Of a stretch of DNA of 64,000 bases, positions 1 to 64,000 are shown one piece after another. Source of the stretch: Stakelama sediminis. GTDB lineage: Bacteria > Pseudomonadota > Alphaproteobacteria > Sphingomonadales > Sphingomonadaceae. The first letter of the stretch is position 1. Every line of letters begins with the position of its first letter. The notes under the pieces were generated by a model. It had not been told where the DNA came from and made no database searches. It saw only the letters and a list, made by a program, of their open reading frames with translations. The DNA is taken from NCBI RefSeq assembly GCF_014199335.1, contig NZ_JACIJI010000001.1, forward strand, positions 1,054,001-1,118,000. Reading direction: 5' to 3'. A program made the translations under genes and the position numbers.

Positions 1-1308
1 CGACGGGCGCATATCGGTCATCTCCGCCTTGCGCAGGTTCATCTTCTCGACGACCGTGCCGGAAAATTCGTCATCGACATCGATAACGACACTTTCATAC
101 GGCTCTTCGCGACCCCCTTCACCATCACGGAACAGCACGCGCGGGCGGCTGATGCCCAGTTCAAAGCCCTCGCGACGCATCGTTTCAATCAGCACACCAA
201 GCTGAAGCTCGCCGCGCCCGGCGACGTCGAAACTATCCTTGTCGTCGCTTTCAGTAACGCGAATCGCGACGTTCGATTCCGCTTCACGGAACAGGCGGTC
301 GCGGATCATCCGGCTGGTGACCTTGGACCCTTCGCGGCCCGCCATCGGCGAGTCGTTGACCGCAAAACGCATGCTGAGTGTCGGCGGGTCGATCGGCTGC
401 GCCTCGATCGGTTCACGCACCGAAATATCGGCGATAGTGTTGGCCACCGTCGCGACTTCAAGCCCGGCCATTGAGATGATGTCGCCGGCCTTCGCCTCTT
501 CCACCGGCACACGTTCCAGACCGCGAAACGCCATGATCTTCGTCGCGCGCCCTTGTTCGACCACCTTGCCCGACGCGTCGAGCGCATGGATCGGCATGTT
601 CATCTTGACCGTGCCCTGCTCGACTCGGCCGGTCAGAATACGACCGACGAAATTGTCGCGGTCGAGCAGCGTGACAAGGAACTTGAACGCGGCATCGGGA
701 TCGACATCCGGCGCAGGCACATGGCCGACGATCTTTTCGAACAACGGCGTCAGCGTACCTTCGCGCGCATCAGCATCCTCGCTGGCATAGCCGTTGCGGC
801 CCGAAGCGAACAGCACGGGAAAATCGAGCTGTTCCTCATTGGCGTCCAGATTGACGAACAGGTCGAATACCTCGTCCAGCACTTCCTGCGCGCGCGCGTC
901 CGACCGGTCGATCTTGTTGACGACGACAATGGGCTTCAACCCTAGTGCCAGTGCCTTGCCGGTGACGAACTTGGTCTGCGGCATCGCGCCTTCGGCGGCA
1001 TCGACCAGCAGAATGACCCCGTCGACCATCGACAGGATGCGCTCCACCTCACCGCCGAAATCGGCGTGGCCGGGCGTATCGACGATATTGATGCGAGTCG
1101 CCTCACCGCCCTCGGGTGTCCATTCAATCGAGGTACATTTGGCGAGAATGGTAATCCCGCGTTCCTTTTCCAGGTCGTTCGAATCCATCGCGCGTTCCTC
1201 GACGCGCTGATTGTCGCGGAACGTGCCGGACTGACGGAACAACTGGTCGACAAGCGTGGTCTTGCCGTGGTCGACATGGGCGATGATCGCCACGTTGCGG
1301 AGGCTCAT
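1..1308 (-). CDS. typA: Ribosome-associated GTPase TypA/BipA (3' end outside window)
   Basis: This is a translational GTPase related to EF-G that binds ribosomes and helps assembly and growth under stress. The first 436 codons are visible; the gene runs off the left edge. The G1 motif AHVDHGKTT is at residues 10-18, DTPGH at about 77-81 and NKID at about 131-134, followed by domain II (FVGRILTGRVEQGTVK) and the start of domain III. The start is the ATG at 1308, where the family's MSLRNVAIIAHVDHGKTT N-terminus begins exactly. It is divergent from the S10 peptidase gene at 1494 across 185 bp. Only the C-terminus is missing, so confidence in the family is high. Confidence 0.96.
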   Translation of the reverse strand, partial: MSLRNVAIIAHVDHGKTTLVDQLFRQSGTFRDNQRVEERAMDSNDLEKERGITILAKCTSIEWTPEGGEATRINIVDTPGHADFGGEVERILSMVDGVILLVDAAEGAMPQTKFVTGKALALGLKPIVVVNKIDRSDARAQEVLDEVFDLFVNLDANEEQLDFPVLFASGRNGYASEDADAREGTLTPLFEKIVGHVPAPDVDPDAAFKFLVTLLDRDNFVGRILTGRVEQGTVKMNMPIHALDASGKVVEQGRATKIMAFRGLERVPVEEAKAGDIISMAGLEVATVANTIADISVREPIEAQPIDPPTLSMRFAVNDSPMAGREGSKVTSRMIRDRLFREAESNVAIRVTESDDKDSFDVAGRGELQLGVLIETMRREGFELGISRPRVLFRDGEGGREEPYESVVIDVDDEFSGTVVEKMNLRKAEMTDMRPS

Positions 1309-1438
1309 GAAAACTCTCTGATCTGCTGAAACTTGGCTTAACGGCCCCGCGGCGTCCCCTGCCGCTCTGGTGCGTGAGCGTGCCCTTAGCGAAAACCATG
1401 CCGCAACGCAACGCGAATGCCTTGCACTGTGTCGCTGA

Positions 1439-1454
1439 TGTAATATGGTAACGT
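1439..1454 (+). promoter_or_regulatory. Motif shared with the other S10 peptidase gene (candidate operator)
   Basis: The sequence TGTAATATGGTAACG begins 55 bp before the ATG at 1494. A near copy, TGTAACATCGTAACA, lies on the minus strand at 49998-50012 upstream of the paralogous peptidase gene. Twelve of 15 positions agree and the shared core is TGTAAYATSGTAAC. I infer a common regulator or promoter element; the binding protein is unknown. Confidence 0.4.
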
Positions 1455-1493
1455 CACCTACGCAGTTTCCCCAAGTCTTCTCAAGGAGCCCCC

Positions 1494-3053
1494 ATGCGTC
1501 TTTCTGCCGCCATCACCCTTGCCGCCTGCCTCGCCCTCTCTAGCCCGGCATTGGCGCAGCAGAAACAAGGGGATCACGATTCGTCCAGCGCGTCCGATAT
1601 CAACGGCAAGGATCAGGCAAAGGATATTGCCGATCACTGGGCCAATGCACCGGTCAAGGAAATCACCAAAACCCATACCGGCAAGGCGGTCGTCGACGGG
1701 CGCACCATCCCCTATACCGCGACCGCCGGAACGCTGACCATCCGCAATGCCAAGGGTGAGCCCGAAGCGAGCTTTTTCTACACCGCTTATACCTCGCCCG
1801 GGAAGCATCGTCCGGTGACATTCTTCTGGAACGGTGGTCCGGGTTCGGCGACACTGTGGCTGCGCATGGGATCGTTCGCGCCGGAAATCCTCAACACCAC
1901 CGATCCGGTGACGGTGCCGCCTGCACCGCTGCCGATCAAGTCCAACCCCGACACGCTGATCGGCAGCACCGACATGGTGTTTCTCGACGCGGTCGGCACC
2001 GGCTATTCGCGCCGTCTGGGTAACGCGCCGGCCAAGGATTTCTATGGCACCGATGCGGACATCGAGTCCTTCACCAAAGCGATCAAACGCTATCTGACCA
2101 TCAACAAGCGCTGGAATGACCCCAAATATATTTATGGCGAAAGCTATGGCACCACCCGCGCCGCCGGTCTTTCGCTGGCGCTGGAGGATGCGGGTGTCGC
2201 CATCAACGGGGTGATGCTGCAATCGACCATCCTGAATTACGGTGTCGATCAGCCGGGCTATGACGAGGTTTATATCGGCTATCTGCCGACCTTCGCCGCC
2301 GTTGCCTGGTATCACAACATGGTGCCCAACAAGCCCTCGGATCTTGCCGGTTTCGTCGAACGGGCGCGCCAGTTCGCCAGTGGCCCTTATGCTGCTGCGC
2401 TGGCCAAAGGACAGGACATTTCTCCGCAGGAAGAAGACCAGATTGCGCAGCAATTGCACGATTTCATCGGCCTGCCGGTCGCCTATCTGAAACAGGCCAA
2501 TCTGCGCGTGACGCTCAGCCATTTCCGCAAGGAACTGCTGCGTAACCAGTATGAAACGGTCGGGCGTTTCGACGGTCGCTATATCGGCACCGACACCGAT
2601 TCCGTTGGTGCACGCCCCGGTTATGACGCGTCCGACACAAGCATCAATCAGGCCTATGTCAGCGGCTTCATGGATCGGCTAACGCGCGAATTCGATTACA
2701 AGACCGACCTCAACTATCGCCTGTCCGTCTGGGACTCCCGCGATTTCGACTGGGATTTCAGCCATGTCGGCCCGAATGGTCGCAAGGAGGAAATGGTCGA
2801 TGTCGCACAGGATCTGTCAAAGGCGATGCGCACCAACCCGCATCTGCGCGTGCTTTCGCTCAACGGCTATTACGATATGGCGACGCCGTTCTTCTCCACC
2901 GAACGCGATCTCAAACACATGATGATCCCGCGTACGCTCGATAAGAATCTGGAATTCAAATATTATCCTGCGGGTCACATGATCTATCTGAACCCGAAGG
3001 CGCGCCATGAAATGCGCCTCGACCTGCAACGTTTCTACGCACAGGGAAGCTGA
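1494..3053 (+). CDS. Secreted serine carboxypeptidase-like protein, family S10
   Basis: A predicted periplasmic or secreted peptidase of 519 aa. A Sec signal peptide ends near AQQ at residues 21-23. The alpha/beta-hydrolase fold shows the oxyanion-region WNGGPGSAT (about 112-120), the nucleophile Ser217 in GESYG, Asp461 in NGYYDMATP and His495 in PAGHMIY. This is the S10 catalytic triad in the usual order. The gene stands alone after typA and ends in a strong hairpin. A second member of the family, encoded at 48334-49971, has the same signature motifs. The substrate is unknown; bacterial S10-like proteins are usually annotated as peptidases by similarity only. Confidence 0.9.
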   Translation: MRLSAAITLAACLALSSPALAQQKQGDHDSSSASDINGKDQAKDIADHWANAPVKEITKTHTGKAVVDGRTIPYTATAGTLTIRNAKGEPEASFFYTAYTSPGKHRPVTFFWNGGPGSATLWLRMGSFAPEILNTTDPVTVPPAPLPIKSNPDTLIGSTDMVFLDAVGTGYSRRLGNAPAKDFYGTDADIESFTKAIKRYLTINKRWNDPKYIYGESYGTTRAAGLSLALEDAGVAINGVMLQSTILNYGVDQPGYDEVYIGYLPTFAAVAWYHNMVPNKPSDLAGFVERARQFASGPYAAALAKGQDISPQEEDQIAQQLHDFIGLPVAYLKQANLRVTLSHFRKELLRNQYETVGRFDGRYIGTDTDSVGARPGYDASDTSINQAYVSGFMDRLTREFDYKTDLNYRLSVWDSRDFDWDFSHVGPNGRKEEMVDVAQDLSKAMRTNPHLRVLSLNGYYDMATPFFSTERDLKHMMIPRTLDKNLEFKYYPAGHMIYLNPKARHEMRLDLQRFYAQGS

Positions 3054-3062
3054 TTGCCGAAC

Positions 3063-3091
3063 CGTCGGGCGCGTTTCACACGCGCCCGACG
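3063..3091. terminator. Bidirectional hairpin terminator between convergent genes
   Basis: A perfect 12-bp stem (CGTCGGGCGCGT at 3063-3074 with its complement at 3080-3091) and a 5-nt loop lie between the convergent S10 and FAS1 genes. There is no long T tract, so the terminator role is inferred from position and stem strength. Confidence 0.7.
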
Positions 3092-3107
3092 ATAGCGACA
3101 GATATTA

Positions 3108-3677
3108 TTAATTCGCGTCGGCCTGCGGCGGGATGACCTTGCTGATCGGATAGATCACGCCGTTACTTGCGCGGATCGGATCACCGGCGATCTGCGGCGC
3201 GTCGCTGCCCGATCCGATGGCGATGGCGTTGCCGCTCTTGTCCAGCGTAATCGCATTGCCGCTCATCGTCGCCAGCGTTACCTTACCCTTGTCGGACGAC
3301 AGCCCCTTTTGCAGGTCTCCCATCTCGACATAGCCGGTGGCGATATGCTGGCGCAGCAATGCGATCAGTTTCGGCCGTCCGGCATCGCTGTTCAGAGTAT
3401 CGCGCTCATCCTTGGGAAGGGCATCGATCGCCTGATCGGTGGGCGCGAAAATGGTATAGCTCGCATTGCCGCTCAGCGCCTTGTCCAGTCCGGCCTTTTT
3501 GACCAGATCGGAAAAGCTGTCGAGATTGTCGGCACCATCCAGTGCCTGCACCAGATTGTCCGACGGAACCGTCGTTGCAGCACTGTTATTGGTGGCCGCG
3601 CTATTGCCGTTATCATTCCCGCTGCATCCCGCGAGCATCAGTAAACCTGCCGTCATGGCGACTGCAATCGTGCGCAT
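3108..3677 (-). CDS. FAS1 (fasciclin) domain lipoprotein
   Basis: A 189-aa surface or periplasmic lipoprotein. The signal peptide ends in the lipobox LAGC with Cys18 as the predicted lipidated residue. A low-complexity N/S/A linker follows, and then one FAS1 domain with the H1 box YTIFAPTDQAID (about 74-85) and the C-terminal NGVIYPISKVI. FAS1 domains mediate adhesion or protein contacts. I chose the ATG at 3677 because AGGAGG sits just before it and it gives a clean lipoprotein signal; an in-frame extension to 3875 would run into the upstream gene. Only 19 nt separate it from the His-rich gene upstream, so the two are probably one transcript. Confidence 0.87.
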   Translation of the reverse strand: MRTIAVAMTAGLLMLAGCSGNDNGNSAATNNSAATTVPSDNLVQALDGADNLDSFSDLVKKAGLDKALSGNASYTIFAPTDQAIDALPKDERDTLNSDAGRPKLIALLRQHIATGYVEMGDLQKGLSSDKGKVTLATMSGNAITLDKSGNAIAIGSGSDAPQIAGDPIRASNGVIYPISKVIPPQADAN

Positions 3678-3696
3678 GTGCAACCTCCTGTCTGTT

Positions 3697-4911
3697 TTAG
3701 CTGAGCAACTGAATTGCGGCCTGCACCAGTCGCGTCGTCGGGTCGACCCGATAGACATAGCCGTCGCTGTACCGATACATTTCGCTGGGCGTATCGTAAT
3801 ATTGGCTGCGATAGGCTGGCGGGACATTGTACAGGTCATACCCTGCGGGCATCGCCTGCCCGACCGTCCAGTCATTGCCGGTCAGCAGCCCTGCGATCGA
3901 CTGAATATTCTGCGTCTGCGGATTGACGGCGAAGATCGCATTATCGGCATAGCGATAATCGTAATTGCCGCTGTCATAGCCGTAATAGCTGTCATAATAA
4001 GGCGACACCGAATAGCCCGAATAGCTGCTCGGCCAGCTATTGCCGTCATAAAGCGCGCCGCCCAGCAACGGCACGAAGGCAGTGATCAGGTTGGTCGTCG
4101 GCTGGGTACGAACGAAATATCCGTTGGAATAGCGCCAGTCGCTACTGTCGCGATAGCGGTCATAGCCGTACCAGTTCTGATAGGGGTTGGAATAGCCGCG
4201 CAGTTTCTTCGCCTGTCCCGGCGGCGTGCAGCCGTTATTCTTCTTGGCGAGTCCCGGCGGGCAACCCTGCACATAATCAACGCGACGGACGTCGCGATCC
4301 CCGAAATACTGCCGCGAGTTATGGCTGTCATAATGCACGTCGGAACGTGCCTTCCAGACGGTCTGCCGCTGGATGTCGGGGTTTTTATAGGTCCGGATCT
4401 GAGCTTGCTCACCGGATTTGCCGTGCTGATTCTGCGCCCTGCCCTGCTGCCCCTGCCCGTTTTGCGCGCGTCCATGCTGGTCGGCCGACGCGTGCGCCTG
4501 CGATGGCGTTGCGTGACCATGGTCGGACGATTGTCCGGCCCATTGGGAATGCCCGTGATCGGCCTTTTGCTGCTGCTTGGCCTGATCGGCGCGGGCGTGG
4601 GCCTGTTGCTCAGTATGATCCGTAGCATACCCGACATTCCCGTTCCCGTGCGAAGAGGCATTACCGTGCATCTGGGCGTTGCCGTGCGACTGCGAAGTAT
4701 GCGGATTCCCATGCGTGGCCGGCTTGCCATGATCGGTAGCAGCATGGCTTTGACTTTTGCCGCTATCGTGCGACTGGCCCTTGCCATGATCGCCGGGATT
4801 GTCGTGCTGGTTGCTCTGGCCGTGGCCGTTACCATGCGCCTGGGCATCGACAACAGATGGTGCAGCCAGCGCCAGAGCGGCCACCCCGGCCGAAAGTAAC
4901 AGCGTACGCAT
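3697..4911 (-). CDS. Secreted His/Gly/Asn-rich protein of unknown function
   Basis: A 404-aa predicted periplasmic protein. A signal peptide (MRTLLLSAGVAALALAAPSV, then VDAQA) is followed by about 130 residues very rich in His, Gly, Gln, Asn and Ser, with about 25 His. This looks like a flexible metal-binding segment. The C-terminal half has the short repeat CPPGLAKKNNGC / CTPPGQAKK and a Tyr-rich region with two similar segments, FVRTQPTTNLI and VYRVDPTTRLV. The start at 4911 has the ribosome site AGGGAGA. It is divergent from the TelA-XpaC genes and co-oriented with the FAS1 lipoprotein. Function is unknown; metal or anion sequestration is a guess from composition. Confidence 0.75.
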   Translation of the reverse strand: MRTLLLSAGVAALALAAPSVVDAQAHGNGHGQSNQHDNPGDHGKGQSHDSGKSQSHAATDHGKPATHGNPHTSQSHGNAQMHGNASSHGNGNVGYATDHTEQQAHARADQAKQQQKADHGHSQWAGQSSDHGHATPSQAHASADQHGRAQNGQGQQGRAQNQHGKSGEQAQIRTYKNPDIQRQTVWKARSDVHYDSHNSRQYFGDRDVRRVDYVQGCPPGLAKKNNGCTPPGQAKKLRGYSNPYQNWYGYDRYRDSSDWRYSNGYFVRTQPTTNLITAFVPLLGGALYDGNSWPSSYSGYSVSPYYDSYYGYDSGNYDYRYADNAIFAVNPQTQNIQSIAGLLTGNDWTVGQAMPAGYDLYNVPPAYRSQYYDTPSEMYRYSDGYVYRVDPTTRLVQAAIQLLS

Positions 4912-5011
4912 CACATCTCCCTTGATCGCGACCATGCTCAATGTGGGTGCCGAACGCAGGTCGGCACGATCTCGTTCGGAATCCTTGCATGGTACGGGGG
5001 GCATTCCCTAT

Positions 5012-5033
5012 GTGTATGGTTGAATTAATACAC
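5012..5033. promoter_or_regulatory. Inverted repeat in the divergent His-rich/telA intergenic region
   Basis: GTGTAT at 5012-5017 and ATACAC at 5028-5033 form a perfect 6-bp inverted repeat with a 10-bp A/T-rich spacer. It lies 60 bp before telA and about 100 bp before the divergent gene, a plausible operator position for both. The regulator is unknown. Confidence 0.3.
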
Positions 5034-5092
5034 TTGATGGCGGCGGCATTCCGCTCCATTCTGAACCGGAGGACTCTTTTCTGGAGGCAAGC

Positions 5093-6295
5093 ATGGCAAC
5101 GACCGCGACCGATACGGCGGACAAGGAACTGACACTGACCCCGCCCGAGCCGGTGGCCCCTGTTTCGCCCGAAAAGGCGGCCGGGCTGGTGCCGGTCGAT
5201 GAAAAGACAAAGACCCAGCTCGACAGCCGCGTCGATGCGTTCATCGACGATCTGGTCGCGCAGGACGTCAACAGTCCCGAATTCGGCAAGCGCGTCGATG
5301 CGATCACTGCCATGGGGCAGAAGGAAATCCGCGACGCAGCCGGACAGTCGAACCGCTTTCTCGACCGTCCGGTCAAGGCGATGGATCAGGAATCGGGCGT
5401 CGGCGCCGACCTTGCCCAGCTTCGCCGTACGATCGAGGATCTCGACCCCGGCAAGAAGGGCAACCTGCTCGCACCCAAAAAGCTGTTCGGGATCATCCCG
5501 TTCGGCAACAAGATGCGCGATTATTTCGACAGCTACAAATCCTCGCAAACGCACATTGCCTCGATCCTGAAAAGCCTGTCGTCGGGCAAGGACGAGTTGC
5601 TGATGGACAATGCCGCGATCGACGTGGAGCGGCAGAATCTGTGGGCGGCGATGGGGCGTCTGGAGCAGATGATCCATATCTCGAAGGAAATGGATAAAAA
5701 GTTGGAGGACAAGGCGAACGACCTCGACTCTACCGACCCGGCCAAGGCCAAGGCCATCCGCGAAACCGCGCTTTTCTATGTCCGCCAGCGTTCGCAGGAT
5801 CTGCTCACCCAGATGGCGGTGACGGTGCAGGGCTATCTGGCCCTTGATCTGGTGAAGAAAAACAATGTCGAGCTGGTGAAGGGCGTCGACCGCGCATCCA
5901 CCACCACCGTGTCTGCGCTGCGTACTGCCGTCACCGTCGCGCAGGCGATGACCAATCAGAAACTGGTGCTCGATCAGATCACCGCGCTCAACACCACGAC
6001 CGCGAATATCATCGATTCGACCGGCAAGCTGCTCAAGGACAATACCGCGCGCATTCATGAACAGGCTGCCGGATCGACGGTACCGGTCGAAACACTGCAA
6101 CGTGCGTTTCAGAATATCTATGATACCATGGATTCGATCGACGCGTTCAAGATGAAGGCGCTCGATTCGATGAAGACCACCGTCAACACACTGTCGGACG
6201 AGGTCGAAAAGTCGAAAGGCTATATCGCGCGGGCCGAAGGGGCTGCGCAAAATACCGGCAGCGCCGACGACACATTCAAACTGGAGGCACTGTAA
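5093..6295 (+). CDS. Toxic anion resistance protein, TelA family
   Basis: A 400-aa soluble protein of the TelA/KlaA family, linked elsewhere to tellurite and envelope-stress resistance. The N-terminus is Pro/Glu-rich and disordered. The body is long helical segments with the family pattern GNKMRDYFDSYKSSQTHIASILKSL near residues 143-167 and LALDLVKKNNVELVKGVDRA near 246-265, and the length matches the family. The start at 5093 is preceded by GGAGG. Six nt downstream is an XpaC-family gene; TelA and XpaC partners also occur together in Bacillus (xpaC-yaaN). The actual substrate or stress here is not shown by the sequence. Confidence 0.9.
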   Translation: MATTATDTADKELTLTPPEPVAPVSPEKAAGLVPVDEKTKTQLDSRVDAFIDDLVAQDVNSPEFGKRVDAITAMGQKEIRDAAGQSNRFLDRPVKAMDQESGVGADLAQLRRTIEDLDPGKKGNLLAPKKLFGIIPFGNKMRDYFDSYKSSQTHIASILKSLSSGKDELLMDNAAIDVERQNLWAAMGRLEQMIHISKEMDKKLEDKANDLDSTDPAKAKAIRETALFYVRQRSQDLLTQMAVTVQGYLALDLVKKNNVELVKGVDRASTTTVSALRTAVTVAQAMTNQKLVLDQITALNTTTANIIDSTGKLLKDNTARIHEQAAGSTVPVETLQRAFQNIYDTMDSIDAFKMKALDSMKTTVNTLSDEVEKSKGYIARAEGAAQNTGSADDTFKLEAL

Positions 6296-6301
6296 CCCGC
6301 C

Positions 6302-7018
6302 ATGGCGACCGAGGTGGACCGGCAGATTGCGCGTTCCAGCGAAGTGCTGGACCGCTCGCGTGAGCGCTACGCCTCGCTGCGTGACCGTGCGCGCAAACGG
6401 CGCGGCGATGCGGTTCTGCACCGGCTGGGCCGGATCGCGGCCGCCGATATCGCCATCATCATCGCCGCACTGGTGATCGGCTGGATCGTGCCGCTGGGCA
6501 TGGGCGGCGCGCTGGCGGTGATGGCGGCGCTGATCGCCGCGACACTGCTGTTTGCGATCTTCCCGCTTTCCCCTGAGGTCACGGCGGAAAAGCTGACACA
6601 AGCTCCGCTCAAAGCCTTACCGCTGCAAACCGAACAATGGCTGGAACGCCAGCGTCCGGCGCTTCCCGCCCCCGCGCAATTGCTGGCCGATTCGATCGGC
6701 GTGAAGCTGGAAACCCTGACGCCGCAACTTGCCACGCTCGACGAAAACCAGCCCGCCGCCGCCGAGGTACGCAAGCTGGTCGGCGAACAACTGCCCGAAC
6801 TGGTGAAGGGCTATGCCCGCGTGCCCGAACCGCTGCGCCGGGTCGAACGCAATGGCCGCACACCCGACCAGCAACTGGTCGACGGATTGAAAGTCATCGA
6901 CGAAGAAATAGGCCAGATGTCGTCACAACTGGCGCAGGGCGATCTCGACCTGCTGGCGACGCGCGGACGCTATCTGCAAATCCGCTACAAGGAAGAAGAC
7001 ACGCTGGGCGGCGAATAG
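6302..7018 (+). CDS. XpaC-family membrane protein
   Basis: A 238-aa protein of the XpaC family, named for hydrolysis of 5-bromo-4-chloroindolyl phosphate, although its true role is unclear. A basic N-terminal helix (residues 1-45) precedes two membrane segments, about 48-64 and 67-88, and a long cytoplasmic helical tail. The tail contains the family's repeated (A)xxLxQLPxLxxGYxxVP pattern, here QLPELVKGYARVPEPLRR. It starts 6 nt after telA and its stop TAG shares one base with the GTG of the next gene, so the three are probably translated from one mRNA. The likely job is a membrane partner for TelA. Confidence 0.82.
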   Translation: MATEVDRQIARSSEVLDRSRERYASLRDRARKRRGDAVLHRLGRIAAADIAIIIAALVIGWIVPLGMGGALAVMAALIAATLLFAIFPLSPEVTAEKLTQAPLKALPLQTEQWLERQRPALPAPAQLLADSIGVKLETLTPQLATLDENQPAAAEVRKLVGEQLPELVKGYARVPEPLRRVERNGRTPDQQLVDGLKVIDEEIGQMSSQLAQGDLDLLATRGRYLQIRYKEEDTLGGE

Positions 7019-7995
7019 TGCGCCGGGGTGTCTTCCGCCTGCTGGCCTGCGGTGCGCTGTTCGCGTCCGGGCTGATGTCGCTCGGCTCTGCCGCCGCCCG
7101 CCCCGTCAATTTCATATTCCTGGGCGGCGAGGGGCTGGCAAGCGCAGGCAATTTGCTGAAGCGCCCGGACATTGTCGGATTTCAGGTCGTCTATAGCTGG
7201 CGGCAGCTTGAACCCCAAAAGGATCACTATGATTTTTCGGCGATCGATGCCGATCTGAAGCGCGCCGACGCCGCGCATAAAAAGCTGTTCGTGCAGGTGC
7301 AGGATCGTTTCTTCAGCCGCAGCGCACGCAACGTTCCGGAGTATCTGCTGCACGACCCCGCCTATCATGGCGGGCTTGCGCCGCAGACCGATCATGCCGG
7401 CGAAGGCAGACCGGTGGGCCATGGCTGGGTGACGCGTCAATGGGATCCGGCAGTCCGCGACCGGTTTCAACACCTCCTGACGGCTCTCGGCAAGCGCTTC
7501 GACGGGCGAATATACGGCCTGAACCTTCCGGAAACCGCCTTTGATATGGACGAGAAGCATCCGCCCGCCGGGTTCAGTTGCGACGGCTATTTCCACGCCG
7601 AACTGTCGAACATGGCGGCTGCCCGCGCGGCATTTCCGCACAGTCATGTCGTTCAATATGTCAATTTCTGGCCCTGCGAATGGAATGACAGCCGCCATTA
7701 TATGAGCCGTCTTTTTGCCTTCGCCATTCAGCATCATATCGGGCTGGGTGGTCCCGACGTCGTGCCCTGGCGCAAGACGCAGATGAAGAACAGTTATCCC
7801 TTCTTCCACGCCGATCACGACCGCCTGCCGCTGGTGGCAATGGCCATTCAGGGACCGACGCTCACCTATACCGACCCCAAAACCGGAAAGCCCTTCACGC
7901 GTGCGGCAATCACGGCATTCGCTACCGATTATCTGGGCGCCGACATCCTCTTCTGGACCCGGGCAGCACCATGGTTGAAACAGTCGCCGCAATGA
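7018..7995 (+). CDS. Secreted TIM-barrel glycosidase-like protein
   Basis: A 325-aa exported protein. The start is the GTG at 7018, whose G is the last base of the xpaC stop codon. It gives a signal peptide (RLLACGALFASGLMSLGSAAA) of about 27 residues. The motif YSWRQLEPQKDHYDFSAID (about 59-77) is typical of the second beta-strand region of clan GH-A glycosidases, and Glu172 in LNLPETAF is a candidate acid/base. I cannot place it in a numbered GH family. Its tight coupling to a TelA-XpaC pair is unexpected and may point to a cell-envelope substrate. Confidence 0.72.
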   Translation: MRRGVFRLLACGALFASGLMSLGSAAARPVNFIFLGGEGLASAGNLLKRPDIVGFQVVYSWRQLEPQKDHYDFSAIDADLKRADAAHKKLFVQVQDRFFSRSARNVPEYLLHDPAYHGGLAPQTDHAGEGRPVGHGWVTRQWDPAVRDRFQHLLTALGKRFDGRIYGLNLPETAFDMDEKHPPAGFSCDGYFHAELSNMAAARAAFPHSHVVQYVNFWPCEWNDSRHYMSRLFAFAIQHHIGLGGPDVVPWRKTQMKNSYPFFHADHDRLPLVAMAIQGPTLTYTDPKTGKPFTRAAITAFATDYLGADILFWTRAAPWLKQSPQ

Positions 7996-8029
7996 AAAAG
8001 GCGGATGCCTCACCCAGCGCCCGCCTTTT
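7996..8029. terminator. Hairpin terminator after the TelA-XpaC unit
   Basis: AAAAGGCGG at 7996-8004 pairs with CCGCCTTTT at 8021-8029 around a 16-nt loop. The A and T runs at the two ends would let it act on both strands, between convergent genes. Confidence 0.7.
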
Positions 8030-8091
8030 CAACCTGTCTTCCGTCCGACCGGAAATGGTCAACGGACTACCGGTATAGCATACCGACCCGG

Positions 8092-8421
8092 TCAGTCGCC
8101 GATACCCGAACCGCCAAAACCGGTTCCGTGGCCGCTGACTCCGAACAGCGCACCGATCCGCGACGATACCGCCGGGTGCGCATGCGCATATTCTATCGAC
8201 GCAGTGACGGCCTCGACAGTGGTCGCTACGCCCGGCTCAACGATCACCGTATCGCCATCGACCTGCTTTACCGCAGCCAGCGGTACGAAGTGATGCAGGC
8301 CGTCCGCGAAATCCTTGCGCGCAAGGTCGATAATATCGCCCTCAATCCGGTCGACGGTCCCGACCGCATGGTCGTGGGTATCGACAACACGCATATTCGG
8401 CTTGATCTGATCCTTGTTCAT
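8092..8421 (-). CDS. DUF2171 domain protein
   Basis: A 109-aa soluble protein with a DUF2171 domain in residues 1-70. It begins with the pattern I-K-x-x-M-x-V-V-x-x-x-x-x-x-V-G-T-V-D and has HHFVPLAAV and DGDTVIV further on. The fold resembles PRC-barrel-like small beta-barrels; the function is unknown. The C-terminal 35 residues are Gly-rich. A second DUF2171 gene lies at 38204-38455. A possible EcfG-type promoter (GGAAA, 16 bp, CGTT) lies at 8454-8478 on the minus strand, which would fit a general stress gene, but this is weak evidence. Confidence 0.82.
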   Translation of the reverse strand: MNKDQIKPNMRVVDTHDHAVGTVDRIEGDIIDLARKDFADGLHHFVPLAAVKQVDGDTVIVEPGVATTVEAVTASIEYAHAHPAVSSRIGALFGVSGHGTGFGGSGIGD

Positions 8422-8453
8422 GCCTTGATCCTCACTACTGCTTACGCAGGGAG

Positions 8454-8478
8454 AACGCCCGTCACGCCGGCAATTTCC
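8454..8478 (-). promoter_or_regulatory. Possible EcfG-type stress promoter for the DUF2171 gene
   Basis: On the minus strand GGAAA is followed after 16 bp by CGTT, one base from the alphaproteobacterial EcfG consensus GGAAC-N16/17-CGTT. The -10 part lies about 32 nt before the ATG at 8421. One such match could arise by chance. Confidence 0.25.
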
Positions 8479-8500
8479 ATTCTATTCCCAAAAATTCGAA

Positions 8501-9076
8501 TCACGCCGCCATGAACACACCACAGGCGATTCGCGCACCGCTGTTGCCTGACGGATCGCTTTTCAGATCGTCAGCACCGGCATGGATGACCAGCGCCGAA
8601 CCGTCGGCATCCATCAGCCCGGCAAAGGTGCCTGCAGGAAGATTGACCGCCAGCGAGCCTTCGCCGTTCGTGCCGATCATCAGATTGGGCATATCGCCCG
8701 CATGCGGCTTCGGGTTTTCGGGGTTACTGATCCCGTGATGCGTGCCCGTCGGGTTCCAGTGGCCGCCCGCGCTGGCAAAATCGGGCGGAGCGCAACGACC
8801 GGTCGTGTGCACATGCGCGCCATGCACGCCGGGCGGCAGGTCATGCGCATCGATGGCGATCCGAACGCCGCCATCGGGCAGTTCGGTGGCCGTCGCGGTC
8901 CCTACCTGCGCCCCATCGCCGGTGCGCAGCGTGGCAATCGCTTCCTGGCTTGCCGGTGCCGGAGTGGTTTCGGCATCTGCCGGATGCACACCGGCCATTG
9001 TGCTGCACCCGGCAGCCATCAGCGACAGTGCGGCACCCCCAATTAACGCAATCCCCACGCTGCGTAGCTGAACCAT
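8501..9076 (-). CDS. sodC: Superoxide dismutase [Cu-Zn], lipoprotein-like
   Basis: This enzyme converts superoxide to hydrogen peroxide and oxygen in the periplasm. It is 191 aa. The signal peptide ends at Cys24 (AAGC, a weak lipobox). Metal ligands are visible: His88 and His90 in GAHVH, His106 in GGHWNP, His114 and His125, Asp128 in HAGDMPN, and His165 in VIHAG. Cys95 and Cys185 would form the conserved disulfide. The ribosome site AGGAGG precedes the ATG at 9076. It sits between DUF2171 and the HAD gene on the same strand, with gaps of about 80 bp that leave room for its own promoter. Confidence 0.95.
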   Translation of the reverse strand: MVQLRSVGIALIGGAALSLMAAGCSTMAGVHPADAETTPAPASQEAIATLRTGDGAQVGTATATELPDGGVRIAIDAHDLPPGVHGAHVHTTGRCAPPDFASAGGHWNPTGTHHGISNPENPKPHAGDMPNLMIGTNGEGSLAVNLPAGTFAGLMDADGSALVIHAGADDLKSDPSGNSGARIACGVFMAA

Positions 9077-9159
9077 GATTTCCTCCTGTTGTCCTGAACG
9101 AATGTTTCAGAACAACAGCGGTTCCCGCACAAGCAGCGAATAGAGGGCGCTATGGGTTG

Positions 9160-11520
9160 CTATGCAACCTGTTTGCGGCTGCCCGCTTCCTTGCGCCATA
9201 CGACCGGACGGAATACCACCGACAACACCATCGGCTCGTCGCCCTTGGGCGGCGGTGCCATGACAAAGCCGCTCGGACTGCACTGGTACAGCGCATCACC
9301 ATGATCCGTCATACCGTCGGTAACGGTCACGGCATTTGCACCGCACACCGGGGCGCTCGCATCGAAATCGGCCAGCCGGTGCCACATCGCCGATTCGACC
9401 TGTACCCAGCCGAACGGCACCCCGAACTGGATTGCCGGTGTCCAGCGTTCCTGCCCCATCGGGATATTGATCCGGTAAAATCCCTGCGCGGTCGGATAGG
9501 CGTCGAAATTATGCACGCCCTGCCCCTGCGCACTCATCAAAATTACCGGCAGTTCGATTCCACCGCTCTGAAAATCGGCATTGCGGATATCGAGCGCGAA
9601 GCGGGTCGACGCCAGCAGCGACAGGTTGAGCGGCAGACCGTGTCCGCGCAACTCGCCCGGCACGAACATCCGGTCGGTTTCGTTGATATAGGACAGCCCG
9701 CGCCGTTTCAGCCCCTCGGCCGAATTGTCGCGGTCGAGCAGCCTGACCACTTCGGTCGTGCCCAGATTGACATCATGATCGAATGCTTCGAGCAGCGTTA
9801 CCTCTTCGGCGCTGGGGAAAAACATCAGCCGCGCCAATGCGGCAGCAGCACTGCGCCGCCGGTCGTCGGCATCCTCCACCTGCGTTACCCGCATCACACC
9901 GGTTTCGGCATCGCGGGCATAGGCGATACACGCCGCCTGCACCTTGTCGCGGATCGCGCTCTGGCCACCCTTGATATCCGCTTCCTTGCGGATGGGCGCG
10001 CCGTCCTCTTCATAATCGACGGTCGAACCCTGCGCGACCGTTGCCAGCTGTTCGATCACCGCTACCTGCGTGCACAGCGCGTGCAGCATGCGCGTTTCAT
10101 AATGACGAACGTCGAAGAAACCCTTCTTGTCCAGTCCCGAGCGCACTTCCTCGCGCAGCAGCAAATAACGGCCGACGACATGCAGCCCCATTTTTTCCGC
10201 CAGCACCGGTGCGATCTGATTCTGCACCGATCCGTTATAGCCCAGATCGACAAACATCACGGTGTCGCCATCGTTCACGCCCGCCTGACGCAGATGCGCC
10301 AGCACCCGGTCGGTAAATTTCGCTGAGCGTGCGAGGATGCGCTTCGCCATTTTCGGCTCCAGCACCGCCTTGCAGAATTGCGCGGGCTTCATCTTGGCCA
10401 GTTTCGCCCCCTCATGCCCGAACAGCAGCAACTGGCGCGCGACCACCGACAGCGGCGCGCGATGCACTGCCTCGGTCACGAAATCCTTCAGCCGTTCGGC
10501 ATCGGTCAGGCTGGCACAGGCCGCCACATAGCGGCTGATCTCGATCGGTGCGGCGTCGCCGGCGTCGGAAAAGACGGTGCGGAACACCTCCAGCGGCAAA
10601 AAACCGTCACGCATCAGGAACAGCGGCTTGACCTGCCTGCCGTGTTGCGCGGTCAGTGCTGCAACCTCATCGCGTACCCACAACGCAAAACCGTGGAACA
10701 GCGGTCCCAGCACATCATGGCCCAGCCGCGCGACATCGCTGTCCTCGCGCCGCAGCGCCACCGCCGCGCGATGGTTCTGACTGACCGGCACCGCAACGCG
10801 CGCTTCCGGGTCGATCAGCGTCGCCGCCGCCGATTCGAGCCGCAGCCGCGTTACACTTTCCTCGTCAAACTGCACCAGATGCGCGGCATGAATACCGACA
10901 GCCTGTGGCGCAATGACATCGGCGACCTTGTTGTCGCCCACATGCAGGATGGTTTCGGGGGCCGCACCCAGCTCCGCCATCACCGTCTTGAACAGGCCAT
11001 CCCCTTTGCCGATGCCATATTCGGATGACACGAACACCCGGTCGATCATCGCCACGACCTCTTCGCCCGCCACCGCCTTCAGCAGCGCCACCAGTTCGGC
11101 GTGCGAGAAGTAGATGTCGGACACGATGATGACGCGCATCCCCCTGGCATGGGCGCGACGGATCAGCTCGACCGTAGGCGCAAAGGCGAAACAGTGCCGC
11201 GCCTCCAGTGCGCATTCATGCGCGACCGCCGCGGCGATGGCATCCTCATCCGCCGCCGGCATCAGCCGTGTGTAAATTTCGGGCAGCGTTACCTCGACCG
11301 TCTTGCGGTGCAGCTTCGCCGCCTGTCGCGCGGCACGTTCGGCCCACATACGCGGTTCCACCGCCCCGCCTTCCAGATCGATGCGGGCGAACACATCGCG
11401 CGGTGCCTGCACATCGCGCCACAGCAGTGTATCGAAACAGTCGAGCGACAGCGTGGTGACTTCACTCGGCACCTGTTCTAGCAGACTGGCAACGTCATAG
11501 GCCCGGATGCTGGTCTTCAT
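9160..11520 (-). CDS. Large HAD-superfamily protein with an extra C-terminal region (COG5610-like)
   Basis: A 786-aa cytoplasmic protein. Residues 1 to about 235 are a HAD hydrolase: DCFDTLLW with nucleophile Asp27, VIIVSDIYFS (motif II), a conserved Lys in SSEYGIGKGDGLF (motif III) and LHVGDNKVADV (motif IV). The remaining 550 residues have no domain I can name. They contain FLMRDGFLPLEVF and MFVDLGYNGSVQNQIAPVL, segments seen in long HAD proteins often found near polysaccharide genes. The substrate is unknown. The start at 11520 gives a normal N-terminus with a weak AAGGGG site. It is divergent from mtnP and has no obvious partner in the window. Confidence 0.78.
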   Translation of the reverse strand: MKTSIRAYDVASLLEQVPSEVTTLSLDCFDTLLWRDVQAPRDVFARIDLEGGAVEPRMWAERAARQAAKLHRKTVEVTLPEIYTRLMPAADEDAIAAAVAHECALEARHCFAFAPTVELIRRAHARGMRVIIVSDIYFSHAELVALLKAVAGEEVVAMIDRVFVSSEYGIGKGDGLFKTVMAELGAAPETILHVGDNKVADVIAPQAVGIHAAHLVQFDEESVTRLRLESAAATLIDPEARVAVPVSQNHRAAVALRREDSDVARLGHDVLGPLFHGFALWVRDEVAALTAQHGRQVKPLFLMRDGFLPLEVFRTVFSDAGDAAPIEISRYVAACASLTDAERLKDFVTEAVHRAPLSVVARQLLLFGHEGAKLAKMKPAQFCKAVLEPKMAKRILARSAKFTDRVLAHLRQAGVNDGDTVMFVDLGYNGSVQNQIAPVLAEKMGLHVVGRYLLLREEVRSGLDKKGFFDVRHYETRMLHALCTQVAVIEQLATVAQGSTVDYEEDGAPIRKEADIKGGQSAIRDKVQAACIAYARDAETGVMRVTQVEDADDRRRSAAAALARLMFFPSAEEVTLLEAFDHDVNLGTTEVVRLLDRDNSAEGLKRRGLSYINETDRMFVPGELRGHGLPLNLSLLASTRFALDIRNADFQSGGIELPVILMSAQGQGVHNFDAYPTAQGFYRINIPMGQERWTPAIQFGVPFGWVQVESAMWHRLADFDASAPVCGANAVTVTDGMTDHGDALYQCSPSGFVMAPPPKGDEPMVLSVVFRPVVWRKEAGSRKQVA

Positions 11521-11627
11521 GAGCGCATTCCCCTTGTTCGCGCGCGAAATTCCGTGACCAACCTATTGACGACAAGGGTTAGCAAATCGTTAGCGTCCCC
11601 GCTGGCGAGAACCGAAAGGAGCAGGCA

Positions 11628-12491
11628 ATGGGCGGCTGGACGATTGGAATTATCGGCGGATCGGGCCTGTATGACGTCGAAGGGATCGAGGACGGCAAAT
11701 GGGTGGAGGTGCACAGCCCCTGGGGCGCGCCATCCGACGAAATCTTTACCGGGCGCATCGGCCATGCGCATGTCGCCTTCCTTCCCCGCCACGGGCGCGG
11801 CCATCGCATCAGCCCGTCGGACCTCAACGCACGCGCCAATATCGACGTGCTCAAGCGGCTGGGCGTCACCGATGTGCTGGCGGTTTCCTCGGTCGGCGGG
11901 CTGACGGAGGAACGCGCACCGGGCACCTTCACCATCGTCGATCAGTTCATTGATCGCACCAAAGGGCGCCCGTCGAGCTTTTTCGGCACCGGCATGGTCG
12001 CGCATGTCTCGATGGCCGATCCGGTCTGCCCGCGCCTGTCCGCGCTGGCGGCACAGGCCGCACGCGATGCGGGTGCTACGGTGCAGGAAGGCGGCACCTA
12101 TCTGGCCATGGAGGGACCGCAATTTTCGACGCGCGCCGAAAGCAACCTCTATCGTCAATGGGGCTGCGACCTGATCGGCATGACCGCGATGCCGGAGGCC
12201 AGGCTCGCGCGCGAAGCCGAACTGCCCTATGCGCTGGTCGGCATGGTCACCGACTATGACTGCTGGCGCGAAGAGGAAGCCGCCGTCGACGTGGCACAGG
12301 TGATCGCGCAGCTATCCGCCAACGCCGAAAAAGCGCGCGCGATGGTCGTCAACCTGCTGCGCGCGCTGCCGGAAGAGCGCCCTGCCTCCCCCATCGACAC
12401 CTGTCTCGACACCGCCCTCATCACCGCATCGCAAGTCCGCGATCCCGACCTGCTAAGCAAGCTCGACGCGGTTGCGGGCCGGGTAGTTTGA
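11628..12491 (+). CDS. mtnP: S-methyl-5'-thioadenosine phosphorylase
   Basis: This enzyme cleaves methylthioadenosine with phosphate to adenine and 5-methylthioribose-1-phosphate in methionine salvage. It is 287 aa. The N-terminus IGIIGGSGLYDVEG, the phosphate-site segment FLPRHGRGHRISPS and the substrate region AMEGPQFSTRAES-NLYR-WGCDLIGMT are all typical of MTA phosphorylase rather than purine nucleoside phosphorylase. The ribosome site AAGGAG precedes the ATG. The SMP-30 gene follows after 11 nt. No other methionine-salvage gene is adjacent. Confidence 0.95.
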   Translation: MGGWTIGIIGGSGLYDVEGIEDGKWVEVHSPWGAPSDEIFTGRIGHAHVAFLPRHGRGHRISPSDLNARANIDVLKRLGVTDVLAVSSVGGLTEERAPGTFTIVDQFIDRTKGRPSSFFGTGMVAHVSMADPVCPRLSALAAQAARDAGATVQEGGTYLAMEGPQFSTRAESNLYRQWGCDLIGMTAMPEARLAREAELPYALVGMVTDYDCWREEEAAVDVAQVIAQLSANAEKARAMVVNLLRALPEERPASPIDTCLDTALITASQVRDPDLLSKLDAVAGRVV

Positions 12492-12502
12492 GGAAACATG
12501 CC

Positions 12503-13525
12503 ATGTGGAACCGCCGTTCCCTGCTCGCTGCCGCCACCGCATTCCCCACTGCCGCCTGTGCTGCCGGTCTGGCCGGCTCTCCTCACAAAACGACGGGCAA
12601 GGTAACGCGTTTCGACCCACGGCTGGATGCGATCCTCGATGCGTCCGCACCGATCGAAGTGCTGACGACCGGGCATCAATGGGTCGAGGGTCCGACCTGG
12701 GTCGGCGATGGCGGCTATCTGCTCTATTCGGACGTTCCGAAGAACCAGATGTGGCGGTGGAGTGAAGGCAGTGGCGACACGCTGTTCCTGCAACCGTCGG
12801 GCCTTGCCGGTCCCGTTCCACCCACGGTTCGCGAGGCCGGGTCGAACGGTCTATATTATGCGGGCGGCACCACAGTGCTGATGGCGGACAGCGGGACACG
12901 CGCGGTCGCACGGCTGGATCTCGCCACCAAAAAGAAAACCATTCTGGCCGGTCGCTATCAGGGCAAGCGGTTCAACAGTTGCAACGATCTGGTGCTGTCG
13001 CGGACAGGCGCGATTTATTTCACTGATCCGCCCTATGGCCTGACCGACGGCGACAAGTCCCCGCTCAAGGAACTGGATTTCAACGGCGTCTATCGCCTGA
13101 CGCCCGATGGGCAGGTAACCCTGATCGACAAGCTGACCCGACCGAACGGCGTGGGCCTGTCGCCCGATGAGCGGACGCTCTACATCTCCGTCTCCGACGA
13201 AAAACGCCCGGTCCTCCTCACCTATCCGCTGGGTGCCGACGGGCTGCCCTCCGGTGCGCCGGCCACATTGCGCAACTTTGCGCAGGAAGCAGACAGTGGC
13301 GCCCCCGGCCTGCCGGACGGCATGACGGTGCACAAAGACGGATGGCTGTTCGCCAGCGGTCCTGGCGGAATGTACATCCTGTCGCCGCAGGGCGCGAAAC
13401 TGGGCCTGATCGCCACCGGAAAACCAATCGCGAATTGCTGTTTCGGCGGCAGCGACGGCAGGATGCTGTATATGACCTCCAGCGACATGGTGCTCCGAAT
13501 GCCGGTCCGCGCGGCGGGTATTTAG
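12503..13525 (+). CDS. Exported SMP-30/gluconolactonase family hydrolase
   Basis: A 340-aa six-bladed beta-propeller lactonase-type protein. The signal sequence has a twin-Arg motif, NRRSLLAA, so Tat export is likely. Metal-site residues of the family are visible: Glu in VEGPTW, Asn-Asp in SCNDLVLSRTG and Asp in LPDGMTVHKDGW, with FTDPPYGL between. The ATG at 12503 was chosen because GAGGA lies 8 nt upstream. It is probably co-transcribed with mtnP, though the functions are unrelated. The stop codon lies inside the left terminal repeat of a MITE-like element, so the native 3' end may have been altered. Confidence 0.87.
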   Translation: MWNRRSLLAAATAFPTAACAAGLAGSPHKTTGKVTRFDPRLDAILDASAPIEVLTTGHQWVEGPTWVGDGGYLLYSDVPKNQMWRWSEGSGDTLFLQPSGLAGPVPPTVREAGSNGLYYAGGTTVLMADSGTRAVARLDLATKKKTILAGRYQGKRFNSCNDLVLSRTGAIYFTDPPYGLTDGDKSPLKELDFNGVYRLTPDGQVTLIDKLTRPNGVGLSPDERTLYISVSDEKRPVLLTYPLGADGLPSGAPATLRNFAQEADSGAPGLPDGMTVHKDGWLFASGPGGMYILSPQGAKLGLIATGKPIANCCFGGSDGRMLYMTSSDMVLRMPVRAAGI

Positions 13526-13790
13526 GCCGTAAACCCATAAAGGGCATCGTCGAGGTTTGAGCCAAAATGGCGTGGTGCAAGGAGAAAAGACGCAGGAATA
13601 TGTCAATATTTCCAGAATTTTCGACGCCGCACCGGGCCGTTTTGGCCAAATCCCGCAGGGACGTCCAAATGGCTTCCATCTCGAACCGAACGCCGCTTGC
13701 AAAGGCAAAGAGCCTTTGCCGCGCGTCGTTCGGCCCGATCTGTTCGCCCTTTGAACGCTTCGACGATGCCGTTTATGGGTTTACGGCCTA
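13523..13790. mobile_element. MITE-like element with 30-bp terminal inverted repeats
   Basis: The left end (13523-13552) begins TAGGCCGTAAACCCAT and the right end (13761-13790) is its reverse complement, matching at 29 of 30 positions. The element is 268 bp, carries no transposase gene and has TA at both outer edges, as expected for target duplication by Tc1/IS630-type elements. An internal hairpin (GCAAAGGC at 13699-13706 with its complement at 13712-13719) is also present. It fills most of the 382 bp between the SMP-30 and NifU genes; the remaining 117 bp hold the likely NifU promoter. A 90-codon minus-strand reading frame (13603-13875) runs through it and is probably not a gene. Confidence 0.6.
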
Positions 13791-13907
13791 GGGTCAGCCT
13801 CTTTTCCCTGAATGTTGAAGCATAAAGCGCCGACTGTACCTTTCGCATATACGTGAAACGAACCGTTTCTCTCATACAGGCTTGATCCCGCGCAGGCGGC
13901 GGCCCAC

Positions 13908-14492
13908 ATGGCGATCATGCTGATCGAAACCGAGACCACGCCGAATCCGGCAACCCTCAAATTCCTTCCCGGCCGTACGGTCATGGAGGCGGGAACCCGC
14001 GATTTCGCGACACCCGAAGAGGCCGAAGCCTCTCCGCTTGCCGAAACCCTGTTCGGGCTGTGCGATGTTACAGGCGTGTTCTTCGGCAAGGATTTCGTGT
14101 CGGTCACCGCCGCGCCGGGGGTGGACTGGGTGCAGCTCAAACCCGATGTACTGGCGACGATGCTCGACCATTTCTCCGCCAACATGCCGCTGTTCAAACC
14201 CGGCACCGCCGCCGGGATCAATGTACCGGGCGAGGAAACGGAATTCGCCGATAATCCCGAAGACGCCGATATCATCGCGCAAATCCGCGATCTGATCGAC
14301 ACGCGCGTACGTCCTGCGGTCGCCAATGACGGCGGCGACATCGTCTATCGCGGCTTTGATCAGGGCAAGGTTTATCTGCAAATGCAGGGCGCATGCTCGG
14401 GCTGCCCGTCGTCCACTGCGACGCTTAAAAACGGGATCGAGCAACTGCTGAAATATTACGTCCCGGAAGTCACCGAAGTCCGCGCTGTATAA
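13908..14492 (+). CDS. NifU/Nfu-type Fe-S cluster carrier protein
   Basis: A 194-aa Fe-S scaffold or carrier that hands clusters to target enzymes. An Nfu N-terminal domain (residues about 4-90, beginning ETETTPNPATLKFLPG) is followed by a NifU C-terminal domain (about 118-190) with Cys163-x2-Cys166 in CSGCPSS, the cluster-binding pair. The length and two-domain build match alphaproteobacterial and mitochondrial Nfu1. The start could be the ATG at 13908 or the one 9 nt later. It leads a run of same-strand genes that includes MiaB, an enzyme that needs Fe-S clusters. Confidence 0.93.
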   Translation: MAIMLIETETTPNPATLKFLPGRTVMEAGTRDFATPEEAEASPLAETLFGLCDVTGVFFGKDFVSVTAAPGVDWVQLKPDVLATMLDHFSANMPLFKPGTAAGINVPGEETEFADNPEDADIIAQIRDLIDTRVRPAVANDGGDIVYRGFDQGKVYLQMQGACSGCPSSTATLKNGIEQLLKYYVPEVTEVRAV

Positions 14493-14522
14493 CACGGCCT
14501 CAAACGAACAAGGATTATCGCT

Positions 14523-15116
14523 ATGGGAAAGCCGCTCGACGACACCGGGCTCGATACCATTTTCCGTACCGCCCGCACCTATAACGGCTACACCGATCAG
14601 CCGGTCACCGAAGCGGATATCCGGCAGATTTACGACCTGCTGAAAATGGGGCCGACCTCGGCCAATCAGCAACCAGCGCGATTCGTCTGGTGCCTGAGCG
14701 ACGATGCAAAGAACAGGCTTGCTGATTGCGCAGGCGGGAATAATCCGGACAAGATACGTGCGGCCCCCGCCGCTGTGGTGATCGGCATGGACGAAGAGTT
14801 TCACGAACACTTGCCGTGGCTGTTTCCCCATGCCGATGCGAAGAGCTGGTTTGAGGGCAATCTTGCGATGCGCAAGGACCATGCGTTCCGTAACTCTTCG
14901 CTTCAGGGCGCCTATTTCATCATTGCTGCGCGCGCGATCGGCCTCGACACCGGTCCGATGTCCGGCTTTGATGCGGATGCGGTGAACAAGGCATTTTTCG
15001 CCGACACCCCGAATGTGAAAACCAATTTCATCTCGACGCTGGGTTATGGCGACCCGTCGACCATTTTCGATCGCAGCCCGCGTCCCGAATTCGACAAGTT
15101 CAACCGGATCGCCTGA
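14523..15116 (+). CDS. RutE-like nitroreductase-family malonic semialdehyde reductase
   Basis: A 197-aa FMN-dependent reductase of the nitroreductase fold. The segments ARTYNGYTDQPV, LKMGPTSANQQPARFVW, the region KIRAAPAAVVIGMD and the C-terminal TLGYGDPSTIFDRSPR closely follow RutE/HadB-type proteins, which reduce toxic malonic semialdehyde to 3-hydroxypropionate. No other rut (pyrimidine degradation) genes are near, so the real substrate may be another aldehyde or quinone. It lies 30 nt after nfu and 6 nt before tsaB. Confidence 0.88.
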   Translation: MGKPLDDTGLDTIFRTARTYNGYTDQPVTEADIRQIYDLLKMGPTSANQQPARFVWCLSDDAKNRLADCAGGNNPDKIRAAPAAVVIGMDEEFHEHLPWLFPHADAKSWFEGNLAMRKDHAFRNSSLQGAYFIIAARAIGLDTGPMSGFDADAVNKAFFADTPNVKTNFISTLGYGDPSTIFDRSPRPEFDKFNRIA

Positions 15117-15122
15117 TTATCC

Positions 15123-15740
15123 TTGCGCACGCTCGTCCTTGATACGGCCACCGCTGCCTGTTCCGTCGCGCTGATCGAGGACGGACATATTGTCGACGCC
15201 CGGCACGATGTTGTCGGGCGCGGCCATGCCGAACATCTGTTGCCGATGGTCGCTGAATTGGCGGAAAGCGGACGCGCGGACGCGATCCTGGTGGATTGCG
15301 GTCCCGGCAGCTTTACCGGCGTGCGGGTCGGCATCGCCGCGGCACGCGGACTGGGACTGGGCTGGGAAGTGCCGGTGCACGGTTATTCTTCGCTTCCCCT
15401 GCTGGCGGCAGCGCATTTTTCGAACCATCCGGACTGCGAGGCGCTTGCGGTTGTGCTCGAAGGCGGGCACGGTGAAGTCTTCATGCAGCATTTCGCCACC
15501 TCTCCATTCCGGACGCTCGGTGATCTTTCCTCCCAGCGTCCCGACGCCGCGCTTATTACGCTGGGAGAGTTGCCTGCAATCGGTAGTGGCGTGCGCCATC
15601 TGACTGCGCTGGATTCGGCAGTGCATGCGACCGAAGCTTTGCCGCGCGCTGTCGATGCGCTGTTGCTGCCGACCGAATTCGTCCGGCTGGCGCCGCGCCC
15701 GATATACGGCCGTGCACCCGATGCAAAGCCGAAGCCATGA
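15123..15740 (+). CDS. tsaB: tRNA threonylcarbamoyladenosine biosynthesis protein TsaB
   Basis: TsaB is the dimerisation partner of TsaD in making t6A37 on tRNAs that read ANN codons. It is 205 aa. The N-terminus RTLVLDTATAACSVALIEDG and the segment VDCGPGSFTGVRVGIAAARGL are diagnostic. The start is taken as the TTG at 15123; no ATG fits the family N-terminus, and the ribosome site is poor, so translation may depend on the upstream gene 6 nt away. The stop overlaps the rimI start as ATGA, which is the usual tsaB-rimI pairing. Confidence 0.95.
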   Translation: MRTLVLDTATAACSVALIEDGHIVDARHDVVGRGHAEHLLPMVAELAESGRADAILVDCGPGSFTGVRVGIAAARGLGLGWEVPVHGYSSLPLLAAAHFSNHPDCEALAVVLEGGHGEVFMQHFATSPFRTLGDLSSQRPDAALITLGELPAIGSGVRHLTALDSAVHATEALPRAVDALLLPTEFVRLAPRPIYGRAPDAKPKP

Positions 15741-16219
15741 GTACGCGCCTGCGCATCGCCAATATCCGCCCCGGCGGCGAAGGCGATATTCCGACGGTCA
15801 ATCAGATCATGGCCGATGCGTTCGACCCGCAATATGGCGAAGCATGGACGCCGTCGCAGTGCACCGGCATTCTGGCGCTACCCGGCACCTGGCTTTCAAT
15901 CGCCGTGCTTGACGATCAGCCTGCGGGCTTCGCGCTCAGCCGGGCAATTTTCGACGATGCCGAACTGCTGTTGCTGGCGGTACGACCGGCAATGCGTCGC
16001 CATGGCGTCGGAGGTGCACTGCTGCGGTCTGTCATTCAGGATTGCCTCAGTCGTGGCGTTGAAACGCTTCATCTCGAAGTGCGCGCCAATAATCCCGCTA
16101 CCTCTTTATATCATCGGGAAGGTTTCACAAAAGTCGGTGAACGTCCCAAATATTACTGTGGGATGAACGGGAAGTTATTCGATGCACATAGTTTCCGCTG
16201 TAAATTAATGCATGAATAG
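15737..16219 (+). CDS. rimI: Ribosomal protein alanine N-acetyltransferase RimI-type GNAT
   Basis: A 160-aa GNAT acetyltransferase, predicted to acetylate the N-terminus of ribosomal protein bS18. The acetyl-CoA loop is RPAMRRHGVGGALLRSV (about 86-102) and the C-terminal LEVRANNPATSLYHREGFTKVGERPKYY matches RimI. It is translationally coupled to tsaB (ATGA overlap), the normal context for rimI. The last 12 codons and the downstream region are AT-rich compared with the neighbours. Confidence 0.9.
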   Translation: MSTRLRIANIRPGGEGDIPTVNQIMADAFDPQYGEAWTPSQCTGILALPGTWLSIAVLDDQPAGFALSRAIFDDAELLLLAVRPAMRRHGVGGALLRSVIQDCLSRGVETLHLEVRANNPATSLYHREGFTKVGERPKYYCGMNGKLFDAHSFRCKLMHE

Positions 16220-16325
16220 CCCTTTTGAACAACTTTACCCTTGAATAAATAACGCAACAATAGGATAGGCAACGCCCTCAGGGGGTTGAAGTCCTGTTGC
16301 AAATAAGTTGTTTGAAAGGAAAATA

Positions 16326-16739
16326 ATGGAAAATCAGTCGGACATGCACGAGACGCTGGTCACGCTGACTGCCGACATCGTGGCCGCACATGTCAGCAAT
16401 AACAGTGTTGCGGTTTCCGATCTCCCCCTGCTGATTCAGAATGTTCATGGTGCACTTTCGGGCCTGAACGGTGAACCGGAAGAACCCGAAGTCAAGCAGG
16501 AGCCTGCTGTTTCGATCCGCGCTTCGGTGAAACCGGACTATATTGTCTGCCTCGAAGACGGCAAGAAGCTGAAGATGCTCAAGCGTCACCTGATGACGCA
16601 TTATGACATGACGCCGGAAGAATATCGCGCCAAATGGAATTTGTCGCCGGACTATCCGATGGTCGCACCCAATTATGCTGAGCAGCGTCGCAATCTTGCG
16701 AAGAAGATCGGCCTGGGCACCAAACGCCGCAAGCGCTGA
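16326..16739 (+). CDS. MucR/Ros-family zinc-finger transcription regulator
   Basis: A 137-aa DNA-binding protein of the Ros/MucR family, which binds AT-rich DNA and in other Alphaproteobacteria represses exopolysaccharide, motility and cell-cycle genes. The metal ligands are Cys75, Asp78, His88 and His92, the C-D-H-H variant found in MucR-type fingers, inside [20 protein letters not shown]. The C-terminus is very basic (GTKRRKR). The start at 16326 has AAAGGA upstream; a TTG 18 nt earlier is less likely. The 106-bp AT-rich leader could be an autoregulatory site. Confidence 0.92.
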
Positions 16740-16846
16740 ATCGCGCAAGTCGCAGGCCGGGGAGCGCGTCACGCGCCACCCCCGGCCATGCAATGGCTTC
16801 CCTATCCCGGCCGATATGGCTACATCGGCGTTTAGGAAGGAAGGGA

Positions 16847-17269
16847 ATGCCGCGTAAAATCGATCTGGAAGCACTGTGTCAGGAAAAGGGGCTGCGCATT
16901 ACCGAGCAGCGCCGCGTGATTGCGCGAGTCCTGTCGGAAGCTGAAGATCACCCTGATGTCGAAAAGGTTTATGAGCGCGCCTCCGCGATCGACCCCGGCA
17001 TCTCCATCGCCACCGTCTATCGCACCGTCCGCCTGTTCGAAGAAGCGGGTATTCTCGACCGTCACGATTTCGGCGACGGCCGCGCGCGCTATGAACCCGC
17101 GCCTGAAGCGCATCACGACCATCTGATCGACGTCGAAACCGGCAAGGTGATCGAATTCGTCGATCCCGAACTCGAACAACTGCAAAAACAGATCGCGGAA
17201 CGGCTGGGCTTCCGCCTCGTCGATCACCGCATGGAGTTGTATGGAGTCTCGCTCAACCGCAAGGGCTGA
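16847..17269 (+). CDS. fur: Fur-family metal-responsive regulator
   Basis: A 140-aa regulator with an N-terminal winged helix (GLRITEQRRVI ... ISIATVYRTVRLFEEAGIL) and the metal site HHDH at residues 89-92. The CxxC pair that follows HHDHLI in gamma-proteobacterial Fur is absent; here the residues are Asp95 and Thr98 (HHDHLIDVETGKVIEF). Alphaproteobacterial Fur/Mur proteins share this loss, so it may sense Fe or Mn without the structural zinc cluster. The start at 16847 has GGAAGG upstream. Its last 29 nt overlap the plsC-like gene. Confidence 0.92.
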   Translation: MPRKIDLEALCQEKGLRITEQRRVIARVLSEAEDHPDVEKVYERASAIDPGISIATVYRTVRLFEEAGILDRHDFGDGRARYEPAPEAHHDHLIDVETGKVIEFVDPELEQLQKQIAERLGFRLVDHRMELYGVSLNRKG

Positions 17270-18062
17270 GGCCGCTACAGGCAATCCGCCGCCGGTCAGC
17301 AGGATCGGCTGGGTCCGCCTCTCTATCCGCGCCGCGCTGATGATCCTGTGCGTCCTCATCTGCGTGCCGTTTCACTATCTCTGGCGCTTGCTGCACCTGC
17401 CCTCGCCCTGGCCGCGCTGGTTCCTGCGGGCCTGCGGCCGGATTTCCGGGGCACGGGTCCGGGTGAAGGGCGTGCCGCTGAAACGCGACGTCTTCTATAT
17501 TTCCAACCATCTGTCGTGGATCGACATTCTGGCACTGGCGGGCGCAAGCGGCACCGCCTTTGTCGCCAAGGCGGAGATTCGCGCCGCCCCCGTGGTCGGC
17601 TGGCTGTCGACGCTCAACCGCACCGTGTTCGTGAAACGGGAAGACCGGATGGGAGTCGCCGAACAGATCAACCAGCTTCGCGACGCGCTGGAGGATAACT
17701 GGTCGGTGACCGTCTTTCCCGAAGGCACCACCACCGACGGGCTGTCGCTGCTGCGCTTCAAGACGTCGATGCTGCGTGTGCTCGAACCCCCGCCGCCCGG
17801 CGTGATGGTGCAGCCGGTCCTGCTTGAATATCAGCGCGAAGTGGGTGAGGAAATCGGCTGGGTCGGCATCGAGTCGGGCAAGGACAACGCCATCCGCGTC
17901 CTGTCGCGCAAGGGCAGCTTCCCGGTGACGGTGCACTATCTCGAACCCTTCTACCCATCGGAATTTCCCGGTCGCAAAGCCATCGCCGCCGAAAGCCGCA
18001 AGCGGATCGAGGAAGCGCTGGTCAAGGTACTGGGCGAACCGCTACGCCCCTTTCCCTATTGA
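17241..18062 (+). CDS. 1-acyl-sn-glycerol-3-phosphate acyltransferase (PlsC family)
   Basis: A 273-aa inner-membrane acyltransferase that makes phosphatidic acid from lysophosphatidic acid. One membrane segment lies at about 30-50. The catalytic HX4D motif is His90-Asp95 in NHLSWID and the substrate motif FPEGTTTDG is at 159-167. It begins inside fur (29-nt overlap) in another frame. The first 18 codons may not all be translated, but no better start was seen. An ornithine-lipid acyltransferase (OlsA-type) is the main alternative. Confidence 0.88.
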   Translation: MESRSTARAEAATGNPPPVSRIGWVRLSIRAALMILCVLICVPFHYLWRLLHLPSPWPRWFLRACGRISGARVRVKGVPLKRDVFYISNHLSWIDILALAGASGTAFVAKAEIRAAPVVGWLSTLNRTVFVKREDRMGVAEQINQLRDALEDNWSVTVFPEGTTTDGLSLLRFKTSMLRVLEPPPPGVMVQPVLLEYQREVGEEIGWVGIESGKDNAIRVLSRKGSFPVTVHYLEPFYPSEFPGRKAIAAESRKRIEEALVKVLGEPLRPFPY

Positions 18063-18074
18063 CGGCGTGGATCG

Positions 18075-18356
18075 GTGGACTGGAAAATACTTGCATTACT
18101 TCAATTGGCCGTTGTTGGGGTAATTTGCGGGACACTGAGCGCCCATAACACCGTGAGGATGATTTCGGAGATTAATGCGTCTTCAAAGGGCAGTGCGCAA
18201 ACAGCCGACGTCGGATTCTATCCAGGCAAAGCGGCCGCAATTCGCAACCATCATCGTCGTATTTTCCCGGCTTCAAAATGCAGAAAGTTAAACACGCTCT
18301 ACCGAGCGATGACAATTGCCTCGTTCATTATCGCCGCAATCGCCTTGTTGATCTGA
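18075..18356 (+). CDS. Small membrane protein of unknown function
   Basis: A 93-aa protein with a hydrophobic helix at each end (about 4-22 and 76-93) and a basic loop between ([21 protein letters not shown]). The start is the GTG at 18075, 12 nt after plsC. The local base composition is clearly more AT-rich than its neighbours, and the codon use is less biased. It resembles in layout the 90-aa protein at 38760, which also lies within a housekeeping cluster. I do not recognise the family. Confidence 0.55.
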
Positions 18357-18411
18357 ACAGCGCTACCCCGCTCTCGACCCAGACAACACAAATCCCTATA
18401 GCGCGAACATT

Positions 18412-19722
18412 ATGGCGACCACTCCCAAGACCTATCACGTCAAATCCTATGGCTGTCAGATGAATGTCTATGACGGCGAGCGCATGGGCGAATTGATGGC
18501 TCAGCAGGGCCTGACCGCGACCGATGCGGAATCGGCCGATCTGGTCGTGCTCAACACCTGCCACATTCGCGAAAAGGCGACCGAGAAAGTCTATTCGGAG
18601 ATCGGGCGGCTACGCAAGGACGGCCGCGCACCGATGGTCGCGGTGGCCGGTTGCGTCGCGCAGGCCGAGGGTGAGGAGATTGTGCGCCGCGCCAAGGTGG
18701 ATGTCGTGGTCGGGCCGCAGGCTTATCACAATCTGCCCGCGCTGATCGCGAAGGCCGTCACCGGACAAGCGGCTCTCGATACCGATATGCCGGTCGATTC
18801 CAAATTCGGCGCATTGCCGGGTCGCCGCAAGGTCGCCCCGTCGGCGTTCCTGACCGTGCAGGAAGGTTGCGACAAATTCTGCACCTATTGCGTCGTGCCC
18901 TATACTCGCGGCGCGGAGGTTTCGCGCCCCTTTGCCGCGATCGTCGATGAGGCGAAGGCGCTGGTCGATGCGGGGGCGAAGGAAATCACCCTGCTGGGAC
19001 AGAACGTCAATGCCTGGACCGATGCCGACGGGCGCGGACTGGACGCCCTGATCCGCGCCCTTGACCGGATCGAGGGGCTGGCACGCATCCGTTATACCAC
19101 CAGCCATCCCAACGACATGACGCAGGGACTGATCGACGCGCATGCCGATGTCGAAAAGCTGATGCCCTATCTTCACCTGCCGGTACAGGCGGGCAATGAT
19201 CGCGTGCTGAAGGCGATGAACCGCAGCCATAATCGCGATTCTTATCTGCGCATTCTCGATCGTGTGCGAACCGTACGACCCGATATCGCGCTGTCAGGCG
19301 ACTTCATCGTCGGTTTTCCCGGCGAAACCGATGCCGAGTTCGAAGACACGCTGAGCCTGGTCGAGGAAGTCGGCTATGCGCACTGTTTCAGCTTCAAATA
19401 TTCGCCCCGCCCCGGCACTCCGGCGGCAGCGATGACCGGGGACTTCATCGCTGCGGAAGTCGCCGACGAGCGGCTGCAACGCCTGCAGGCCGCACTCAAC
19501 CGGCATCAGCTTGCCTTCAATCAGGCGACCGTCGGCAAACGCTGTCCCGTACTGATCGAACGCAAGGGCCGTCGTCCGGGGCAGATGGTCGGCAAGTCCC
19601 CCTGGCTGCAATCGGTGCACCTCATCACCGACGCACAGGTCGGCGATCTGATCGAGGTCGAAATCGAAAGTGCTGGCCCGAACAGCCTTGGCGGCATCCA
19701 AATTCTGCAGGCAGCCGCCTGA
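18412..19722 (+). CDS. miaB: tRNA-2-methylthio-N6-dimethylallyladenosine synthase MiaB
   Basis: A radical-SAM methylthiotransferase that turns i6A37 into ms2i6A37 in tRNAs reading UNN codons. It is 436 aa. The N-terminal MTTase domain has Cys15, Cys50 and Cys81 for the auxiliary 4Fe-4S cluster; the radical-SAM cluster is Cys153-x3-Cys157-x2-Cys160 in CDKFCTYC; a TRAM domain closes the protein (from about 370). It lies upstream of phoH-ybeY as in many Alphaproteobacteria, although an RcnB-like gene on the other strand now separates them. tRNA-Phe, one of its substrates, is encoded at 52248. Confidence 0.97.
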
Positions 19723-19728
19723 AAGAAA

Positions 19729-19753
19729 GGTCCGTGCGATGCCGGCACGGACC
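19729..19753. terminator. Hairpin terminator between miaB and the RcnB-like gene
   Basis: A perfect 9-bp stem, GGTCCGTGC at 19729-19737 and GCACGGACC at 19745-19753, with a 7-nt loop and CTTCCTT after it. It lies between convergent stop codons. Confidence 0.7.
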
Positions 19754-19767
19754 CTTCCTTGCAAATC

Positions 19768-20244
19768 TTACCAGAAAAACCCGGTATAGACCCGCAACAC
19801 GCGGCCGGTGCGCATGTTCACCAGTACCGCATCATTGCCGTAGCGGACCCAGCGATGATAGGCCGCCGGGCGCGGCAGCCGATAGGTCGCCCAGTCGCTG
19901 ATCCAGTAGCGGCGGGCATAATAAGGCGCTGCGAAACGATACCCCACCGCGACCGGGCGATAGCGATAGCCGTGCGGACCGACATAGGCCGGACGACGGT
20001 ACACATCACGATGAGTCCGGCGATAGTCACGCCAGTCCTCCCGCGTTTCCCGGCGGTCGCGACGCAGATCGCGGCGATCCTGTCGCGCCTCCCGATAGTC
20101 ACCCCGACGCACGTCGCGATTAACCTCGCGTTTGTCCTGACGGACTTCCTTCTGATCGTGTCGTATTTCGCGTGCGCTCTGGGCACTGGCAATTCCGGGA
20201 AGCAAGGCAATGGCGGCAACTGCCGCAAGCAACGGGATACGCAT
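19768..20244 (-). CDS. RcnB-family secreted protein
   Basis: A 158-aa periplasmic protein. The signal peptide ends after ASA (residue about 21). A strongly charged stretch with repeated DxRE/DRR units (residues 25-80) follows, and then the RcnB-type C-terminal domain ending WVRYGNDAVLVNMRTGRVLRVYTGFFW (about 132-158). RcnB in E. coli helps nickel/cobalt balance; sphingomonads carry many copies whose role is not proven. It is inserted on the opposite strand between miaB and phoH. Confidence 0.83.
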   Translation of the reverse strand: MRIPLLAAVAAIALLPGIASAQSAREIRHDQKEVRQDKREVNRDVRRGDYREARQDRRDLRRDRRETREDWRDYRRTHRDVYRRPAYVGPHGYRYRPVAVGYRFAAPYYARRYWISDWATYRLPRPAAYHRWVRYGNDAVLVNMRTGRVLRVYTGFFW

Positions 20245-20613
20245 TCAACTTCTCCTGCTCGACTCACCTGTCGCACATCCGACGCGCGACAGGGTCGAAC
20301 TTTGCGCCTCCGATTCTGAACGCACGAAAAACCAACCCGAAAGCAATGGGTAAGCAACCTGGGGCGAAGGCTCCCCTTTTCTGGTGCGGCATCGCGGCAA
20401 CGATCTCCGTCAAAGCGCGGTATAGCGAAAAAACAGGCTGTCCTCCGCGCATCTGCTCTGCCAAAGTCTGTTTCGGATGACCGTTGTCGCTCTCTCGACC
20501 GAGTTTGGCGGACCCTTTGCCCGCCCGTTGCGCACTGTTGTCGCTCATCCCGCCCGTTTTCGCTTTTTCGTTGCCCGCCCCGCGCGTCTCGGACGCCTGT
20601 TCGAAAGGATTGC
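20245..20613. other. 369-bp intergenic region between RcnB-like gene and phoH
   Basis: This divergent gap should hold promoters for both neighbours. A 94-codon minus-strand reading frame (20264-20548) begins plausibly with MSDNSAQRAGKGSAKLG but lacks a clear ribosome site and has an unconvincing C-terminus, so I do not call it. No repeats or RNA genes were seen. Confidence 0.4.
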
Positions 20614-21621
20614 ATGAGCCGAAAACCCACCGCCGCCGCCCATGCCGGCGAACGCAGCCGGGTCGAAGTCAGTTTCGACCGGCCCCAGCTTCTGCCCCGG
20701 CTGTTCGGGGAATTCGACGCCAATCTTCTGGCGCTGGAGGAGCGACTCGGCGTCTATATCACCGCGCGTGGCGACAAGGTGGGGATAGAAGGATCTGCTG
20801 AGGCGGTCGCCCATGCCCGCGAAGTGCTTCAGGAACTGCAATCGCGCGTCATTCGCGGCGAGGAAATCGATACCGGCCTGATCGACGCGGTGATCGCCAT
20901 GGCCGAGGAGCCGACGCTGGACGGCATTATCCAGGTGGAAAAAAAGACACCGCCGTCGATCATGATCCGTACCCGGCGCAAGACGATCGTCCCGCGTTCG
21001 GTCGCCCAGACCCATTATATGAAGGCGCTGGTGTCGAACGACATGATCTTCGCGCTAGGCCCGGCGGGTACCGGCAAGACCTATCTGGCCGTCGCGCAGG
21101 CCGTGGCGCAGCTCATCACCGGTTCAGTCCAGCGCCTGATTCTTTCGCGCCCTGCGGTCGAGGCGGGCGAGCGGCTGGGCTTTCTGCCCGGCGATATGAA
21201 GGAGAAGGTCGACCCCTATCTCCGCCCGCTCTACGACGCGCTGTATGACTGTATGCCGCCCGAACAGGTCGAACGCCGGATCGCCTCCGGCGAGATCGAG
21301 ATCGCGCCGATCGCGTTCATGCGCGGGCGCACGCTGGCCGATGCCTTTGTCATTCTCGATGAAGCGCAGAACACCACACCGGCGCAGATGAAAATGTTCC
21401 TCACCCGTTTCGGCCAGAATAGCCGCATGGTGGTGTGCGGCGACCCGAAACAGGTCGATCTGCCCGGCGGCGACACCGCATCCGGCCTTGCCGATGCGGT
21501 CGGGCGACTGGAAGGGGTCGAAGGTATCGCGGTCTGCCGCTTCACCGCCGCCGACGTCGTGCGCCACCCGATCGTCGGGCGCATCGTCGATGCCTATGAA
21601 GGCACCGGAGGATCGGTCTGA
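20614..21621 (+). CDS. PhoH-like ATPase
   Basis: A 335-aa cytoplasmic ATPase of the PhoH/YbeZ family. An N-terminal KH-like region (about 15-80) is followed by the P-loop GPAGTGKT at 149-156 and Walker B LDEAQN near 250. YbeZ works with the endonuclease YbeY on rRNA maturation, and ybeY follows here after 94 bp. The ATG at 20614 has AAAGGA upstream. This is the first gene of the phoH-ybeY-corC group. Confidence 0.94.
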   Translation: MSRKPTAAAHAGERSRVEVSFDRPQLLPRLFGEFDANLLALEERLGVYITARGDKVGIEGSAEAVAHAREVLQELQSRVIRGEEIDTGLIDAVIAMAEEPTLDGIIQVEKKTPPSIMIRTRRKTIVPRSVAQTHYMKALVSNDMIFALGPAGTGKTYLAVAQAVAQLITGSVQRLILSRPAVEAGERLGFLPGDMKEKVDPYLRPLYDALYDCMPPEQVERRIASGEIEIAPIAFMRGRTLADAFVILDEAQNTTPAQMKMFLTRFGQNSRMVVCGDPKQVDLPGGDTASGLADAVGRLEGVEGIAVCRFTAADVVRHPIVGRIVDAYEGTGGSV

Positions 21622-21715
21622 CATGGTGTTTCCATCCGGATCGACCGCGGGACCGATGCGTTGTTCGCCTTCACGTCCTGTTTTCATGACACTGCACCGG
21701 AAATAAGGAGGTCCG

Positions 21716-22228
21716 ATGCTTGATGTTTCCGTTCAACGCGAATCGCCCTGGTCATCCACCATCGACTGGGAAAATCTGGCGGGCACGGCTGCGCGCGCCG
21801 CGATCGAGCGCACCCCTTTCGGCGAATGGCTGACTCATCCCGCGCAGATGGAAATCGCTGTCCGGCTGACCGATAATGGCGAGGTACAGACGCTCAACCG
21901 CCAGTATCGTGACAAGGACAAGCCGACCAACGTGCTTTCCTTTCCGATGATTCAACCCGACCTGCTGGAAACCGTCACCTGCAACAGTGACGACGGCGAA
22001 GTCATTCTGGGCGACATTGTGCTTGCCTATGACGTGTGCGCTGAAGAAGCCGAAGAACGGGAAATTTCGGTGGCAGACCACGCCAGCCACTTGATTGTTC
22101 ACGGGTGCCTGCATTTATTGGGGTTCGATCATCAGGGGGAAGCGGAAGCGGAGGCCATGGAGGATATCGAGCGCGCGGCAATGACCGCGCTTGGCCTGCA
22201 CGACCCTTACCCCATATGCGAGGACTAG
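21716..22228 (+). CDS. ybeY: Endoribonuclease YbeY (rRNA maturation factor)
   Basis: A 170-aa zinc-dependent endonuclease needed for 16S rRNA 3'-end processing and ribosome quality control. The zinc site is His129, His133 and His139 in HGCLHLLGFDH, and the family segment RDKDKPTNVLSFP is at 65-77. The ribosome site AGGAGG lies before the ATG. The CorC gene starts 9 nt after the stop. Confidence 0.96.
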   Translation: MLDVSVQRESPWSSTIDWENLAGTAARAAIERTPFGEWLTHPAQMEIAVRLTDNGEVQTLNRQYRDKDKPTNVLSFPMIQPDLLETVTCNSDDGEVILGDIVLAYDVCAEEAEEREISVADHASHLIVHGCLHLLGFDHQGEAEAEAMEDIERAAMTALGLHDPYPICED

Positions 22229-22237
22229 ACCGACCCG

Positions 22238-23140
22238 ATGGACGAGGGACGAAGTAGCGCCGGTAACGGCAATGGAGAAGGCAGCAGTATCTGGCGCGGC
22301 ATCCGCGCGCTGTTCACGGGCAGCGAAAGCGCGGATACGCTGCGCGAACGCATCGAAGCGACCATTAATGAGCATGAGCAGGAAGCCGAAGCGCCGGTGG
22401 CGGGCGACCTGTCGCCGATCGAGCTTCAGATGTTGCGCAACCTGCTGCATTTCGGCGAACGCGATGCTGGCGATGTCGGCGTACCGCGCGCCGACGTTAT
22501 CGCCGTGGAGGAGGAAACGCGCTTTACCGACCTGGTGAAGCTGTTTGCCGAGGCCGGGCACAGCCGCCTGCCCGTCTATCGCGAAAAGCTCGACACCGTG
22601 ATCGGAATGATCCACGTCAAGGACGTGTTCGCGATCCTGGCAGAAGGCGGACCGCACCCGACCAGTCTGGCCGGGCTGATCCGCCAGCCGCTTTATGTCC
22701 CGCAATCCATGGGTACGCTCGACCTGCTCGCACAGATGCAGGCCAGCCATACCCATCTGGCCATCGTGCTAGACGAATATTCGGGTACCGAGGGGCTGAT
22801 CACCATCGAGGATCTGGTCGAGGAAATCGTCGGCGAGATCGAGGATGAGCATGACGAGGAACCGCCTGCCATGCTGGTGCCGCTTGACGACGGCATGTGG
22901 GATGCCGATGCGCGTGCCGAACTGGAGGATGTTGCCGAGGCGATCGACCCGCGACTGTCAGAGGTTGAGGAGGATGTCGATACGCTGGGCGGCTTGGCCT
23001 TCGTGCTAGCGGGCCATGTACCCGAACCGGGCGAATGTCTGGACCATGACAGCGGCTGGCGGCTGGAAATCACCGAAGCCGATCCGCGCCGCGTCACCCG
23101 GATGCGCCTGCACCCGCCCGCCGACGCGCACGAGGAATAG
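22238..23140 (+). CDS. CorC/HlyC-type CBS-domain protein
   Basis: A 300-aa cytosolic protein with two CBS domains (about 75-205; VPRADVIAVEEETRFTDLVKL and SHTHLAIVLDEYSGTEGLITIEDLVEEIVGEIEDEHDEE) and a C-terminal CorC_HlyC domain. It has no membrane segments, like E. coli CorC, which is linked to magnesium/cobalt efflux. In most relatives lnt follows directly; here 2.6 kb of other genes separate the two. Confidence 0.92.
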   Translation: MDEGRSSAGNGNGEGSSIWRGIRALFTGSESADTLRERIEATINEHEQEAEAPVAGDLSPIELQMLRNLLHFGERDAGDVGVPRADVIAVEEETRFTDLVKLFAEAGHSRLPVYREKLDTVIGMIHVKDVFAILAEGGPHPTSLAGLIRQPLYVPQSMGTLDLLAQMQASHTHLAIVLDEYSGTEGLITIEDLVEEIVGEIEDEHDEEPPAMLVPLDDGMWDADARAELEDVAEAIDPRLSEVEEDVDTLGGLAFVLAGHVPEPGECLDHDSGWRLEITEADPRRVTRMRLHPPADAHEE

Positions 23141-23298
23141 GATTTAGGGAATGGCCCGCAGCCATGGCTATGCCGCGACGCGACCGGGATTCTCAGACAG
23201 ATATTGCTGAAAATACGAATCCGGACTGTGGCCCCCAAATCAGGGTCTGCGCACTATTGCGCCTTTGCCTGTTCGCTCCGACCGCCTATTGAGGGGCC

Positions 23299-24672
23299 AT
23301 GCGCACACATGTGAAGATTCTGGGCACCATCCTCGTCATCGTGCTGATCGGGGTGCTTGCCTGGGCCGCCTGGCCGGACACTGCCCGCCTTTCCGTCAAT
23401 GCCGTTGCCGGGCGCGTTCCCGAACTCACCCGACCGCGCAACCAGTCGATCCCGACGGTCGACGTTGCAAAGGCAGTGGGCTGGGCAAAGGACGCGCACC
23501 CCATCCCGGCCAAGGGGCTGAACGTCAATGCGTTCGCGACCGGTCTGGACCATCCGCGCTGGATCTATCGTTTGCCCGATGGCGATATTCTGGTCGCAGA
23601 AACCAATGCCCCGCCGGGCAAGGGCGGCGGAATTACCGGCATGATCGCACGCTTCCTGAAAAAGCGTGCGGGCGCGGCGACGCCCTCCGCCAACCGGATC
23701 ACGCTGTTGCGCGATACCAATGGTGACGGAGTGGCCGATCTGAAGACCCCGTTCATCACCGGCCTCAACTCGCCTTTCGGCATGGTTCTGCTCGACAACA
23801 CGCTGTACGTCGCGGATACCGACGCCCTGCTCGCCTTTCCCTATAAGACAGGGGAGACGCAGATCACCGCCAAGCCGCGCAAACTTACCGCCCTTCCCTC
23901 CGGCGGGGAACACTGGACGCGCAGCCTGATCTACGATCCCAAGGAAAAGCATCTGCTGGTCGGAATCGGGTCAAGCACCAACATCGCCGATAACGGGCTG
24001 GAGGCGGACAAGACGCGCGCTGCCATCTGGTCGGTCGATCCGCAAACCGGGCAGCATGCGCTGTTCGCAACCGGCATGCGCAATCCCGTCGGCATGGCGA
24101 TCAATCCGCAATCGGGCAATCTGTGGGCGGTGGTCGATGAACGCGACAAGATGGGGTCGGATATGCCGCCCGATTACCTGACGCAGGTCGATTTCGGCAA
24201 TTTCTACGGCTGGCCCTGGGCCTATTGGGGCGGCTATGAGGATCGCCGGGTTACCCCGTTCCGGCCCGACCTGCTCGAATATACCGCGCGGCCCGATTAT
24301 GCACTGGGCGCGCATGTCACGCCGCTGGGGCTGGTCTTTACCGAAAATGCGAAGCTGGGCCCCTCCTTTGCACAGGGCGCGGCGGTCGCAGAACATGGGT
24401 CGTGGAACCGGCGACCGCCTTCGGGGTACAAGGTCGTCTATGTCCCATTCGCCGGGGACGGATTTCCGGTAAAGAATTCCAAGCCTGTCGACCTGCTCAC
24501 CGGGTTCCTGAATGCCAAAGGGCAGGCACAGGGAAGGCCGGTTGGGCTGGCGATCAGTGCGACCGGTGCGCTGCTGGTGGCGGACGATGTCGGCAACACC
24601 ATCTGGCGGGTCAGTTCAGCCGCACCGCCACAAGCATCTGCCGCAACGCCTGCACCTCACTCGACCCAGTAA
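23299..24672 (+). CDS. Exported PQQ-type sugar/sorbosone dehydrogenase-like beta-propeller
   Basis: A 457-aa periplasmic protein of the L-sorbosone/glucose dehydrogenase superfamily. An N-terminal membrane anchor (residues 7-25) is followed by a six-bladed propeller: LDHPRWIYRLPDGDILVAET, RNPVGMAINPQSGNLWAVVDERD and AEHGSWNRRPPSGYKVVYVPF. Members bind PQQ and oxidise sugars or sugar aldehydes, but many homologues are uncharacterised. It lies within the gap between corC and lnt, with a GAGGGG ribosome site. Its 3' end overlaps the convergent small gene by 16 bp. Confidence 0.87.
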   Translation: MRTHVKILGTILVIVLIGVLAWAAWPDTARLSVNAVAGRVPELTRPRNQSIPTVDVAKAVGWAKDAHPIPAKGLNVNAFATGLDHPRWIYRLPDGDILVAETNAPPGKGGGITGMIARFLKKRAGAATPSANRITLLRDTNGDGVADLKTPFITGLNSPFGMVLLDNTLYVADTDALLAFPYKTGETQITAKPRKLTALPSGGEHWTRSLIYDPKEKHLLVGIGSSTNIADNGLEADKTRAAIWSVDPQTGQHALFATGMRNPVGMAINPQSGNLWAVVDERDKMGSDMPPDYLTQVDFGNFYGWPWAYWGGYEDRRVTPFRPDLLEYTARPDYALGAHVTPLGLVFTENAKLGPSFAQGAAVAEHGSWNRRPPSGYKVVYVPFAGDGFPVKNSKPVDLLTGFLNAKGQAQGRPVGLAISATGALLVADDVGNTIWRVSSAAPPQASAATPAPHSTQ

Positions 24673-24938
24673 TTCGCGTCGCTCGTCTTCGCGCTCTGGT
24701 CCGAACCGGCCGGGACGACCGCATAATAATGCTCGTCGGCAAGCGGACCGTCCGAGGTGGAGCCGCTGTCGCCGTCGGCAAGTTGCGTTCCGTCCGGGCT
24801 GCTATGGGCGGCAAGCGTGTAGCCGCCGCCATAATCGTGGCGCATATGTGCCGTTATATTGTCGGCGAGCAGCCAGCCTGCCGGAACGGAACAAAACACT
24901 GCCGCTCCTGCGACGAGCATGAAAAATTTGCGGTTCAT
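24657..24938 (-). CDS. Small exported protein of unknown function
   Basis: A 93-aa protein with a signal peptide or single anchor (FFMLVAGAAVFCSVPAGWLLA, residues 5-25) and a short polar C-terminal part rich in Asp, Ser and Gly. AGGA precedes the ATG. It overlaps the end of the dehydrogenase gene on the other strand by 16 bp. I do not recognise the family. Confidence 0.6.
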   Translation of the reverse strand: MNRKFFMLVAGAAVFCSVPAGWLLADNITAHMRHDYGGGYTLAAHSSPDGTQLADGDSGSTSDGPLADEHYYAVVPAGSDQSAKTSDANYWVE

Positions 24939-24988
24939 CGGATGTCCTGTTGTGTCCCTTTGTAACGGAACGACATCCGGCCGGTTCC

Positions 24989-25291
24989 CTATTCGAGGAG
25001 TTTCGGTCCCTCTTTTGCCAGCTTGGCGCGCAATTTATCCGCAAAAACCGCAAGGAACGGCGGCAGAAACACCGCCGCATGCACCCTGTCCTCAAATACG
25101 GTCAGCGTGCTGTCGACCGACTGGCCCATCGCCTGAACGGTGAACCGCAACCGGTCGTCCTCCCAGGTCTGGTTGACGACCGCGCCGCCGGGGATCAGCT
25201 CGCCGAATTTGCCGATGCCCTTGTCAATCCGCGCTCTCGCCTCTTCGCGGCCCAGCTTGTGGGGAATATCGGCTTCGACGGGATCGCTCAT
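24989..25291 (-). CDS. Polyhydroxyalkanoic acid system (PHA_gran_rgn) family protein
   Basis: A 100-aa cytosolic protein matching the family annotated as polyhydroxyalkanoic acid system protein, with the typical [15 protein letters not shown] near the N-terminus and a [19 protein letters not shown] core. The function is unproven; no PHA synthase or phasin is in the window. Its ATG overlaps the stop of the VOC gene (ATGA), so the two form an operon. Confidence 0.8.
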
Positions 25292-25728
25292 TTTGCACCT
25301 GCATCATCGGTTGCGAACAACATAGCGTCATCGGCAAACGCCTTGAACTCCAGCGCGTTGCCGCTGGGGTCGTAAAAGAACATCGTGGCCTGCTCCCCCG
25401 CCTGCCCGGCGAACCGGATATGCGGTTCGATCACGAAGTCGATACCCGCGCCGCGCAACCGCTCGGCCAGCGCCTTCCAGTCCGCCATCGTCAGCACCAG
25501 TCCGAAATGCGGCACCGGCACCGCATCGCCGTCCACCGCATTGGTGACGGAAACGGGGCGGGCGTTCGCATCATAATGCGCGACGATCTGATGCCCAGAC
25601 AGGTCGAAATCGACCCAGTGCTCGGCGCTCCTCCCCTCCCGACACCCCAGTATGTCGGCATAGAAACGGCGCGCTGCGGCAATATCATGGACGGGAAAGG
25701 CCAGATGAAAGGGGCGAAGCTGGTTCAT
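25288..25728 (-). CDS. VOC-family (glyoxalase-fold) protein
   Basis: A 146-aa protein of the vicinal oxygen chelate superfamily. One N-terminal beta-alpha-beta-beta-beta unit starts [24 protein letters not shown], and the C-terminal unit ends [15 protein letters not shown] with the usual metal-ligand Glu. It resembles bleomycin-resistance or dioxygenase-like glyoxalases. The substrate is unknown. It is divergent from lnt and is the first gene of a two-gene minus-strand operon. Confidence 0.87.
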
Positions 25729-25787
25729 GCCGATGATTATAGCACCGGCTTGCCTCTGTGCGCCATCCCGGCGATAGGCAGCGGACG

Positions 25788-27329
25788 ATGTTCGCTTTTC
25801 TGAAACGCCATCCCTGCTGGATTGCCCTGATCGCCGGGCTTGCCTCCGCCACCGGGTTCGAGCCGCTCAACCTGTGGCCGGTCACGCTCATCTGCCTTAC
25901 CGTCTGGCTATGGCTGACCAACGATGCTGCGACGCTCAAATCGGCTATGCTGCGCGGCTGGGTGTTCGGCGTCGGGCTTTTTACCGTCGGCGACAACTGG
26001 ATTCAGCACGCCTTCGACTTTCAGGAAAAAATGCCGCCCTGGCTGGGCTATATCGCCGTCGTTCTGCTGGCACTGTATCTCGCCGTCTATCCGGCGATTG
26101 CAGGTGGTCTGATCTGGCGGTTCGGACGCGAGGGACCAGTACCGGGCACCCGGTTCGCGCTGGTGGCTGGCGCTGCATGGATATTGACCGAATGGCTGCG
26201 CGGAACGCTGTTCACCGGCTATCCGTGGAACCCGATGGCGGTAATCTGGCTGCCGGTCGGCGGTGTTGCGCATCTGGCGAGCTGGATCGGTACCTATGCG
26301 CTGTCAGGCGTGACGATCGTCGTGGCGGCTGCGATTCTTGCCGCCGTGTATCGACAATGGCGGTTGCCTGCTGTCGTCATGGTCCTGCTGATCGTTCGTG
26401 GCATTATCATTCCGCACGCTCCACCGCCCGCCGCCAATGCCCCGCATGTCCACGTGGTCCAGCCGAATATCGGCCAGCAAGCCGTGCATGAAGACGATTA
26501 TGCAGGGCGGGTGTTGCGCAAGCTGCTGGCACTAAGCGGACGCCCCGGCCCGGTTCCGCGTCTCGTCGTCTGGCCGGAAGGCATGGTCAATTATTATATC
26601 GAGGACGGCTATCCGGTCGAATGGTATGGCGGCATTGATCCGCGCAGCGTCCGCGCGGCGATTGCCTCTATACTCGGCCCGCACGATATGGCGCTCGTGG
26701 GTGGAACCGCGCTGTTTTTCAATCAGCAGCAACAGATTACCGGCGCAGGCAATTCAGTCTTCATTGTCGATCCCGCCGCGAAGCTGCAGGGACGGTACGA
26801 CAAGGCGCATCTGGTTCCTTATGGTGAATATCTGCCCATGCGGTGGCTGCTCGGCCGACTGGGGGTCGCTCGCCTTGTCATGGGGGACATTGATTTCATA
26901 CCCGGCCCCGGCCCGCGAAGTTACGCGGTTTCGGGCTTCGGCAATATCGGCATGCAGATTTGTTACGAGATCATCTTTTCCGGCCATGTCGTCGATGAAG
27001 CGCATCGCCCCGACATGATCTTCAATCCGTCGAACGATGCATGGTTCGGCAAATGGGGACCGCCCGAGCACCTTGCTCAGGCCCGGATGCGCGCGATTGA
27101 GGAAGGCCTGCCGATCCTGCGCTCCACGCCCACCGGCATTTCGGCGGTAATCGACGCGGACGGCAAGCTCGTCGCTCATATTCCGCAAGGCGTGGCCGGA
27201 GCGATCGACGTTCCCATTCCAGCGAAAAAGCCCCCGACCCTGTTTTCGCGGGTCGGAAACCGGATGGCGCTGATCGTCGGCGTCCTGTTCCTTATCGGGG
27301 CCGTTGCGTTCCGTCGCCGCAGTCGCTAG
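25788..27329 (+). CDS. lnt: Apolipoprotein N-acyltransferase
   Basis: An inner-membrane enzyme that adds the third acyl chain to lipoproteins, needed for Lol export. It is 513 aa. Six or more membrane segments lie in residues 1-210, followed by the nitrilase-type periplasmic domain with the catalytic triad Glu264 (VVWPEG), Lys339 ([14 protein letters not shown]) and Cys392 (MQICYE). A final membrane helix lies near 487-507. The ATG at 25788 is preferred to a GTG 30 nt earlier because it gives a normal N-terminal membrane segment. metK follows after 68 bp. Confidence 0.96.
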
Positions 27330-27334
27330 GGCAC

Positions 27335-27356
27335 GATATAAGGAATTCTTTATATC
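27335..27356. promoter_or_regulatory. 22-bp palindrome upstream of metK (candidate operator)
   Basis: Arms GATATAA (27335-27341) and TTATATC (27350-27356) flank a central GAATTC with only one unpaired position pair (27342/27349). It ends 41 bp before the metK ATG, where a repressor would block transcription. I see no match to a SAM-II or SAM/SAH riboswitch. An ArsR-type methionine regulator (SahR/SamR class) is possible but unproven. Confidence 0.45.
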
Positions 27357-27397
27357 CGGTGCAGTCCGGTATTTCATGTCCAATTTGAGGGTTTCGC

Positions 27398-28621
27398 ATG
27401 CGTTCAAGCTACCTCTTCACATCCGAATCGGTTTCCGAAGGTCATCCCGACAAGGTCGCCGACCAGATTTCCGACGCGATCGTCGACCTTTTCCTTTCCA
27501 AAGACCCCGAGGCGCGCATTGCATGCGAAACGCTGACCACCACGCAGCTCGTCGTGCTGGCGGGCGAAATCCGCTGCAAGGGCGTATATGAAAACGGTGA
27601 ATGGGCGCCGGGCGCTCTGGAAGAGATCGAAAAGACGGTGCGCGATACGGTAAAGCGTATCGGTTATGAGCAGGACGGTTTCCATTGGGAAACCTTCGAG
27701 TTTGAAAACAACCTGCATGCCCAGTCGGCGCATATCGCCCAGGGCGTCGATGCCAGCGGCAACAAGGATGAAGGCGCAGGCGATCAGGGCATCATGTTCG
27801 GCTATGCCGTCGATGACACGCCCGACCTGATGCCCGCAACGCTGGACTACAGCCACAAGATCCTGCAGCGCATGGCCGCCGACCGTCATTCGGGCACGGC
27901 GCCCTTCCTCGAACCCGATGCCAAGAGTCAGGTCACGCTGCGCTTCGAAAACGGCAAGCCTGCGGCTGCCACCGCAATCGTCGTTTCGACCCAGCACAAA
28001 CCGGGCTATGACAGCGGCGAGAAAGAAACCGAACTGAAATCCTATGTGAAGAAGGTCGTTGCCGACATCCTTCCCGCTGAACTGCTGTCGGACGCCACCG
28101 AATATCACATCAACCCCACCGGCAGCTTCGAAATCGGCGGGCCGGATGGTGACGCGGGCCTTACCGGGCGCAAGATCATCGTCGACACCTATGGCGGCGC
28201 CGCCCCGCATGGCGGCGGCGCGTTCAGCGGCAAGGATCCGACCAAGGTTGACCGGTCGGCGGCCTATATCACCCGCTATCTGGCCAAGAATATCGTCGCA
28301 GCCGGTCTTGCCAAGCGCTGCACGATCCAGCTTGCCTATGCCATTGGCGTGTCGAAGCCGCTGTCGCTCTATGTCGACACGCACGGCACCGGCACCGTGG
28401 CCGACGACAAGATCGAGGATGCGATTCGCGCCAACCCGAAGCTGGGCGGCCTGACCCCGCGCGCCATCCGCACGCATCTGGGCCTCAACAAGCCGATTTA
28501 CAGCACGACCGCAGCCTATGGCCATTTCGGGCGCAAGCCGACCGGCGATCTGTTCCCGTGGGAACGCACCGATCTGGTCGAGGATCTGAAGGCTGCGCTG
28601 ACGGCGGAAGCCACCGCCTGA
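27398..28621 (+). CDS. metK: S-adenosylmethionine synthase
   Basis: This enzyme makes SAM from methionine and ATP. It is 407 aa. The three-domain pattern is complete: [24 protein letters not shown] at the N-terminus, [12 protein letters not shown] near residue 127 and [19 protein letters not shown] near 269, all active-site signatures. The ribosome site TTGAGGG precedes the ATG. trmB follows, as is common in Alphaproteobacteria, but a terminator lies between. A palindrome just upstream suggests its own control. Confidence 0.98.
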
Positions 28622-28643
28622 TTGCCCTGTCCGAACGATGAAG

Positions 28644-28673
28644 TGGCGGCGGTCGGAGGACTGCCGCCATTTT
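28644..28673 (+). terminator. Rho-independent terminator after metK
   Basis: TGGCGGCGGTC at 28644-28654 pairs with GACTGCCGCCA at 28659-28669 (one G-T pair), with loop GGAG and then TTTTCATTTC. Confidence 0.85.
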
Positions 28674-28729
28674 CATTTCCGACACATCCATTTGCGAAGT
28701 GCCGCCGTCCGGCCTATGCGCACCCGGCC

Positions 28730-29410
28730 ATGAACGATCCCATCATTCTTCGTCGCCTGTATGGCCGCCGTCAGGGGCACAAACTGCGCGCCGGCCAACA
28801 GGCGCTGGTCGATGACATGCTCCCCGGCCTCAGCGTACCGGAGGAAGGCCCCCTGAACGCAACAACCCTGTTCGGCGACCCACGTCCGCTGGAATTCGAA
28901 ATCGGCTTCGGCGCGGGCGAGCATCTTGCCGCGCAGGCTGCCGCCCGGCCGGAGCACGGCTTTATCGGCTGCGAACCGTTTCTGAACGGCGTGGTCGGCG
29001 CGCTTGGCCATATTCGCGACAATGGTCTGACCAATATCCGGCTGCATATGGGCGATGCGCTGGAAGTGCTCGCCCGGCTCCCGGACGCCTCACTGGACCG
29101 CATCTATCTGCTCCACCCCGACCCATGGCCCAAGGCGCGCCACGCCAAGCGGCGAATGATGAATCACGGCCCGCTCGACCTGATTGCGAAGAAACTGAAG
29201 TTCGGTTGCGAATTCCGGCTGGGCACCGATGACCCGACCTATTGCCGCTGGTCGATGATGGTCATGGCAGCACGCGATGACTTTAAATGGCTGGCAGAAA
29301 CGCCTGCCGATTTCCTGAACCGCCCGGATGATTGGCCGCAAACCCGCTATGAACGCAAGGCCCGCCGCCATAACCATGAAGTCTGGTATTTCCGCTATCT
29401 AAGAAAATAA
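28730..29410 (+). CDS. trmB: tRNA (guanine-N7-)-methyltransferase
   Basis: A SAM-dependent enzyme that makes m7G46 in tRNAs. It is 226 aa. The SAM-binding motif EFEIGFGAGEHL and the catalytic/tRNA motif LLHPDPWPKARHAKRRM are clear, with an N-terminal RRLYGRRQGHKL typical of alphaproteobacterial TrmB. The ATG at 28730 fits the family N-terminus; a longer frame from 28622 would read through the metK terminator. It uses the product of the upstream gene. Confidence 0.95.
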   Translation: MNDPIILRRLYGRRQGHKLRAGQQALVDDMLPGLSVPEEGPLNATTLFGDPRPLEFEIGFGAGEHLAAQAAARPEHGFIGCEPFLNGVVGALGHIRDNGLTNIRLHMGDALEVLARLPDASLDRIYLLHPDPWPKARHAKRRMMNHGPLDLIAKKLKFGCEFRLGTDDPTYCRWSMMVMAARDDFKWLAETPADFLNRPDDWPQTRYERKARRHNHEVWYFRYLRK

Positions 29411-29464
29411 ATTTCATTTCATCGATAAGTGCTGTTATTTTCCTTTCGGCAGGAGGGAATACTC

Positions 29465-29599
29465 ATGTCGAATACCAAGAAAGATCAACCGCCTCAGGAA
29501 GAACGCCGCTCGGGCAAAGACCGGCGCCATATCAACAGCCCCGACTATAGCGGTCCGGATCGCCGCAAGCATGAGCGACGCAGCTACGATCAAGATTAA
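29465..29599 (+). CDS. 44-aa Arg-rich microprotein
   Basis: A very short reading frame with a strong ribosome site (AGGAGGG, 7 nt before the ATG). The protein is hydrophilic with three similar units, ERRSGKDRR, GPDRRKHERR and a final SYDQD. The RRxGxDRR pattern resembles the N-termini of some PilZ-type and regulatory proteins, but there is no full domain. It lies 54 nt after trmB and ends 17 nt before the convergent GNAT gene. Function is unknown; it could bind nucleic acid or anionic lipids. Confidence 0.55.
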   Translation: MSNTKKDQPPQEERRSGKDRRHINSPDYSGPDRRKHERRSYDQD

Positions 29600-29615
29600 A
29601 GCCTGATCGTCCCGC

Positions 29616-30707
29616 TCAGCCTTCTTCATTTCCCGATGCCTGCCAGCGGCTGGCGAACAGGCGCCCGACCATTGCCGACAACCCCGGACGCACAAAAAGC
29701 CAGTCGCGGATCCCCGGTCCCTTTTCGGCGCCGATGACGCGTTTATACCCGCTGTCGCCTGCCCCCCAGTCAACCCGTGCCATACCGTCGTCCAGTGCGC
29801 GTACCAGATTGCGATAATAGAGCAACTTTCCCGGCGAATGTTTCGCAAAATTCGGATCATAGCTGTTGGCAATGGCGTATTTCAGCGCGCCCGCATTGAT
29901 GTCGAAGGAAAAGGCGGAAGGTTCACCGTCAATACGCAGCACCGCTGCCCACAGCATATCAGCAATGACCGGATCTTTTGCTGCAGCACGCCAGAAGGCA
30001 CCATGGCCGGCGCGGGTAAATTTGGCGTCGCTGCCATCGGTACGTGCGGCAATCCAGCTCTTTTCCTCGACTGTGGCAAGGGCATCGAACATCCCGTCGT
30101 TCCACTCTGCACCGGACACGAACGACCAGTCCGGCACGCCATGTTCGCCAAGGTGCTTTTCGTGAAACCGGTTCTTGCGCAGCGTCGAATTGCGCGGCCA
30201 GGTCCCGGCTTCGCGCAATACCGCCATGTCGAGCAGATAGCTGTCGGCAATGAAACGCGGGAGCACGGCCCAGCCCTTCGCCCGCGCCGCATCGCGCAAT
30301 CGATTTAGCGCGGGATCATCGTCATAGACCGGACCGATCCGCAACGCGCGCACCGGCAATGCCTTCAACAAGGTATCGAATACCCCCGCATCGGCATCCG
30401 CGGCGACCGGAAAGCTGCGAAACGGCCAGTAACAGCCCGGCACCGACGCCATACCCAGCCAGTCCGGCCCGGTACGCACCAGCGGCAACGCCGCCATCAC
30501 TTCGCCCTCCCGCATGATCGTAATGGTGCGCGCTTCCCCCCCATAGGCGGCAAGCGCCGCAGCAAACCATCCATAACGCAAAAACCGATAGGCGGGCAGC
30601 GCCGCATCCGCCGCATGGTCGATCGTCCCCGACAGGCCGGGACGCACCTGTGCCGTATATACCGGCGATAGACGTTCAAAGCTGGAAAGCGGCATCGGTT
30701 TGGTCAT
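29616..30707 (-). CDS. GNAT-type acetyltransferase with BioF2/CelD-like fold
   Basis: A 363-aa protein of the Acetyltransf_6 (BioF2/CelD-like) group. The N-terminal half has YRFLRYGWFAAALAAYGG and ITIMREGEVMAALPLVR, and the C-terminal half has the signature FSFDINAGALKYAIANSYDPNFAKHSPGKLLYY (about 268-300), typical of FemAB-like double GNAT folds. Such proteins often acylate envelope polysaccharide precursors. There are no membrane segments. It is alone on its strand with a 355-bp upstream gap. Confidence 0.82.
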   Translation of the reverse strand: MTKPMPLSSFERLSPVYTAQVRPGLSGTIDHAADAALPAYRFLRYGWFAAALAAYGGEARTITIMREGEVMAALPLVRTGPDWLGMASVPGCYWPFRSFPVAADADAGVFDTLLKALPVRALRIGPVYDDDPALNRLRDAARAKGWAVLPRFIADSYLLDMAVLREAGTWPRNSTLRKNRFHEKHLGEHGVPDWSFVSGAEWNDGMFDALATVEEKSWIAARTDGSDAKFTRAGHGAFWRAAAKDPVIADMLWAAVLRIDGEPSAFSFDINAGALKYAIANSYDPNFAKHSPGKLLYYRNLVRALDDGMARVDWGAGDSGYKRVIGAEKGPGIRDWLFVRPGLSAMVGRLFASRWQASGNEEG

Positions 30708-31062
30708 AGCAAGCTGTGTAGCGGCAAGGAGTTACCGAGTCGTAGCGTCGTGCCGACCTGAATTTCTGTGCCGGTTCGGGAAATTTATTCTCCCTTCTCC
30801 GCATTGCCCCTTGAAGCGGGCGAGCAAGACACGTCATAATCTGGATCAATGCTTTGCGTGCGCACATTCCTTTTCCCGGCGGCGACCGCTTGTTTTGATC
30901 AAGGCCCGGCCCTCTGCAGCCCGGCATGATCGCTTATTGCGGATGTCAGAATCCTGAGGCCGGTCTTTGCGCCGGATCTTCGAGTCCGTGCCGTGAAGAT
31001 GCAGCCGAAACTGTGTTTCGGGGGTTGAACATGCGCAATACCCAGTTTCAACGGAGTCCCGG
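30708..31062. other. 355-bp intergenic region, no gene seen
   Basis: The gap lies between divergent genes (GNAT and DUF4345) and must hold both promoters. It is less GC-rich than its surroundings. No convincing reading frame, tRNA, palindrome longer than 6 bp or repeat was found. Confidence 0.5.
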
Positions 31063-31482
31063 ATGAACCTCGACGGCGAACGCCGACTGTTACAACTGAT
31101 TATCGCGCTCGCAGCCCTTGTGCCGCTGACGGCCGCGACGGTCAGTATTTTCAAGGGGCCGGACTGGCTGGGCTATCCGGGCGGCGTGGCCGTCGATCTG
31201 GACAGCCAGTTTCGCTATCTTTCGGGTATCTTTCTAGCCATCGGCATTGGTTTTTTAAGCTGCATTCCCCGTATTCAGGCGGAAGGGCCTCGCTTTCGCC
31301 TGCTGGGCACCATCATCATTGCGGGGGGGCTCGCCCGGCTTTGGTCGCTGATCGAAGTGGGCGCCCCTTCGACAGGTCACCTGGTCGGGCTGGTGCTGGA
31401 ACTGGTGCTGATGCCGACGCTGATGATCTGGCAGGCAGCGCTCGCCAGTCGCTGGCGCCGCCTGCGCATGCCGATGTTCTAA
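31063..31482 (+). CDS. DUF4345 membrane protein
   Basis: A 139-aa inner-membrane protein with four predicted helices (about 10-27, 50-66, 78-95, 105-123). The core FRYLSGIFLAIGIGFL and the later GGLARLWSLIEVGAP are the DUF4345 pattern. The function is unknown. It is convergent with the amidase gene across 27 bp. Confidence 0.82.
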   Translation: MNLDGERRLLQLIIALAALVPLTAATVSIFKGPDWLGYPGGVAVDLDSQFRYLSGIFLAIGIGFLSCIPRIQAEGPRFRLLGTIIIAGGLARLWSLIEVGAPSTGHLVGLVLELVLMPTLMIWQAALASRWRRLRMPMF

Positions 31483-31509
31483 GAAATCGGCACCAGCCCA
31501 ACAAACCTT

Positions 31510-33129
31510 CTATTGGAAGCCGTCGATCGCCGGTCCGGTATCGACATGCGCGCGATATCCCGGCGGCATCCGCGCCAGTGACGCCTGTTCATAGGCATAG
31601 CCCGCATCCAGCACGGCAGCATCCTGATAGCGACGGCCGATAAAGGAAATTCCCACCGGCAACCCCTTTACCAGTCCCATCGGCACGGTCAGGTGCGGCC
31701 AGCCAGCCTTTGCCGGTAACCCGCTGGCACTCGGGCCTTCCGCCTGATCGCCGTAAATCGGGTCCGACAGCCAGGCCATGCCCGACGTCGGCTCCACCAA
31801 CAGGGTCGCATTCGCCTCTTTCAGCATCGTGTCCAGTGCCTTGCGGGCACCGTCGCGTGACGTCGCCAGCGCCCTGGCATAGCCGGGATCGTCCGCGCCG
31901 CCCGTCTTTTCCGCCATCTGAAAGATTTCCTGCCCGAAAAACGGCATTTCTTCTTTCTTATGCGCGTCATCGAAGGCAATCACATCCGCCAGCGTGCGCG
32001 TCTTCACCGCATCCGGTGTGGTGGCGAGATAGGCGTTGAGATCGCTCTTCAACTCCATCTGCAGCACCTTGAACTCGGCGGCGCTCAATCCCTTCGTGTC
32101 AGGCTCCTTCACCGTCACCAGCGTGGCTCCTGCGGCTTTCAGCACATCGAGCTGCGCATGGAATTTGGCCATCAGCGCAGGCGAGGCATTCGGCATCAGC
32201 ACCGCAATCCGCACGTCTTTCAGCGCGTCCTTCGACAATCCGGCCGCATAATTCTGGCGATAGCGGTCGGCATCCTTTGTCGCAGGATCGGCAGGGTCGC
32301 TGCCCACCATGGCGGAGAACAGCATCGCCACGTCCCGCACGCTGCGGCCCATCGGCCCGGCGGTGTCCTGACTATGGCTGATCGGCACGATATGGGTACG
32401 GCTGACCAGTCCAAGCGTGGGTTTCAGGCCCACCAGTCCGTTCATTGAGGAAGGACAGGTCACCGACCCGTCGGTTTCGGTTCCCAGTCCGGCAGCAGCA
32501 AAACTCGCCGCCACCGCCGCCGCTGTCCCGCTTGAGGAACCACATGCTGTACGATCGAGCGCATAAGGATTGCGCACCAGCCCGCCGACCGCACTCCAGC
32601 CGCTCATCGAACGGGTAGAACGAATATTCGCCCATTCCGACAAATTGGTCTTGGCGAGGATGATCGCGCCCGCAGCCTTCAGCCGCGCGATCACCGGTGC
32701 GTCGCGATGGGTGACGTTGTTGCGCAGGGCCAGGCTTCCCGCCGTGGTCGGCAACGGCCCGGCCAGCTCGATATTGTCCTTGATGACGATCGGAATGCCG
32801 TGCAGCGGCCCGCGCAGCCTGCCCGCCTTGCGCTCGGCATCCAGCTCGCGTGCTTCGTCCAGTGCCTGCGGGTTGATCGCGATGATGCTGCGCAGATCGG
32901 GGCCTTTACGATCCATCGCCGCGATCCGGCTCAGATAGGCGCGTACCAGTGCGACACTGCTGGTCTGCCCATCGGCAAGCATCGCCTGCAATTCGGAAAT
33001 GGAGCGTTCGGTCACATCGGCGGGCACGACCGGCGCTTCCTGCACAGCCTGTCCGATTGCCGATGCGCTGATGCCGCCCATCAACCCGGCCGCCAGAACC
33101 GCTGTTCCCAATAGCATTGCAATGCGCAT
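31510..33129 (-). CDS. Exported amidase (amidase-signature family)
   Basis: A 539-aa amide hydrolase with an N-terminal signal peptide (MRIAMLLGTAVLAAGLMGGI, cleavage near ASA), so periplasmic. The Ser-cisSer-Lys triad is visible: Lys117 in IVIKDNIELAG, a cis-Ser in CGSSSGTAAAV (about 197-200) and the nucleophile Ser222 in TETDGSVTCPSS. Relatives act on aryl amides or peptide amides; the substrate here is unknown. It is divergent from a TonB-dependent receptor across 177 bp. A run of 12 G on the coding strand lies directly before the start and overlaps the ribosome-site position. Confidence 0.9.
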   Translation of the reverse strand: MRIAMLLGTAVLAAGLMGGISASAIGQAVQEAPVVPADVTERSISELQAMLADGQTSSVALVRAYLSRIAAMDRKGPDLRSIIAINPQALDEARELDAERKAGRLRGPLHGIPIVIKDNIELAGPLPTTAGSLALRNNVTHRDAPVIARLKAAGAIILAKTNLSEWANIRSTRSMSGWSAVGGLVRNPYALDRTACGSSSGTAAAVAASFAAAGLGTETDGSVTCPSSMNGLVGLKPTLGLVSRTHIVPISHSQDTAGPMGRSVRDVAMLFSAMVGSDPADPATKDADRYRQNYAAGLSKDALKDVRIAVLMPNASPALMAKFHAQLDVLKAAGATLVTVKEPDTKGLSAAEFKVLQMELKSDLNAYLATTPDAVKTRTLADVIAFDDAHKKEEMPFFGQEIFQMAEKTGGADDPGYARALATSRDGARKALDTMLKEANATLLVEPTSGMAWLSDPIYGDQAEGPSASGLPAKAGWPHLTVPMGLVKGLPVGISFIGRRYQDAAVLDAGYAYEQASLARMPPGYRAHVDTGPAIDGFQ

Positions 33130-33133
33130 ATCG

Positions 33134-33145
33134 CCCCCCCCCCCC
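33134..33145 (-). repeat. G12 homopolymer in the amidase leader
   Basis: Twelve C on the plus strand read as G12 on the coding strand, 4 nt before the ATG at 33129. It replaces a normal Shine-Dalgarno sequence and lies where slippage would change the spacing to the start codon. Confidence 0.9.
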
Positions 33146-33246
33146 GTTCAGCTGCAACCGGTCAGCCTAAATGCTTTTGCGCGCCTGCCAAGCCGTACCT
33201 TCCGGGCCGGACCCGAATGCCAACATCAAACTGTCATCAAAACTTC

Positions 33247-33259
33247 GTTGCAGTGCAAC
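33247..33259. promoter_or_regulatory. 13-bp perfect palindrome upstream of the TonB receptor
   Basis: GTTGCA-G-TGCAAC, centred 54 bp before the receptor ATG and within the divergent region shared with the amidase gene. A candidate operator; the regulator is unknown. Confidence 0.35.
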
Positions 33260-33306
33260 AACCATCATGCAGGCGGCGTGGGAACCATCAAAGGGGAATT
33301 TCAATC

Positions 33307-35607
33307 ATGCGCCACGTCGCCCGGACTTTCACCGCTCTCCTGCTCGTCACCGCCTCTCCCGCCGCCTTTGCCCAAACCGTTCAGCCCGACACCGGCGGTG
33401 GTACTGGCGACACGCCGGCGACCGGCAACGACACCGACATCATCGTCACCTCGCAAAAGATCGAACAACGCGCGATCGACGTACCGATCACGATCAGCGT
33501 CAAGACCGGCAAGGATCTGGAACGCCTCGGCATTTCCGATCTCGACGACATTTCGGCCTATATTCCCGGCCTGAATATTCAGGATCAAAGCCCCAACAAT
33601 CCCGGCTTCGTGATTCGCGGCATCACCTCCGACAGCGGTTCGGCCCAGCAGTCGGCGCGCGTCACCGTCTATTATAACGGCGTCGATATATCGCGTGCAC
33701 GCGGCGCCTATCAGGATCTGTACGACATCAACCGGATCGAGGTGGTGAAGGGACCGCAGGCGACGCTGTTCGGGACCGCCGCGGCAATCGGTGCGATCAG
33801 CATCATCTCCAACAAACCGCAGCCCGGCTATTCGGGCGAACTGACCATCGGCTATGGCAATTACAATCAGAAGCTGGTGCGCGGCTATATCAATGCCGGA
33901 TCGGACACGCTGGCGGGGCGCATCGCCTTCGCCTGGAAAAAACGCGACGGCTATGTGAAGAACCTTTCCCCCGATCAGGGCGATCTGAACGGCCAGAATC
34001 AGCTTGGCATCCGCGCGTCGCTGCGCTGGCGTCCGTCGGATGCGGTCACCGTCGACCTGATCGGCACCTATGACCGTCAGCGCAATCCCGGCACCGCATT
34101 TGTCTCCGGCAACTTCGCCACGCCCGCCGGTCCTGCCGATCCGCTGAGCGATGTAGCCGATCTGGGCGGCTCGCCCTATTCGGCACAGGTGCTGGGCGCG
34201 CCGCATCTCGGCCTGCGTCGCCATGTCTATGACACCAATCTGACGATCAACTGGGACATGGGCGACGGCTGGAAGATGACGATGGTCAACGGCTATCGGC
34301 GATTCCTGGACAATGAAGTGTTCGATGCCGACGGCTCGGCCGCCTGGTATCTGGAATTCGCCGAGGACGCCGAGGGCTGGCAGGCAAGTCACGAAACGCG
34401 CTTCAACTACACCAGCGATACGTTTCGCGGCGCATTCGGATTCAACGTCTTCCATGAACAGGGCTTTCAACGCGTTCCCTTCTCCACCGAGGAGGGCACC
34501 TATCTGCAATGTACGTTGCACCTGATTCCGGGGCTGGGCTGTGTCGCCGCCGACGGTTCGGTCCCGGCATCGCAGGCAACCGGCATCCTGACCGGCGGGC
34601 AGGCAACCGTCCTCCCCTATGCCTCCGTCTTTGAGAACGGCGGCAAGAACGACAGCTATTCGGTGTTCGGCGACATGACCTGGATTCCGACGCCGAAGCT
34701 GGAACTGACCGCCGGAGCGCGCGGTATCATCGAACAGCGGATCAGCACCTATTCCGCCACCCAGCCCAATTCCGTGCTGGCAGGCGCACCGTTGCTGCCC
34801 GTGGGCAATACCGACGGTCAGACGGTACAGGCACAGCGCAGCTTCGTCGCGCTGCTGCCGCGCTTCAATGCCCTCTATCACCTTAACGGCAATCTGAACC
34901 TGTACGCGACAATTTCAAAGGGCCGCCGCTCGCCGGTGGTGCAACTGACCGGCCCGCTGTCGACGCTCGACATCGTGCCGGAAGAAACGGTGTGGAATTA
35001 TGAAGCGGGCATCAAGGGTTCGGCGGGCATCGTCTCCGGCTCGCTCGGCGTCTATTATGACGATTACAAGGACTTTCAGGTGTCCGTGATTCAGAGCAAC
35101 GGCACCACCATCACCCAAAGCGCCGGGTCGGCAAAGAATCTGGGTGTCGAGGCGGAACTGAATGTCCGCCCGACCGACTGGTTCAGCATGTTCGCCAATA
35201 TGGGCTTCATTTCCGGCGGCATCGACAACAAGCCCGAAAACGGGGTTTATGCGGGCGATCAGTTCCGGCTTCAGCCCAAATGGCAGGCAGCGGGCGGCCT
35301 CACCGTCGACAAGCCGGTGGGCAACGGCATGCGCCTCTTCGCCACGCCCAGCATCACCTATCGCTCGAAAATCTATTTCGAGGTGCCGAACAGCGAAGCC
35401 ACCAGCCAGGGTCCGGTGACGCTGGTCAATATCCGCGCCGGGATCAGCTTCGACAATGACCGGTTCGAAATTGCGGGCGTTGCCCATAATCTGCTCAACC
35501 GCCACTATCTGCTTGATGCGGGCAATACCGGCGGCGGCTTCGGCTATCCGACCTATATTCCCGCCGAACCCCGGCTCTACAGCATCCGCCTGACGGCGCG
35601 CTTCTGA
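33307..35607 (+). CDS. TonB-dependent outer-membrane receptor
   Basis: A 766-aa outer-membrane transporter. The signal peptide ends at AFAQ (about 20). The TonB box region is TDIIVTSQKIEQRA, the plug domain spans about 55-165 (VPITISVKTGKDLERLG, FVIRGI, IEVVKGPQATLFG), and the beta-barrel closes with YSIRLTARF, whose final Phe suits BAM assembly. The ATG at 33307 has AAAGGGG upstream. The ligand cannot be read from the sequence; the divergent periplasmic amidase suggests an amide-containing nutrient, but this is inference. Confidence 0.95.
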   Translation: MRHVARTFTALLLVTASPAAFAQTVQPDTGGGTGDTPATGNDTDIIVTSQKIEQRAIDVPITISVKTGKDLERLGISDLDDISAYIPGLNIQDQSPNNPGFVIRGITSDSGSAQQSARVTVYYNGVDISRARGAYQDLYDINRIEVVKGPQATLFGTAAAIGAISIISNKPQPGYSGELTIGYGNYNQKLVRGYINAGSDTLAGRIAFAWKKRDGYVKNLSPDQGDLNGQNQLGIRASLRWRPSDAVTVDLIGTYDRQRNPGTAFVSGNFATPAGPADPLSDVADLGGSPYSAQVLGAPHLGLRRHVYDTNLTINWDMGDGWKMTMVNGYRRFLDNEVFDADGSAAWYLEFAEDAEGWQASHETRFNYTSDTFRGAFGFNVFHEQGFQRVPFSTEEGTYLQCTLHLIPGLGCVAADGSVPASQATGILTGGQATVLPYASVFENGGKNDSYSVFGDMTWIPTPKLELTAGARGIIEQRISTYSATQPNSVLAGAPLLPVGNTDGQTVQAQRSFVALLPRFNALYHLNGNLNLYATISKGRRSPVVQLTGPLSTLDIVPEETVWNYEAGIKGSAGIVSGSLGVYYDDYKDFQVSVIQSNGTTITQSAGSAKNLGVEAELNVRPTDWFSMFANMGFISGGIDNKPENGVYAGDQFRLQPKWQAAGGLTVDKPVGNGMRLFATPSITYRSKIYFEVPNSEATSQGPVTLVNIRAGISFDNDRFEIAGVAHNLLNRHYLLDAGNTGGGFGYPTYIPAEPRLYSIRLTARF

Positions 35608-35617
35608 TTGTTGTATT

Positions 35618-35649
35618 CCGACCGGGTCGCCCTTGCGCCGCCCGGTCGG
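35618..35649 (+). terminator. Hairpin after the TonB receptor gene
   Basis: CCGACCGGG at 35618-35626 pairs perfectly with CCCGGTCGG at 35641-35649 around a 14-nt loop, 10 nt after the stop. There is no T run, so termination is likely but not certain. Confidence 0.5.
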
Positions 35650-35863
35650 ACGCGTTTCGCGCGTCTGGATGCGCCGCACCGCGCACAGGCACAACCGGCA
35701 TCGCCAAAATATATTTTTTGTTCCCCGCTCGTTCTCTTGCGCGCGCGTCCACCCAAGGAAGGTCCACGCGTCGCGCACCCTGCGCCTCCACGAACCGAGT
35801 CTTTTCAGCGACGAACCGAATCCCTACTACGGCATTTACGGTATTGCTTCCTGTGGCGATTAG

Positions 35864-35912
35864 GCACAATCTGTAGTGGTCGCTTTCGGGGGGAAACCAC
35901 AAGCGCTGGTAT
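35864..35912 (+). promoter_or_regulatory. Two NrdR-like boxes upstream of nrdA
   Basis: GCACAATCTGTAGTGG at 35864-35879 fits the NrdR consensus acaCwAtATaTwGtgt at 12 of 16 positions. A weaker box, CCACAAGCGCTGGTAT, is at 35897-35912, 33 bp further on, about three helical turns, which is the usual NrdR pairing. A second dyad, GTGAT-N5-ATCAC, follows at 35922-35936. The rest of the 452-bp gap between the receptor and nrdA shows no gene. Confidence 0.45.
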
Positions 35913-36059
35913 GAACCACCTGTGATGCTATATCACGGGACGGGATCGTTTGTGCCGTGAACCGGGCAAATGACCCTCTTTTGTTCTCCCCGTGCCGCGG
36001 CAGGAATGCTAGTATCGGGGTTTGCCCCCGAGTCGAACGGATCAGAAACGGGGATCGTC

Positions 36060-37961
36060 ATGGATTTCAGGGATACGCAGGATTCAAACGTGAACGAGAC
36101 CGCAGATATCGCCGAACCGACCATCGAATCCAAAACCGAAAAGGTTCAGGATACGAAATCGGTCGCGCCGCAGCCCTATCCGATCGAGGTCGATCATTCG
36201 CGTGACGCACTGCTCACCGAATTCGGCAAGGAGACGCTGAAGGACCGCTATCTGCTGCCCGGCGAGGGGTACCAGGATCTGTTCGTGCGCGTGGCGTCGG
36301 CTTACGCCGACGATGCCGACCACGCCCAGCGGCTCTACGACTATATCAGCCGGTTGTGGTTCATGCCGGCGACGCCGGTGTTGTCGAACGGCGGCACGGG
36401 ACGCGGCCTGCCGATTTCCTGCTATCTGAACTCCGTGCCCGACAGCCTGGACGGCATTGTCGGCACATGGAACGAGAATGTCTGGCTGGCGTCGCGCGGC
36501 GGCGGCATCGGCACCTATTGGGGCCATGTCCGCGGCATCGGCGAACCCGTCGGCCTGAACGGCAAGACCAGCGGCATCATTCCCTTTGTCCGCGTGATGG
36601 ATTCGCTGACGCTCGCGATTTCGCAGGGTTCGCTGCGGCGCGGTTCGGCTGCCTGCTATCTCGACGTCAGCCACCCGGAAATTGAGGAGTTCCTCGAAAT
36701 CCGCAAGCCATCGGGCGATTTCAACCGCAAGGCGCTGAATCTGCACCATGGCGTGCTGCTGACCGATGCGTTCATGGAAGCGGTACGCGACGGTGCCGAA
36801 TGGGAGCTGAAATCCCCCAAGGACGGGTCGGTGCGCGGCAAGGTGGACGCGCGCGCACTGTTCCAGAAGCTGGTCGAAACCCGGCTGGCGACCGGTGAGC
36901 CGTACATCGTCTTCGCCGACCATGTGAACAACAACATGCCCAAGCATCATCGCGATCTGGGGCTGAAGGTATCGACCTCGAACCTGTGCAGCGAAATCAC
37001 GCTACCGACCGGGTTCGACCATCTCGGCAACGATCGTACTGCGGTGTGCTGCCTGTCGTCGCTCAACCTCGAAACCTGGGACGCGTGGAACAAGGACAAG
37101 CGCTTTATCGAGGATGTCATGCGCTTCCTCGACAATGTGCTGACCGATTATATCGAGCGTGCACCCGACGAAATGGCGCGCGCCAAATATTCGGCTGAGC
37201 GCGAACGCTCGGTCGGGCTGGGCGTGATGGGCTTCCACTCCTTCCTGCAGGCACGCGGCCTGCCGTTCGAAGGCGCGATGGCGAAATCGTGGAACACCCG
37301 CATCTTCAAGCATATCAACGCACAGGCGAACGAAGCGTCGATGCAGTTGGCCGTCGAGCGCGGGCCGTGTCCCGACGCCGCCGAAATGGGCGTGATGGAA
37401 CGCTTCTCCTGCAAGATGGCGATCGCGCCGACCGCGTCGATCAGCATCATCTGCGGCGGCACCAGCGCGTGTATCGAGCCGATCCCGGCAAATATCTATA
37501 CCCACAAGACGCTGTCGGGCAGCTTCGTGGTCAAGAACCCGTATCTTGAAAAGCTGCTGACCAAAAAGTCCAAGAATGCCGACAGCATCTGGAACTCGAT
37601 CCTCGAAAAGGGCGGATCGGTGCAGCATCTCGACTTTCTGAGCCAGGAAGAAAAAGACTGCTACAAGACCAGCTTCGAGATCGACCAGCGCTGGCTGCTC
37701 GAACTGGCGGGTGATCGTGCGCCCTATATCGATCAGGCGCAGTCGCTGAACCTGTTCATTCCGGCGGATGTCGAGAAATGGGATCTGCTGATGCTCCATT
37801 TCCGCGCCTGGGAACTGGGTATCAAGTCGCTTTATTATCTGCGCTCGAAGAGCGTGCAGCGCGCCGGTTTCGCCGGTGGCGTCGAAAGCGACAACACGAT
37901 CGACAAGCCCAAATATGAACTGCCCAGCACCGATTATGATGAGTGTCTGGCATGCCAGTGA
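36060..37961 (+). CDS. nrdA: Ribonucleoside-diphosphate reductase, class Ia alpha subunit
   Basis: The large subunit makes deoxyribonucleotides from NDPs. It is 633 aa. Active-site residues are visible: Cys121 and the Cys330 region (redox pair), Asn308-Cys310-Glu312 in NLCSEI (thiyl radical site), and the C-terminal redox tail Cys629-Leu-Ala-Cys632. The residues before the catalytic barrel (about 1-40) are polar and disordered; the N-terminal ATP-cone of E. coli NrdA is missing. Allosteric activity control by dATP is therefore probably lost or done differently. The ATG at 36060 was chosen because GGGGA precedes it. nrdB is 1.1 kb downstream, separated by three small genes. Confidence 0.96.
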   Translation: MDFRDTQDSNVNETADIAEPTIESKTEKVQDTKSVAPQPYPIEVDHSRDALLTEFGKETLKDRYLLPGEGYQDLFVRVASAYADDADHAQRLYDYISRLWFMPATPVLSNGGTGRGLPISCYLNSVPDSLDGIVGTWNENVWLASRGGGIGTYWGHVRGIGEPVGLNGKTSGIIPFVRVMDSLTLAISQGSLRRGSAACYLDVSHPEIEEFLEIRKPSGDFNRKALNLHHGVLLTDAFMEAVRDGAEWELKSPKDGSVRGKVDARALFQKLVETRLATGEPYIVFADHVNNNMPKHHRDLGLKVSTSNLCSEITLPTGFDHLGNDRTAVCCLSSLNLETWDAWNKDKRFIEDVMRFLDNVLTDYIERAPDEMARAKYSAERERSVGLGVMGFHSFLQARGLPFEGAMAKSWNTRIFKHINAQANEASMQLAVERGPCPDAAEMGVMERFSCKMAIAPTASISIICGGTSACIEPIPANIYTHKTLSGSFVVKNPYLEKLLTKKSKNADSIWNSILEKGGSVQHLDFLSQEEKDCYKTSFEIDQRWLLELAGDRAPYIDQAQSLNLFIPADVEKWDLLMLHFRAWELGIKSLYYLRSKSVQRAGFAGGVESDNTIDKPKYELPSTDYDECLACQ

Positions 37962-38016
37962 TGCCCCGCATCACCGGCTTGGTGCCCGACACTCTGGCCT
38001 GTCAGTAAAATGTGTG

Positions 38017-38033
38017 CCCTGCGCAAGGCAGGG
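38017..38033 (+). terminator. Small hairpin after nrdA
   Basis: CCCTGC at 38017-38022 pairs with GCAGGG at 38028-38033 with a 5-nt loop, 55 nt after the nrdA stop. It is short and has no T run, so its role is uncertain. Confidence 0.35.
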
Positions 38034-38141
38034 TTCGTGTCTCCACTTTGGGAGGCGCATGCGAAACAAGTGAAAAGCCCCCGTTTTGCGGGAGCAACGT
38101 GGAAGCTATGATCGCCGTAAACGACGTCTCAACGAACGAAA

Positions 38142-38168
38142 CCCCGGACCGCGCGATGCGGGCCGGGG
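38142..38168 (-). terminator. Terminator after the second DUF2171 gene
   Basis: On the minus strand CCCCGGcCCGC pairs with GCGGtCCGGGG (27-nt hairpin) and is followed by TTTCGTT. It lies 36 nt after the stop at 38204. Confidence 0.65.
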
Positions 38169-38203
38169 CTACGTTGCGTTCGGACGTCTGCCTTTCGGCA
38201 GGT

Positions 38204-38455
38204 TCAATCCGCCGTTTCGAACATGTCCTGCGCGTTTTGCGCGGTGGCGGACAGACGCACCGTGTCGCCTTCGACTTCGGCGACCAGTCCGAGCGGAATA
38301 TAGTGATGCCTGGCACCCTTCCCGTCCTCGGTCTGCGGGCTGTCGGTCTTGGTCAGCTTGATGCGGTCGCCCTTCATATGGTCGACGGTGCCCAGATGGA
38401 CGCCGTCGGCGCCGACCACATTCATATGTTCCTTGATGTCACTTGCATCGGCCAT
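38204..38455 (-). CDS. DUF2171 domain protein (second copy)
   Basis: An 83-aa protein with DUF2171 over most of its length: DIKEHMNVVGADGVHLGTVDHMKGD and HHYIPLGLVAEVEGDTVRLS. It is clearly related to the 109-aa protein encoded at 8092-8421 but lacks the Gly-rich tail. The ATG at 38455 follows AGGAGG; the longer frame up to 38587 is not supported. It sits on the opposite strand between nrdA and nrdB. Confidence 0.83.
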   Translation of the reverse strand: MADASDIKEHMNVVGADGVHLGTVDHMKGDRIKLTKTDSPQTEDGKGARHHYIPLGLVAEVEGDTVRLSATAQNAQDMFETAD

Positions 38456-38541
38456 GATCTGCCTCCTGTCGGTAAAGTTCTGCCACAACAACGCGCGATG
38501 GCCGCAAACGATGCATCGGCGCACCCCGAAAGCGCGGCGGC

Positions 38542-38763
38542 ATGACGCGGGCGCTGACCATCCAGTCGGGCGTGGCGCTGTGTGCACTGCTCGCGGGGGG
38601 CACGCTGCTCGCGCGACCGGACAGCGTGCGCCGCGCGATGGGCGCGGCCGACCCGGAGCGCACGACCTATGCCCTGCGCATTATCGGCATGATGCTGACC
38701 GCGCTCGGCCTGCTGCTCGGCGGTTTCGCGCTCGCCTTCCGGCTGGCGGGAGGCGTGGCGTGA
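38542..38763 (+). CDS. Small two-helix membrane protein
   Basis: A 73-aa protein with predicted helices at about 7-24 and 47-69 joined by the charged loop DSVRRAMGAADPERT. Its stop overlaps the next gene's GTG (GTGA), a sign of coupled translation. I do not recognise the family. Confidence 0.55.
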   Translation: MTRALTIQSGVALCALLAGGTLLARPDSVRRAMGAADPERTTYALRIIGMMLTALGLLLGGFALAFRLAGGVA

Positions 38764-39032
38764 CTGACGGTCGTGTCTTTCTGGCAATCGGTACGCTGAT
38801 CAGCATTGGTGTATTTGCTAATGGCTTGCGGTTCGCGCACAAAACATCGAATCCATGGTCTGGCAAACATATCTTGGGTATGTCGGTAAAAGGTAGCGAC
38901 GTACCGCTGGACCGCATTCGTCGGATCGGTCGGCTTCAAATGATTATCGCCCCGATATTTTTCCTGTTCTTGTGCGCGCTTTGCTTCGGCCTGCTCGGCC
39001 CGGTGCAGGGCATTCAGACAATTCAGTTTTAA
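38760..39032 (+). CDS. Small membrane protein upstream of nrdB
   Basis: A 90-aa protein starting at the GTG overlapping the previous stop. It has helices at about 6-23 and 61-80, and a basic loop (DVPLDRIRRIGRLQ) between. It ends 16 nt before nrdB, so it could be in the nrdB transcript. It is more AT-rich than nrdA and nrdB. Layout is similar to the 93-aa protein at 18075. Confidence 0.55.
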   Translation: MTDGRVFLAIGTLISIGVFANGLRFAHKTSNPWSGKHILGMSVKGSDVPLDRIRRIGRLQMIIAPIFFLFLCALCFGLLGPVQGIQTIQF

Positions 39033-39048
39033 TCCGAAAGGCACAACC

Positions 39049-40104
39049 ATGTCTCTTCTCGAAGCCCGCAAACAATATAAACCCTTCGAATATCCCTGGG
39101 CCTATGACTTCTGGAAGCGTCAGCAACAGGTGCACTGGCTGCCCGAGGAAGTGCCGCTGGGCGAGGATTGCCGCGACTGGGCGCAGAAGCTGTCGGACCA
39201 TGAGCGCAACCTGCTGACGCAGATTTTCCGCTTCTTCACCCAGGCCGATGTCGAGGTGCAGGACTGTTATCACGAAAAATACGGCCGCGTGTTCAAACCG
39301 ACCGAAGTCAAGATGATGCTGACCGCCTTTTCCAACATGGAAACGGTCCATATCGCCGCCTATTCGCATCTGCTCGACACGATCGGCATGCCCGAAAGCG
39401 AATATGGCATGTTCCTCGAATATGCCGAAATGAAGGACAAGCACGATTACCTTCAGAAATTCGGCGTCGACAATGATGAGGATATCGCCCGCACGCTCGC
39501 CATGTTCGGCGGCTTTACCGAGGGCGTGCAGCTGTTCGCCAGCTTCGCGATGCTGATGAACTTCCCGCGCTTCAACAAGATGAAGGGCATGGGCCAGATC
39601 GTCAGCTGGTCGGTGCGCGACGAAAGCCTGCATTGCGAAGGCATCACCCGCCTGTTCCATGCCTTTTGCCAGGAACGCGACTGCCTGACCAAATCGGTCA
39701 AGCAGGACATTATGGATCAGTGCCACACCACCATTCAGCTGGAAGATGCGTTCATCGATCTGGCCTTTGAAATGGGGCCGGTGAACGGCATGACGCCCAA
39801 GGATATCAAGAAATATATCCGCTACATCGCCGACTGGCGGCTGGCGCAGCTCGGGCTGAAACCGATCTTCCTGATCGAGGAGCATCCGCTGCCCTGGCTG
39901 ACGCCGTTGCTTAACGGGGTCGAGCACGCCAATTTCTTTGAAACCCGCGCCACCGAATATTCAAAGGCCGCGACGCGCGGCAACTGGAACGAGGTATGGG
40001 ACAGCTTCGACCGCCGTCAAAAGGCGAAGGTGGGCAATGACGACGGCCCCGACGACGATGGCGGTGCAGACATGTTTTCCGGAGCCGGGGTCGCGGCCGA
40101 ATAA
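39049..40104 (+). CDS. nrdB: Ribonucleoside-diphosphate reductase, class Ia beta subunit
   Basis: The small subunit holds the di-iron centre and tyrosyl radical that start the reaction in NrdA. It is 351 aa. Spacing matches E. coli NrdB: Asp67, Glu98, His101, Glu158, Glu192 and His195 are the metal ligands and Tyr105 is the radical Tyr (ETVHIAAY). No N-terminal ATP-cone is fused here either. A strong terminator follows. Confidence 0.97.
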   Translation: MSLLEARKQYKPFEYPWAYDFWKRQQQVHWLPEEVPLGEDCRDWAQKLSDHERNLLTQIFRFFTQADVEVQDCYHEKYGRVFKPTEVKMMLTAFSNMETVHIAAYSHLLDTIGMPESEYGMFLEYAEMKDKHDYLQKFGVDNDEDIARTLAMFGGFTEGVQLFASFAMLMNFPRFNKMKGMGQIVSWSVRDESLHCEGITRLFHAFCQERDCLTKSVKQDIMDQCHTTIQLEDAFIDLAFEMGPVNGMTPKDIKKYIRYIADWRLAQLGLKPIFLIEEHPLPWLTPLLNGVEHANFFETRATEYSKAATRGNWNEVWDSFDRRQKAKVGNDDGPDDDGGADMFSGAGVAAE

Positions 40105-40132
40105 GAACCGACAGACCACAAGGTCCCCTTTC

Positions 40133-40168
40133 AACGGCACGCGGTCCCCAAAGCCGCGTGCCGTTTTT
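40133..40168 (+). terminator. Rho-independent terminator after nrdB
   Basis: A perfect 12-bp stem (AACGGCACGCGG at 40133-40144 with its complement at 40154-40165) with a 9-nt loop and a T5 run at 40164-40168. Confidence 0.92.
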
Positions 40169-40363
40169 CATGGAATGTCCCACCATTCATTTCGGGTTCA
40201 CAAGAATCCAGCATTTCCGCCATTTCCACTGACCGCTTCTGGCGCACGGTCCACCCCGCCCTACGCGTGCGCGAGGGGCTGTCGGATGTTCTTCCGACGC
40301 AACCCGGCGGCCAAGATGCCCGTTCTTTGCCCCGGTTCAATGAGGAACAAAGGAGTGCGTATC

Positions 40364-40744
40364 ATGTCCAGGACCCTGATCGCCGTTGCGGTCGCCGGTG
40401 CGGCCATGCTGACCGCTGGTCCCGCTTTTGCACGGCACGCCACGCTGGTGCGGGCTAACCCGTCGAATGCGCGGAGCATCTTCACCGACAGCAACAAGCA
40501 TTATCTCGATTACAAGACCGACCTGTCAGAGGCGCGGCGTGAACTTGCCAGCGACCTGCGCCGTGCACACGACGCCGACGACCGCATCGACGCTTATGCC
40601 GAATACAAGTCGGAGGTTGCCGACGCCCGCAAGGATTTTCGCAAGGAAATGGCGGAAAAGGGCATTGACGTGCCCGACAGCATGATCCCCCGGCGCGGGA
40701 TCGTCACCATGGATGACGGCCGTATGGTCTATCCCAGCCGCTAA
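40364..40744 (+). CDS. Small exported protein of unknown function
   Basis: A 126-aa protein with a signal peptide (LIAVAVAGAAMLTAGPAFA, cleavage near residue 22). The mature part is charged and helical, with a repeated pattern (YKTDLSEARRELASDLRRAHD, then YKSEVADARKDFRKEM), and ends in a short basic segment. The ribosome site AAAGGAG precedes the ATG. It stands alone between nrdB and the leucine operon. I do not recognise the family. Confidence 0.75.
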   Translation: MSRTLIAVAVAGAAMLTAGPAFARHATLVRANPSNARSIFTDSNKHYLDYKTDLSEARRELASDLRRAHDADDRIDAYAEYKSEVADARKDFRKEMAEKGIDVPDSMIPRRGIVTMDDGRMVYPSR

Positions 40745-40763
40745 AACGTCTAGTCGGTAAATG

Positions 40764-40794
40764 CGGGAGGAGCGGTCGCAGGCCGCCCCTCCCG
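40764..40794. terminator. Hairpin between convergent genes (secreted protein and mccA)
   Basis: CGGGAGG at 40764-40770 pairs with CCTCCCG at 40788-40794, with further GC pairs inside the loop. It has no T run. Confidence 0.55.
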
Positions 40795-40889
40795 ATATCG
40801 CGTTTCGTCCCATTGCAAGGCGACGACAATAGCGAGCGGGAGAGTCGCAGCATTATCCGCTCCCGGTCGCGCAATAAAACGCGCCTATA

Positions 40890-42827
40890 TCACTCCTCAG
40901 CAGCTTCCACCCGCACCAGCAGGGAGCCTTCGCTGACCTGTCCGTCCTTGGCCACCGGCAGTTCGGAGACGGTGCCGTCAAACGGCGCGGTCAGCGTGTG
41001 CTCCATCTTCATCGCCTCCAGCGTGACGAGCTTCTGCCCCTTGGTGACGGTATCGCCCTCGGCCACTTCCACCGCGATGATCTTGCCCGGCATGGGCGAC
41101 AGGATCGCGCCGTCGCCTGCGGCGCCTGCACCGCCGCCGTCGGTACGAGCAGCCACGAAACGCCAAGTCTTGCCATTCAACGTTGCCCATACGGCGTTAT
41201 GGTCAGCATGGAGAACCGGATAATTTTCCTGATCATAGCTTACCTCGGCGGCAAAGTTGGCCGTGAAGCTATCGTCACGATCCATTAGCTGCACGTCCGT
41301 ATGGCGCGAAGTATTCAACCGAAACCCTGCAAGTTTGGGCTGGACATCAGCCAACTGATGACGCGCAGCGAGAGTAAGCAACCACTCTGGAGGATTCATG
41401 GCAAACACAACATCGTCATGATGCTGATCGATAAACCCGGTGTGGACCTTGCCTCCCATAAAGTCAGGATCAACGAGAAGCGCCCAGAGAAAACCGGCGT
41501 TGGTTCGCACCGGCCAGACTTCCGCATCGCTTACAAGATGCGCCAGCCCTAAGGCAGCCGCTTGACGCGTATCGGAATGGCAGACAATCTTAGCGATCAT
41601 CGGATCATAGAACGGCGATATTTCCGACCCCTGTTCAACGCCCGTTTCGATTCTACCCTCTCCGGGAAGGTCGAGTTGCGTACGTGTTCCGCTGCGTTCC
41701 GCTCTATACCGCAATGGACGAATTGCAGCCGGCAGGTTGAATCTTTCGAGCGTTCCAGTGGATGGCAGAAATCCCTTGGCCGGGTCCTCCGCATAGAGGC
41801 GCGCTTCCATTGCCCAGCCGTTGATCGAGAGGTCTTCCTGCTGCACCGGAATCGGCTCGCCCGCCGCGACGCGCAGCTGCCATTCGACCAGATCGACGCC
41901 GGTGATTTCCTCGGTCACCGGATGTTCGACCTGCAACCGGGTGTTCATTTCCATGAACCAGATACGATCCGAACGCAGGCCCTCGCTGGCGTCGGCGATG
42001 AACTCGATGGTGCCCGCGCCTTCATAGTCCACCGCTTTCGCCGCGCGGACGGCGGCCGCGCAGACGCTTTCGCGGGTCTCTTCGTCCATGCCGGGGGCGG
42101 GCGCTTCCTCGATCACCTTCTGATGGCGGCGTTGCAGCGAGCAGTCGCGTTCGAACAGGTGGACGACATTGCCATGGGCATCACCGAACACCTGCACTTC
42201 GATATGGCGGGGTGAGAGGATATATTTTTCGATCAGCACGCGGTCGTCGCCGAAGCTCGACGCAGCTTCGCGTTTGCACGATGCCAGCGCGTCCATGAAA
42301 TCGCCTGCCGCATCGACGCGGCGCATCCCCTTGCCGCCGCCGCCCGCGACTGCCTTGATGAGGACGGGATAGCCGATTGCGTCCGCCTTTTCCTTCAGCG
42401 TTTCGGGCGTCTGATCCTCGCCCAGATAGCCCGGCGTGGTCGGCACACCGGCATCCTGCATCAGCTTCTTTGCCGCGTCCTTCAGCCCCATCGCGCGGAT
42501 GCTGTCGGGCTTGGGGCCGATCCAGATCAGCCCCGCATCGAGCACGGCCTGCGCGAAATCGGCATTTTCGGACAGGAAGCCATAGCCGGGATGAATGGCT
42601 TGCGCGCCCGTTTCCTTCGCGGCGGCAATGATCCTGTCCCCTTGCAGGTAGCTTTCGCGCGCAGGGCTGGGGCCGATATGCACCGCCTCATCCGCCTGCC
42701 GCACGTGCAGCGCATGGGCATCGGCATCCGAATAGACCGCGACCGTAGCGATCCCCATCCGGCGCGCGGTACGCATGACGCGACAGGCAATTTCTCCGCG
42801 ATTGGCGATCAGCAGCCTGGTAATCAT
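40890..42827 (-). CDS. mccA: Methylcrotonyl-CoA carboxylase biotin-carrying alpha subunit
   Basis: This subunit carboxylates its own biotin with ATP and bicarbonate in leucine breakdown. It is 645 aa. The N-terminus MITRLLIANRGEIACRV begins the biotin carboxylase domain; GGGGKGMR is the ATP grasp loop; the biotin site is Lys607 in EAMKMEHTL. The start at 42827 overlaps the stop of the DUF3088 gene (ATGA). The part coding for residues about 350-555 is much lower in GC (about 50-53%) than the flanks (65-72%), which suggests recombination within the gene. Propionyl- or geranyl-CoA carboxylase is an alternative, but the operon with ivd favours MCC. Confidence 0.92.
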   Translation of the reverse strand: MITRLLIANRGEIACRVMRTARRMGIATVAVYSDADAHALHVRQADEAVHIGPSPARESYLQGDRIIAAAKETGAQAIHPGYGFLSENADFAQAVLDAGLIWIGPKPDSIRAMGLKDAAKKLMQDAGVPTTPGYLGEDQTPETLKEKADAIGYPVLIKAVAGGGGKGMRRVDAAGDFMDALASCKREAASSFGDDRVLIEKYILSPRHIEVQVFGDAHGNVVHLFERDCSLQRRHQKVIEEAPAPGMDEETRESVCAAAVRAAKAVDYEGAGTIEFIADASEGLRSDRIWFMEMNTRLQVEHPVTEEITGVDLVEWQLRVAAGEPIPVQQEDLSINGWAMEARLYAEDPAKGFLPSTGTLERFNLPAAIRPLRYRAERSGTRTQLDLPGEGRIETGVEQGSEISPFYDPMIAKIVCHSDTRQAAALGLAHLVSDAEVWPVRTNAGFLWALLVDPDFMGGKVHTGFIDQHHDDVVFAMNPPEWLLTLAARHQLADVQPKLAGFRLNTSRHTDVQLMDRDDSFTANFAAEVSYDQENYPVLHADHNAVWATLNGKTWRFVAARTDGGGAGAAGDGAILSPMPGKIIAVEVAEGDTVTKGQKLVTLEAMKMEHTLTAPFDGTVSELPVAKDGQVSEGSLLVRVEAAEE

Positions 42828-43132
42828 GGATGGCGCTCCGGGAAGCCGTGGCGCGTGTGGAGCGCGGCCAGCAATGCTTCGATTTCGTTGACGAACCCGC
42901 CGCCTGCAAAGACCAATGCGGGCAGGTTCTGGTTCTCCTCCCCGATCGCCTCCACGACTTGCGCGCGCGGGCGGGGATACGGCACGCGGATCACATCGAG
43001 CGCCTTTGCCTGTTCGGGGAACAGGGCGAGCAGGCCCTCCACCGTTACGCAATCCTTGCAATAGAAGCTGCGGCCGGGAAGCACCGCATCGTCAAATTCC
43101 CGGTCGAGCAGATAAAGGCGGTCGCGGGTCAT
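42824..43132 (-). CDS. DUF3088 protein
   Basis: A 102-aa cytosolic protein. The pattern LYLLDREFDDAVLPGRSFYCKDCVTVEGLLALFPE followed by VIRVPYPRPRAQVVEAIGEENQNLPALVF is the DUF3088 signature, with a CxxC (Cys-Lys-Asp-Cys, residues about 25-28) that recalls thioredoxin-like folds. The function is unknown. It overlaps both neighbours by 4 nt, so it is translated as part of the leucine operon. GAGGAACG precedes the ATG at 43132. Confidence 0.82.
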   Translation of the reverse strand: MTRDRLYLLDREFDDAVLPGRSFYCKDCVTVEGLLALFPEQAKALDVIRVPYPRPRAQVVEAIGEENQNLPALVFAGGGFVNEIEALLAALHTRHGFPERHP

Positions 43133-43653
43133 CGTTCCTCCATCATGCAGCCGGTCGTGCGCTGCGACCAGGTGACGTTCAGCACCTTCCACGCGCCATT
43201 CTGACGCACCAGATCGAAATGATCATAGCCGCAATGGGCGGGCTTGCCGTCGACGGTGAAGGTATAGCGCGCCCAGACCATCGCGATATCGCCGTCGATT
43301 TCGACCGCGGGGTCGTGGAGCGTCTCCTGAAGCTTCTGCGCACCCGGCTTCACGGTAGCGAGAAACTGATCCCAGCCCATGTGCCGGATGGTGTGGATGC
43401 CGCCGGTCTTTTCGAGCGCCACAGTGGCGCCGCCTTCGGGCAGGATCTGCGCGCGGATCGCGGCGGCATCGCCTGACGACAGCCCTGCCAGCATGGCGTT
43501 GATCGGCTGCATCACCGCCGAAACCTCCGGCCCTGCAAAGGCGGGTGCATCCAGATGCGCGGGCGGCAATGGGGGCACCGGCGTGGTCGGCCCGTTCTGA
43601 GCGAAAGCGGGCGTTGCAAGCGCCAGTGCGGAGAGCAGGAAGTAGCGTTTCAT
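43129..43653 (-). CDS. Exported NTF2/SnoaL-like protein
   Basis: A 174-aa protein with a signal peptide (YFLLSALALATPAFA) and an NTF2-like fold of the DUF4440 kind: INAMLAGLSSGDAAAIRAQI at the start and YDHFDLVRQNGAWKVLNVTWSQ at the end. Many relatives are small enzymes or binding proteins without known substrate. It lies 61 nt after mccB and overlaps DUF3088 by 4 nt. Confidence 0.8.
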   Translation of the reverse strand: MKRYFLLSALALATPAFAQNGPTTPVPPLPPAHLDAPAFAGPEVSAVMQPINAMLAGLSSGDAAAIRAQILPEGGATVALEKTGGIHTIRHMGWDQFLATVKPGAQKLQETLHDPAVEIDGDIAMVWARYTFTVDGKPAHCGYDHFDLVRQNGAWKVLNVTWSQRTTGCMMEER

Positions 43654-43714
43654 TGATGTACTCCGTCAGCACCCTCACCGATGCCGGTGGGGCTATGGTG
43701 TGCAACCTGTTCCG

Positions 43715-45316
43715 TCACATCCGGAACACGCCGAATTGCGGGCGTTCTGGTATCGGCGCGTTCAACGTCGCGGCGAAGGCAAGGCCCAGCACGTCGCGCG
43801 TCTGCGCCGGGTCGATGATACCGTCATCCCATAACCGCGCAGTGGCGTGCCAGGGATTGCCCTCATCCTCGTACTTCTGGCGGATCGGCGCCTTGAAGCT
43901 TTCTGCCTCTTCCGGCGTCCAGCTATCGGCGTCGCGATGGACGGTGGCCAGCACGGACGCGGCCTGCTCGCCGCCCATCACGCTGATCCGGCTGTTGGGC
44001 CAGGTGAACAGGAAATTGGGCGAATAGGCGCGTCCCGCCATGCCGTAATTTCCCGCGCCGAAACTGCCGCCGATCAGCACGGTGATCTTCGGCACGGTCG
44101 CGGTGGCAACCGCCGTCACCAGTTTTGCGCCGTGCTTGGCAATGCCTTCCGCTTCATATTTGCCGCCGACCATGAAGCCGGAGATGTTCTGTAGAAAGAG
44201 CAGCGGGATACGCCGCTGACAGGCGAGTTCGATGAAATGCGCGCCCTTGACCGCCGCCTCGCTGAACAACACGCCGTTATTGGCGAGGATCGCCACCGGC
44301 ATCCCCCATATATGCGCGAAACCGCACACCAGCGAGGTGCCGTACAGCGCCTTGAACTCCTGAAATTCGCTGCCGTCGACAAGGCGCGCGATAATTTCAT
44401 GCACGTCATAGGGCGCGCGGACGTCTTGCGGCACGATGCCGTACAACTCTTCCGCGGCGAATCTGGGCGCGCGCGGATCGGCGATGTTGATGTCCGGTGT
44501 ACGGTCGGCAGGCAGTGTCGAAACGATATCGCGCACGATGGTCAGCGCATGCTCGTCATTTTCGGCGACGTGATCGACCACGCCCGATTTACGCCCGTGC
44601 AGGTCGCCGCCGCCCAGATCCTCGGCGCTGATTTCCTCGCCCGTCGCAGCCTTGACCAGCGGCGGTCCGGCAAGGAAAATCGTGCCCTGATTGCGCACGA
44701 TGACGCTTTCGTCGGACATGGCGGGGACATAGGCACCGCCTGCGGTGCAGCTTCCCATGACACAGGCGATCTGAGGGATGCCCTGTGCCGACATTTGCGC
44801 CTGATTGAAGAAGATGCGCCCGAAATGGTCGCGGTCGGGAAACACGTCCGCCTGATGCGGCAGGTTGGCGCCGCCCGAATCGACGAGGTAGATGCACGGC
44901 AGGCGGTTCTGCTGCGCGATTTCCTGCGCGCGCAAATGCTTCTTCACCGTCATCGGGTAATAGGTGCCGCCCTTCACCGTGGCGTCGTTACACACGATCA
45001 TCACCATGCGGCCCGAAACGCGACCGATACCGGCGATCAGCCCGGCGCCGGGCACTTGTCCGTCATACAGGTCGCAGGCGGCAAGCTGGCCGATTTCCAG
45101 AAACGGCGCACCGGGGTCGAGCAGGCGTTCGACACGATCGCGGGGCAGCAGTTTGCCGCGCGACAGATGCCGTTCGCGGCTGCGTTCCGAACCACCCAGT
45201 GCGGCCGTCGCGACATCCGCGCGCAACCGTTCGACCAGCGCTTTATTGTGCGCAGCATTGGCGCGGAAATCGCCGCTGTCGGGCGACAGCTTCGTATCGA
45301 GAACAGGGGCGGTCAA
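43715..45316 (-). CDS. mccB: Methylcrotonyl-CoA carboxylase carboxyltransferase beta subunit
   Basis: This subunit moves CO2 from biotin to 3-methylcrotonyl-CoA, giving 3-methylglutaconyl-CoA. It is 533 aa. The N-terminal and C-terminal crotonase-fold halves are both complete ([76 protein letters not shown]). I chose the TTG at 45316: GGAGG lies 7 nt upstream, it overlaps the DUF1801 stop as TTGA, and the product begins (M)TAPVL like homologues. An ATG at 45334 would add six residues. Confidence 0.93.
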
Positions 45317-45684
45317 TGGGTTGCCTCCAGCCATCGGGTGAAAAGTATCTTCAAAGATTGCCGATTCGCATTTACCGCCGAAGCATCCGCAAAGATAAGC
45401 ACACCCCGATCGGGCGAAGGCCATTTTGCCAGTCCGTCGGGGTCGTCAAACGTAAAATGATCTTCGACACGCTTGCTCCCGCGGTGCAGAACAGCCCGTA
45501 CACCGCCCTTGCGCTCAACGCCTAAGGTAATGCGATCTTCGCAGTCCAGTGCGAAACTCGGCGCGTTCCATTTGATCGATTCGTGCAGGTCGGGACCAGC
45601 CGCCTTGACGATGGAACGAAGCGCGTCGATGGAATCGCGTGTCACCGACGGAAGGGCATCGAGATACGCCTGCACGTCGCTCAC
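45313..45684 (-). CDS. DUF1801 protein
   Basis: A 123-aa protein with the DUF1801 pattern: [40 protein letters not shown]. These proteins are related to the YdhG/frataxin-like fold and have no proven function. It overlaps ivd by 4 nt (ATGA) and mccB by 4 nt (TTGA), so it is embedded in the leucine operon. Confidence 0.83.
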
Positions 45685-46835
45685 CCGGCCGCCCCCACCA
45701 GTTCGCGGCCGATCAGCATCCGGCGGATTTCATTGGTGCCCGCCCCGATATCAAGCAGCTTGGCATCGCGCAAATAGCGTTCGACCGGCCAGTCTTTTGT
45801 ATAGCCCGCACCGCCCAGCGCCTGCACCGCCTCTCCCGCCACGCGGAAGGCATTTTCGCTGGCCAGCAGGATCGCGCCCGCCGCATCGAAGCGCGTGGTC
45901 TTGCCGCTGTCGCAAGCGCGCGCGACGGCATAGACATAGGCGCGCGCAGAATTGAGCGCGACATACATGTCGGCGATCTTCGCCTGCATGAGCTGGAAGC
46001 TGCCAATCGGTTTGCCGAACTGCTTGCGCTCACGAACATAGGGCAGCACGACGTCAAGGCACGCCTGCATGATGCCGAGCTGAATGCCCGCCAGCACCGT
46101 GCGTTCATAGTCGAGGCCGCTCATCAGCACCGCGACACCGCCGTTTTCCGGCCCCATGATATTCTCATCGGGCACCTCGCAATCGTCGAACACCAGTTCG
46201 GCAGTGGGCGATCCGCGCATTCCCATCTTTTCGATCTTCTGCCCGATGGAGAAGCCGCCCATGTCCTTTTCAATCAGGAAGGTCGTGATGCCGCGCGACC
46301 CCTCACCCGTTTTGGCATAGACGACCAGCGTATCGGCATAGGGCGCGTTGGTGATCCAGAATTTGGTGCCGTTGAGGACATAGCCGCCCTGCACCTTTTC
46401 GGCGCGCAGCTTCATGCCGACCACGTCCGACCCGGCATTGGCCTCCGACATGGCGAGCGATCCGACATGCTCGCCCGAAATCAGTTTGGGCAGATATTTC
46501 GCCTTTTGCTCAGGATTGCCCCAGCGTGCGATCTGATTGACGCACAGGTTCGAATGCGCGCCGTAAGACAGCCCGACCGAGGCGGAGGCGCGGCTGATTT
46601 CCTCGCACGCGATGACATGTTCCAGATAGCCCAGACCCAGCCCGCCATCCGCTTCGGCAACGGTGATGCCGTGCAAGCCGAGCGCGCCCATTTCGGGCCA
46701 CAGGTCGCGCGGAAACCAGTCTTCGGCATCGACCTTTGCAGCGATCGGCGCGATCTTGTCGGCGGTGAAGCGCGCGGTCGTTTCACGGATCATGTCGGCG
46801 GTTTCGCCCAGCGCGAAATCGAGTTCGGGGTTCAT
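45681..46835 (-). CDS. ivd: Isovaleryl-CoA dehydrogenase
   Basis: An FAD enzyme that oxidises isovaleryl-CoA to 3-methylcrotonyl-CoA, the substrate of the carboxylase downstream. It is 384 aa. The acyl-CoA dehydrogenase signatures [18 protein letters not shown] and the C-terminal [35 protein letters not shown] are present. The catalytic base is Glu244 in [11 protein letters not shown], the position unique to isovaleryl-CoA dehydrogenase. It is the first gene of the operon and divergent from a LysR gene. Confidence 0.95.
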
Positions 46836-46910
46836 TCAGCCTCTCCTTGTTCCCCACGCTGCTACCGCATCCGCCATCAATTGAAAAATGGAAGTCGGCA
46901 AAAGCATTGT

Positions 46911-46925
46911 ATAGATATCATCTAT
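46911..46925. promoter_or_regulatory. Palindrome between ivd and lysR, overlapping the lysR start
   Basis: ATAGAT-ATC-ATCTAT, a perfect 6-bp dyad with a 3-bp centre, covers the first two bases of the LysR ATG at 46924. It fits a LysR autoregulatory site in size but is placed unusually. Confidence 0.4.
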
Positions 46926-47799
46926 GATCGACCGTTACCTTCTGCGCTATTTCCTCGCCGTCATCGACCAGGGCAATTTCTCCCGCGCGGCGTCCGCGTG
47001 CAGCGTATCGCAACCGACGCTGTCGGTCGGCATCGCCAAGCTGGAAACGGAGGTGGGGCAGGCCTTGTTCCTTCGCACCAACCGGCGCACCGAACTGACC
47101 GCAGCAGGCGTGCGTTTCGCCGAACATGCCCGCCGGATCGAACAGGAATTTGCACTGGCGGAGCAGGCAGCCCGCGGCGCCATGCAGACGAATATCGTGC
47201 GACTGGGCATATTGTCGACGATCCCGCTTGCTCTGGTGCAACGGGCGCTGAACGTGACATCGGGGCAGTCGATACAGATCGAGGTGGTGTTTGAAGCGGA
47301 ACGCCGGTTGCTCGCACACCTTGACCGGGGGCGGCTGGATGCGGTGCTGGGACTGGTCCGCGCCGATAGCCCCGGCGGCAGCCTCGCCTTGTTCGAAGAA
47401 GGGTATCGACTCGCCATGCCGCCCGGGCATCCGCTGGCGAAGCGTGCAAGCGTTGCTCCGGAAGAACTGGCGGATAATGCGATGATCGTCCGGCGCCACT
47501 GTGAGGTATTGAGCCAGACCAGCCGCCATTTCACCGCGCATGGCGTGCGACCGTTCATGGCGGCCCGCGTTACCAGCGATACGCAGGCGCTGGCCTGTGT
47601 GCGGGCGGGACTGGGGGTAACGGTAATGCCCGCAAGCTATTGCGGCGAAGGCGTGGCCATGCCGCGGCTGGCGGGGTTCGATCCGGTGCGAACCATCGGC
47701 ATCCTCCATGGCGCGCGCACGGCGGCGCAGGAACTTTCGGACTCGCTCACCGCAATCGGCACCGCATTGTGCGCGGCGTATGCCGACACCATCCCCTAA
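46924..47799 (+). CDS. LysR-type transcription regulator
   Basis: A 291-aa LysR regulator. The winged helix-turn-helix is at residues 3-60 (LLRYFLAVIDQGNFSRAASACSVSQPTLSVGIAKLE), followed by a periplasmic-binding-protein-like effector domain. It is divergent from ivd across 88 bp, so it probably controls the leucine/isovalerate operon; the usual proteobacterial regulator of liu genes is LiuR (MerR family), so a LysR here would be a replacement. The inducer is unknown. A long hairpin overlaps its last codons. Confidence 0.9.
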   Translation: MIDRYLLRYFLAVIDQGNFSRAASACSVSQPTLSVGIAKLETEVGQALFLRTNRRTELTAAGVRFAEHARRIEQEFALAEQAARGAMQTNIVRLGILSTIPLALVQRALNVTSGQSIQIEVVFEAERRLLAHLDRGRLDAVLGLVRADSPGGSLALFEEGYRLAMPPGHPLAKRASVAPEELADNAMIVRRHCEVLSQTSRHFTAHGVRPFMAARVTSDTQALACVRAGLGVTVMPASYCGEGVAMPRLAGFDPVRTIGILHGARTAAQELSDSLTAIGTALCAAYADTIP

Positions 47800-47817
47800 C
47801 GCGGGGATGGTGTCGGC
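47782..47817. terminator. 15-bp hairpin overlapping the end of lysR
   Basis: GCCGACACCATCCCC (47782-47796, coding) pairs perfectly with 47803-47817 around a 6-nt loop that contains the stop codon. It lies between convergent genes; there is no long T run. Confidence 0.6.
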
Positions 47818-47827
47818 TTAGGCGCAA

Positions 47828-48121
47828 TCACTTTTCTCCGACAGCGCCCGGCGCTTTGCCGCGCACATGGATAACCGCACCGCGATCCGCCCATTGCTGC
47901 TTCGTCAGGCAGGTTTGGGGCTGAATGCGCGAACCGGTGACAGCTTCCTGCGTCACGCAATAAAGCGTCTTCCCGTCGCGATGCTCGACAGTCACCTTTG
48001 CAGTCTGCTGGTTACTGAGGTCGCCGCGATCCATCGCGAAGGCCGCGGGCGCCGACAGACAGGCAAGTGCCGCAGCGGATGCAATAAACAAGGTACGGAG
48101 TGAAGGGGCAAAAACAGACAT
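47828..48121 (-). CDS. Small exported protein with a conserved Cys pair
   Basis: A 97-aa protein with a signal peptide (TLFIASAAALACLSAPAAFA, cleavage near residue 29). The mature part is short: TLYCVTQEAVTGSRIQPQTCLTKQQWADRGAVI, with two Cys 16 residues apart that could form a disulfide in the periplasm. Similar small proteins with xGSRxxxxxC and QWxxxG patterns are common in sphingomonads, without known function. Confidence 0.72.
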   Translation of the reverse strand: MSVFAPSLRTLFIASAAALACLSAPAAFAMDRGDLSNQQTAKVTVEHRDGKTLYCVTQEAVTGSRIQPQTCLTKQQWADRGAVIHVRGKAPGAVGEK

Positions 48122-48263
48122 ACAACCTCCCGAGGTCAGATTTTGTCGCGAGCATCATTGCCCGCCCCCGTATTGGTGCATTATGTATGCCATACACTAT
48201 AAGCTACTGTTTTATTGTATGTTTCTTATTTTAGAAATATTCCACCTTAGTCCTGCACAAATA

Positions 48264-48306
48264 AAAATGGCACTTTTCACCTGTTATAGGTGAAAAGTGC
48301 CATTTT
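48264..48306 (-). terminator. Very long perfect-stem terminator after the second S10 gene
   Basis: A perfect 19-bp stem (48264-48282 with 48288-48306) and a 5-nt loop lie just after the stop at 48334. Read on the minus strand it ends in TTTTTATTT, a proper termination tract. Confidence 0.93.
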
Positions 48307-48333
48307 ATCTCCGGCGTGAGTGGTCAGTCTGGA

Positions 48334-49971
48334 TCAGTTGTTCAGATTGTCCGTTTTGCGAATGAATGCCACGACATTGTCGTGCAGTTTCTTGAGCGAC
48401 TCGGCGTGCGCGTACACCATGTGCCCCGACTGATAATAATGATATTCGATATTGCCGCGCAGGCTGTCGGGGATTGGCAGGTGATGCATCTCATACCAGC
48501 CCTGATAGAAGGGCGTGGCGAGATCGTAATAGCCGCCGTTGACCATCACCTTGAGCTGCGGATCGTATTTCATCGCCGTGGCGAGATCCGGCATCACGCT
48601 GCTGCCCATCGCGGGAATCGACGGCACGCCCGGCGCATCATGTTTCCAGTCCCAATACTGGAACACGTTGATGCTGGGCTTGTACGCCTGATGCTCGCCA
48701 TAATGCAGGCTGTTGCGCGTATATTGGTTGAAGGCCGAAACATAGGCCGAACTGAGCGCCGCCGACTGCGGGTCATATTCAGCATCTTTGGACAGCGGGT
48801 CCATGTCAGGGCCGGAAAAGCGCGTATCCAGCCGCCCGGTGGTCAGCCCGCGCGCCTGTTGCAGTTCCTTTGAATATTCCGGTCCGTCGACACGCAGATC
48901 TGCTTTCAGAATGTAATCGACCGGCAGGCCGCTGAAATAGGCGAGTTTCTTCGCCACTGCCTGCTTGGTGGCGGGGTCGATTTCCGACCCCTGCGCCAGT
49001 GCGGCCGCATATTCGGTGGTCGCAAACTGTTCCGCCTGTTTCAGAAAGGGTTCCAGTTCCGCCGGACGGCCGCCGGGGACGAGATTATGGTACCAGGCCG
49101 TCGCTGCATAGGTCGGCACCTGCACCACATAGCCTTCGACCGCGCCCGGATTGCCCGCCTGAAGTCCGGCGAACAGGTGGAAGTCGAGAATCTGCGACAA
49201 CAGGATGACACCGTTGAAATCGATATCATCGTCGGTCGTCAGGTCGTTGATCAGCACCGCCGAGCGTGGCGTACCATAGCTTTCGCCGAACAGATATTTG
49301 GGCGAGTTCCAGCGATTATATTTGGTCAGGAACGCCTTGACGAATTCGGAAAAAGCATGGGCGTCGGCATCGATGCCGTAAAATGCCTTTTCCTTGTCCT
49401 TGCCCGCGATCCGGCTGAACCCCGTACCCGGCGCATCGATGAACACCAGATCAGACGCATCGAGCAGGCTGTCGGAGTTGTTGACGACGCTGTACGGCGC
49501 GGCGGGAGTGTGGCTGTCATCCTTTGTCACTACCCGGCGCGGACCGAACGCACCCATGTGCAGCCATACGGTCGAGGAACCGGGGCCGCCATTATAAAGG
49601 AAGGTAATCGGACGATCAGGTGACGGCGCACCGTTCTTGAAATAAGCGACGTAGAACATCGACGCTTCGGGAGAAGCATTGGATTTATCGGCAAGATCCT
49701 TTGGCGACTTGCTACGCCAGTCGGAATCATCCCATCCCTTCGGATGCACGACAATTGTTCCCGCTTCGGCGCGATAATCGATCCGCTGCCCGCCGACCGT
49801 GACGGTTCCGTTGCTGGTAACACTGTGCGGTTTGAAAAGCGAAGGCGGGCCGTCGGCATGCGCCTCATCATGCTTCGCAGGCGGCGGCGTATCCTTTGCC
49901 TCGCCCTGTGCCGGAATAGCGATCGCCATCGCCATCGCACTTCCCAGTAATGCCAGCCTGAACCCCTTCAT
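48334..49971 (-). CDS. Secreted serine carboxypeptidase-like protein, family S10 (second copy)
   Basis: A 545-aa exported protein, paralogous to the one encoded at 1494-3053. The signal peptide is MKGFRLALLGSAMAMAIAIP, ending near QGEA. The catalytic residues are Ser231 in FGESYGTPRSA, Asp483 in NGGYYDLATP and His517 in YYQSGHMVYA; the oxyanion segment YNGGPGSSTVWLHMG is at 126-140. A His/Asp-rich linker (residues 27-45) is extra relative to the first copy. Substrate unknown. The leader carries a motif also found upstream of the first copy. Confidence 0.9.
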   Translation of the reverse strand: MKGFRLALLGSAMAMAIAIPAQGEAKDTPPPAKHDEAHADGPPSLFKPHSVTSNGTVTVGGQRIDYRAEAGTIVVHPKGWDDSDWRSKSPKDLADKSNASPEASMFYVAYFKNGAPSPDRPITFLYNGGPGSSTVWLHMGAFGPRRVVTKDDSHTPAAPYSVVNNSDSLLDASDLVFIDAPGTGFSRIAGKDKEKAFYGIDADAHAFSEFVKAFLTKYNRWNSPKYLFGESYGTPRSAVLINDLTTDDDIDFNGVILLSQILDFHLFAGLQAGNPGAVEGYVVQVPTYAATAWYHNLVPGGRPAELEPFLKQAEQFATTEYAAALAQGSEIDPATKQAVAKKLAYFSGLPVDYILKADLRVDGPEYSKELQQARGLTTGRLDTRFSGPDMDPLSKDAEYDPQSAALSSAYVSAFNQYTRNSLHYGEHQAYKPSINVFQYWDWKHDAPGVPSIPAMGSSVMPDLATAMKYDPQLKVMVNGGYYDLATPFYQGWYEMHHLPIPDSLRGNIEYHYYQSGHMVYAHAESLKKLHDNVVAFIRKTDNLNN

Positions 49972-49997
49972 TTGCGTTCTCCCTTGATGCGCAATAA

Positions 49998-50012
49998 TGT
50001 TACGATGTTACA
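49998..50012 (-). promoter_or_regulatory. Motif shared with the first S10 peptidase gene
   Basis: On the minus strand TGTAACATCGTAACA ends 26 nt before the start at 49971. It is also a direct repeat of GTAAC-type half sites. See the matching site at 1439-1454. Confidence 0.4.
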
Positions 50013-50215
50013 TATTCGCTCCGGACAGGCAATGCCGCAGCGCAATATTGTCGGAATGCCGATCACTCCCCATATCCTCGGTATTCGAAACAGCATCGGT
50101 GCATGCAATCTGCCGTTTGGCCATGGCCGAAGCGGTACAGACCGGTGCTTTTCTTTCCGGCGGAGTCGGAGTAAGGCTCCGCTGCGTATTTCTGACAGAT
50201 ATTGAAGAGGTTTTC

Positions 50216-50434
50216 TTGGCCAAGGAAGAATTGCTTGAAATGCGCGGACAGGTCGTTGAGCTGCTGCCCAACGCGATGTTCCGCGTCCGGCTGGAAAATG
50301 ACCATGAAATTCTTGGTCATACCGCCGGTAAGATGCGCAAGAACCGCATCCGCGTGCTGGTGGGCGATGAAGTGCTCGTCGAACTGACGCCCTATGATCT
50401 GACCAAGGGGCGTATCACCTATCGCTTCAAGTGA
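50216..50434 (+). CDS. infA: Translation initiation factor IF-1
   Basis: The 72-aa OB-fold factor that blocks the ribosomal A site during initiation. The whole family sequence is present, from [18 protein letters not shown] to [15 protein letters not shown]. The start is a TTG at 50216 with GAAGAGG six bases upstream; no ATG fits the family N-terminus. A weak start codon for a core factor is unusual but occurs. maf follows after 34 nt. Confidence 0.97.
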
Positions 50435-50468
50435 TCCGCGCGGACCGGCGTCAGGGAGCGCCCCTGCC

Positions 50469-51053
50469 ATGGCCTATACCCCCGTCCGGCTCGTCCTCGC
50501 CTCCACCAGCCCCCGCCGCTACGATCTGCTGACGCGCATCGGCGCGCCGCCCGACCGGTTTGCCGCCCCCGATATCGACGAAGACCCGCACGACGGCGAA
50601 CGGCCGCGCGACTATGTGCTGCGCATGGCCCGCGAAAAGGCGCAGGCCGTGCAGCGCGACGCGGGTGAAATCGTGCTGGCCGGCGACACCACCATTGCGC
50701 TGGGCCGCAGAATCCTCGGCAAGCCTGAGGATGAAGGCGATCTGCGCCGGATGCTGGCGCTGCTCTCCGGGCGGCGGCACCATTGCCTGTCGGCGGTGTG
50801 CGTGATCGACCGCGAGGGTCGCGTCCGGGTGCGATTGAGCGATACTGTCGTCGCGTTCAAGCGGCTGACGGCACAGGATATCGACTGGTATACCGCCAGC
50901 GGCGAAGGCATGGGCAAGGCGGGTGGCTATGCCATTCAGGGCCGCGCCGAAGTGTTCGTACGCTTCCTATCCGGCAGCCATTCGGGTGTCGTCGGCCTGC
51001 CGCTGTTCGAAACGCGCGCGCTGCTGCAAGCAAGCGGATACCGTCTTGGCTGA
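50469..51053 (+). CDS. maf: Maf-family nucleoside triphosphate pyrophosphatase
   Basis: A 194-aa house-cleaning hydrolase of non-canonical or modified NTPs. The signatures LVLASTSPRRYDLL, GDTTIALGRRILGKP and the C-terminal GKAGGYAIQGRAEVFV are typical. Which of the YhdE, YceF or YggS-linked subgroups it belongs to is not clear. The downstream gene starts 8 nt before its stop. Confidence 0.93.
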   Translation: MAYTPVRLVLASTSPRRYDLLTRIGAPPDRFAAPDIDEDPHDGERPRDYVLRMAREKAQAVQRDAGEIVLAGDTTIALGRRILGKPEDEGDLRRMLALLSGRRHHCLSAVCVIDREGRVRVRLSDTVVAFKRLTAQDIDWYTASGEGMGKAGGYAIQGRAEVFVRFLSGSHSGVVGLPLFETRALLQASGYRLG

Positions 51054-52032
51054 ATGGTGGGTCGAGCGCGGGATCGGGGAAGCCCGCGCCGTGCTGGTCG
51101 AACAGGGCAGGATTGCGGAAGCGCGCATCCTTCCCGACACGATGCTGCTTGCCGGAAGCGTGCTGGAGGCGCGCCTCGTCCGGCGCATCCCCGCGCGCAA
51201 TCAGGGCATTATCGCATGGCCCGATGGCGAAGCGCTGCTGTCACCGCTGCCCCGCAGCGTGACCGAAGGCGCGACGCTCCCCATCGAAATCACCCGCCCG
51301 CCGCTGCCCGAACCGGGCAAGCCCAAGCGCGCGCTGGCACGTCCGGCGGCGGCGGACGCAAAACCCGGCGGCCGGCCCGACCCGCTCGCCGGTCTGAACG
51401 GGCCGGTACGGATACTCGCCTGGCAGGACAGCGCCCTGTTCGATGGCCATGGCTGGGCGGAATTATGCGAAGAGGCGGAAACCCGCAGCATTGCCTTTCC
51501 CGGCGGGGGGCTGACGCTGTCGCTGACGCCTGCCATGACGCTGTTCGATGTGGACGGCGAATTGCCCGCCTTTGAGCTGGCGCAAGCGGGCGCGGCTGCG
51601 GCGGCACGGGCAATCCGGCGCCTCGATATCGGCGGGTCGATCGGCATCGACCTGCCCACCGTCGCCGACAAGGCACAGCGGCTCGCGATTGCCGATGCGA
51701 TCGACGCCAACCTGCCGCAACCGTTCGAGCGAACCGCGGTCAACGGTTTCGGCTTCGTCCAGATTGTGCGGCGGCGCGCGCGCCTGTCGCTGCCCGAACT
51801 TCATGCTGGCGACCCGCAGGGCTGGTACGCCCGCGCACTGCTGCGACAGGCGGAGCGCAGCACCGGGACCGGTGAACGCATCCTTGCGGCACATCCGGCG
51901 GTGCTGGAGGCAATCGAGGCGATTCCCGACTGGCGCGGGGCGCTGGAACAGCGAATGGGGGCACAGGCGGTCTTGCGGGCCGATCCGGCACTTGCCATAT
52001 CCGCAGGCCATGTCCAGGCCCGTTTCCCGTGA
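51046..52032 (+). CDS. Short RNase E/G-like protein
   Basis: A 328-aa protein with an N-terminal S1-like part (VERGIGEARAVLVEQGRIAEARI, about 4-70) and a shortened RNase E/G catalytic region. The metal-ligand Asp positions appear kept: LFDVDGE (about 173-179) and GIDLPT (about 206-211). A Pro/Ala-rich linker lies near 85-110. It is shorter than RNase G (about 490 aa) and lacks the zinc-link and small domain. The TTG at 51046 was taken because it matches the family N-terminus; there is no ATG. In the standard infA-maf-rne/rng-yacG order. Confidence 0.83.
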   Translation: MAEWWVERGIGEARAVLVEQGRIAEARILPDTMLLAGSVLEARLVRRIPARNQGIIAWPDGEALLSPLPRSVTEGATLPIEITRPPLPEPGKPKRALARPAAADAKPGGRPDPLAGLNGPVRILAWQDSALFDGHGWAELCEEAETRSIAFPGGGLTLSLTPAMTLFDVDGELPAFELAQAGAAAAARAIRRLDIGGSIGIDLPTVADKAQRLAIADAIDANLPQPFERTAVNGFGFVQIVRRRARLSLPELHAGDPQGWYARALLRQAERSTGTGERILAAHPAVLEAIEAIPDWRGALEQRMGAQAVLRADPALAISAGHVQARFP

Positions 52033-52216
52033 AAAATGCCCGCTGTGCGGCGATCCCGCCGTGGCGGATCACGCCCCCTTTTGCAGCCGCGCATGCCGCG
52101 ACCGCGATTTGCTGAACTGGCTGGGCGAAGGCTATCGCCTGCCCGGCACAACCGCGGACGCACAATCACACCTCAATCGCGAAAGCGGGCTGGACAGCGA
52201 CGACCTGCCCGATTAA
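52010..52216 (+). CDS. yacG: DNA gyrase inhibitor YacG
   Basis: A 68-aa zinc protein that binds GyrB in E. coli. The ligands are Cys10, Cys13, Cys25 and Cys29 (CPLCG ... FCSRAC). The ATG at 52010 lies within the end of the previous gene, overlapping it by 23 nt. The C-terminal tail is acidic. Confidence 0.93.
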   Translation: MSRPVSREKCPLCGDPAVADHAPFCSRACRDRDLLNWLGEGYRLPGTTADAQSHLNRESGLDSDDLPD

Positions 52217-52247
52217 GAGGCCCCCTCTCCGGCAGATATGTCGGCGT

Positions 52248-52323
52248 GCCCAAGTAGCTCAGTTGGTAGAGCATGCGACTGAAAATCGCAGTGTCGGTGG
52301 TTCGATTCCGCCCTTGGGCACCA
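52248..52323 (+). tRNA. tRNA-Phe (GAA)
   Basis: A 76-nt tRNA with CCA encoded. The acceptor GCCCAAG pairs with CTTGGGC; the anticodon loop CTGAAAA gives anticodon GAA. D-arm GTAGCTCAG, variable loop and T-arm GGTTCGATTCC are standard. It follows yacG, as in many Alphaproteobacteria, and a T5 tract lies right after CCA. Confidence 0.98.
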
Positions 52324-52578
52324 TTTTTCCCTTTCGAAGTCATCAGCATGCGCTGACCTTTTCGCTATTTCGGCGACACACAAGCGCTGAACTGCTCCAT
52401 ATTGATGGATGGCCCATGCCAGAAGGCATGCGTTCCCGGAGCTATGCCGGCTGCAAAGCCCAGACCCAAAGTGCAATCAAAACGGGCAGCTATCCCGCTT
52501 TATCCATATCCAGGTCATGATGCGTCGACTGGTATGTATCGAGATTCGATAAAATCATTGACTGCGAGCATGATCAAA

Positions 52579-52619
52579 CATATCGTTATTCAATAAGACA
52601 TTCATTGAGGAACGATATG
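52579..52619 (+). promoter_or_regulatory. Leader hairpin that covers the start of the DUF2975 gene
   Basis: CATATCGTT at 52579-52587 pairs with AACGATATG at 52611-52619, which contains the ATG (52617). Inside, TCAAT at 52590-52594 pairs with ATTGA at 52604-52608, covering the ribosome site GAGG. Sixteen positions per arm hold 14 Watson-Crick pairs, one G-T and one mismatch. It may block translation or act as a DNA operator for the XRE regulator. Confidence 0.45.
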
Positions 52620-53132
52620 AAACTCAATGCTCTCACGCTATCGCGCTTGCTGGTTCGTATATTGTTCTGGCTGAATATCGTTCTCGCCGCTGCTTTTGTG
52701 GCGCTGCTCCTGTGGTGGAGTGTCAGCCCGCACTGGATCGAGTCGATCCTCGGCGCAAAATATGGTTCCGGTAAAGCGAATGAGATACGCGAACTGATGC
52801 AAGCGGCGCTTCTCCTTGGCATTCTTACGGCTGCTCCGGTCGGAATGATTTTGGCGATGCTGTTGCGTATGATCGAAACAGTGCGGGCGGGTACGCCCTT
52901 CGTCGCGATCAATGCGCAGCGCCTGCGTCTGATGGGGTGGCTGGTTCTCGGCCTGCAGGTGGCCGACCTTATATTTTCAGCGCTTGGCATCTATGCCGGT
53001 AGCCTGCACGCCGACTGGCAAGGATCCACCCCTTCGCTCATGGGCTGGCTGCTGGCACTGCTGCTGTTCGTGCTGGCGCGGATCTTTTCCGAAGGTGTCG
53101 CGATGCGCGACGACCTTGAAGGCACTGTATAA
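52617..53132 (+). CDS. DUF2975 membrane protein
   Basis: A 171-aa inner-membrane protein with four predicted helices (about 15-38, 63-85, 105-125, 139-158) and the DUF2975 pattern MIETVRAGTPFVAINAQRLRLMGWLVL in the third. The next gene, an XRE regulator, starts on its stop codon; DUF2975-XRE pairs are common in bacteria. Function is unknown. The ATG at 52617 follows GAGGAA. Confidence 0.87.
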   Translation: MKLNALTLSRLLVRILFWLNIVLAAAFVALLLWWSVSPHWIESILGAKYGSGKANEIRELMQAALLLGILTAAPVGMILAMLLRMIETVRAGTPFVAINAQRLRLMGWLVLGLQVADLIFSALGIYAGSLHADWQGSTPSLMGWLLALLLFVLARIFSEGVAMRDDLEGTV

Positions 53133-53356
53133 TGCCCTTGCAGATCAGGCTCGACGAGCAACTGCACCAACAGCGCATGACGCTCACCGAACTGTCCGAA
53201 CGCGTGGGCATTACGCTGGCCAACCTTTCCATATTGAAGACCGGCAAGGCCAAGGCGATCCGCTTTTCGACGCTCGAAGCGATCTGCCGTGTCCTGCAGT
53301 GCCAGCCGGGCGATCTGATCGTGTTCGAAGATGATGAGGAAGAGGGGGCAGTATGA
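53132..53356 (+). CDS. XRE-family (Cro/CI, YozG-like) regulator
   Basis: A 74-aa helix-turn-helix protein: MTLTELSERVGITLANLSILKTGKAKAIRFSTLEAICRVLQCQPGDLI. This is the short YozG-type group that partners DUF2975 proteins. Its acidic tail (EDDEEEGAV) is notable. It probably controls its own operon. It overlaps the upstream gene by 1 nt and the downstream gene by 4 nt. Confidence 0.92.
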   Translation: MPLQIRLDEQLHQQRMTLTELSERVGITLANLSILKTGKAKAIRFSTLEAICRVLQCQPGDLIVFEDDEEEGAV

Positions 53357-54132
53357 TGTGGACTGACATTAAATCCATCTATCGCAGCGCATGGACGTTC
53401 ATGATTGCCTGTCCACTGCTGTTTCTGATCCCGGTGTTTGTCGAGATGGCTCAGCATGTGGCCGAGATCCATATCGGCATGTATCACAGCCTTGCGAGTG
53501 CCCGGGCCGTGGCGGATTCACCGCTGCGCATGACCTTTGCGGTAGCCAAGATCATCGCCCTGATGCTGCCCGGCTATTGGTTCGTCCGCTATCTTGCCGC
53601 CGGCAATGACCCGCACGCCGCCCGGCGGATCGAACCGGTCGGGCTGGCTTTATGGTCGATCCTCTTCACGCTCAATCTGACCCTCTCACTCTATTCTCTT
53701 TTCGGACCGCCGCTGGGCGAAGCGCTTGGGCTGACGGGATCGGTCGGCACCTATTTCGGAACCGCCGTGTCAGGGGGATGGTCGATTCTCAGCGTCTATC
53801 TGTCGGCATGGATCATTGCCTGGACGCTTGGCAACGCGACAATCGGTCCGCTGCGCTCGGTCGCGATTATGAACGGCTATTTCTGGCGTACGGTAGTGTA
53901 CATGGTGACGGGCGTTCTGCCGCTGATGGTGGTGCACTATGCACTCGGTTACGGTGCGATGGGGTGCCCGAACTGGCTGATCTGGCCGATGCTCATCGTG
54001 GATGCATTTCTTGTGGGGATTCTCGCCCTGACCATGACGGCCCCCATCTGGCTGGGGGCACGTCGCGCCGCTGAAGCCAGAGGCGTGGAACTCGCCCCCC
54101 ATATCGACAGCCTTTCCATGCAGCGCGTCTGA
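53353..54132 (+). CDS. Multi-pass membrane protein of unknown function
   Basis: A 259-aa inner-membrane protein with six or seven predicted helices (about 17-35, 60-80, 97-115, 130-160, 180-205, 215-235). No known domain was recognised; there is no signal for a transport family. The start ATG overlaps the stop of the XRE gene (ATGA), so it is the third gene of the DUF2975 operon. Confidence 0.75.
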   Translation: MMWTDIKSIYRSAWTFMIACPLLFLIPVFVEMAQHVAEIHIGMYHSLASARAVADSPLRMTFAVAKIIALMLPGYWFVRYLAAGNDPHAARRIEPVGLALWSILFTLNLTLSLYSLFGPPLGEALGLTGSVGTYFGTAVSGGWSILSVYLSAWIIAWTLGNATIGPLRSVAIMNGYFWRTVVYMVTGVLPLMVVHYALGYGAMGCPNWLIWPMLIVDAFLVGILALTMTAPIWLGARRAAEARGVELAPHIDSLSMQRV

Positions 54133-54153
54133 TCGACTGCAATGAAGACTGCG

Positions 54154-54182
54154 GGCAGGGGCATGACCGACAGCCCCCTGCC
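54154..54182. terminator. Hairpin between the membrane-protein and GH92 genes
   Basis: GGCAGGGG at 54154-54161 pairs with CCCCTGCC at 54175-54182 with a 13-nt loop, between convergent stop codons. Confidence 0.5.
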
Positions 54183-54238
54183 TTCGCCGCGCAGCGCATA
54201 ACCGCAAAGGCTGTTGTATCGACTTCGATAGCGAACCC

Positions 54239-56620
54239 TCAACTGCCGCTAAAAGACGGCGGTAAGAACGAGGACCCCCATTGCTTGTCGGGCATCTTGC
54301 CGAGGGTGAAATGCAGCGTACCGCCTTTCGCAACGAACGATGCGGGCAACCAGGCGCGGTCGCTCGATGCACCGTTCACCTTCAGGGCCTGCACATACGG
54401 CGAATCGGGTGCTGCTCCATCGGCCTGAATTTCGATCCGGCCATCGGGGCGATCGATCGTTGCGGAAGGAAAGAGTGGGCTGCCGACGATCAGCTCGGCC
54501 CGGCCGGGATAGAGCGGATAAAGGCCGAGTGCCGACCAGACATACCAGGAGGACATTTCACCCAGATCGTCATTGCCCGAAATCCCGTCCGGCTGGTTGG
54601 TCCAGATCTGCCGCATGGCGGCGCGCACCGTGGCTTGCGTCTTCCATGGCTGACCGACGAAATTATAGAGCCAGGGCGAACCGACCGACGGTTCATTGTC
54701 CAGTTCGGCATGCAACGGCCCCGATTTGGTCACCGCCCATTTGCCGTCGGGAGTACGGAAGAACGCGTCGAGCCGGGCTGCCATCGCCTGCTTGCCGCCC
54801 AGCGCCTTTGCCAGACCGGCCGGGTCGAACGGCACCATCCACAGATATTGCGCGCCGCTGCCTTCGACGAAACCGTCGTCCGACGCCGGATCGAACTGCG
54901 TCCAGCTTCCATCGGCGTTGCGCTGCTGAATATAGCCGCCTTGCGCTGTCGCCTTCGGATTGAACAGGTTTCGCCACCAGCCGGAGCGCCGAAGGAATGC
55001 GCGCTCACCTGCCCGGTCGCCAGCATCGCGCGCCAGTTGCGCAAGGCCGAAATCGGCGGCGGTCATTTCCAGCGTGTCCGCCGCACCGCCCCAGCCGGGG
55101 GCACCGGCCGGCATGTAATGCAGCTTCAGCCATTGATCGAGGCCGGGACGCTGACCCACGCACAGCACCGGGCATCCCGTATGACTGAGATCGCCGGGTG
55201 TCGGAACGGTTGCCGCACGTTTCAGCGAGGCATAGGCGCGCTTCAGATCGAAGCTGCGCCCGCCGAATGCATAGACCGCCGCCAGCGACTGCGGCGACGG
55301 ATCGCCGTTCATCACACTGGTGGCGCCGGTCAGATGCGTCCAGCGGTCCCACACACCGCCATTCTGGTCGGCCTGATTAAGCAGGGACTGGGCGATATCG
55401 GACCCGCGTTGCGGATCGAGCAGCGTGACCAGTTGCAGTTGCGAGCGATAGACGTCCCAGCCGGAATAGTTCGCATATTGCGCATGCTGTCCGGGCGACA
55501 ACTGGTGCACCTTGCCGTCAAAGCCGCGATAGCGTCCGTCGCTGTCGCTATAGAGATTGGGTTCGAGCAGCGTGTGATAGAGCGCGGTGTAAAAGACGGT
55601 GCGGTTGTCGCCGCTGCCACCGGTGATCCGGACCTGCCCCAGCGCGCGGTTCCATGCGGCACGCGCGGCAGCACGGGTTGCGGCCAGTGTGGTTCCCCCC
55701 GGGCTTTCCTTGTCCAGATTGGCGCGGGCTCCGGCTGCATCGACATAGGATATGCCGATACGGACATGGACCACCGACGACCGGTCGGGATCGAAGCTGA
55801 TCCATCCACCGGCCCCCTTGCCCAGCGGCGGATGCCCCTCGCTACCATAGCTGGTGCCGCCCGAGCCATCGGTCGAACCTGTATCGACCTGATCGTCGTG
55901 CCAGGTACCGCCCGCTTTGAACGGCTTGTCGAACACCGCTACGAAGTGCAGCGTATAATAGCTCTGGCGCTTGTCCTTCGACAGATAGCCGCAGAAATTG
56001 CCGCTGGTCACGGACCCGGTGACGGTGCGATGCGCTGCGTCGATATGGATGGTGGAGGCGGTGCTGCCGACCTCACTGTCCGAGGTCCGGAAGAGCAGGT
56101 TCGCGGGTTTATCCTTCGGGAAGGCGAACTGCCCCACCGCCGTGCGGTCGGTTGCCGAAAGATCGGCCTGAACACCATTATCGAGTTTGACCGAATAGGC
56201 ACCGGGGCTGGCGCTTTCCTTGTCATGCTCCAGAATGCTGGCATACATCAGCCCCGCCTGAACGGACGACGGAGATGTCGTGATCGGCACGGTGACCGGC
56301 ATGATCGGGATGTCGCCGCTCGCCCCTGCACAGCCCGTTCCGGACAGATGAGTCAGCGCGAAACCACGCACGCCATTATCGCGCCATTCATACCCGCCCG
56401 GCGCGGCCATCGGAAACCGCTTGCCGGGAAGCGGCGTTTCTTCCGGGCTGAACGCCACCATGCCGAACGGCATCGTCGCACCGGGATAAAGGTTGCCGCC
56501 ATTGGTGGTGCCGATGAACGGATTGACCTCAGCCGCCGGATCGGCGGTATCGACATCATGGCCAACGACCTGCATCGGCATCAGCGCCGAAAGCGCAATC
56601 AAACCCAGTGTGCGTACCAT
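54239..56620 (-). CDS. GH92 alpha-mannosidase (copy 1)
   Basis: A 793-aa calcium-dependent exo-alpha-mannosidase of family GH92, exported by a Sec-type signal (MVRTLGLIALSALMPMQVVG). The N-terminal beta-domain starts VNPFIGTTNGGNLYPGATMPFGMVAFSPE; the (alpha/alpha)6 barrel has the signature GNDDLGEMSSWYVWSALGLYP (from residue 682). The acid region reads FVEGSGAQYLWMVPFD. An ATG 15 nt upstream (56635) is an alternative; both have good ribosome sites. The linkage (alpha-1,2, 1,3 or 1,4) cannot be told from sequence alone. It is the last gene of the mannan operon. Confidence 0.94.
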   Translation of the reverse strand: MVRTLGLIALSALMPMQVVGHDVDTADPAAEVNPFIGTTNGGNLYPGATMPFGMVAFSPEETPLPGKRFPMAAPGGYEWRDNGVRGFALTHLSGTGCAGASGDIPIMPVTVPITTSPSSVQAGLMYASILEHDKESASPGAYSVKLDNGVQADLSATDRTAVGQFAFPKDKPANLLFRTSDSEVGSTASTIHIDAAHRTVTGSVTSGNFCGYLSKDKRQSYYTLHFVAVFDKPFKAGGTWHDDQVDTGSTDGSGGTSYGSEGHPPLGKGAGGWISFDPDRSSVVHVRIGISYVDAAGARANLDKESPGGTTLAATRAAARAAWNRALGQVRITGGSGDNRTVFYTALYHTLLEPNLYSDSDGRYRGFDGKVHQLSPGQHAQYANYSGWDVYRSQLQLVTLLDPQRGSDIAQSLLNQADQNGGVWDRWTHLTGATSVMNGDPSPQSLAAVYAFGGRSFDLKRAYASLKRAATVPTPGDLSHTGCPVLCVGQRPGLDQWLKLHYMPAGAPGWGGAADTLEMTAADFGLAQLARDAGDRAGERAFLRRSGWWRNLFNPKATAQGGYIQQRNADGSWTQFDPASDDGFVEGSGAQYLWMVPFDPAGLAKALGGKQAMAARLDAFFRTPDGKWAVTKSGPLHAELDNEPSVGSPWLYNFVGQPWKTQATVRAAMRQIWTNQPDGISGNDDLGEMSSWYVWSALGLYPLYPGRAELIVGSPLFPSATIDRPDGRIEIQADGAAPDSPYVQALKVNGASSDRAWLPASFVAKGGTLHFTLGKMPDKQWGSSFLPPSFSGS

Positions 56621-56649
56621 TCCTATCTCCGGCATTGCTGTCCTGTCGC

Positions 56650-57600
56650 TTATTCTGCCGCGCGGCGAAGCGGTTGCGCCGCAGCATCAAGGGCGTCGAG
56701 CCCAAGCGCGATCGATCCCAGCGGCCCGGCCATCGTTCCCAGCTTTGGTGCCACGATATACGGTCCATCGTCGGGCAAGGGCATATACCCCGCCATGCTT
56801 TCCCTCAGCGCTGCATCAACCCGCCCCAGCAGGTGCGGCTGACCGGAAACCACGCCGCCGCCCATCGCAATCCGCAAGGGGCCGGTGGCACAGACCAGAT
56901 CATGCGCCATGATCGCCAGATAATGAACGATCGCATCCCATATCGGATCGTCGGGCATAAGGTCGGAAATCTCCCGCCCATCCAATCGGGATTTCAACGC
57001 CGTACCCGACGCCAGCCCCTCGATACAATCGGCGTGATAACGGCAGACGCTTCGCGCATCATCGCCGGGAAAACGCGGCACGCGAAGATGGCCGATCTCG
57101 CTGTGCCCAAGCCCCCGTGTGGGTCGCCCATGCACGATCAGGCCGACGCCGACGCCGGTGCCCACCGTCACATAGGCAAAGTCGTCCATACCGACGCCGC
57201 TTCCCCATCGAATTTCCGCGAGCGCTGCGCCGTTGACATCGGTATCAAAACCTATCGGAAGATCGAAATGCGCTTTCAACGTACCAAGCAGGTCCGCATT
57301 CGGCCAATGCTCCTTGTTGGTCGCAAGGATGTGGCCAAAACTGTCGGACCTCTCGTTCAGGTCTAGCGGACCGAACGAGGCGATGCCCAGCGCGGAAAAC
57401 CCCGAAGATCGCTGCCAGTTTTCAAGCGTTTCCACGATGGCCGGCAGGGTTTCCCAAGGCGTGGTGGTGGCAATGGTTTCCTGATCCAGAATCGCATCCG
57501 GACCGGTGGCCAGGGTACAGATACATTTGGTTCCGCCCAGTTCGACACCGGCAAGGGGCTGTCTTTCCCGACCAGCGGACCAGGTCGCATCAACGTTCAA
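56650..57600 (-). CDS. ROK-family sugar kinase (fructokinase/mannokinase-like)
   Basis: A 316-aa cytosolic kinase. The phosphate motif LAGVELGGTKC is at about 16-26. Zinc-site residues sit in GHLRVPRFPGDDARSVCRYHADCIEGLASG, as in fructokinases, with Asp in FDTDVNGAA as the general base. In a mannosidase cluster a mannokinase/fructokinase role, making mannose-6-phosphate or fructose-6-phosphate, is likely. It ends 14-29 nt before the next GH92 gene. Confidence 0.88.
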   Translation of the reverse strand: MNVDATWSAGRERQPLAGVELGGTKCICTLATGPDAILDQETIATTTPWETLPAIVETLENWQRSSGFSALGIASFGPLDLNERSDSFGHILATNKEHWPNADLLGTLKAHFDLPIGFDTDVNGAALAEIRWGSGVGMDDFAYVTVGTGVGVGLIVHGRPTRGLGHSEIGHLRVPRFPGDDARSVCRYHADCIEGLASGTALKSRLDGREISDLMPDDPIWDAIVHYLAIMAHDLVCATGPLRIAMGGGVVSGQPHLLGRVDAALRESMAGYMPLPDDGPYIVAPKLGTMAGPLGSIALGLDALDAAAQPLRRAAE

Positions 57601-57735
57601 AATTTTTCCCCCAACTCGGGCCGGAGCAATACCGGATTACATCAACTGCACCGGACAGGCGCAAAGTGCCTGCCCTGTATCCCGGCAACACCGACCGGTT
57701 TTCCTCCACGGCTGTGGACTGGGTGCCGGGTGCCC

Positions 57736-60069
57736 TCATCCCCGGTTCATCCCGAACGATGGCGGCCGGTCGCGTTTTGCGCTTCCGAAACGCGATGGTT
57801 TCGTTCCCATTTCAAACACCAGTTCACCACCGGCAACAAGGTCGGCATGGGCAATCCAGTTCTGCGTCCGACGCTGCCCGTTCCAGCGTACCGACTGAAC
57901 ATACGGGCTGTCGGGACCATTGCCGTTGGCGCGGACGGTCAGCGACCTGCCGTTGCCCAGGCTGACCTTAGCCGTATCGAACAGCGGCGAACCGAATACA
58001 TAGACTGCGCTTACCGGGTCGACCGGATAGAAACCGAGCGCGGACAGGATGAACCACGCACTCATCTGGCCGCAATCGTCATTGCCGATCACGCCGTCAG
58101 GATCGTCCTTGTACATGCTGGTCAGCAGGCGCCGGACCATCGCCTGCGTCTTCCACGGCGCGCCGCAATAGGCATAGAGATAGGCGACATGCTGGTCGGG
58201 TTCGTTGCCATGGGCATATTGGCCGACCAGACCGGAAATGTCGGGCGGGGCATTTTTCGGCAGCGTCGAGGGCGCGTTGAACAGCCCGTCGAGCTTTTTC
58301 TCGAACACGGCGTCGCCGCCGAAATGCTCGATCAGGCCATAAACGTCATGCTGGTTGAGGAAGGTCGCCTGCCAGCCATTCGCTTCGGTATAATCGCGCC
58401 ACTTGTCGGGATCGTGGCCGAGCTGAATGGGATCATAGTCTTTCCACCAATGGCCATCGGCAAAACGCGGCCGGGCAAAGCCGATCTTCGCATCGATCAC
58501 ATTCCTGTAATTCTGCGAACGCTTACGCAGCGCCTGTGCGTCTTCGGTGGCGCCGACGGCTTCGGCAAGGTGCGCCATCGCCCAGTCGTCATAGGCATAT
58601 TCCTGGGTGCGGCTGACCGATTCCCACACCTTGTCGCAGGGGATATAGCCGAGATCGTAGTAGAAACCGCGCCCCAGCGAGCTGTCGGAATCCTTGAAAT
58701 TGCGGTCGAAGGCGCGCGCCCGGATCTTGGGCCATGCCGCCTTATAGTCTGCCTTGATCCCCTTGACGCTCGCCTCCGCCATGATCGAGGCGGCGTGCCA
58801 GCCGATCATCGTGCCGGTCTCCACGCCCTGCAACGGCCAGACCGGCGGACCATAGGGACTTTCGGCCGTCTGACGACACAGATCGCCCACCAGCAGGGCC
58901 GCCTGTTCGGGATGCACCAGCGTCAGCAACGGGTGCAACGCACGATAGGTATCCCAGGTCGAATAGGTGCTGAATGCCGCTTCGCCCTTCGGTGCCTGAT
59001 GCACCTGCCGGTCCAGCCCGACATAGCGCCCGTCGCGATCGGTGAAGAGCGTAGGTGCCAAAAACGCATGATAGAGCGCGCTTGCCATGATGGTGCGTTG
59101 CGCCGGTGTTCCTCCCGACACGCGGATACGGTCAAGCAGACCGCCCCAGCGCTTGCGCGCATTGTCATGGGCACGGTCGAAATCCCAGCCCGGCGCTTCC
59201 GCGGCCAGCGCTGCACGCGCGCCCGGCACATCGACTGCCGACAGGCCGGTTCTGATCAGGATCGGATCGCCACCGGCATTGTCGAAAAACAAGGCAAGCT
59301 TCAGCCGATTGCCGGTGACATCGGTGGCCTCAGCCGACATCGGCTTGTCGTCGTCGCCATAGAACCGGATGCGATCGGGTTTGCGCGACAATTGCATCGC
59401 GAAATAGATGTGCCGCCCCTTGGCCCAGCGATTGACCTTACGCCCGCCGGTAATCGTTCCGTCGGGATCGATGGCAAGGCTTGCGTTCTCGACCAGTGCA
59501 TTTTTCTGTCCGGCATCCCATTTATCGACGACCGCATGGGTGAAATCGATCAGGATATGACCCGGCCCCTCGGCAAAACGATAGCGATGCAGGCCGCATC
59601 GCTCGGTAACGGTCAGTTCCGCCTGAACCCCCGATTCCAGCGCCACGCGATAATAGCCGGGTTCGGCATATTCCTGGCTGAAACGCTGACGATAACCCTG
59701 TTCTGGATGCTCTTTCGGCCCCGGCGTCAGCATCAGTTTCTGCCGGGTCGGCACTACCAGCACGTCGAGCATGTCGCCAACACCGGTGCCCGACAAATGG
59801 GTGTGGCTGAACCCCATGATCGAGCCATCGTCCTGATGATAGCCCGAACAGGCATCCCAGCCGTAATTATTGGTGTCGGGGCTTAGCTGCGCCATCCCGA
59901 AGGGCAGGCTGGCACCGGGAAAGGTATGGCCGTGCCCGCCGGTGCCGACAAAGAGGTTGGGGCGTCCTGACGCAGGCGTGGTCGCCGATCGGGCGAGATG
60001 CGGCACGCCCGCACCGATTGCGGCCAGTCCGGTGCCTGCAAGAAGCTGTCGGCGGTTGGTGGTGAGCAT
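57736..60069 (-). CDS. GH92 alpha-mannosidase (copy 2), Tat-exported
   Basis: A 777-aa GH92 enzyme with a twin-Arg signal (NRRQLLAGTGLAAIGAG). The start at 60069 has AAGGGA 5 nt upstream; an earlier ATG at 60084 overlaps the GH125 stop but lacks a ribosome site. The signature GNDDCGQMSAWFILSALGFYP is at residue 662 on, and the N-terminus LFVGTGGHGHTFPGASLPFGMAQLSPD is complete. The acid region is YTEANGWQATFLNQHD and a HGNEPDQHVAYLYAYCGAPW segment near 615 differs from the other two copies, so a different linkage is likely. Confidence 0.94.
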   Translation of the reverse strand: MLTTNRRQLLAGTGLAAIGAGVPHLARSATTPASGRPNLFVGTGGHGHTFPGASLPFGMAQLSPDTNNYGWDACSGYHQDDGSIMGFSHTHLSGTGVGDMLDVLVVPTRQKLMLTPGPKEHPEQGYRQRFSQEYAEPGYYRVALESGVQAELTVTERCGLHRYRFAEGPGHILIDFTHAVVDKWDAGQKNALVENASLAIDPDGTITGGRKVNRWAKGRHIYFAMQLSRKPDRIRFYGDDDKPMSAEATDVTGNRLKLALFFDNAGGDPILIRTGLSAVDVPGARAALAAEAPGWDFDRAHDNARKRWGGLLDRIRVSGGTPAQRTIMASALYHAFLAPTLFTDRDGRYVGLDRQVHQAPKGEAAFSTYSTWDTYRALHPLLTLVHPEQAALLVGDLCRQTAESPYGPPVWPLQGVETGTMIGWHAASIMAEASVKGIKADYKAAWPKIRARAFDRNFKDSDSSLGRGFYYDLGYIPCDKVWESVSRTQEYAYDDWAMAHLAEAVGATEDAQALRKRSQNYRNVIDAKIGFARPRFADGHWWKDYDPIQLGHDPDKWRDYTEANGWQATFLNQHDVYGLIEHFGGDAVFEKKLDGLFNAPSTLPKNAPPDISGLVGQYAHGNEPDQHVAYLYAYCGAPWKTQAMVRRLLTSMYKDDPDGVIGNDDCGQMSAWFILSALGFYPVDPVSAVYVFGSPLFDTAKVSLGNGRSLTVRANGNGPDSPYVQSVRWNGQRRTQNWIAHADLVAGGELVFEMGTKPSRFGSAKRDRPPSFGMNRG

Positions 60070-60080
60070 GGCCATCCCTT

Positions 60081-61529
60081 TCATATCGTGCCGGAAAGAA
60101 GTGCGGGACGATGATCCGCCAGTTCGACGATGAGCTGGCCAAACAAGGCATTCGCCCAGGCGAACCATTTGCGTGTGAAATCGGTGGGATCGTCCTTGTT
60201 GAACGATTCATGCATGAAGCCGGTGCCGCCATCCGTCGTCTTCAGCCAGTGCAGGCATTGCCGGACGGTGGCATCATCCTTTGCATTCATGGCATGGGTG
60301 ATGATCGACATCGGCCAGATCATGTTCAGGCCGATATGCGGCCCGCCTATTCCTTCCGCAGCCTTGCCCCTGAAGAAATAGGGATTGCGGTCCGACCATG
60401 CGCGTTCGGCGGTGCGGCGGAACAGGGCATCGTCGCCATCGACCGCATCGATGATCGCCAGACCCGATAGGCTGGGGACATTGGCATCGTCCATGAATAC
60501 CCAGTTGCCGAACCCGTCAATCTCATAGGCCCAGACCTGCCCGCCCTGGCCATCGGGAATCAGCGCATGGGCGTGCAGCACCGTCTCCACCTCTTTGGCA
60601 AGCGCCTCGGCATCGGCCGCCGCCTGTTCGTCCCTGCGCGTCTCCCGGTGAAGCTGCGCGACCTTGCGCAGCGCCGATACCGCGAACAGGTTCGAGGGGA
60701 TCAGAAAGGGATAGAGGCAGGCATCGTCGGAGGGGCGAAACATCGAATGGATCAGCCCGATCTTGCGTGTCGGACGGCCATAGCCGCTCAGCATCAGGCT
60801 GTCGGACGGGACAAACGCCTCGCGCTGGAAATGATAGGGGCCGGGACCGTGCAGGCGCTGCTGCACCCGAAAGGTTTCCACCGACAGTTTCGCCGCCCGG
60901 CTCCAGGTGTCGTCGAACGGCGTCTTGTCGCGCGTACGCATCCAATAGCTGTGCGCAAGCCGCATCGGATAGCATAGCGAATCGATTTCCCATTTCCGCT
61001 CGGCCACGCCGGGCTTCATGTCGGTCCTGTCCTTTTGCGACCAGTCGAGGTTCGACATGGCGCCGGGATCCTTCATGAACGCATTGGCATAGGGGTCGAT
61101 CAGGATGCAGCGCGCCTGACGCTGGATCAGCCCCTGAAACATCTGCCGCAGCTTCGCGTCGCGCGCCGCGAGATGGACATAGGGCTGCACCTGTGCCGAA
61201 CTGTCGCGCAGCCACATCGCGTCGATATCGCCGGTGATGACGAAGGTATCGGGCTTGCCGTCGACCATGCCCAGCTCGACCGTGGTGTCGAGCGTGTTCG
61301 GATAACAATTCTCGAACATCCATGCGAGTTTGGGATCGGCGATCTTCGCCTTCACCCGCGCAATTTCCGCCTCGATGGCGGGGCTGGTGAAGTTGCGTTT
61401 CGCCAGCGGCGGGCGATTGCTGGTCCGTGCCGCCGCGCGCGCCATCGACGGCAGGGCTGCGCTGAGTGTCAGCACGCCCGTTCCGGCCATGATCTCGCGT
61501 CGGCTGGGGGTCATCGCGCTCTTCTTCAT
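60081..61529 (-). CDS. GH125 exo-alpha-1,6-mannosidase, Tat-exported
   Basis: A 482-aa enzyme of family GH125, which removes alpha-1,6-linked mannose from the non-reducing end of glycans. A twin-Arg signal (SRREIMAGTGVLTLS) leads it. The family core is GDIDAMWLRDSSAQVQPYVHLA (about 97-118), with later FMDDANVPSLSGL and GFMHESFNKDDPTDFTRKWFAWANALFG near the C-terminus. The ATG at 61529 overlaps the stop of the upstream GH92 gene (ATGA). It complements the GH92 enzymes, which do not usually cut the alpha-1,6 backbone. Confidence 0.94.
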   Translation of the reverse strand: MKKSAMTPSRREIMAGTGVLTLSAALPSMARAAARTSNRPPLAKRNFTSPAIEAEIARVKAKIADPKLAWMFENCYPNTLDTTVELGMVDGKPDTFVITGDIDAMWLRDSSAQVQPYVHLAARDAKLRQMFQGLIQRQARCILIDPYANAFMKDPGAMSNLDWSQKDRTDMKPGVAERKWEIDSLCYPMRLAHSYWMRTRDKTPFDDTWSRAAKLSVETFRVQQRLHGPGPYHFQREAFVPSDSLMLSGYGRPTRKIGLIHSMFRPSDDACLYPFLIPSNLFAVSALRKVAQLHRETRRDEQAAADAEALAKEVETVLHAHALIPDGQGGQVWAYEIDGFGNWVFMDDANVPSLSGLAIIDAVDGDDALFRRTAERAWSDRNPYFFRGKAAEGIGGPHIGLNMIWPMSIITHAMNAKDDATVRQCLHWLKTTDGGTGFMHESFNKDDPTDFTRKWFAWANALFGQLIVELADHRPALLSGTI

Positions 61530-63883
61530 TTGGCCGGTGCGCTCATCGAAAAGGGCACGTCGGCGGGCGACGCCCCCCATTGCTTGTTCGGCTTCGGCCC
61601 CATGACGAAGGTCAGCGCACCGCCCTGTTCCAGTGCATCGTGGGTCAGATAGGTCCTGGCATGCGGCTTGCCGTTCAGCGTCACCGACTGAATGTAGACA
61701 TTGGCCGGGCTGTTATTCTGCGCATCGATGGTCAGCGTCTTGCCGCTCGGCATGGTCAGCGTGACATGGCGGAACAGCGGGCTGCCGATCGCATATTGGC
61801 CGCTGGCGGGCGTGACCGGATAGAAACCCAGCGCGGAAAAGACATACCAGGCCGATGTCTGCCCATTATCCTCATCCCCCGGATAGCCGTCCGGGGTCGC
61901 CGAATAGAGCTTCTTCATCACGTCGCGCGCATGATATTGCGCTTTCCACGGCGCGCCTGCCCAGTCGTACAGATAGATCATGTGCTGGATCGGCTGATTG
62001 CCATGGGCATATTGACCCATATCGACAATCTGCATTTCGCGGATTTCGTGGATGACCTGTCCATAATAGCTGTCATCGAAAACCGGCGGCGTGGTGAAGA
62101 CCGAATCCAGCCGGTCGACGAACTTCTGCCGACCGCCCATCAGGTTGATCAGTCCCTGCACATCCTGCATCACCGCCCAGCTATAATGCCATGCATTGCC
62201 TTCGGTGAACGCATCGCCCCATTTGAACGGGTTAAACGGCGTTTCCCACGATCCGTCCCGATTACGCCCGCGCATCCATCCGCTCGCGGGATCATAGAGC
62301 TTGCGGTAATTCTGGGCATGCTGCGCATAGAATGCCGCGTCTTTCGTCTTGCCCAGCGCCTTTGCAAGCTGCGAGATCGAAAAATCGGCCGTGGCATATT
62401 CCAGCGTGCGCGCGGCATTTTCGTTGATGCCGACATCATAGGGGACATAGCCCAGCTTGTTGTACCAATCGACGCCTTCGCGCCCGACCGCGCTGATGAC
62501 ATTGCCCTTCTTGTCGGTCGGTCGTCCCTTGTCGGTGGTCGCGTTCTTGATCATCGCGTCATACAGCGCGTTGACGTCGAACCCGCGCACGCCGTTGATA
62601 TAGGCGTCGGCGATGATGTTGGCGGAGTTGGAGCCGATCATCACGTCGCGATAGCCGGGACTTGCCCATTCGGGCAGCCAGCCACCTTCCTTATACGTGT
62701 TGACCAGCCCCTGCATCATCTGGCTGTCGCGTTCAGGATACATCAGCGCGAAGAAAGGAAATACCGCTCGCCAGGTGTCCCAGAACCCGTTGTCGGTATA
62801 CATGTAGCCGGGGTGCACTTTCCCGTCATAGGGGCTGTAGTGCACCACCTTTCCCTGCGCATCATATTCAAAGAATTCGCGCGGAAACTGCAGCATCCGG
62901 TACAGCGCGGAATAGAAGGTGCGGCGGTTGTCGAGATTTGGGTCATCGACACGCACCTTCGCCAGTTGTTTTTCCCAGGCCGCCTTGGCCTTTGCCTCGG
63001 TCGTGTCGAAACTGTCGCTGCCGATCTCCCGGTCGAGATTGCGTTCGGCCTGCTCCGGACTGATGAACGACGAGGCAACCTTGACATGCACCTGTTCGCC
63101 CTTGGTGGTTCTGAAGCTGACCACCGCGCCGACATGGTCGCCTTCGCGCGACGTATCCGCCGTCACCTGCCCATTATCGTCCCAGGTACGCGTGACAGTG
63201 AAATCATGGTCGAACTGCGCAACGAAATAATTGTGGAAGTTCTTCGGCACGCCACCATGGTTGTTGCGGACATAGCCGATGATCCGGCGTTTCTCCGGCT
63301 CGATCTTCACCATCGAACCGCCCGCATAGCCGTCAATCAGGATATGGGCGTCATCGCTTTTGGGAAAGGTGAAGCGAAACTGCGCCGCGCGCGCGGTCGG
63401 CGCGACTTCCGCCGTCACGTCATAATCGGCGAGATAGACCTTGTAATCATAGGGGTGAGAGACTTCCGCCTTGTGGCTGAACCAGGAGGCGCGATCCGCT
63501 TCCTTGATTTTCAGCGGGCCGGTTTCGGCGAACAGCGCAAAGGCCGCATAGTCGTTCATCCACGGGCTGGGCTGATGAGTCTGTTTGATGCCGTTTATCT
63601 TGTGCGTTTCATAGGTATAGCCCCAGCCGCTGCCCATCTTCCCCGTCACCGGCGACCAGCTGTTCATCCCCCACGGCACCGCAATTGCGGGGTACACATT
63701 GCCATAGGATAATTCGTAACTGTTGTCGGTGCCCATCAACGGGTTGATGAGATCGACCAGTTGCGGTTGCGGCGACGCCGCCTGCGCCTGTGCAGTCCGG
63801 GCCTCAGCCGCCGGTGCAAGCGCGCTTGTCGCAATCAGAGCGGCGGCGGCGCAATTCAGCGCGGTGGATGCAATCAGCTTCAT
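61526..63883 (-). CDS. GH92 alpha-mannosidase (copy 3)
   Basis: A 785-aa GH92 enzyme exported by a Sec-type signal (LIASTALNCAAAALIATSALAPAAEA). The N-terminus LVDLINPLMGTDNSYELSYGNVYPAIAVPWGMNSWSPV is intact. The signature is GDEDNGQTSAWYVFSALGFYP (from residue 669), with GDED in place of the GNDD of the other copies and Thr for Met; the acid region is FTEGNAWHYSWAVMQD. This suggests a different subfamily. It is coupled to its neighbours by ATGA overlaps on both sides. Confidence 0.94.
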   Translation of the reverse strand: MKLIASTALNCAAAALIATSALAPAAEARTAQAQAASPQPQLVDLINPLMGTDNSYELSYGNVYPAIAVPWGMNSWSPVTGKMGSGWGYTYETHKINGIKQTHQPSPWMNDYAAFALFAETGPLKIKEADRASWFSHKAEVSHPYDYKVYLADYDVTAEVAPTARAAQFRFTFPKSDDAHILIDGYAGGSMVKIEPEKRRIIGYVRNNHGGVPKNFHNYFVAQFDHDFTVTRTWDDNGQVTADTSREGDHVGAVVSFRTTKGEQVHVKVASSFISPEQAERNLDREIGSDSFDTTEAKAKAAWEKQLAKVRVDDPNLDNRRTFYSALYRMLQFPREFFEYDAQGKVVHYSPYDGKVHPGYMYTDNGFWDTWRAVFPFFALMYPERDSQMMQGLVNTYKEGGWLPEWASPGYRDVMIGSNSANIIADAYINGVRGFDVNALYDAMIKNATTDKGRPTDKKGNVISAVGREGVDWYNKLGYVPYDVGINENAARTLEYATADFSISQLAKALGKTKDAAFYAQHAQNYRKLYDPASGWMRGRNRDGSWETPFNPFKWGDAFTEGNAWHYSWAVMQDVQGLINLMGGRQKFVDRLDSVFTTPPVFDDSYYGQVIHEIREMQIVDMGQYAHGNQPIQHMIYLYDWAGAPWKAQYHARDVMKKLYSATPDGYPGDEDNGQTSAWYVFSALGFYPVTPASGQYAIGSPLFRHVTLTMPSGKTLTIDAQNNSPANVYIQSVTLNGKPHARTYLTHDALEQGGALTFVMGPKPNKQWGASPADVPFSMSAPAK

Positions 63884-64000
63884 TTCGTCGAAACTCCCCC
63901 TCGTGCCGCGGCTGCGGGCAGCGGCCTGGGCATGACGCCCCTGTTTGTCATCTTGACGGGCGCAATCGTCCCGTCGGGATTGAAGTGCATCCGGTCGATC
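63880..64000 (-). CDS. 3' end of a probable glycoside hydrolase (GH43-like), cut by the window edge
   Basis: The last 39 residues of a minus-strand gene end at 63880, overlapping the GH92 start by 4 nt. The sequence DRMHFNPDGTIAPVKMTNRGV resembles C-terminal ends of GH43-type enzymes (xxxxFNxDGTIxPVxxTxxGV). The rest lies outside the window, so the family is tentative. It shows that the mannan operon continues upstream. Confidence 0.5.
   Translation of the reverse strand, partial: IDRMHFNPDGTIAPVKMTNRGVMPRPLPAAAARGGVSTK

Follow-up and report, generated by a model that had tools for sequence, protein, structure and literature searches.

The N-glycan cluster of Xanthomonas campestris, one of the described systems closest to the gene cluster reported here, reportedly has a TonB link. 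Like the cluster reported here, it is proteobacterial and contains GH92 (cited in PMC10154615), but the present locus has no GH20 or ENGase, and its predicted target differs. The yeast-mannan and high-mannose systems of Bacteroides thetaiotaomicron (BT3990, BT3130, BT3965, and BT3781; PMC10154615, PMC5930347) resemble it in a BT3990-like GH92 protein, a GH125 protein that matches BT3781, and a division of labor among GH92 enzymes; here furanosidases are added, no GH76 was found, and the locus contains no ENGase. An alpha-mannan-inducible PUL of Salegentibacter (Hel_I_6) comprises six GH92 genes and one each of GH43, GH125, GH2, and GH76, and its GH43 protein is closest to BT3675 and its GH2 protein to a GH2 arabinofuranosidase (PMC9213526). 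The two loci are alike in having several GH92 genes (six there, five here), one GH125, a GH43 near BT3675, and a GH2 of the furanosidase group; the present cluster differs in being proteobacterial, in the lack of a detected GH76 or SusD, and in containing a ROK kinase and a ROK regulator. The authors of that study likened their GH43 and GH2 proteins to arabinofuranosidases, and the accessible part of the text holds no word beginning galactofuran-, Galf, or furanos- (PMC9213526).

The GH2 protein ORF1110 of Streptomyces sp. JHA19 is active on galactofuranose and not on arabinofuranose, and it frees galactose from Aspergillus galactomannan (PMC4560423). Galactofuranose is not found in mammals or yeasts, and it is present on certain filamentous fungi (PMC4560423). 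The GH2 protein of the present cluster belongs to the same group as ORF1110, and the NEGWGQ acid motif and the glutamate of GE[YF]GG are conserved in the alignment; ORF1110 differs in having an additional domain of the arabinofuranose-binding type (AbfB).

Extent and Gene Content of the Cluster

The window is a stretch of 64,000 nucleotides of Stakelama sediminis DNA (bases 1054001–1118000 of contig NZ_JACIJI010000001.1; genome 3.46 Mb, 99.95% complete). An earlier note on it had described a six-gene operon for alpha-mannan or N-glycans at 54239–64000. On the minus strand of this interval we found three GH92 genes, a GH125 gene, and a ROK kinase gene, together with the final 121 bases of a GH43 gene (Table 1), and the Pfam scores of the five complete genes, which are far above cut-off, confirm the families that had been named. 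The three 4-nt overlaps are present as ATGA at GH43/GH92a, GH92a/GH125, and GH125/GH92b; the starts of GH92b and GH125 were picked from these overlaps, and the Pfam scans were run on longer frames. The GH92 signature residues are also as described (EGNAWH/GDED in GH92a, EANGWQ/GNDD in GH92b, and EGSGAQ/GNDD in GH92c). The same holds for the export routes, read by eye: the N-termini of GH92b (NRRQLL) and GH125 (SRREIM) are of the Tat type and those of GH92a and GH92c are Sec-like, as are those of GH92d, GH92e, GH43, and GH2, giving signal-like N-termini on 8 of 8 hydrolases.

Table 1. Features of the cluster and its border, in window coordinates; positions above 64000 are window-equivalent and lie beyond the window end
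Feature	Position	Strand	Remarks
GH92c	54239–56635	minus	Pfam 490 bits; predicted exported alpha-mannosidase
ROK sugar kinase	56650–57600	minus	Pfam 153 bits
GH92b	57736–60084	minus	Pfam 525 bits; Tat-type N-terminus
GH125	60081–61529	minus	Pfam 520 bits; Tat-type N-terminus
GH92a	61526–63883	minus	Pfam 604 bits; BT3990-like
GH43, 3' end	63880–64000 in window; start outside, about 64956	minus	Pfam 165 bits
TonB-dependent receptor (TBDR)	65055–68096		
GH2	68352 to about 70310		start chosen by hand
GH92d	70430–72970		
Major-facilitator transporter	72942–74204		
Sugar transporter	75324–76697	opposite to that of the transporter at 72942–74204	
ROK regulator	76718–77992		with winged-helix part
GH92e	78229–80574	plus	fifth GH92
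PrmA-family gene	abuts GH92e		outside cluster

The window end truncates the cluster, so that the genes inside the window form its downstream half. A further ~16.6 kb outside the window carries the genes for the TBDR, GH2, GH92d, two transporters, the ROK regulator, and GH92e, and the whole cluster measures about 26.3 kb (54239–80574). The count of three GH92 genes in the earlier note is thus correct for the window, but the cluster, which extends to about 80574, has five; the advice to look beyond 64000 for a TonB receptor and a regulator proved sound, as the TBDR and a ROK-type regulator are encoded just outside the window. The furanosidase-type enzymes GH2 and GH43 had been missed because they lie beyond its end. 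In genome-wide searches, all five GH92 matches and the sole GH125 match of the genome fall within the cluster.

The gene for the ROK regulator and GH92e are transcribed divergently. In a comparison of six intergenic stretches, no palindrome recurred and no word longer than 10 nt was common to them, and a shared operator for the ROK regulator was rejected as a candidate. The evidence that suggests co-expression is the overlap of genes.

Predicted Specificities of the Mannosidases

The acid Glu and the essential C-terminal Asp are invariant in an alignment of the five GH92 proteins (E561 and D672 in GH92a numbering). We take these residues to be the acid Glu E533 and the base Asp D644 of BT3990, in a D642/D644 numbering that was fitted to our alignment. 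The difference between GNDD and GDED concerns the residue two before the essential Asp (the BT3990 D642 position), which is Asp in GH92a, Asn in GH92b, GH92c, and GH92e, and Met in GH92d; because Met occupies this first base-motif position, we are unsure whether GH92d is active.

GH92a aligns with BT3990 (2WVX family) with a score of 966 bits, and it carries the two alpha-1,2 motifs (PSPW/Pro-Trp and His-Glu); the other four GH92 proteins have neither. The Pro-Trp and His-Glu residues have been tied to alpha-1,2 specificity in GH92 (PMC12858847, PMC5930347), and with the acid Glu and the catalytic Asp also in place, the sequence of GH92a is that of a predicted BT3990-like alpha-1,2-mannosidase. 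GH92b is closest to 7ZGM (529 bits), an alpha-1,3-mannosidase (PMC9522356), and then to 6F8Z (499 bits), a similarity that would place it in an alpha-1,3 clade. The match to 6F8Z is weaker for GH92c (310 bits; its nearest solved structure) and GH92d (322 bits), and GH92c is predicted to be an exported alpha-mannosidase of uncertain linkage. 6F8Z itself is BT3130, whose linkage is uncertain and likely alpha-1,3. The closest structure to GH92e is 6F91 (654 bits), presumably BT3965. Other members of the BT3965 clade act on alpha-1,3 linkages or on a range that takes them in (PMC5930347), and GH92e is placed by similarity in an alpha-1,3 clade, as a predicted alpha-1,3-mannosidase. An alpha-1,4 role suggested by the likeness to BT3965 is disfavored by these specificities of the clade and because, by eye, the stretch before the acid Glu in the alignment with 6F91 is shorter in GH92e.

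The nearest solved relative of the GH125 protein is 3P2C (513 bits), and BT3781 (2P0V) scores 507 bits; the solved GH125 proteins that it matched include exo-alpha-1,6-mannosidases, and we predict the same activity for it. For the ROK kinase, the best-matching model is that of the fructokinase ScrK (202 bits, below the model cut-off of 400), and the closest solved structure is a fructokinase (1XC3/3OHR, 206 bits). The earlier proposal that this kinase takes the released sugar is allowed by its nearness to ScrK and fructokinase, which permits a mannokinase activity without proving it.

A Furanosidase-Type Pair

Among the best 60 of the 128 structure matches of the GH2 protein, 7SF2 (469 bits), 9J6M and 9J6N (444 and 447 bits), and 7XYR (265 bits) stand out, and all other GH2 structures score below 94 bits. 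The entries 9J6M and 9J6N are named beta-D-galactofuranosidase 2 in the PDB, and 9J6M, which is probably ORF1110 of Streptomyces sp. JHA19, belongs to GH2_18. 7XYR belongs to GH2_19 and bears the PDB name beta-glucuronidase, but it is called "uncharacterized" in PMC12243196. By sequence, then, the protein is predicted to fall in GH2_18/19 (group III), the only group of GH2 for which activity on furanosides has been reported. Features expected of this group are an NE acid motif, a Glu nucleophile in loop 7, and Thr in place of Trp in loop 8; in the sequence alignment, the NNEGWGQ, LGEYGG, and TQTSDVE stretches of the present protein match those of 9J6N. E573 has been named as the nucleophile (PMC11084152), and its correspondence to the Glu of LGEYGG in the present protein is open to doubt. 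Beta-mannosidase and beta-glucuronidase are disfavored as assignments, as the top matches, including the PDB-named beta-glucuronidase 7XYR, are from the furanosidase group.

The closest solved structure to the GH43 protein is 3QZ4 (160 bits; the next scores 122 bits), which we take to be BT3675, a GH43_34 arabinofuranosidase. The match list also contains lower-scoring xylosidases, and 3QZ4 itself is listed as endo-1,4-beta-xylanase D. An assignment as a xylosidase acting on the xylose of plant N-glycans or on glucuronoxylomannan is disfavored by 3QZ4 being the closest solved GH43 protein. GH43_34 contains alpha-L-arabinofuranosidases and two beta-galactofuranosidases (PMC8939339).

Because the GH2 protein groups with GH2_18/19 and the GH43 protein is nearest to 3QZ4, the substrate is likely to carry a furanosyl cap. 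Galactofuranose is a better guess than arabinofuranose, since fungal mannans have been described as carrying this furanose. The title of a reference cited in PMC12858847 gives fungal-type galactomannan a beta-1,5-galactofuranosyl side chain; in one review, the sugar on the fungal glycan is written as alpha-galactofuranose (PMC10154615), and a beta-galactofuranosidase would leave that residue in place.

Enzymes Not Detected in the Locus or the Genome

A search of the S. sediminis genome gave no match for GH76 (the search control was positive in 2 of 14, one of them above cut-off) and none for GH99, for which the controls were likewise silent. As no GH76 was found, a long polymer must be cut by other organisms or by an enzyme of a kind not known, and the cluster seems built to trim imported oligosaccharides from their ends. 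Pfam scans of 17 proteins encoded in or beside the locus (7 + 10) detected no ENGase, PNGase, GH20, or beta-mannosidase, and also no arabinose catabolic gene, GH172, or GH183; SusD is absent from the locus proteins scanned. The single GH20 match of the genome lies 208 kb from the locus. UDP-galactopyranose mutase had no match in the genome (control positive in 4 of 14), which makes a galactofuranose glycan of the cell itself unlikely as the target.

Conservation in the Genus, the Family, and Beyond

Of 41 sampled genomes of the genus, our own included, 33 have GH92. We fetched the surroundings of the strongest full-length GH92 matches, which gave 10 loci besides our own, and tblastn found GH92a in all 10; GH92a is thus present in at least 11 of the 41 genomes, a minimum because GH92 genes were classified in these 11 genomes alone. 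Among these 11 loci, GH125 occurs in 10 (beside GH92a each time), TBDR in 10, GH92b in 9, GH43 in 9, and GH2 in 4, all 4 of which also have GH43. The statement that such sets are best known in Bacteroidetes is fair, but at least 10 of the 41 sampled genomes of this genus have GH92a beside GH125. The full core TBDR-GH43-GH92a-GH125-GH92b is found in 7 of the 11, and a GH92c ortholog in 1 of the other 10 (G186). The main miss, G167, comes from a genome that is 79% complete and from which a single 20 kb region was taken. The full core also occurs in a member of another genus of the family (G043), in Pelagerythrobacter aerophilus, and in Sphingomonas sp. DG1-23, and GH125 is found in 3 of 149 family genomes, our own included and one weak at 2e-11 (3 of 96 by genus).

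Both furanosidases are missing from 2 of the 11 loci. They are G157 and G184, the very loci with TBDR and GH92a but without GH43 and GH2, and they come from the only two of the 41 genomes with a partial GH76 match above cut-off. For GH43 against GH76 among the 11 loci, a Fisher exact test gave 0.018; because the GH92a proteins of G157 and G184 are 97% identical, this exclusion represents one lineage and is suggestive rather than proof.

The PrmA-like gene that abuts the cluster in S. sediminis is on another contig in 8 of the other 10 genomes and 1.9 Mb away in G165, and it was not found in the incomplete genome of G167. Gain of the cluster by transfer or rearrangement fits this separation. 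We considered the tRNA-Phe gene at 52248 as an integration site and rejected it: the longest repeat of its 113-nt neighborhood is 14 nt, within the range of 11–21 obtained for 60 random stretches, and it is located at 44540, away from the far boundary.

We also examined the best 80 of at least 589 confirmed relatives of the GH2 protein in a named genome collection, with profiles built from these same loci. The fetched flanks contain GH92 in at least 6, GH125 in at least 4, and GH43 in at least 13 of these loci, counts that are lower bounds because 41 of the 80 span less than 21 kb. The orthologous sphingomonad cluster supplies 2 of the 6 loci with GH92 and 2 of the 4 with GH125, and most GH2 relatives have neighbors other than mannosidases. 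The order GH2-GH92a-GH125-GH92d is found in Flavobacterium limi and F. beibuense. In F. limi it is preceded by a TonB receptor plug protein, SusD, SusE, and GH76, and the scanned proteins of the F. beibuense locus include SusE, GH76, a GDSL hydrolase, and an aldose epimerase. The association of this GH2 furanosidase group with GH92 and GH125 thus recurs in two phyla, through either independent origin or transfer.

Discussion

We propose that the cluster directs the TonB-fed exo-degradation of a furanose-decorated fungal mannan, most likely one bearing galactofuranose, and we put the probability of this reading at about 0.6. A decorated alpha-mannan is preferred to an N-glycan because GH2 and GH43 are encoded beside GH92 proteins of the alpha-1,2 type and the alpha-1,3 clade and an alpha-1,6-type GH125. 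The natural substrate would most likely be a mannan with galactofuranose decoration, made by filamentous fungi or lichens, such as galactomannan of the fungal type or the O-mannose type. Oligosaccharides would enter the periplasm through the TonB receptor, and GH2 and GH43 would take off the terminal furanosyl residues, most likely beta-D-galactofuranose. In the order of action that we infer, GH92a would then cleave alpha-1,2-mannose, GH92b and GH92e alpha-1,3-mannose, and GH125 alpha-1,6-mannose, and GH92c and GH92d would act on linkages not yet assignable. The two major-facilitator transporters may take up the monosaccharides, the ROK kinase may phosphorylate mannose (or fructose), and the ROK/winged-helix regulator presumably controls the cluster.

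That the cluster serves the use of plain alpha-mannan or high-mannose N-glycans, with GH2 and GH43 incidental or acting on something else, is in our view unlikely. GH92 and GH125 do serve on both kinds of substrate (PMC10154615), and the core without furanosidases in G157 and G184 agrees with such a use, but the lack of ENGase, PNGase, GH20, and beta-mannosidase in the proteins scanned weakens the N-glycan form of this explanation. Of the target given in the earlier note, alpha-mannan and a division of labor (alpha-1,2 motifs in GH92a and not in the other four, alpha-1,6 for GH125) therefore stand, and the N-glycan finds no support in the 17 proteins scanned. Incidental furanosidases would sit poorly with the 4-nt overlap of GH43 and GH92a, with GH43 in 9 of 11 genus loci, and with the position of GH2, which adjoins GH92d in our genome, G186, G187, G169, L010, and L011 (the last two found via GH2) and GH92a in the two Flavobacterium loci.

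It is less probable again that the furanose is L-arabinose or D-arabinose, on a plant arabinose-bearing glycan or a mycobacterial lipoarabinomannan whose mannan core GH92 and GH125 would remove. Both GH43_34 and GH2_18/19 include alpha-L-arabinofuranosidases, and the presumed identity of 3QZ4, BT3675, is one of them. To our knowledge, alpha-L-arabinofuranose and alpha-mannan are not commonly found together in nature. Arabinose catabolic genes and the D-arabinan families GH172 and GH183 (named in PMC10115798) are, moreover, absent from the 17 proteins scanned. Turnover of the cell's own surface glycan we regard as very improbable: all eight hydrolases, signal-like by eye, may be periplasmic, but the TonB receptor, transporters, and kinase point to catabolism, the genome gave no match for UDP-galactopyranose mutase, and GH125 is spread patchily through the family.

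The degradation of a furanose-decorated mannan thus remains our best reading, that of a proteobacterial fungal-mannan cluster of a kind known from Bacteroidetes, unusual in its furanosidase pair and in having no detected endo-mannanase. In the open-access literature, a scope that leaves out most subscription papers, we found no alphaproteobacterial cluster of this kind and little on bacterial use of galactofuranose-bearing mannan. More tentatively, and at somewhat less than even odds, sphingomonads may have a TonB-dependent, exo-only system for galactofuranose-mannan in two versions, one with furanosidases and without GH76, and one free of furanosidases in genomes with GH76, perhaps using bare alpha-1,6-mannan; the combination of GH2, GH92, and GH125 would be common to Flavobacteriia, where it is accompanied by Sus proteins and GH76. 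If the proposed function is correct, the cluster would be a source of paired galactofuranosidases and mannosidases, and its sequence could mark bacteria that live on the cell walls of molds or lichens; the proteins called "arabinofuranosidases" in marine alpha-mannan PULs would then merit reinterpretation as galactofuranosidases.

Genes Flanking the Cluster

At the end of the cluster nearest the tRNA gene, the 259-aa protein has no Pfam match and is matched in 13 of the 41 genus genomes, its own included. A repeat search found no duplicated end of tRNA-Phe near the other boundary of the cluster. At that boundary, beyond GH92e, lies a PrmA-type frame of 460 aa that is uninterrupted in its own genome and is matched in many genus genomes as separate pieces (residues about 1–130 and 125–450), as if two overlapping genes had been fused or mis-joined. 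The first of the two chemotaxis-receptor genes that follow has a weak protoglobin match (22.1 bits, below the Pfam cut-off of 25).

Features in and around the cluster and in related loci (L007 and L008 continue beyond the window)
Feature	Position	Strand	Remark
tRNA-Phe (GAA)	window 52248-52323	+	~1.9 kb from cluster end
DUF2975 protein (Pfam)	window 52605-53132	+	adjoins cluster
259-aa protein	window 53353-54132	+	adjoins cluster
GH92d	L007 6430-8970
PrmA-type frame	L007 16575-17957
Two chemotaxis-receptor genes	L008 316-3075		tandem; just beyond PrmA flank
GH92d counterpart, Pelagerythrobacter aerophilus	L010 7438-9902
GH76 match	G157:C11:1268640-1269149
GH76 match	G184:C12:270329-270844
Two GH2 furanosidase-group genes and GH43, Bacteroidales contig	L045 516-5364 and 10928-11929

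Glycosidases of the Cluster and Its Relatives

In an alignment of the five GH92 proteins, the base motif has Met as its first residue in GH92d (GMDD) and either Asp or Asn there in the remaining four; judged from this substitution, the activity of GH92d is uncertain. Its counterpart in P. aerophilus is split across two overlapping frames, reflecting either a frameshift or a sequencing error.

Among the 41 genus genomes, GH76 is matched only in G157 and G184, which form one lineage by GH92a identity and whose clusters lack GH43 and GH2; neither GH76 match lies inside the fetched cluster. The fetched stretch of the Bacteroidales locus contains no GH92; its GH43 is 54% identical to that of the cluster, and its GH2 and GH43 genes neighbor a glutaminase-A-like protein and a sulfatase.
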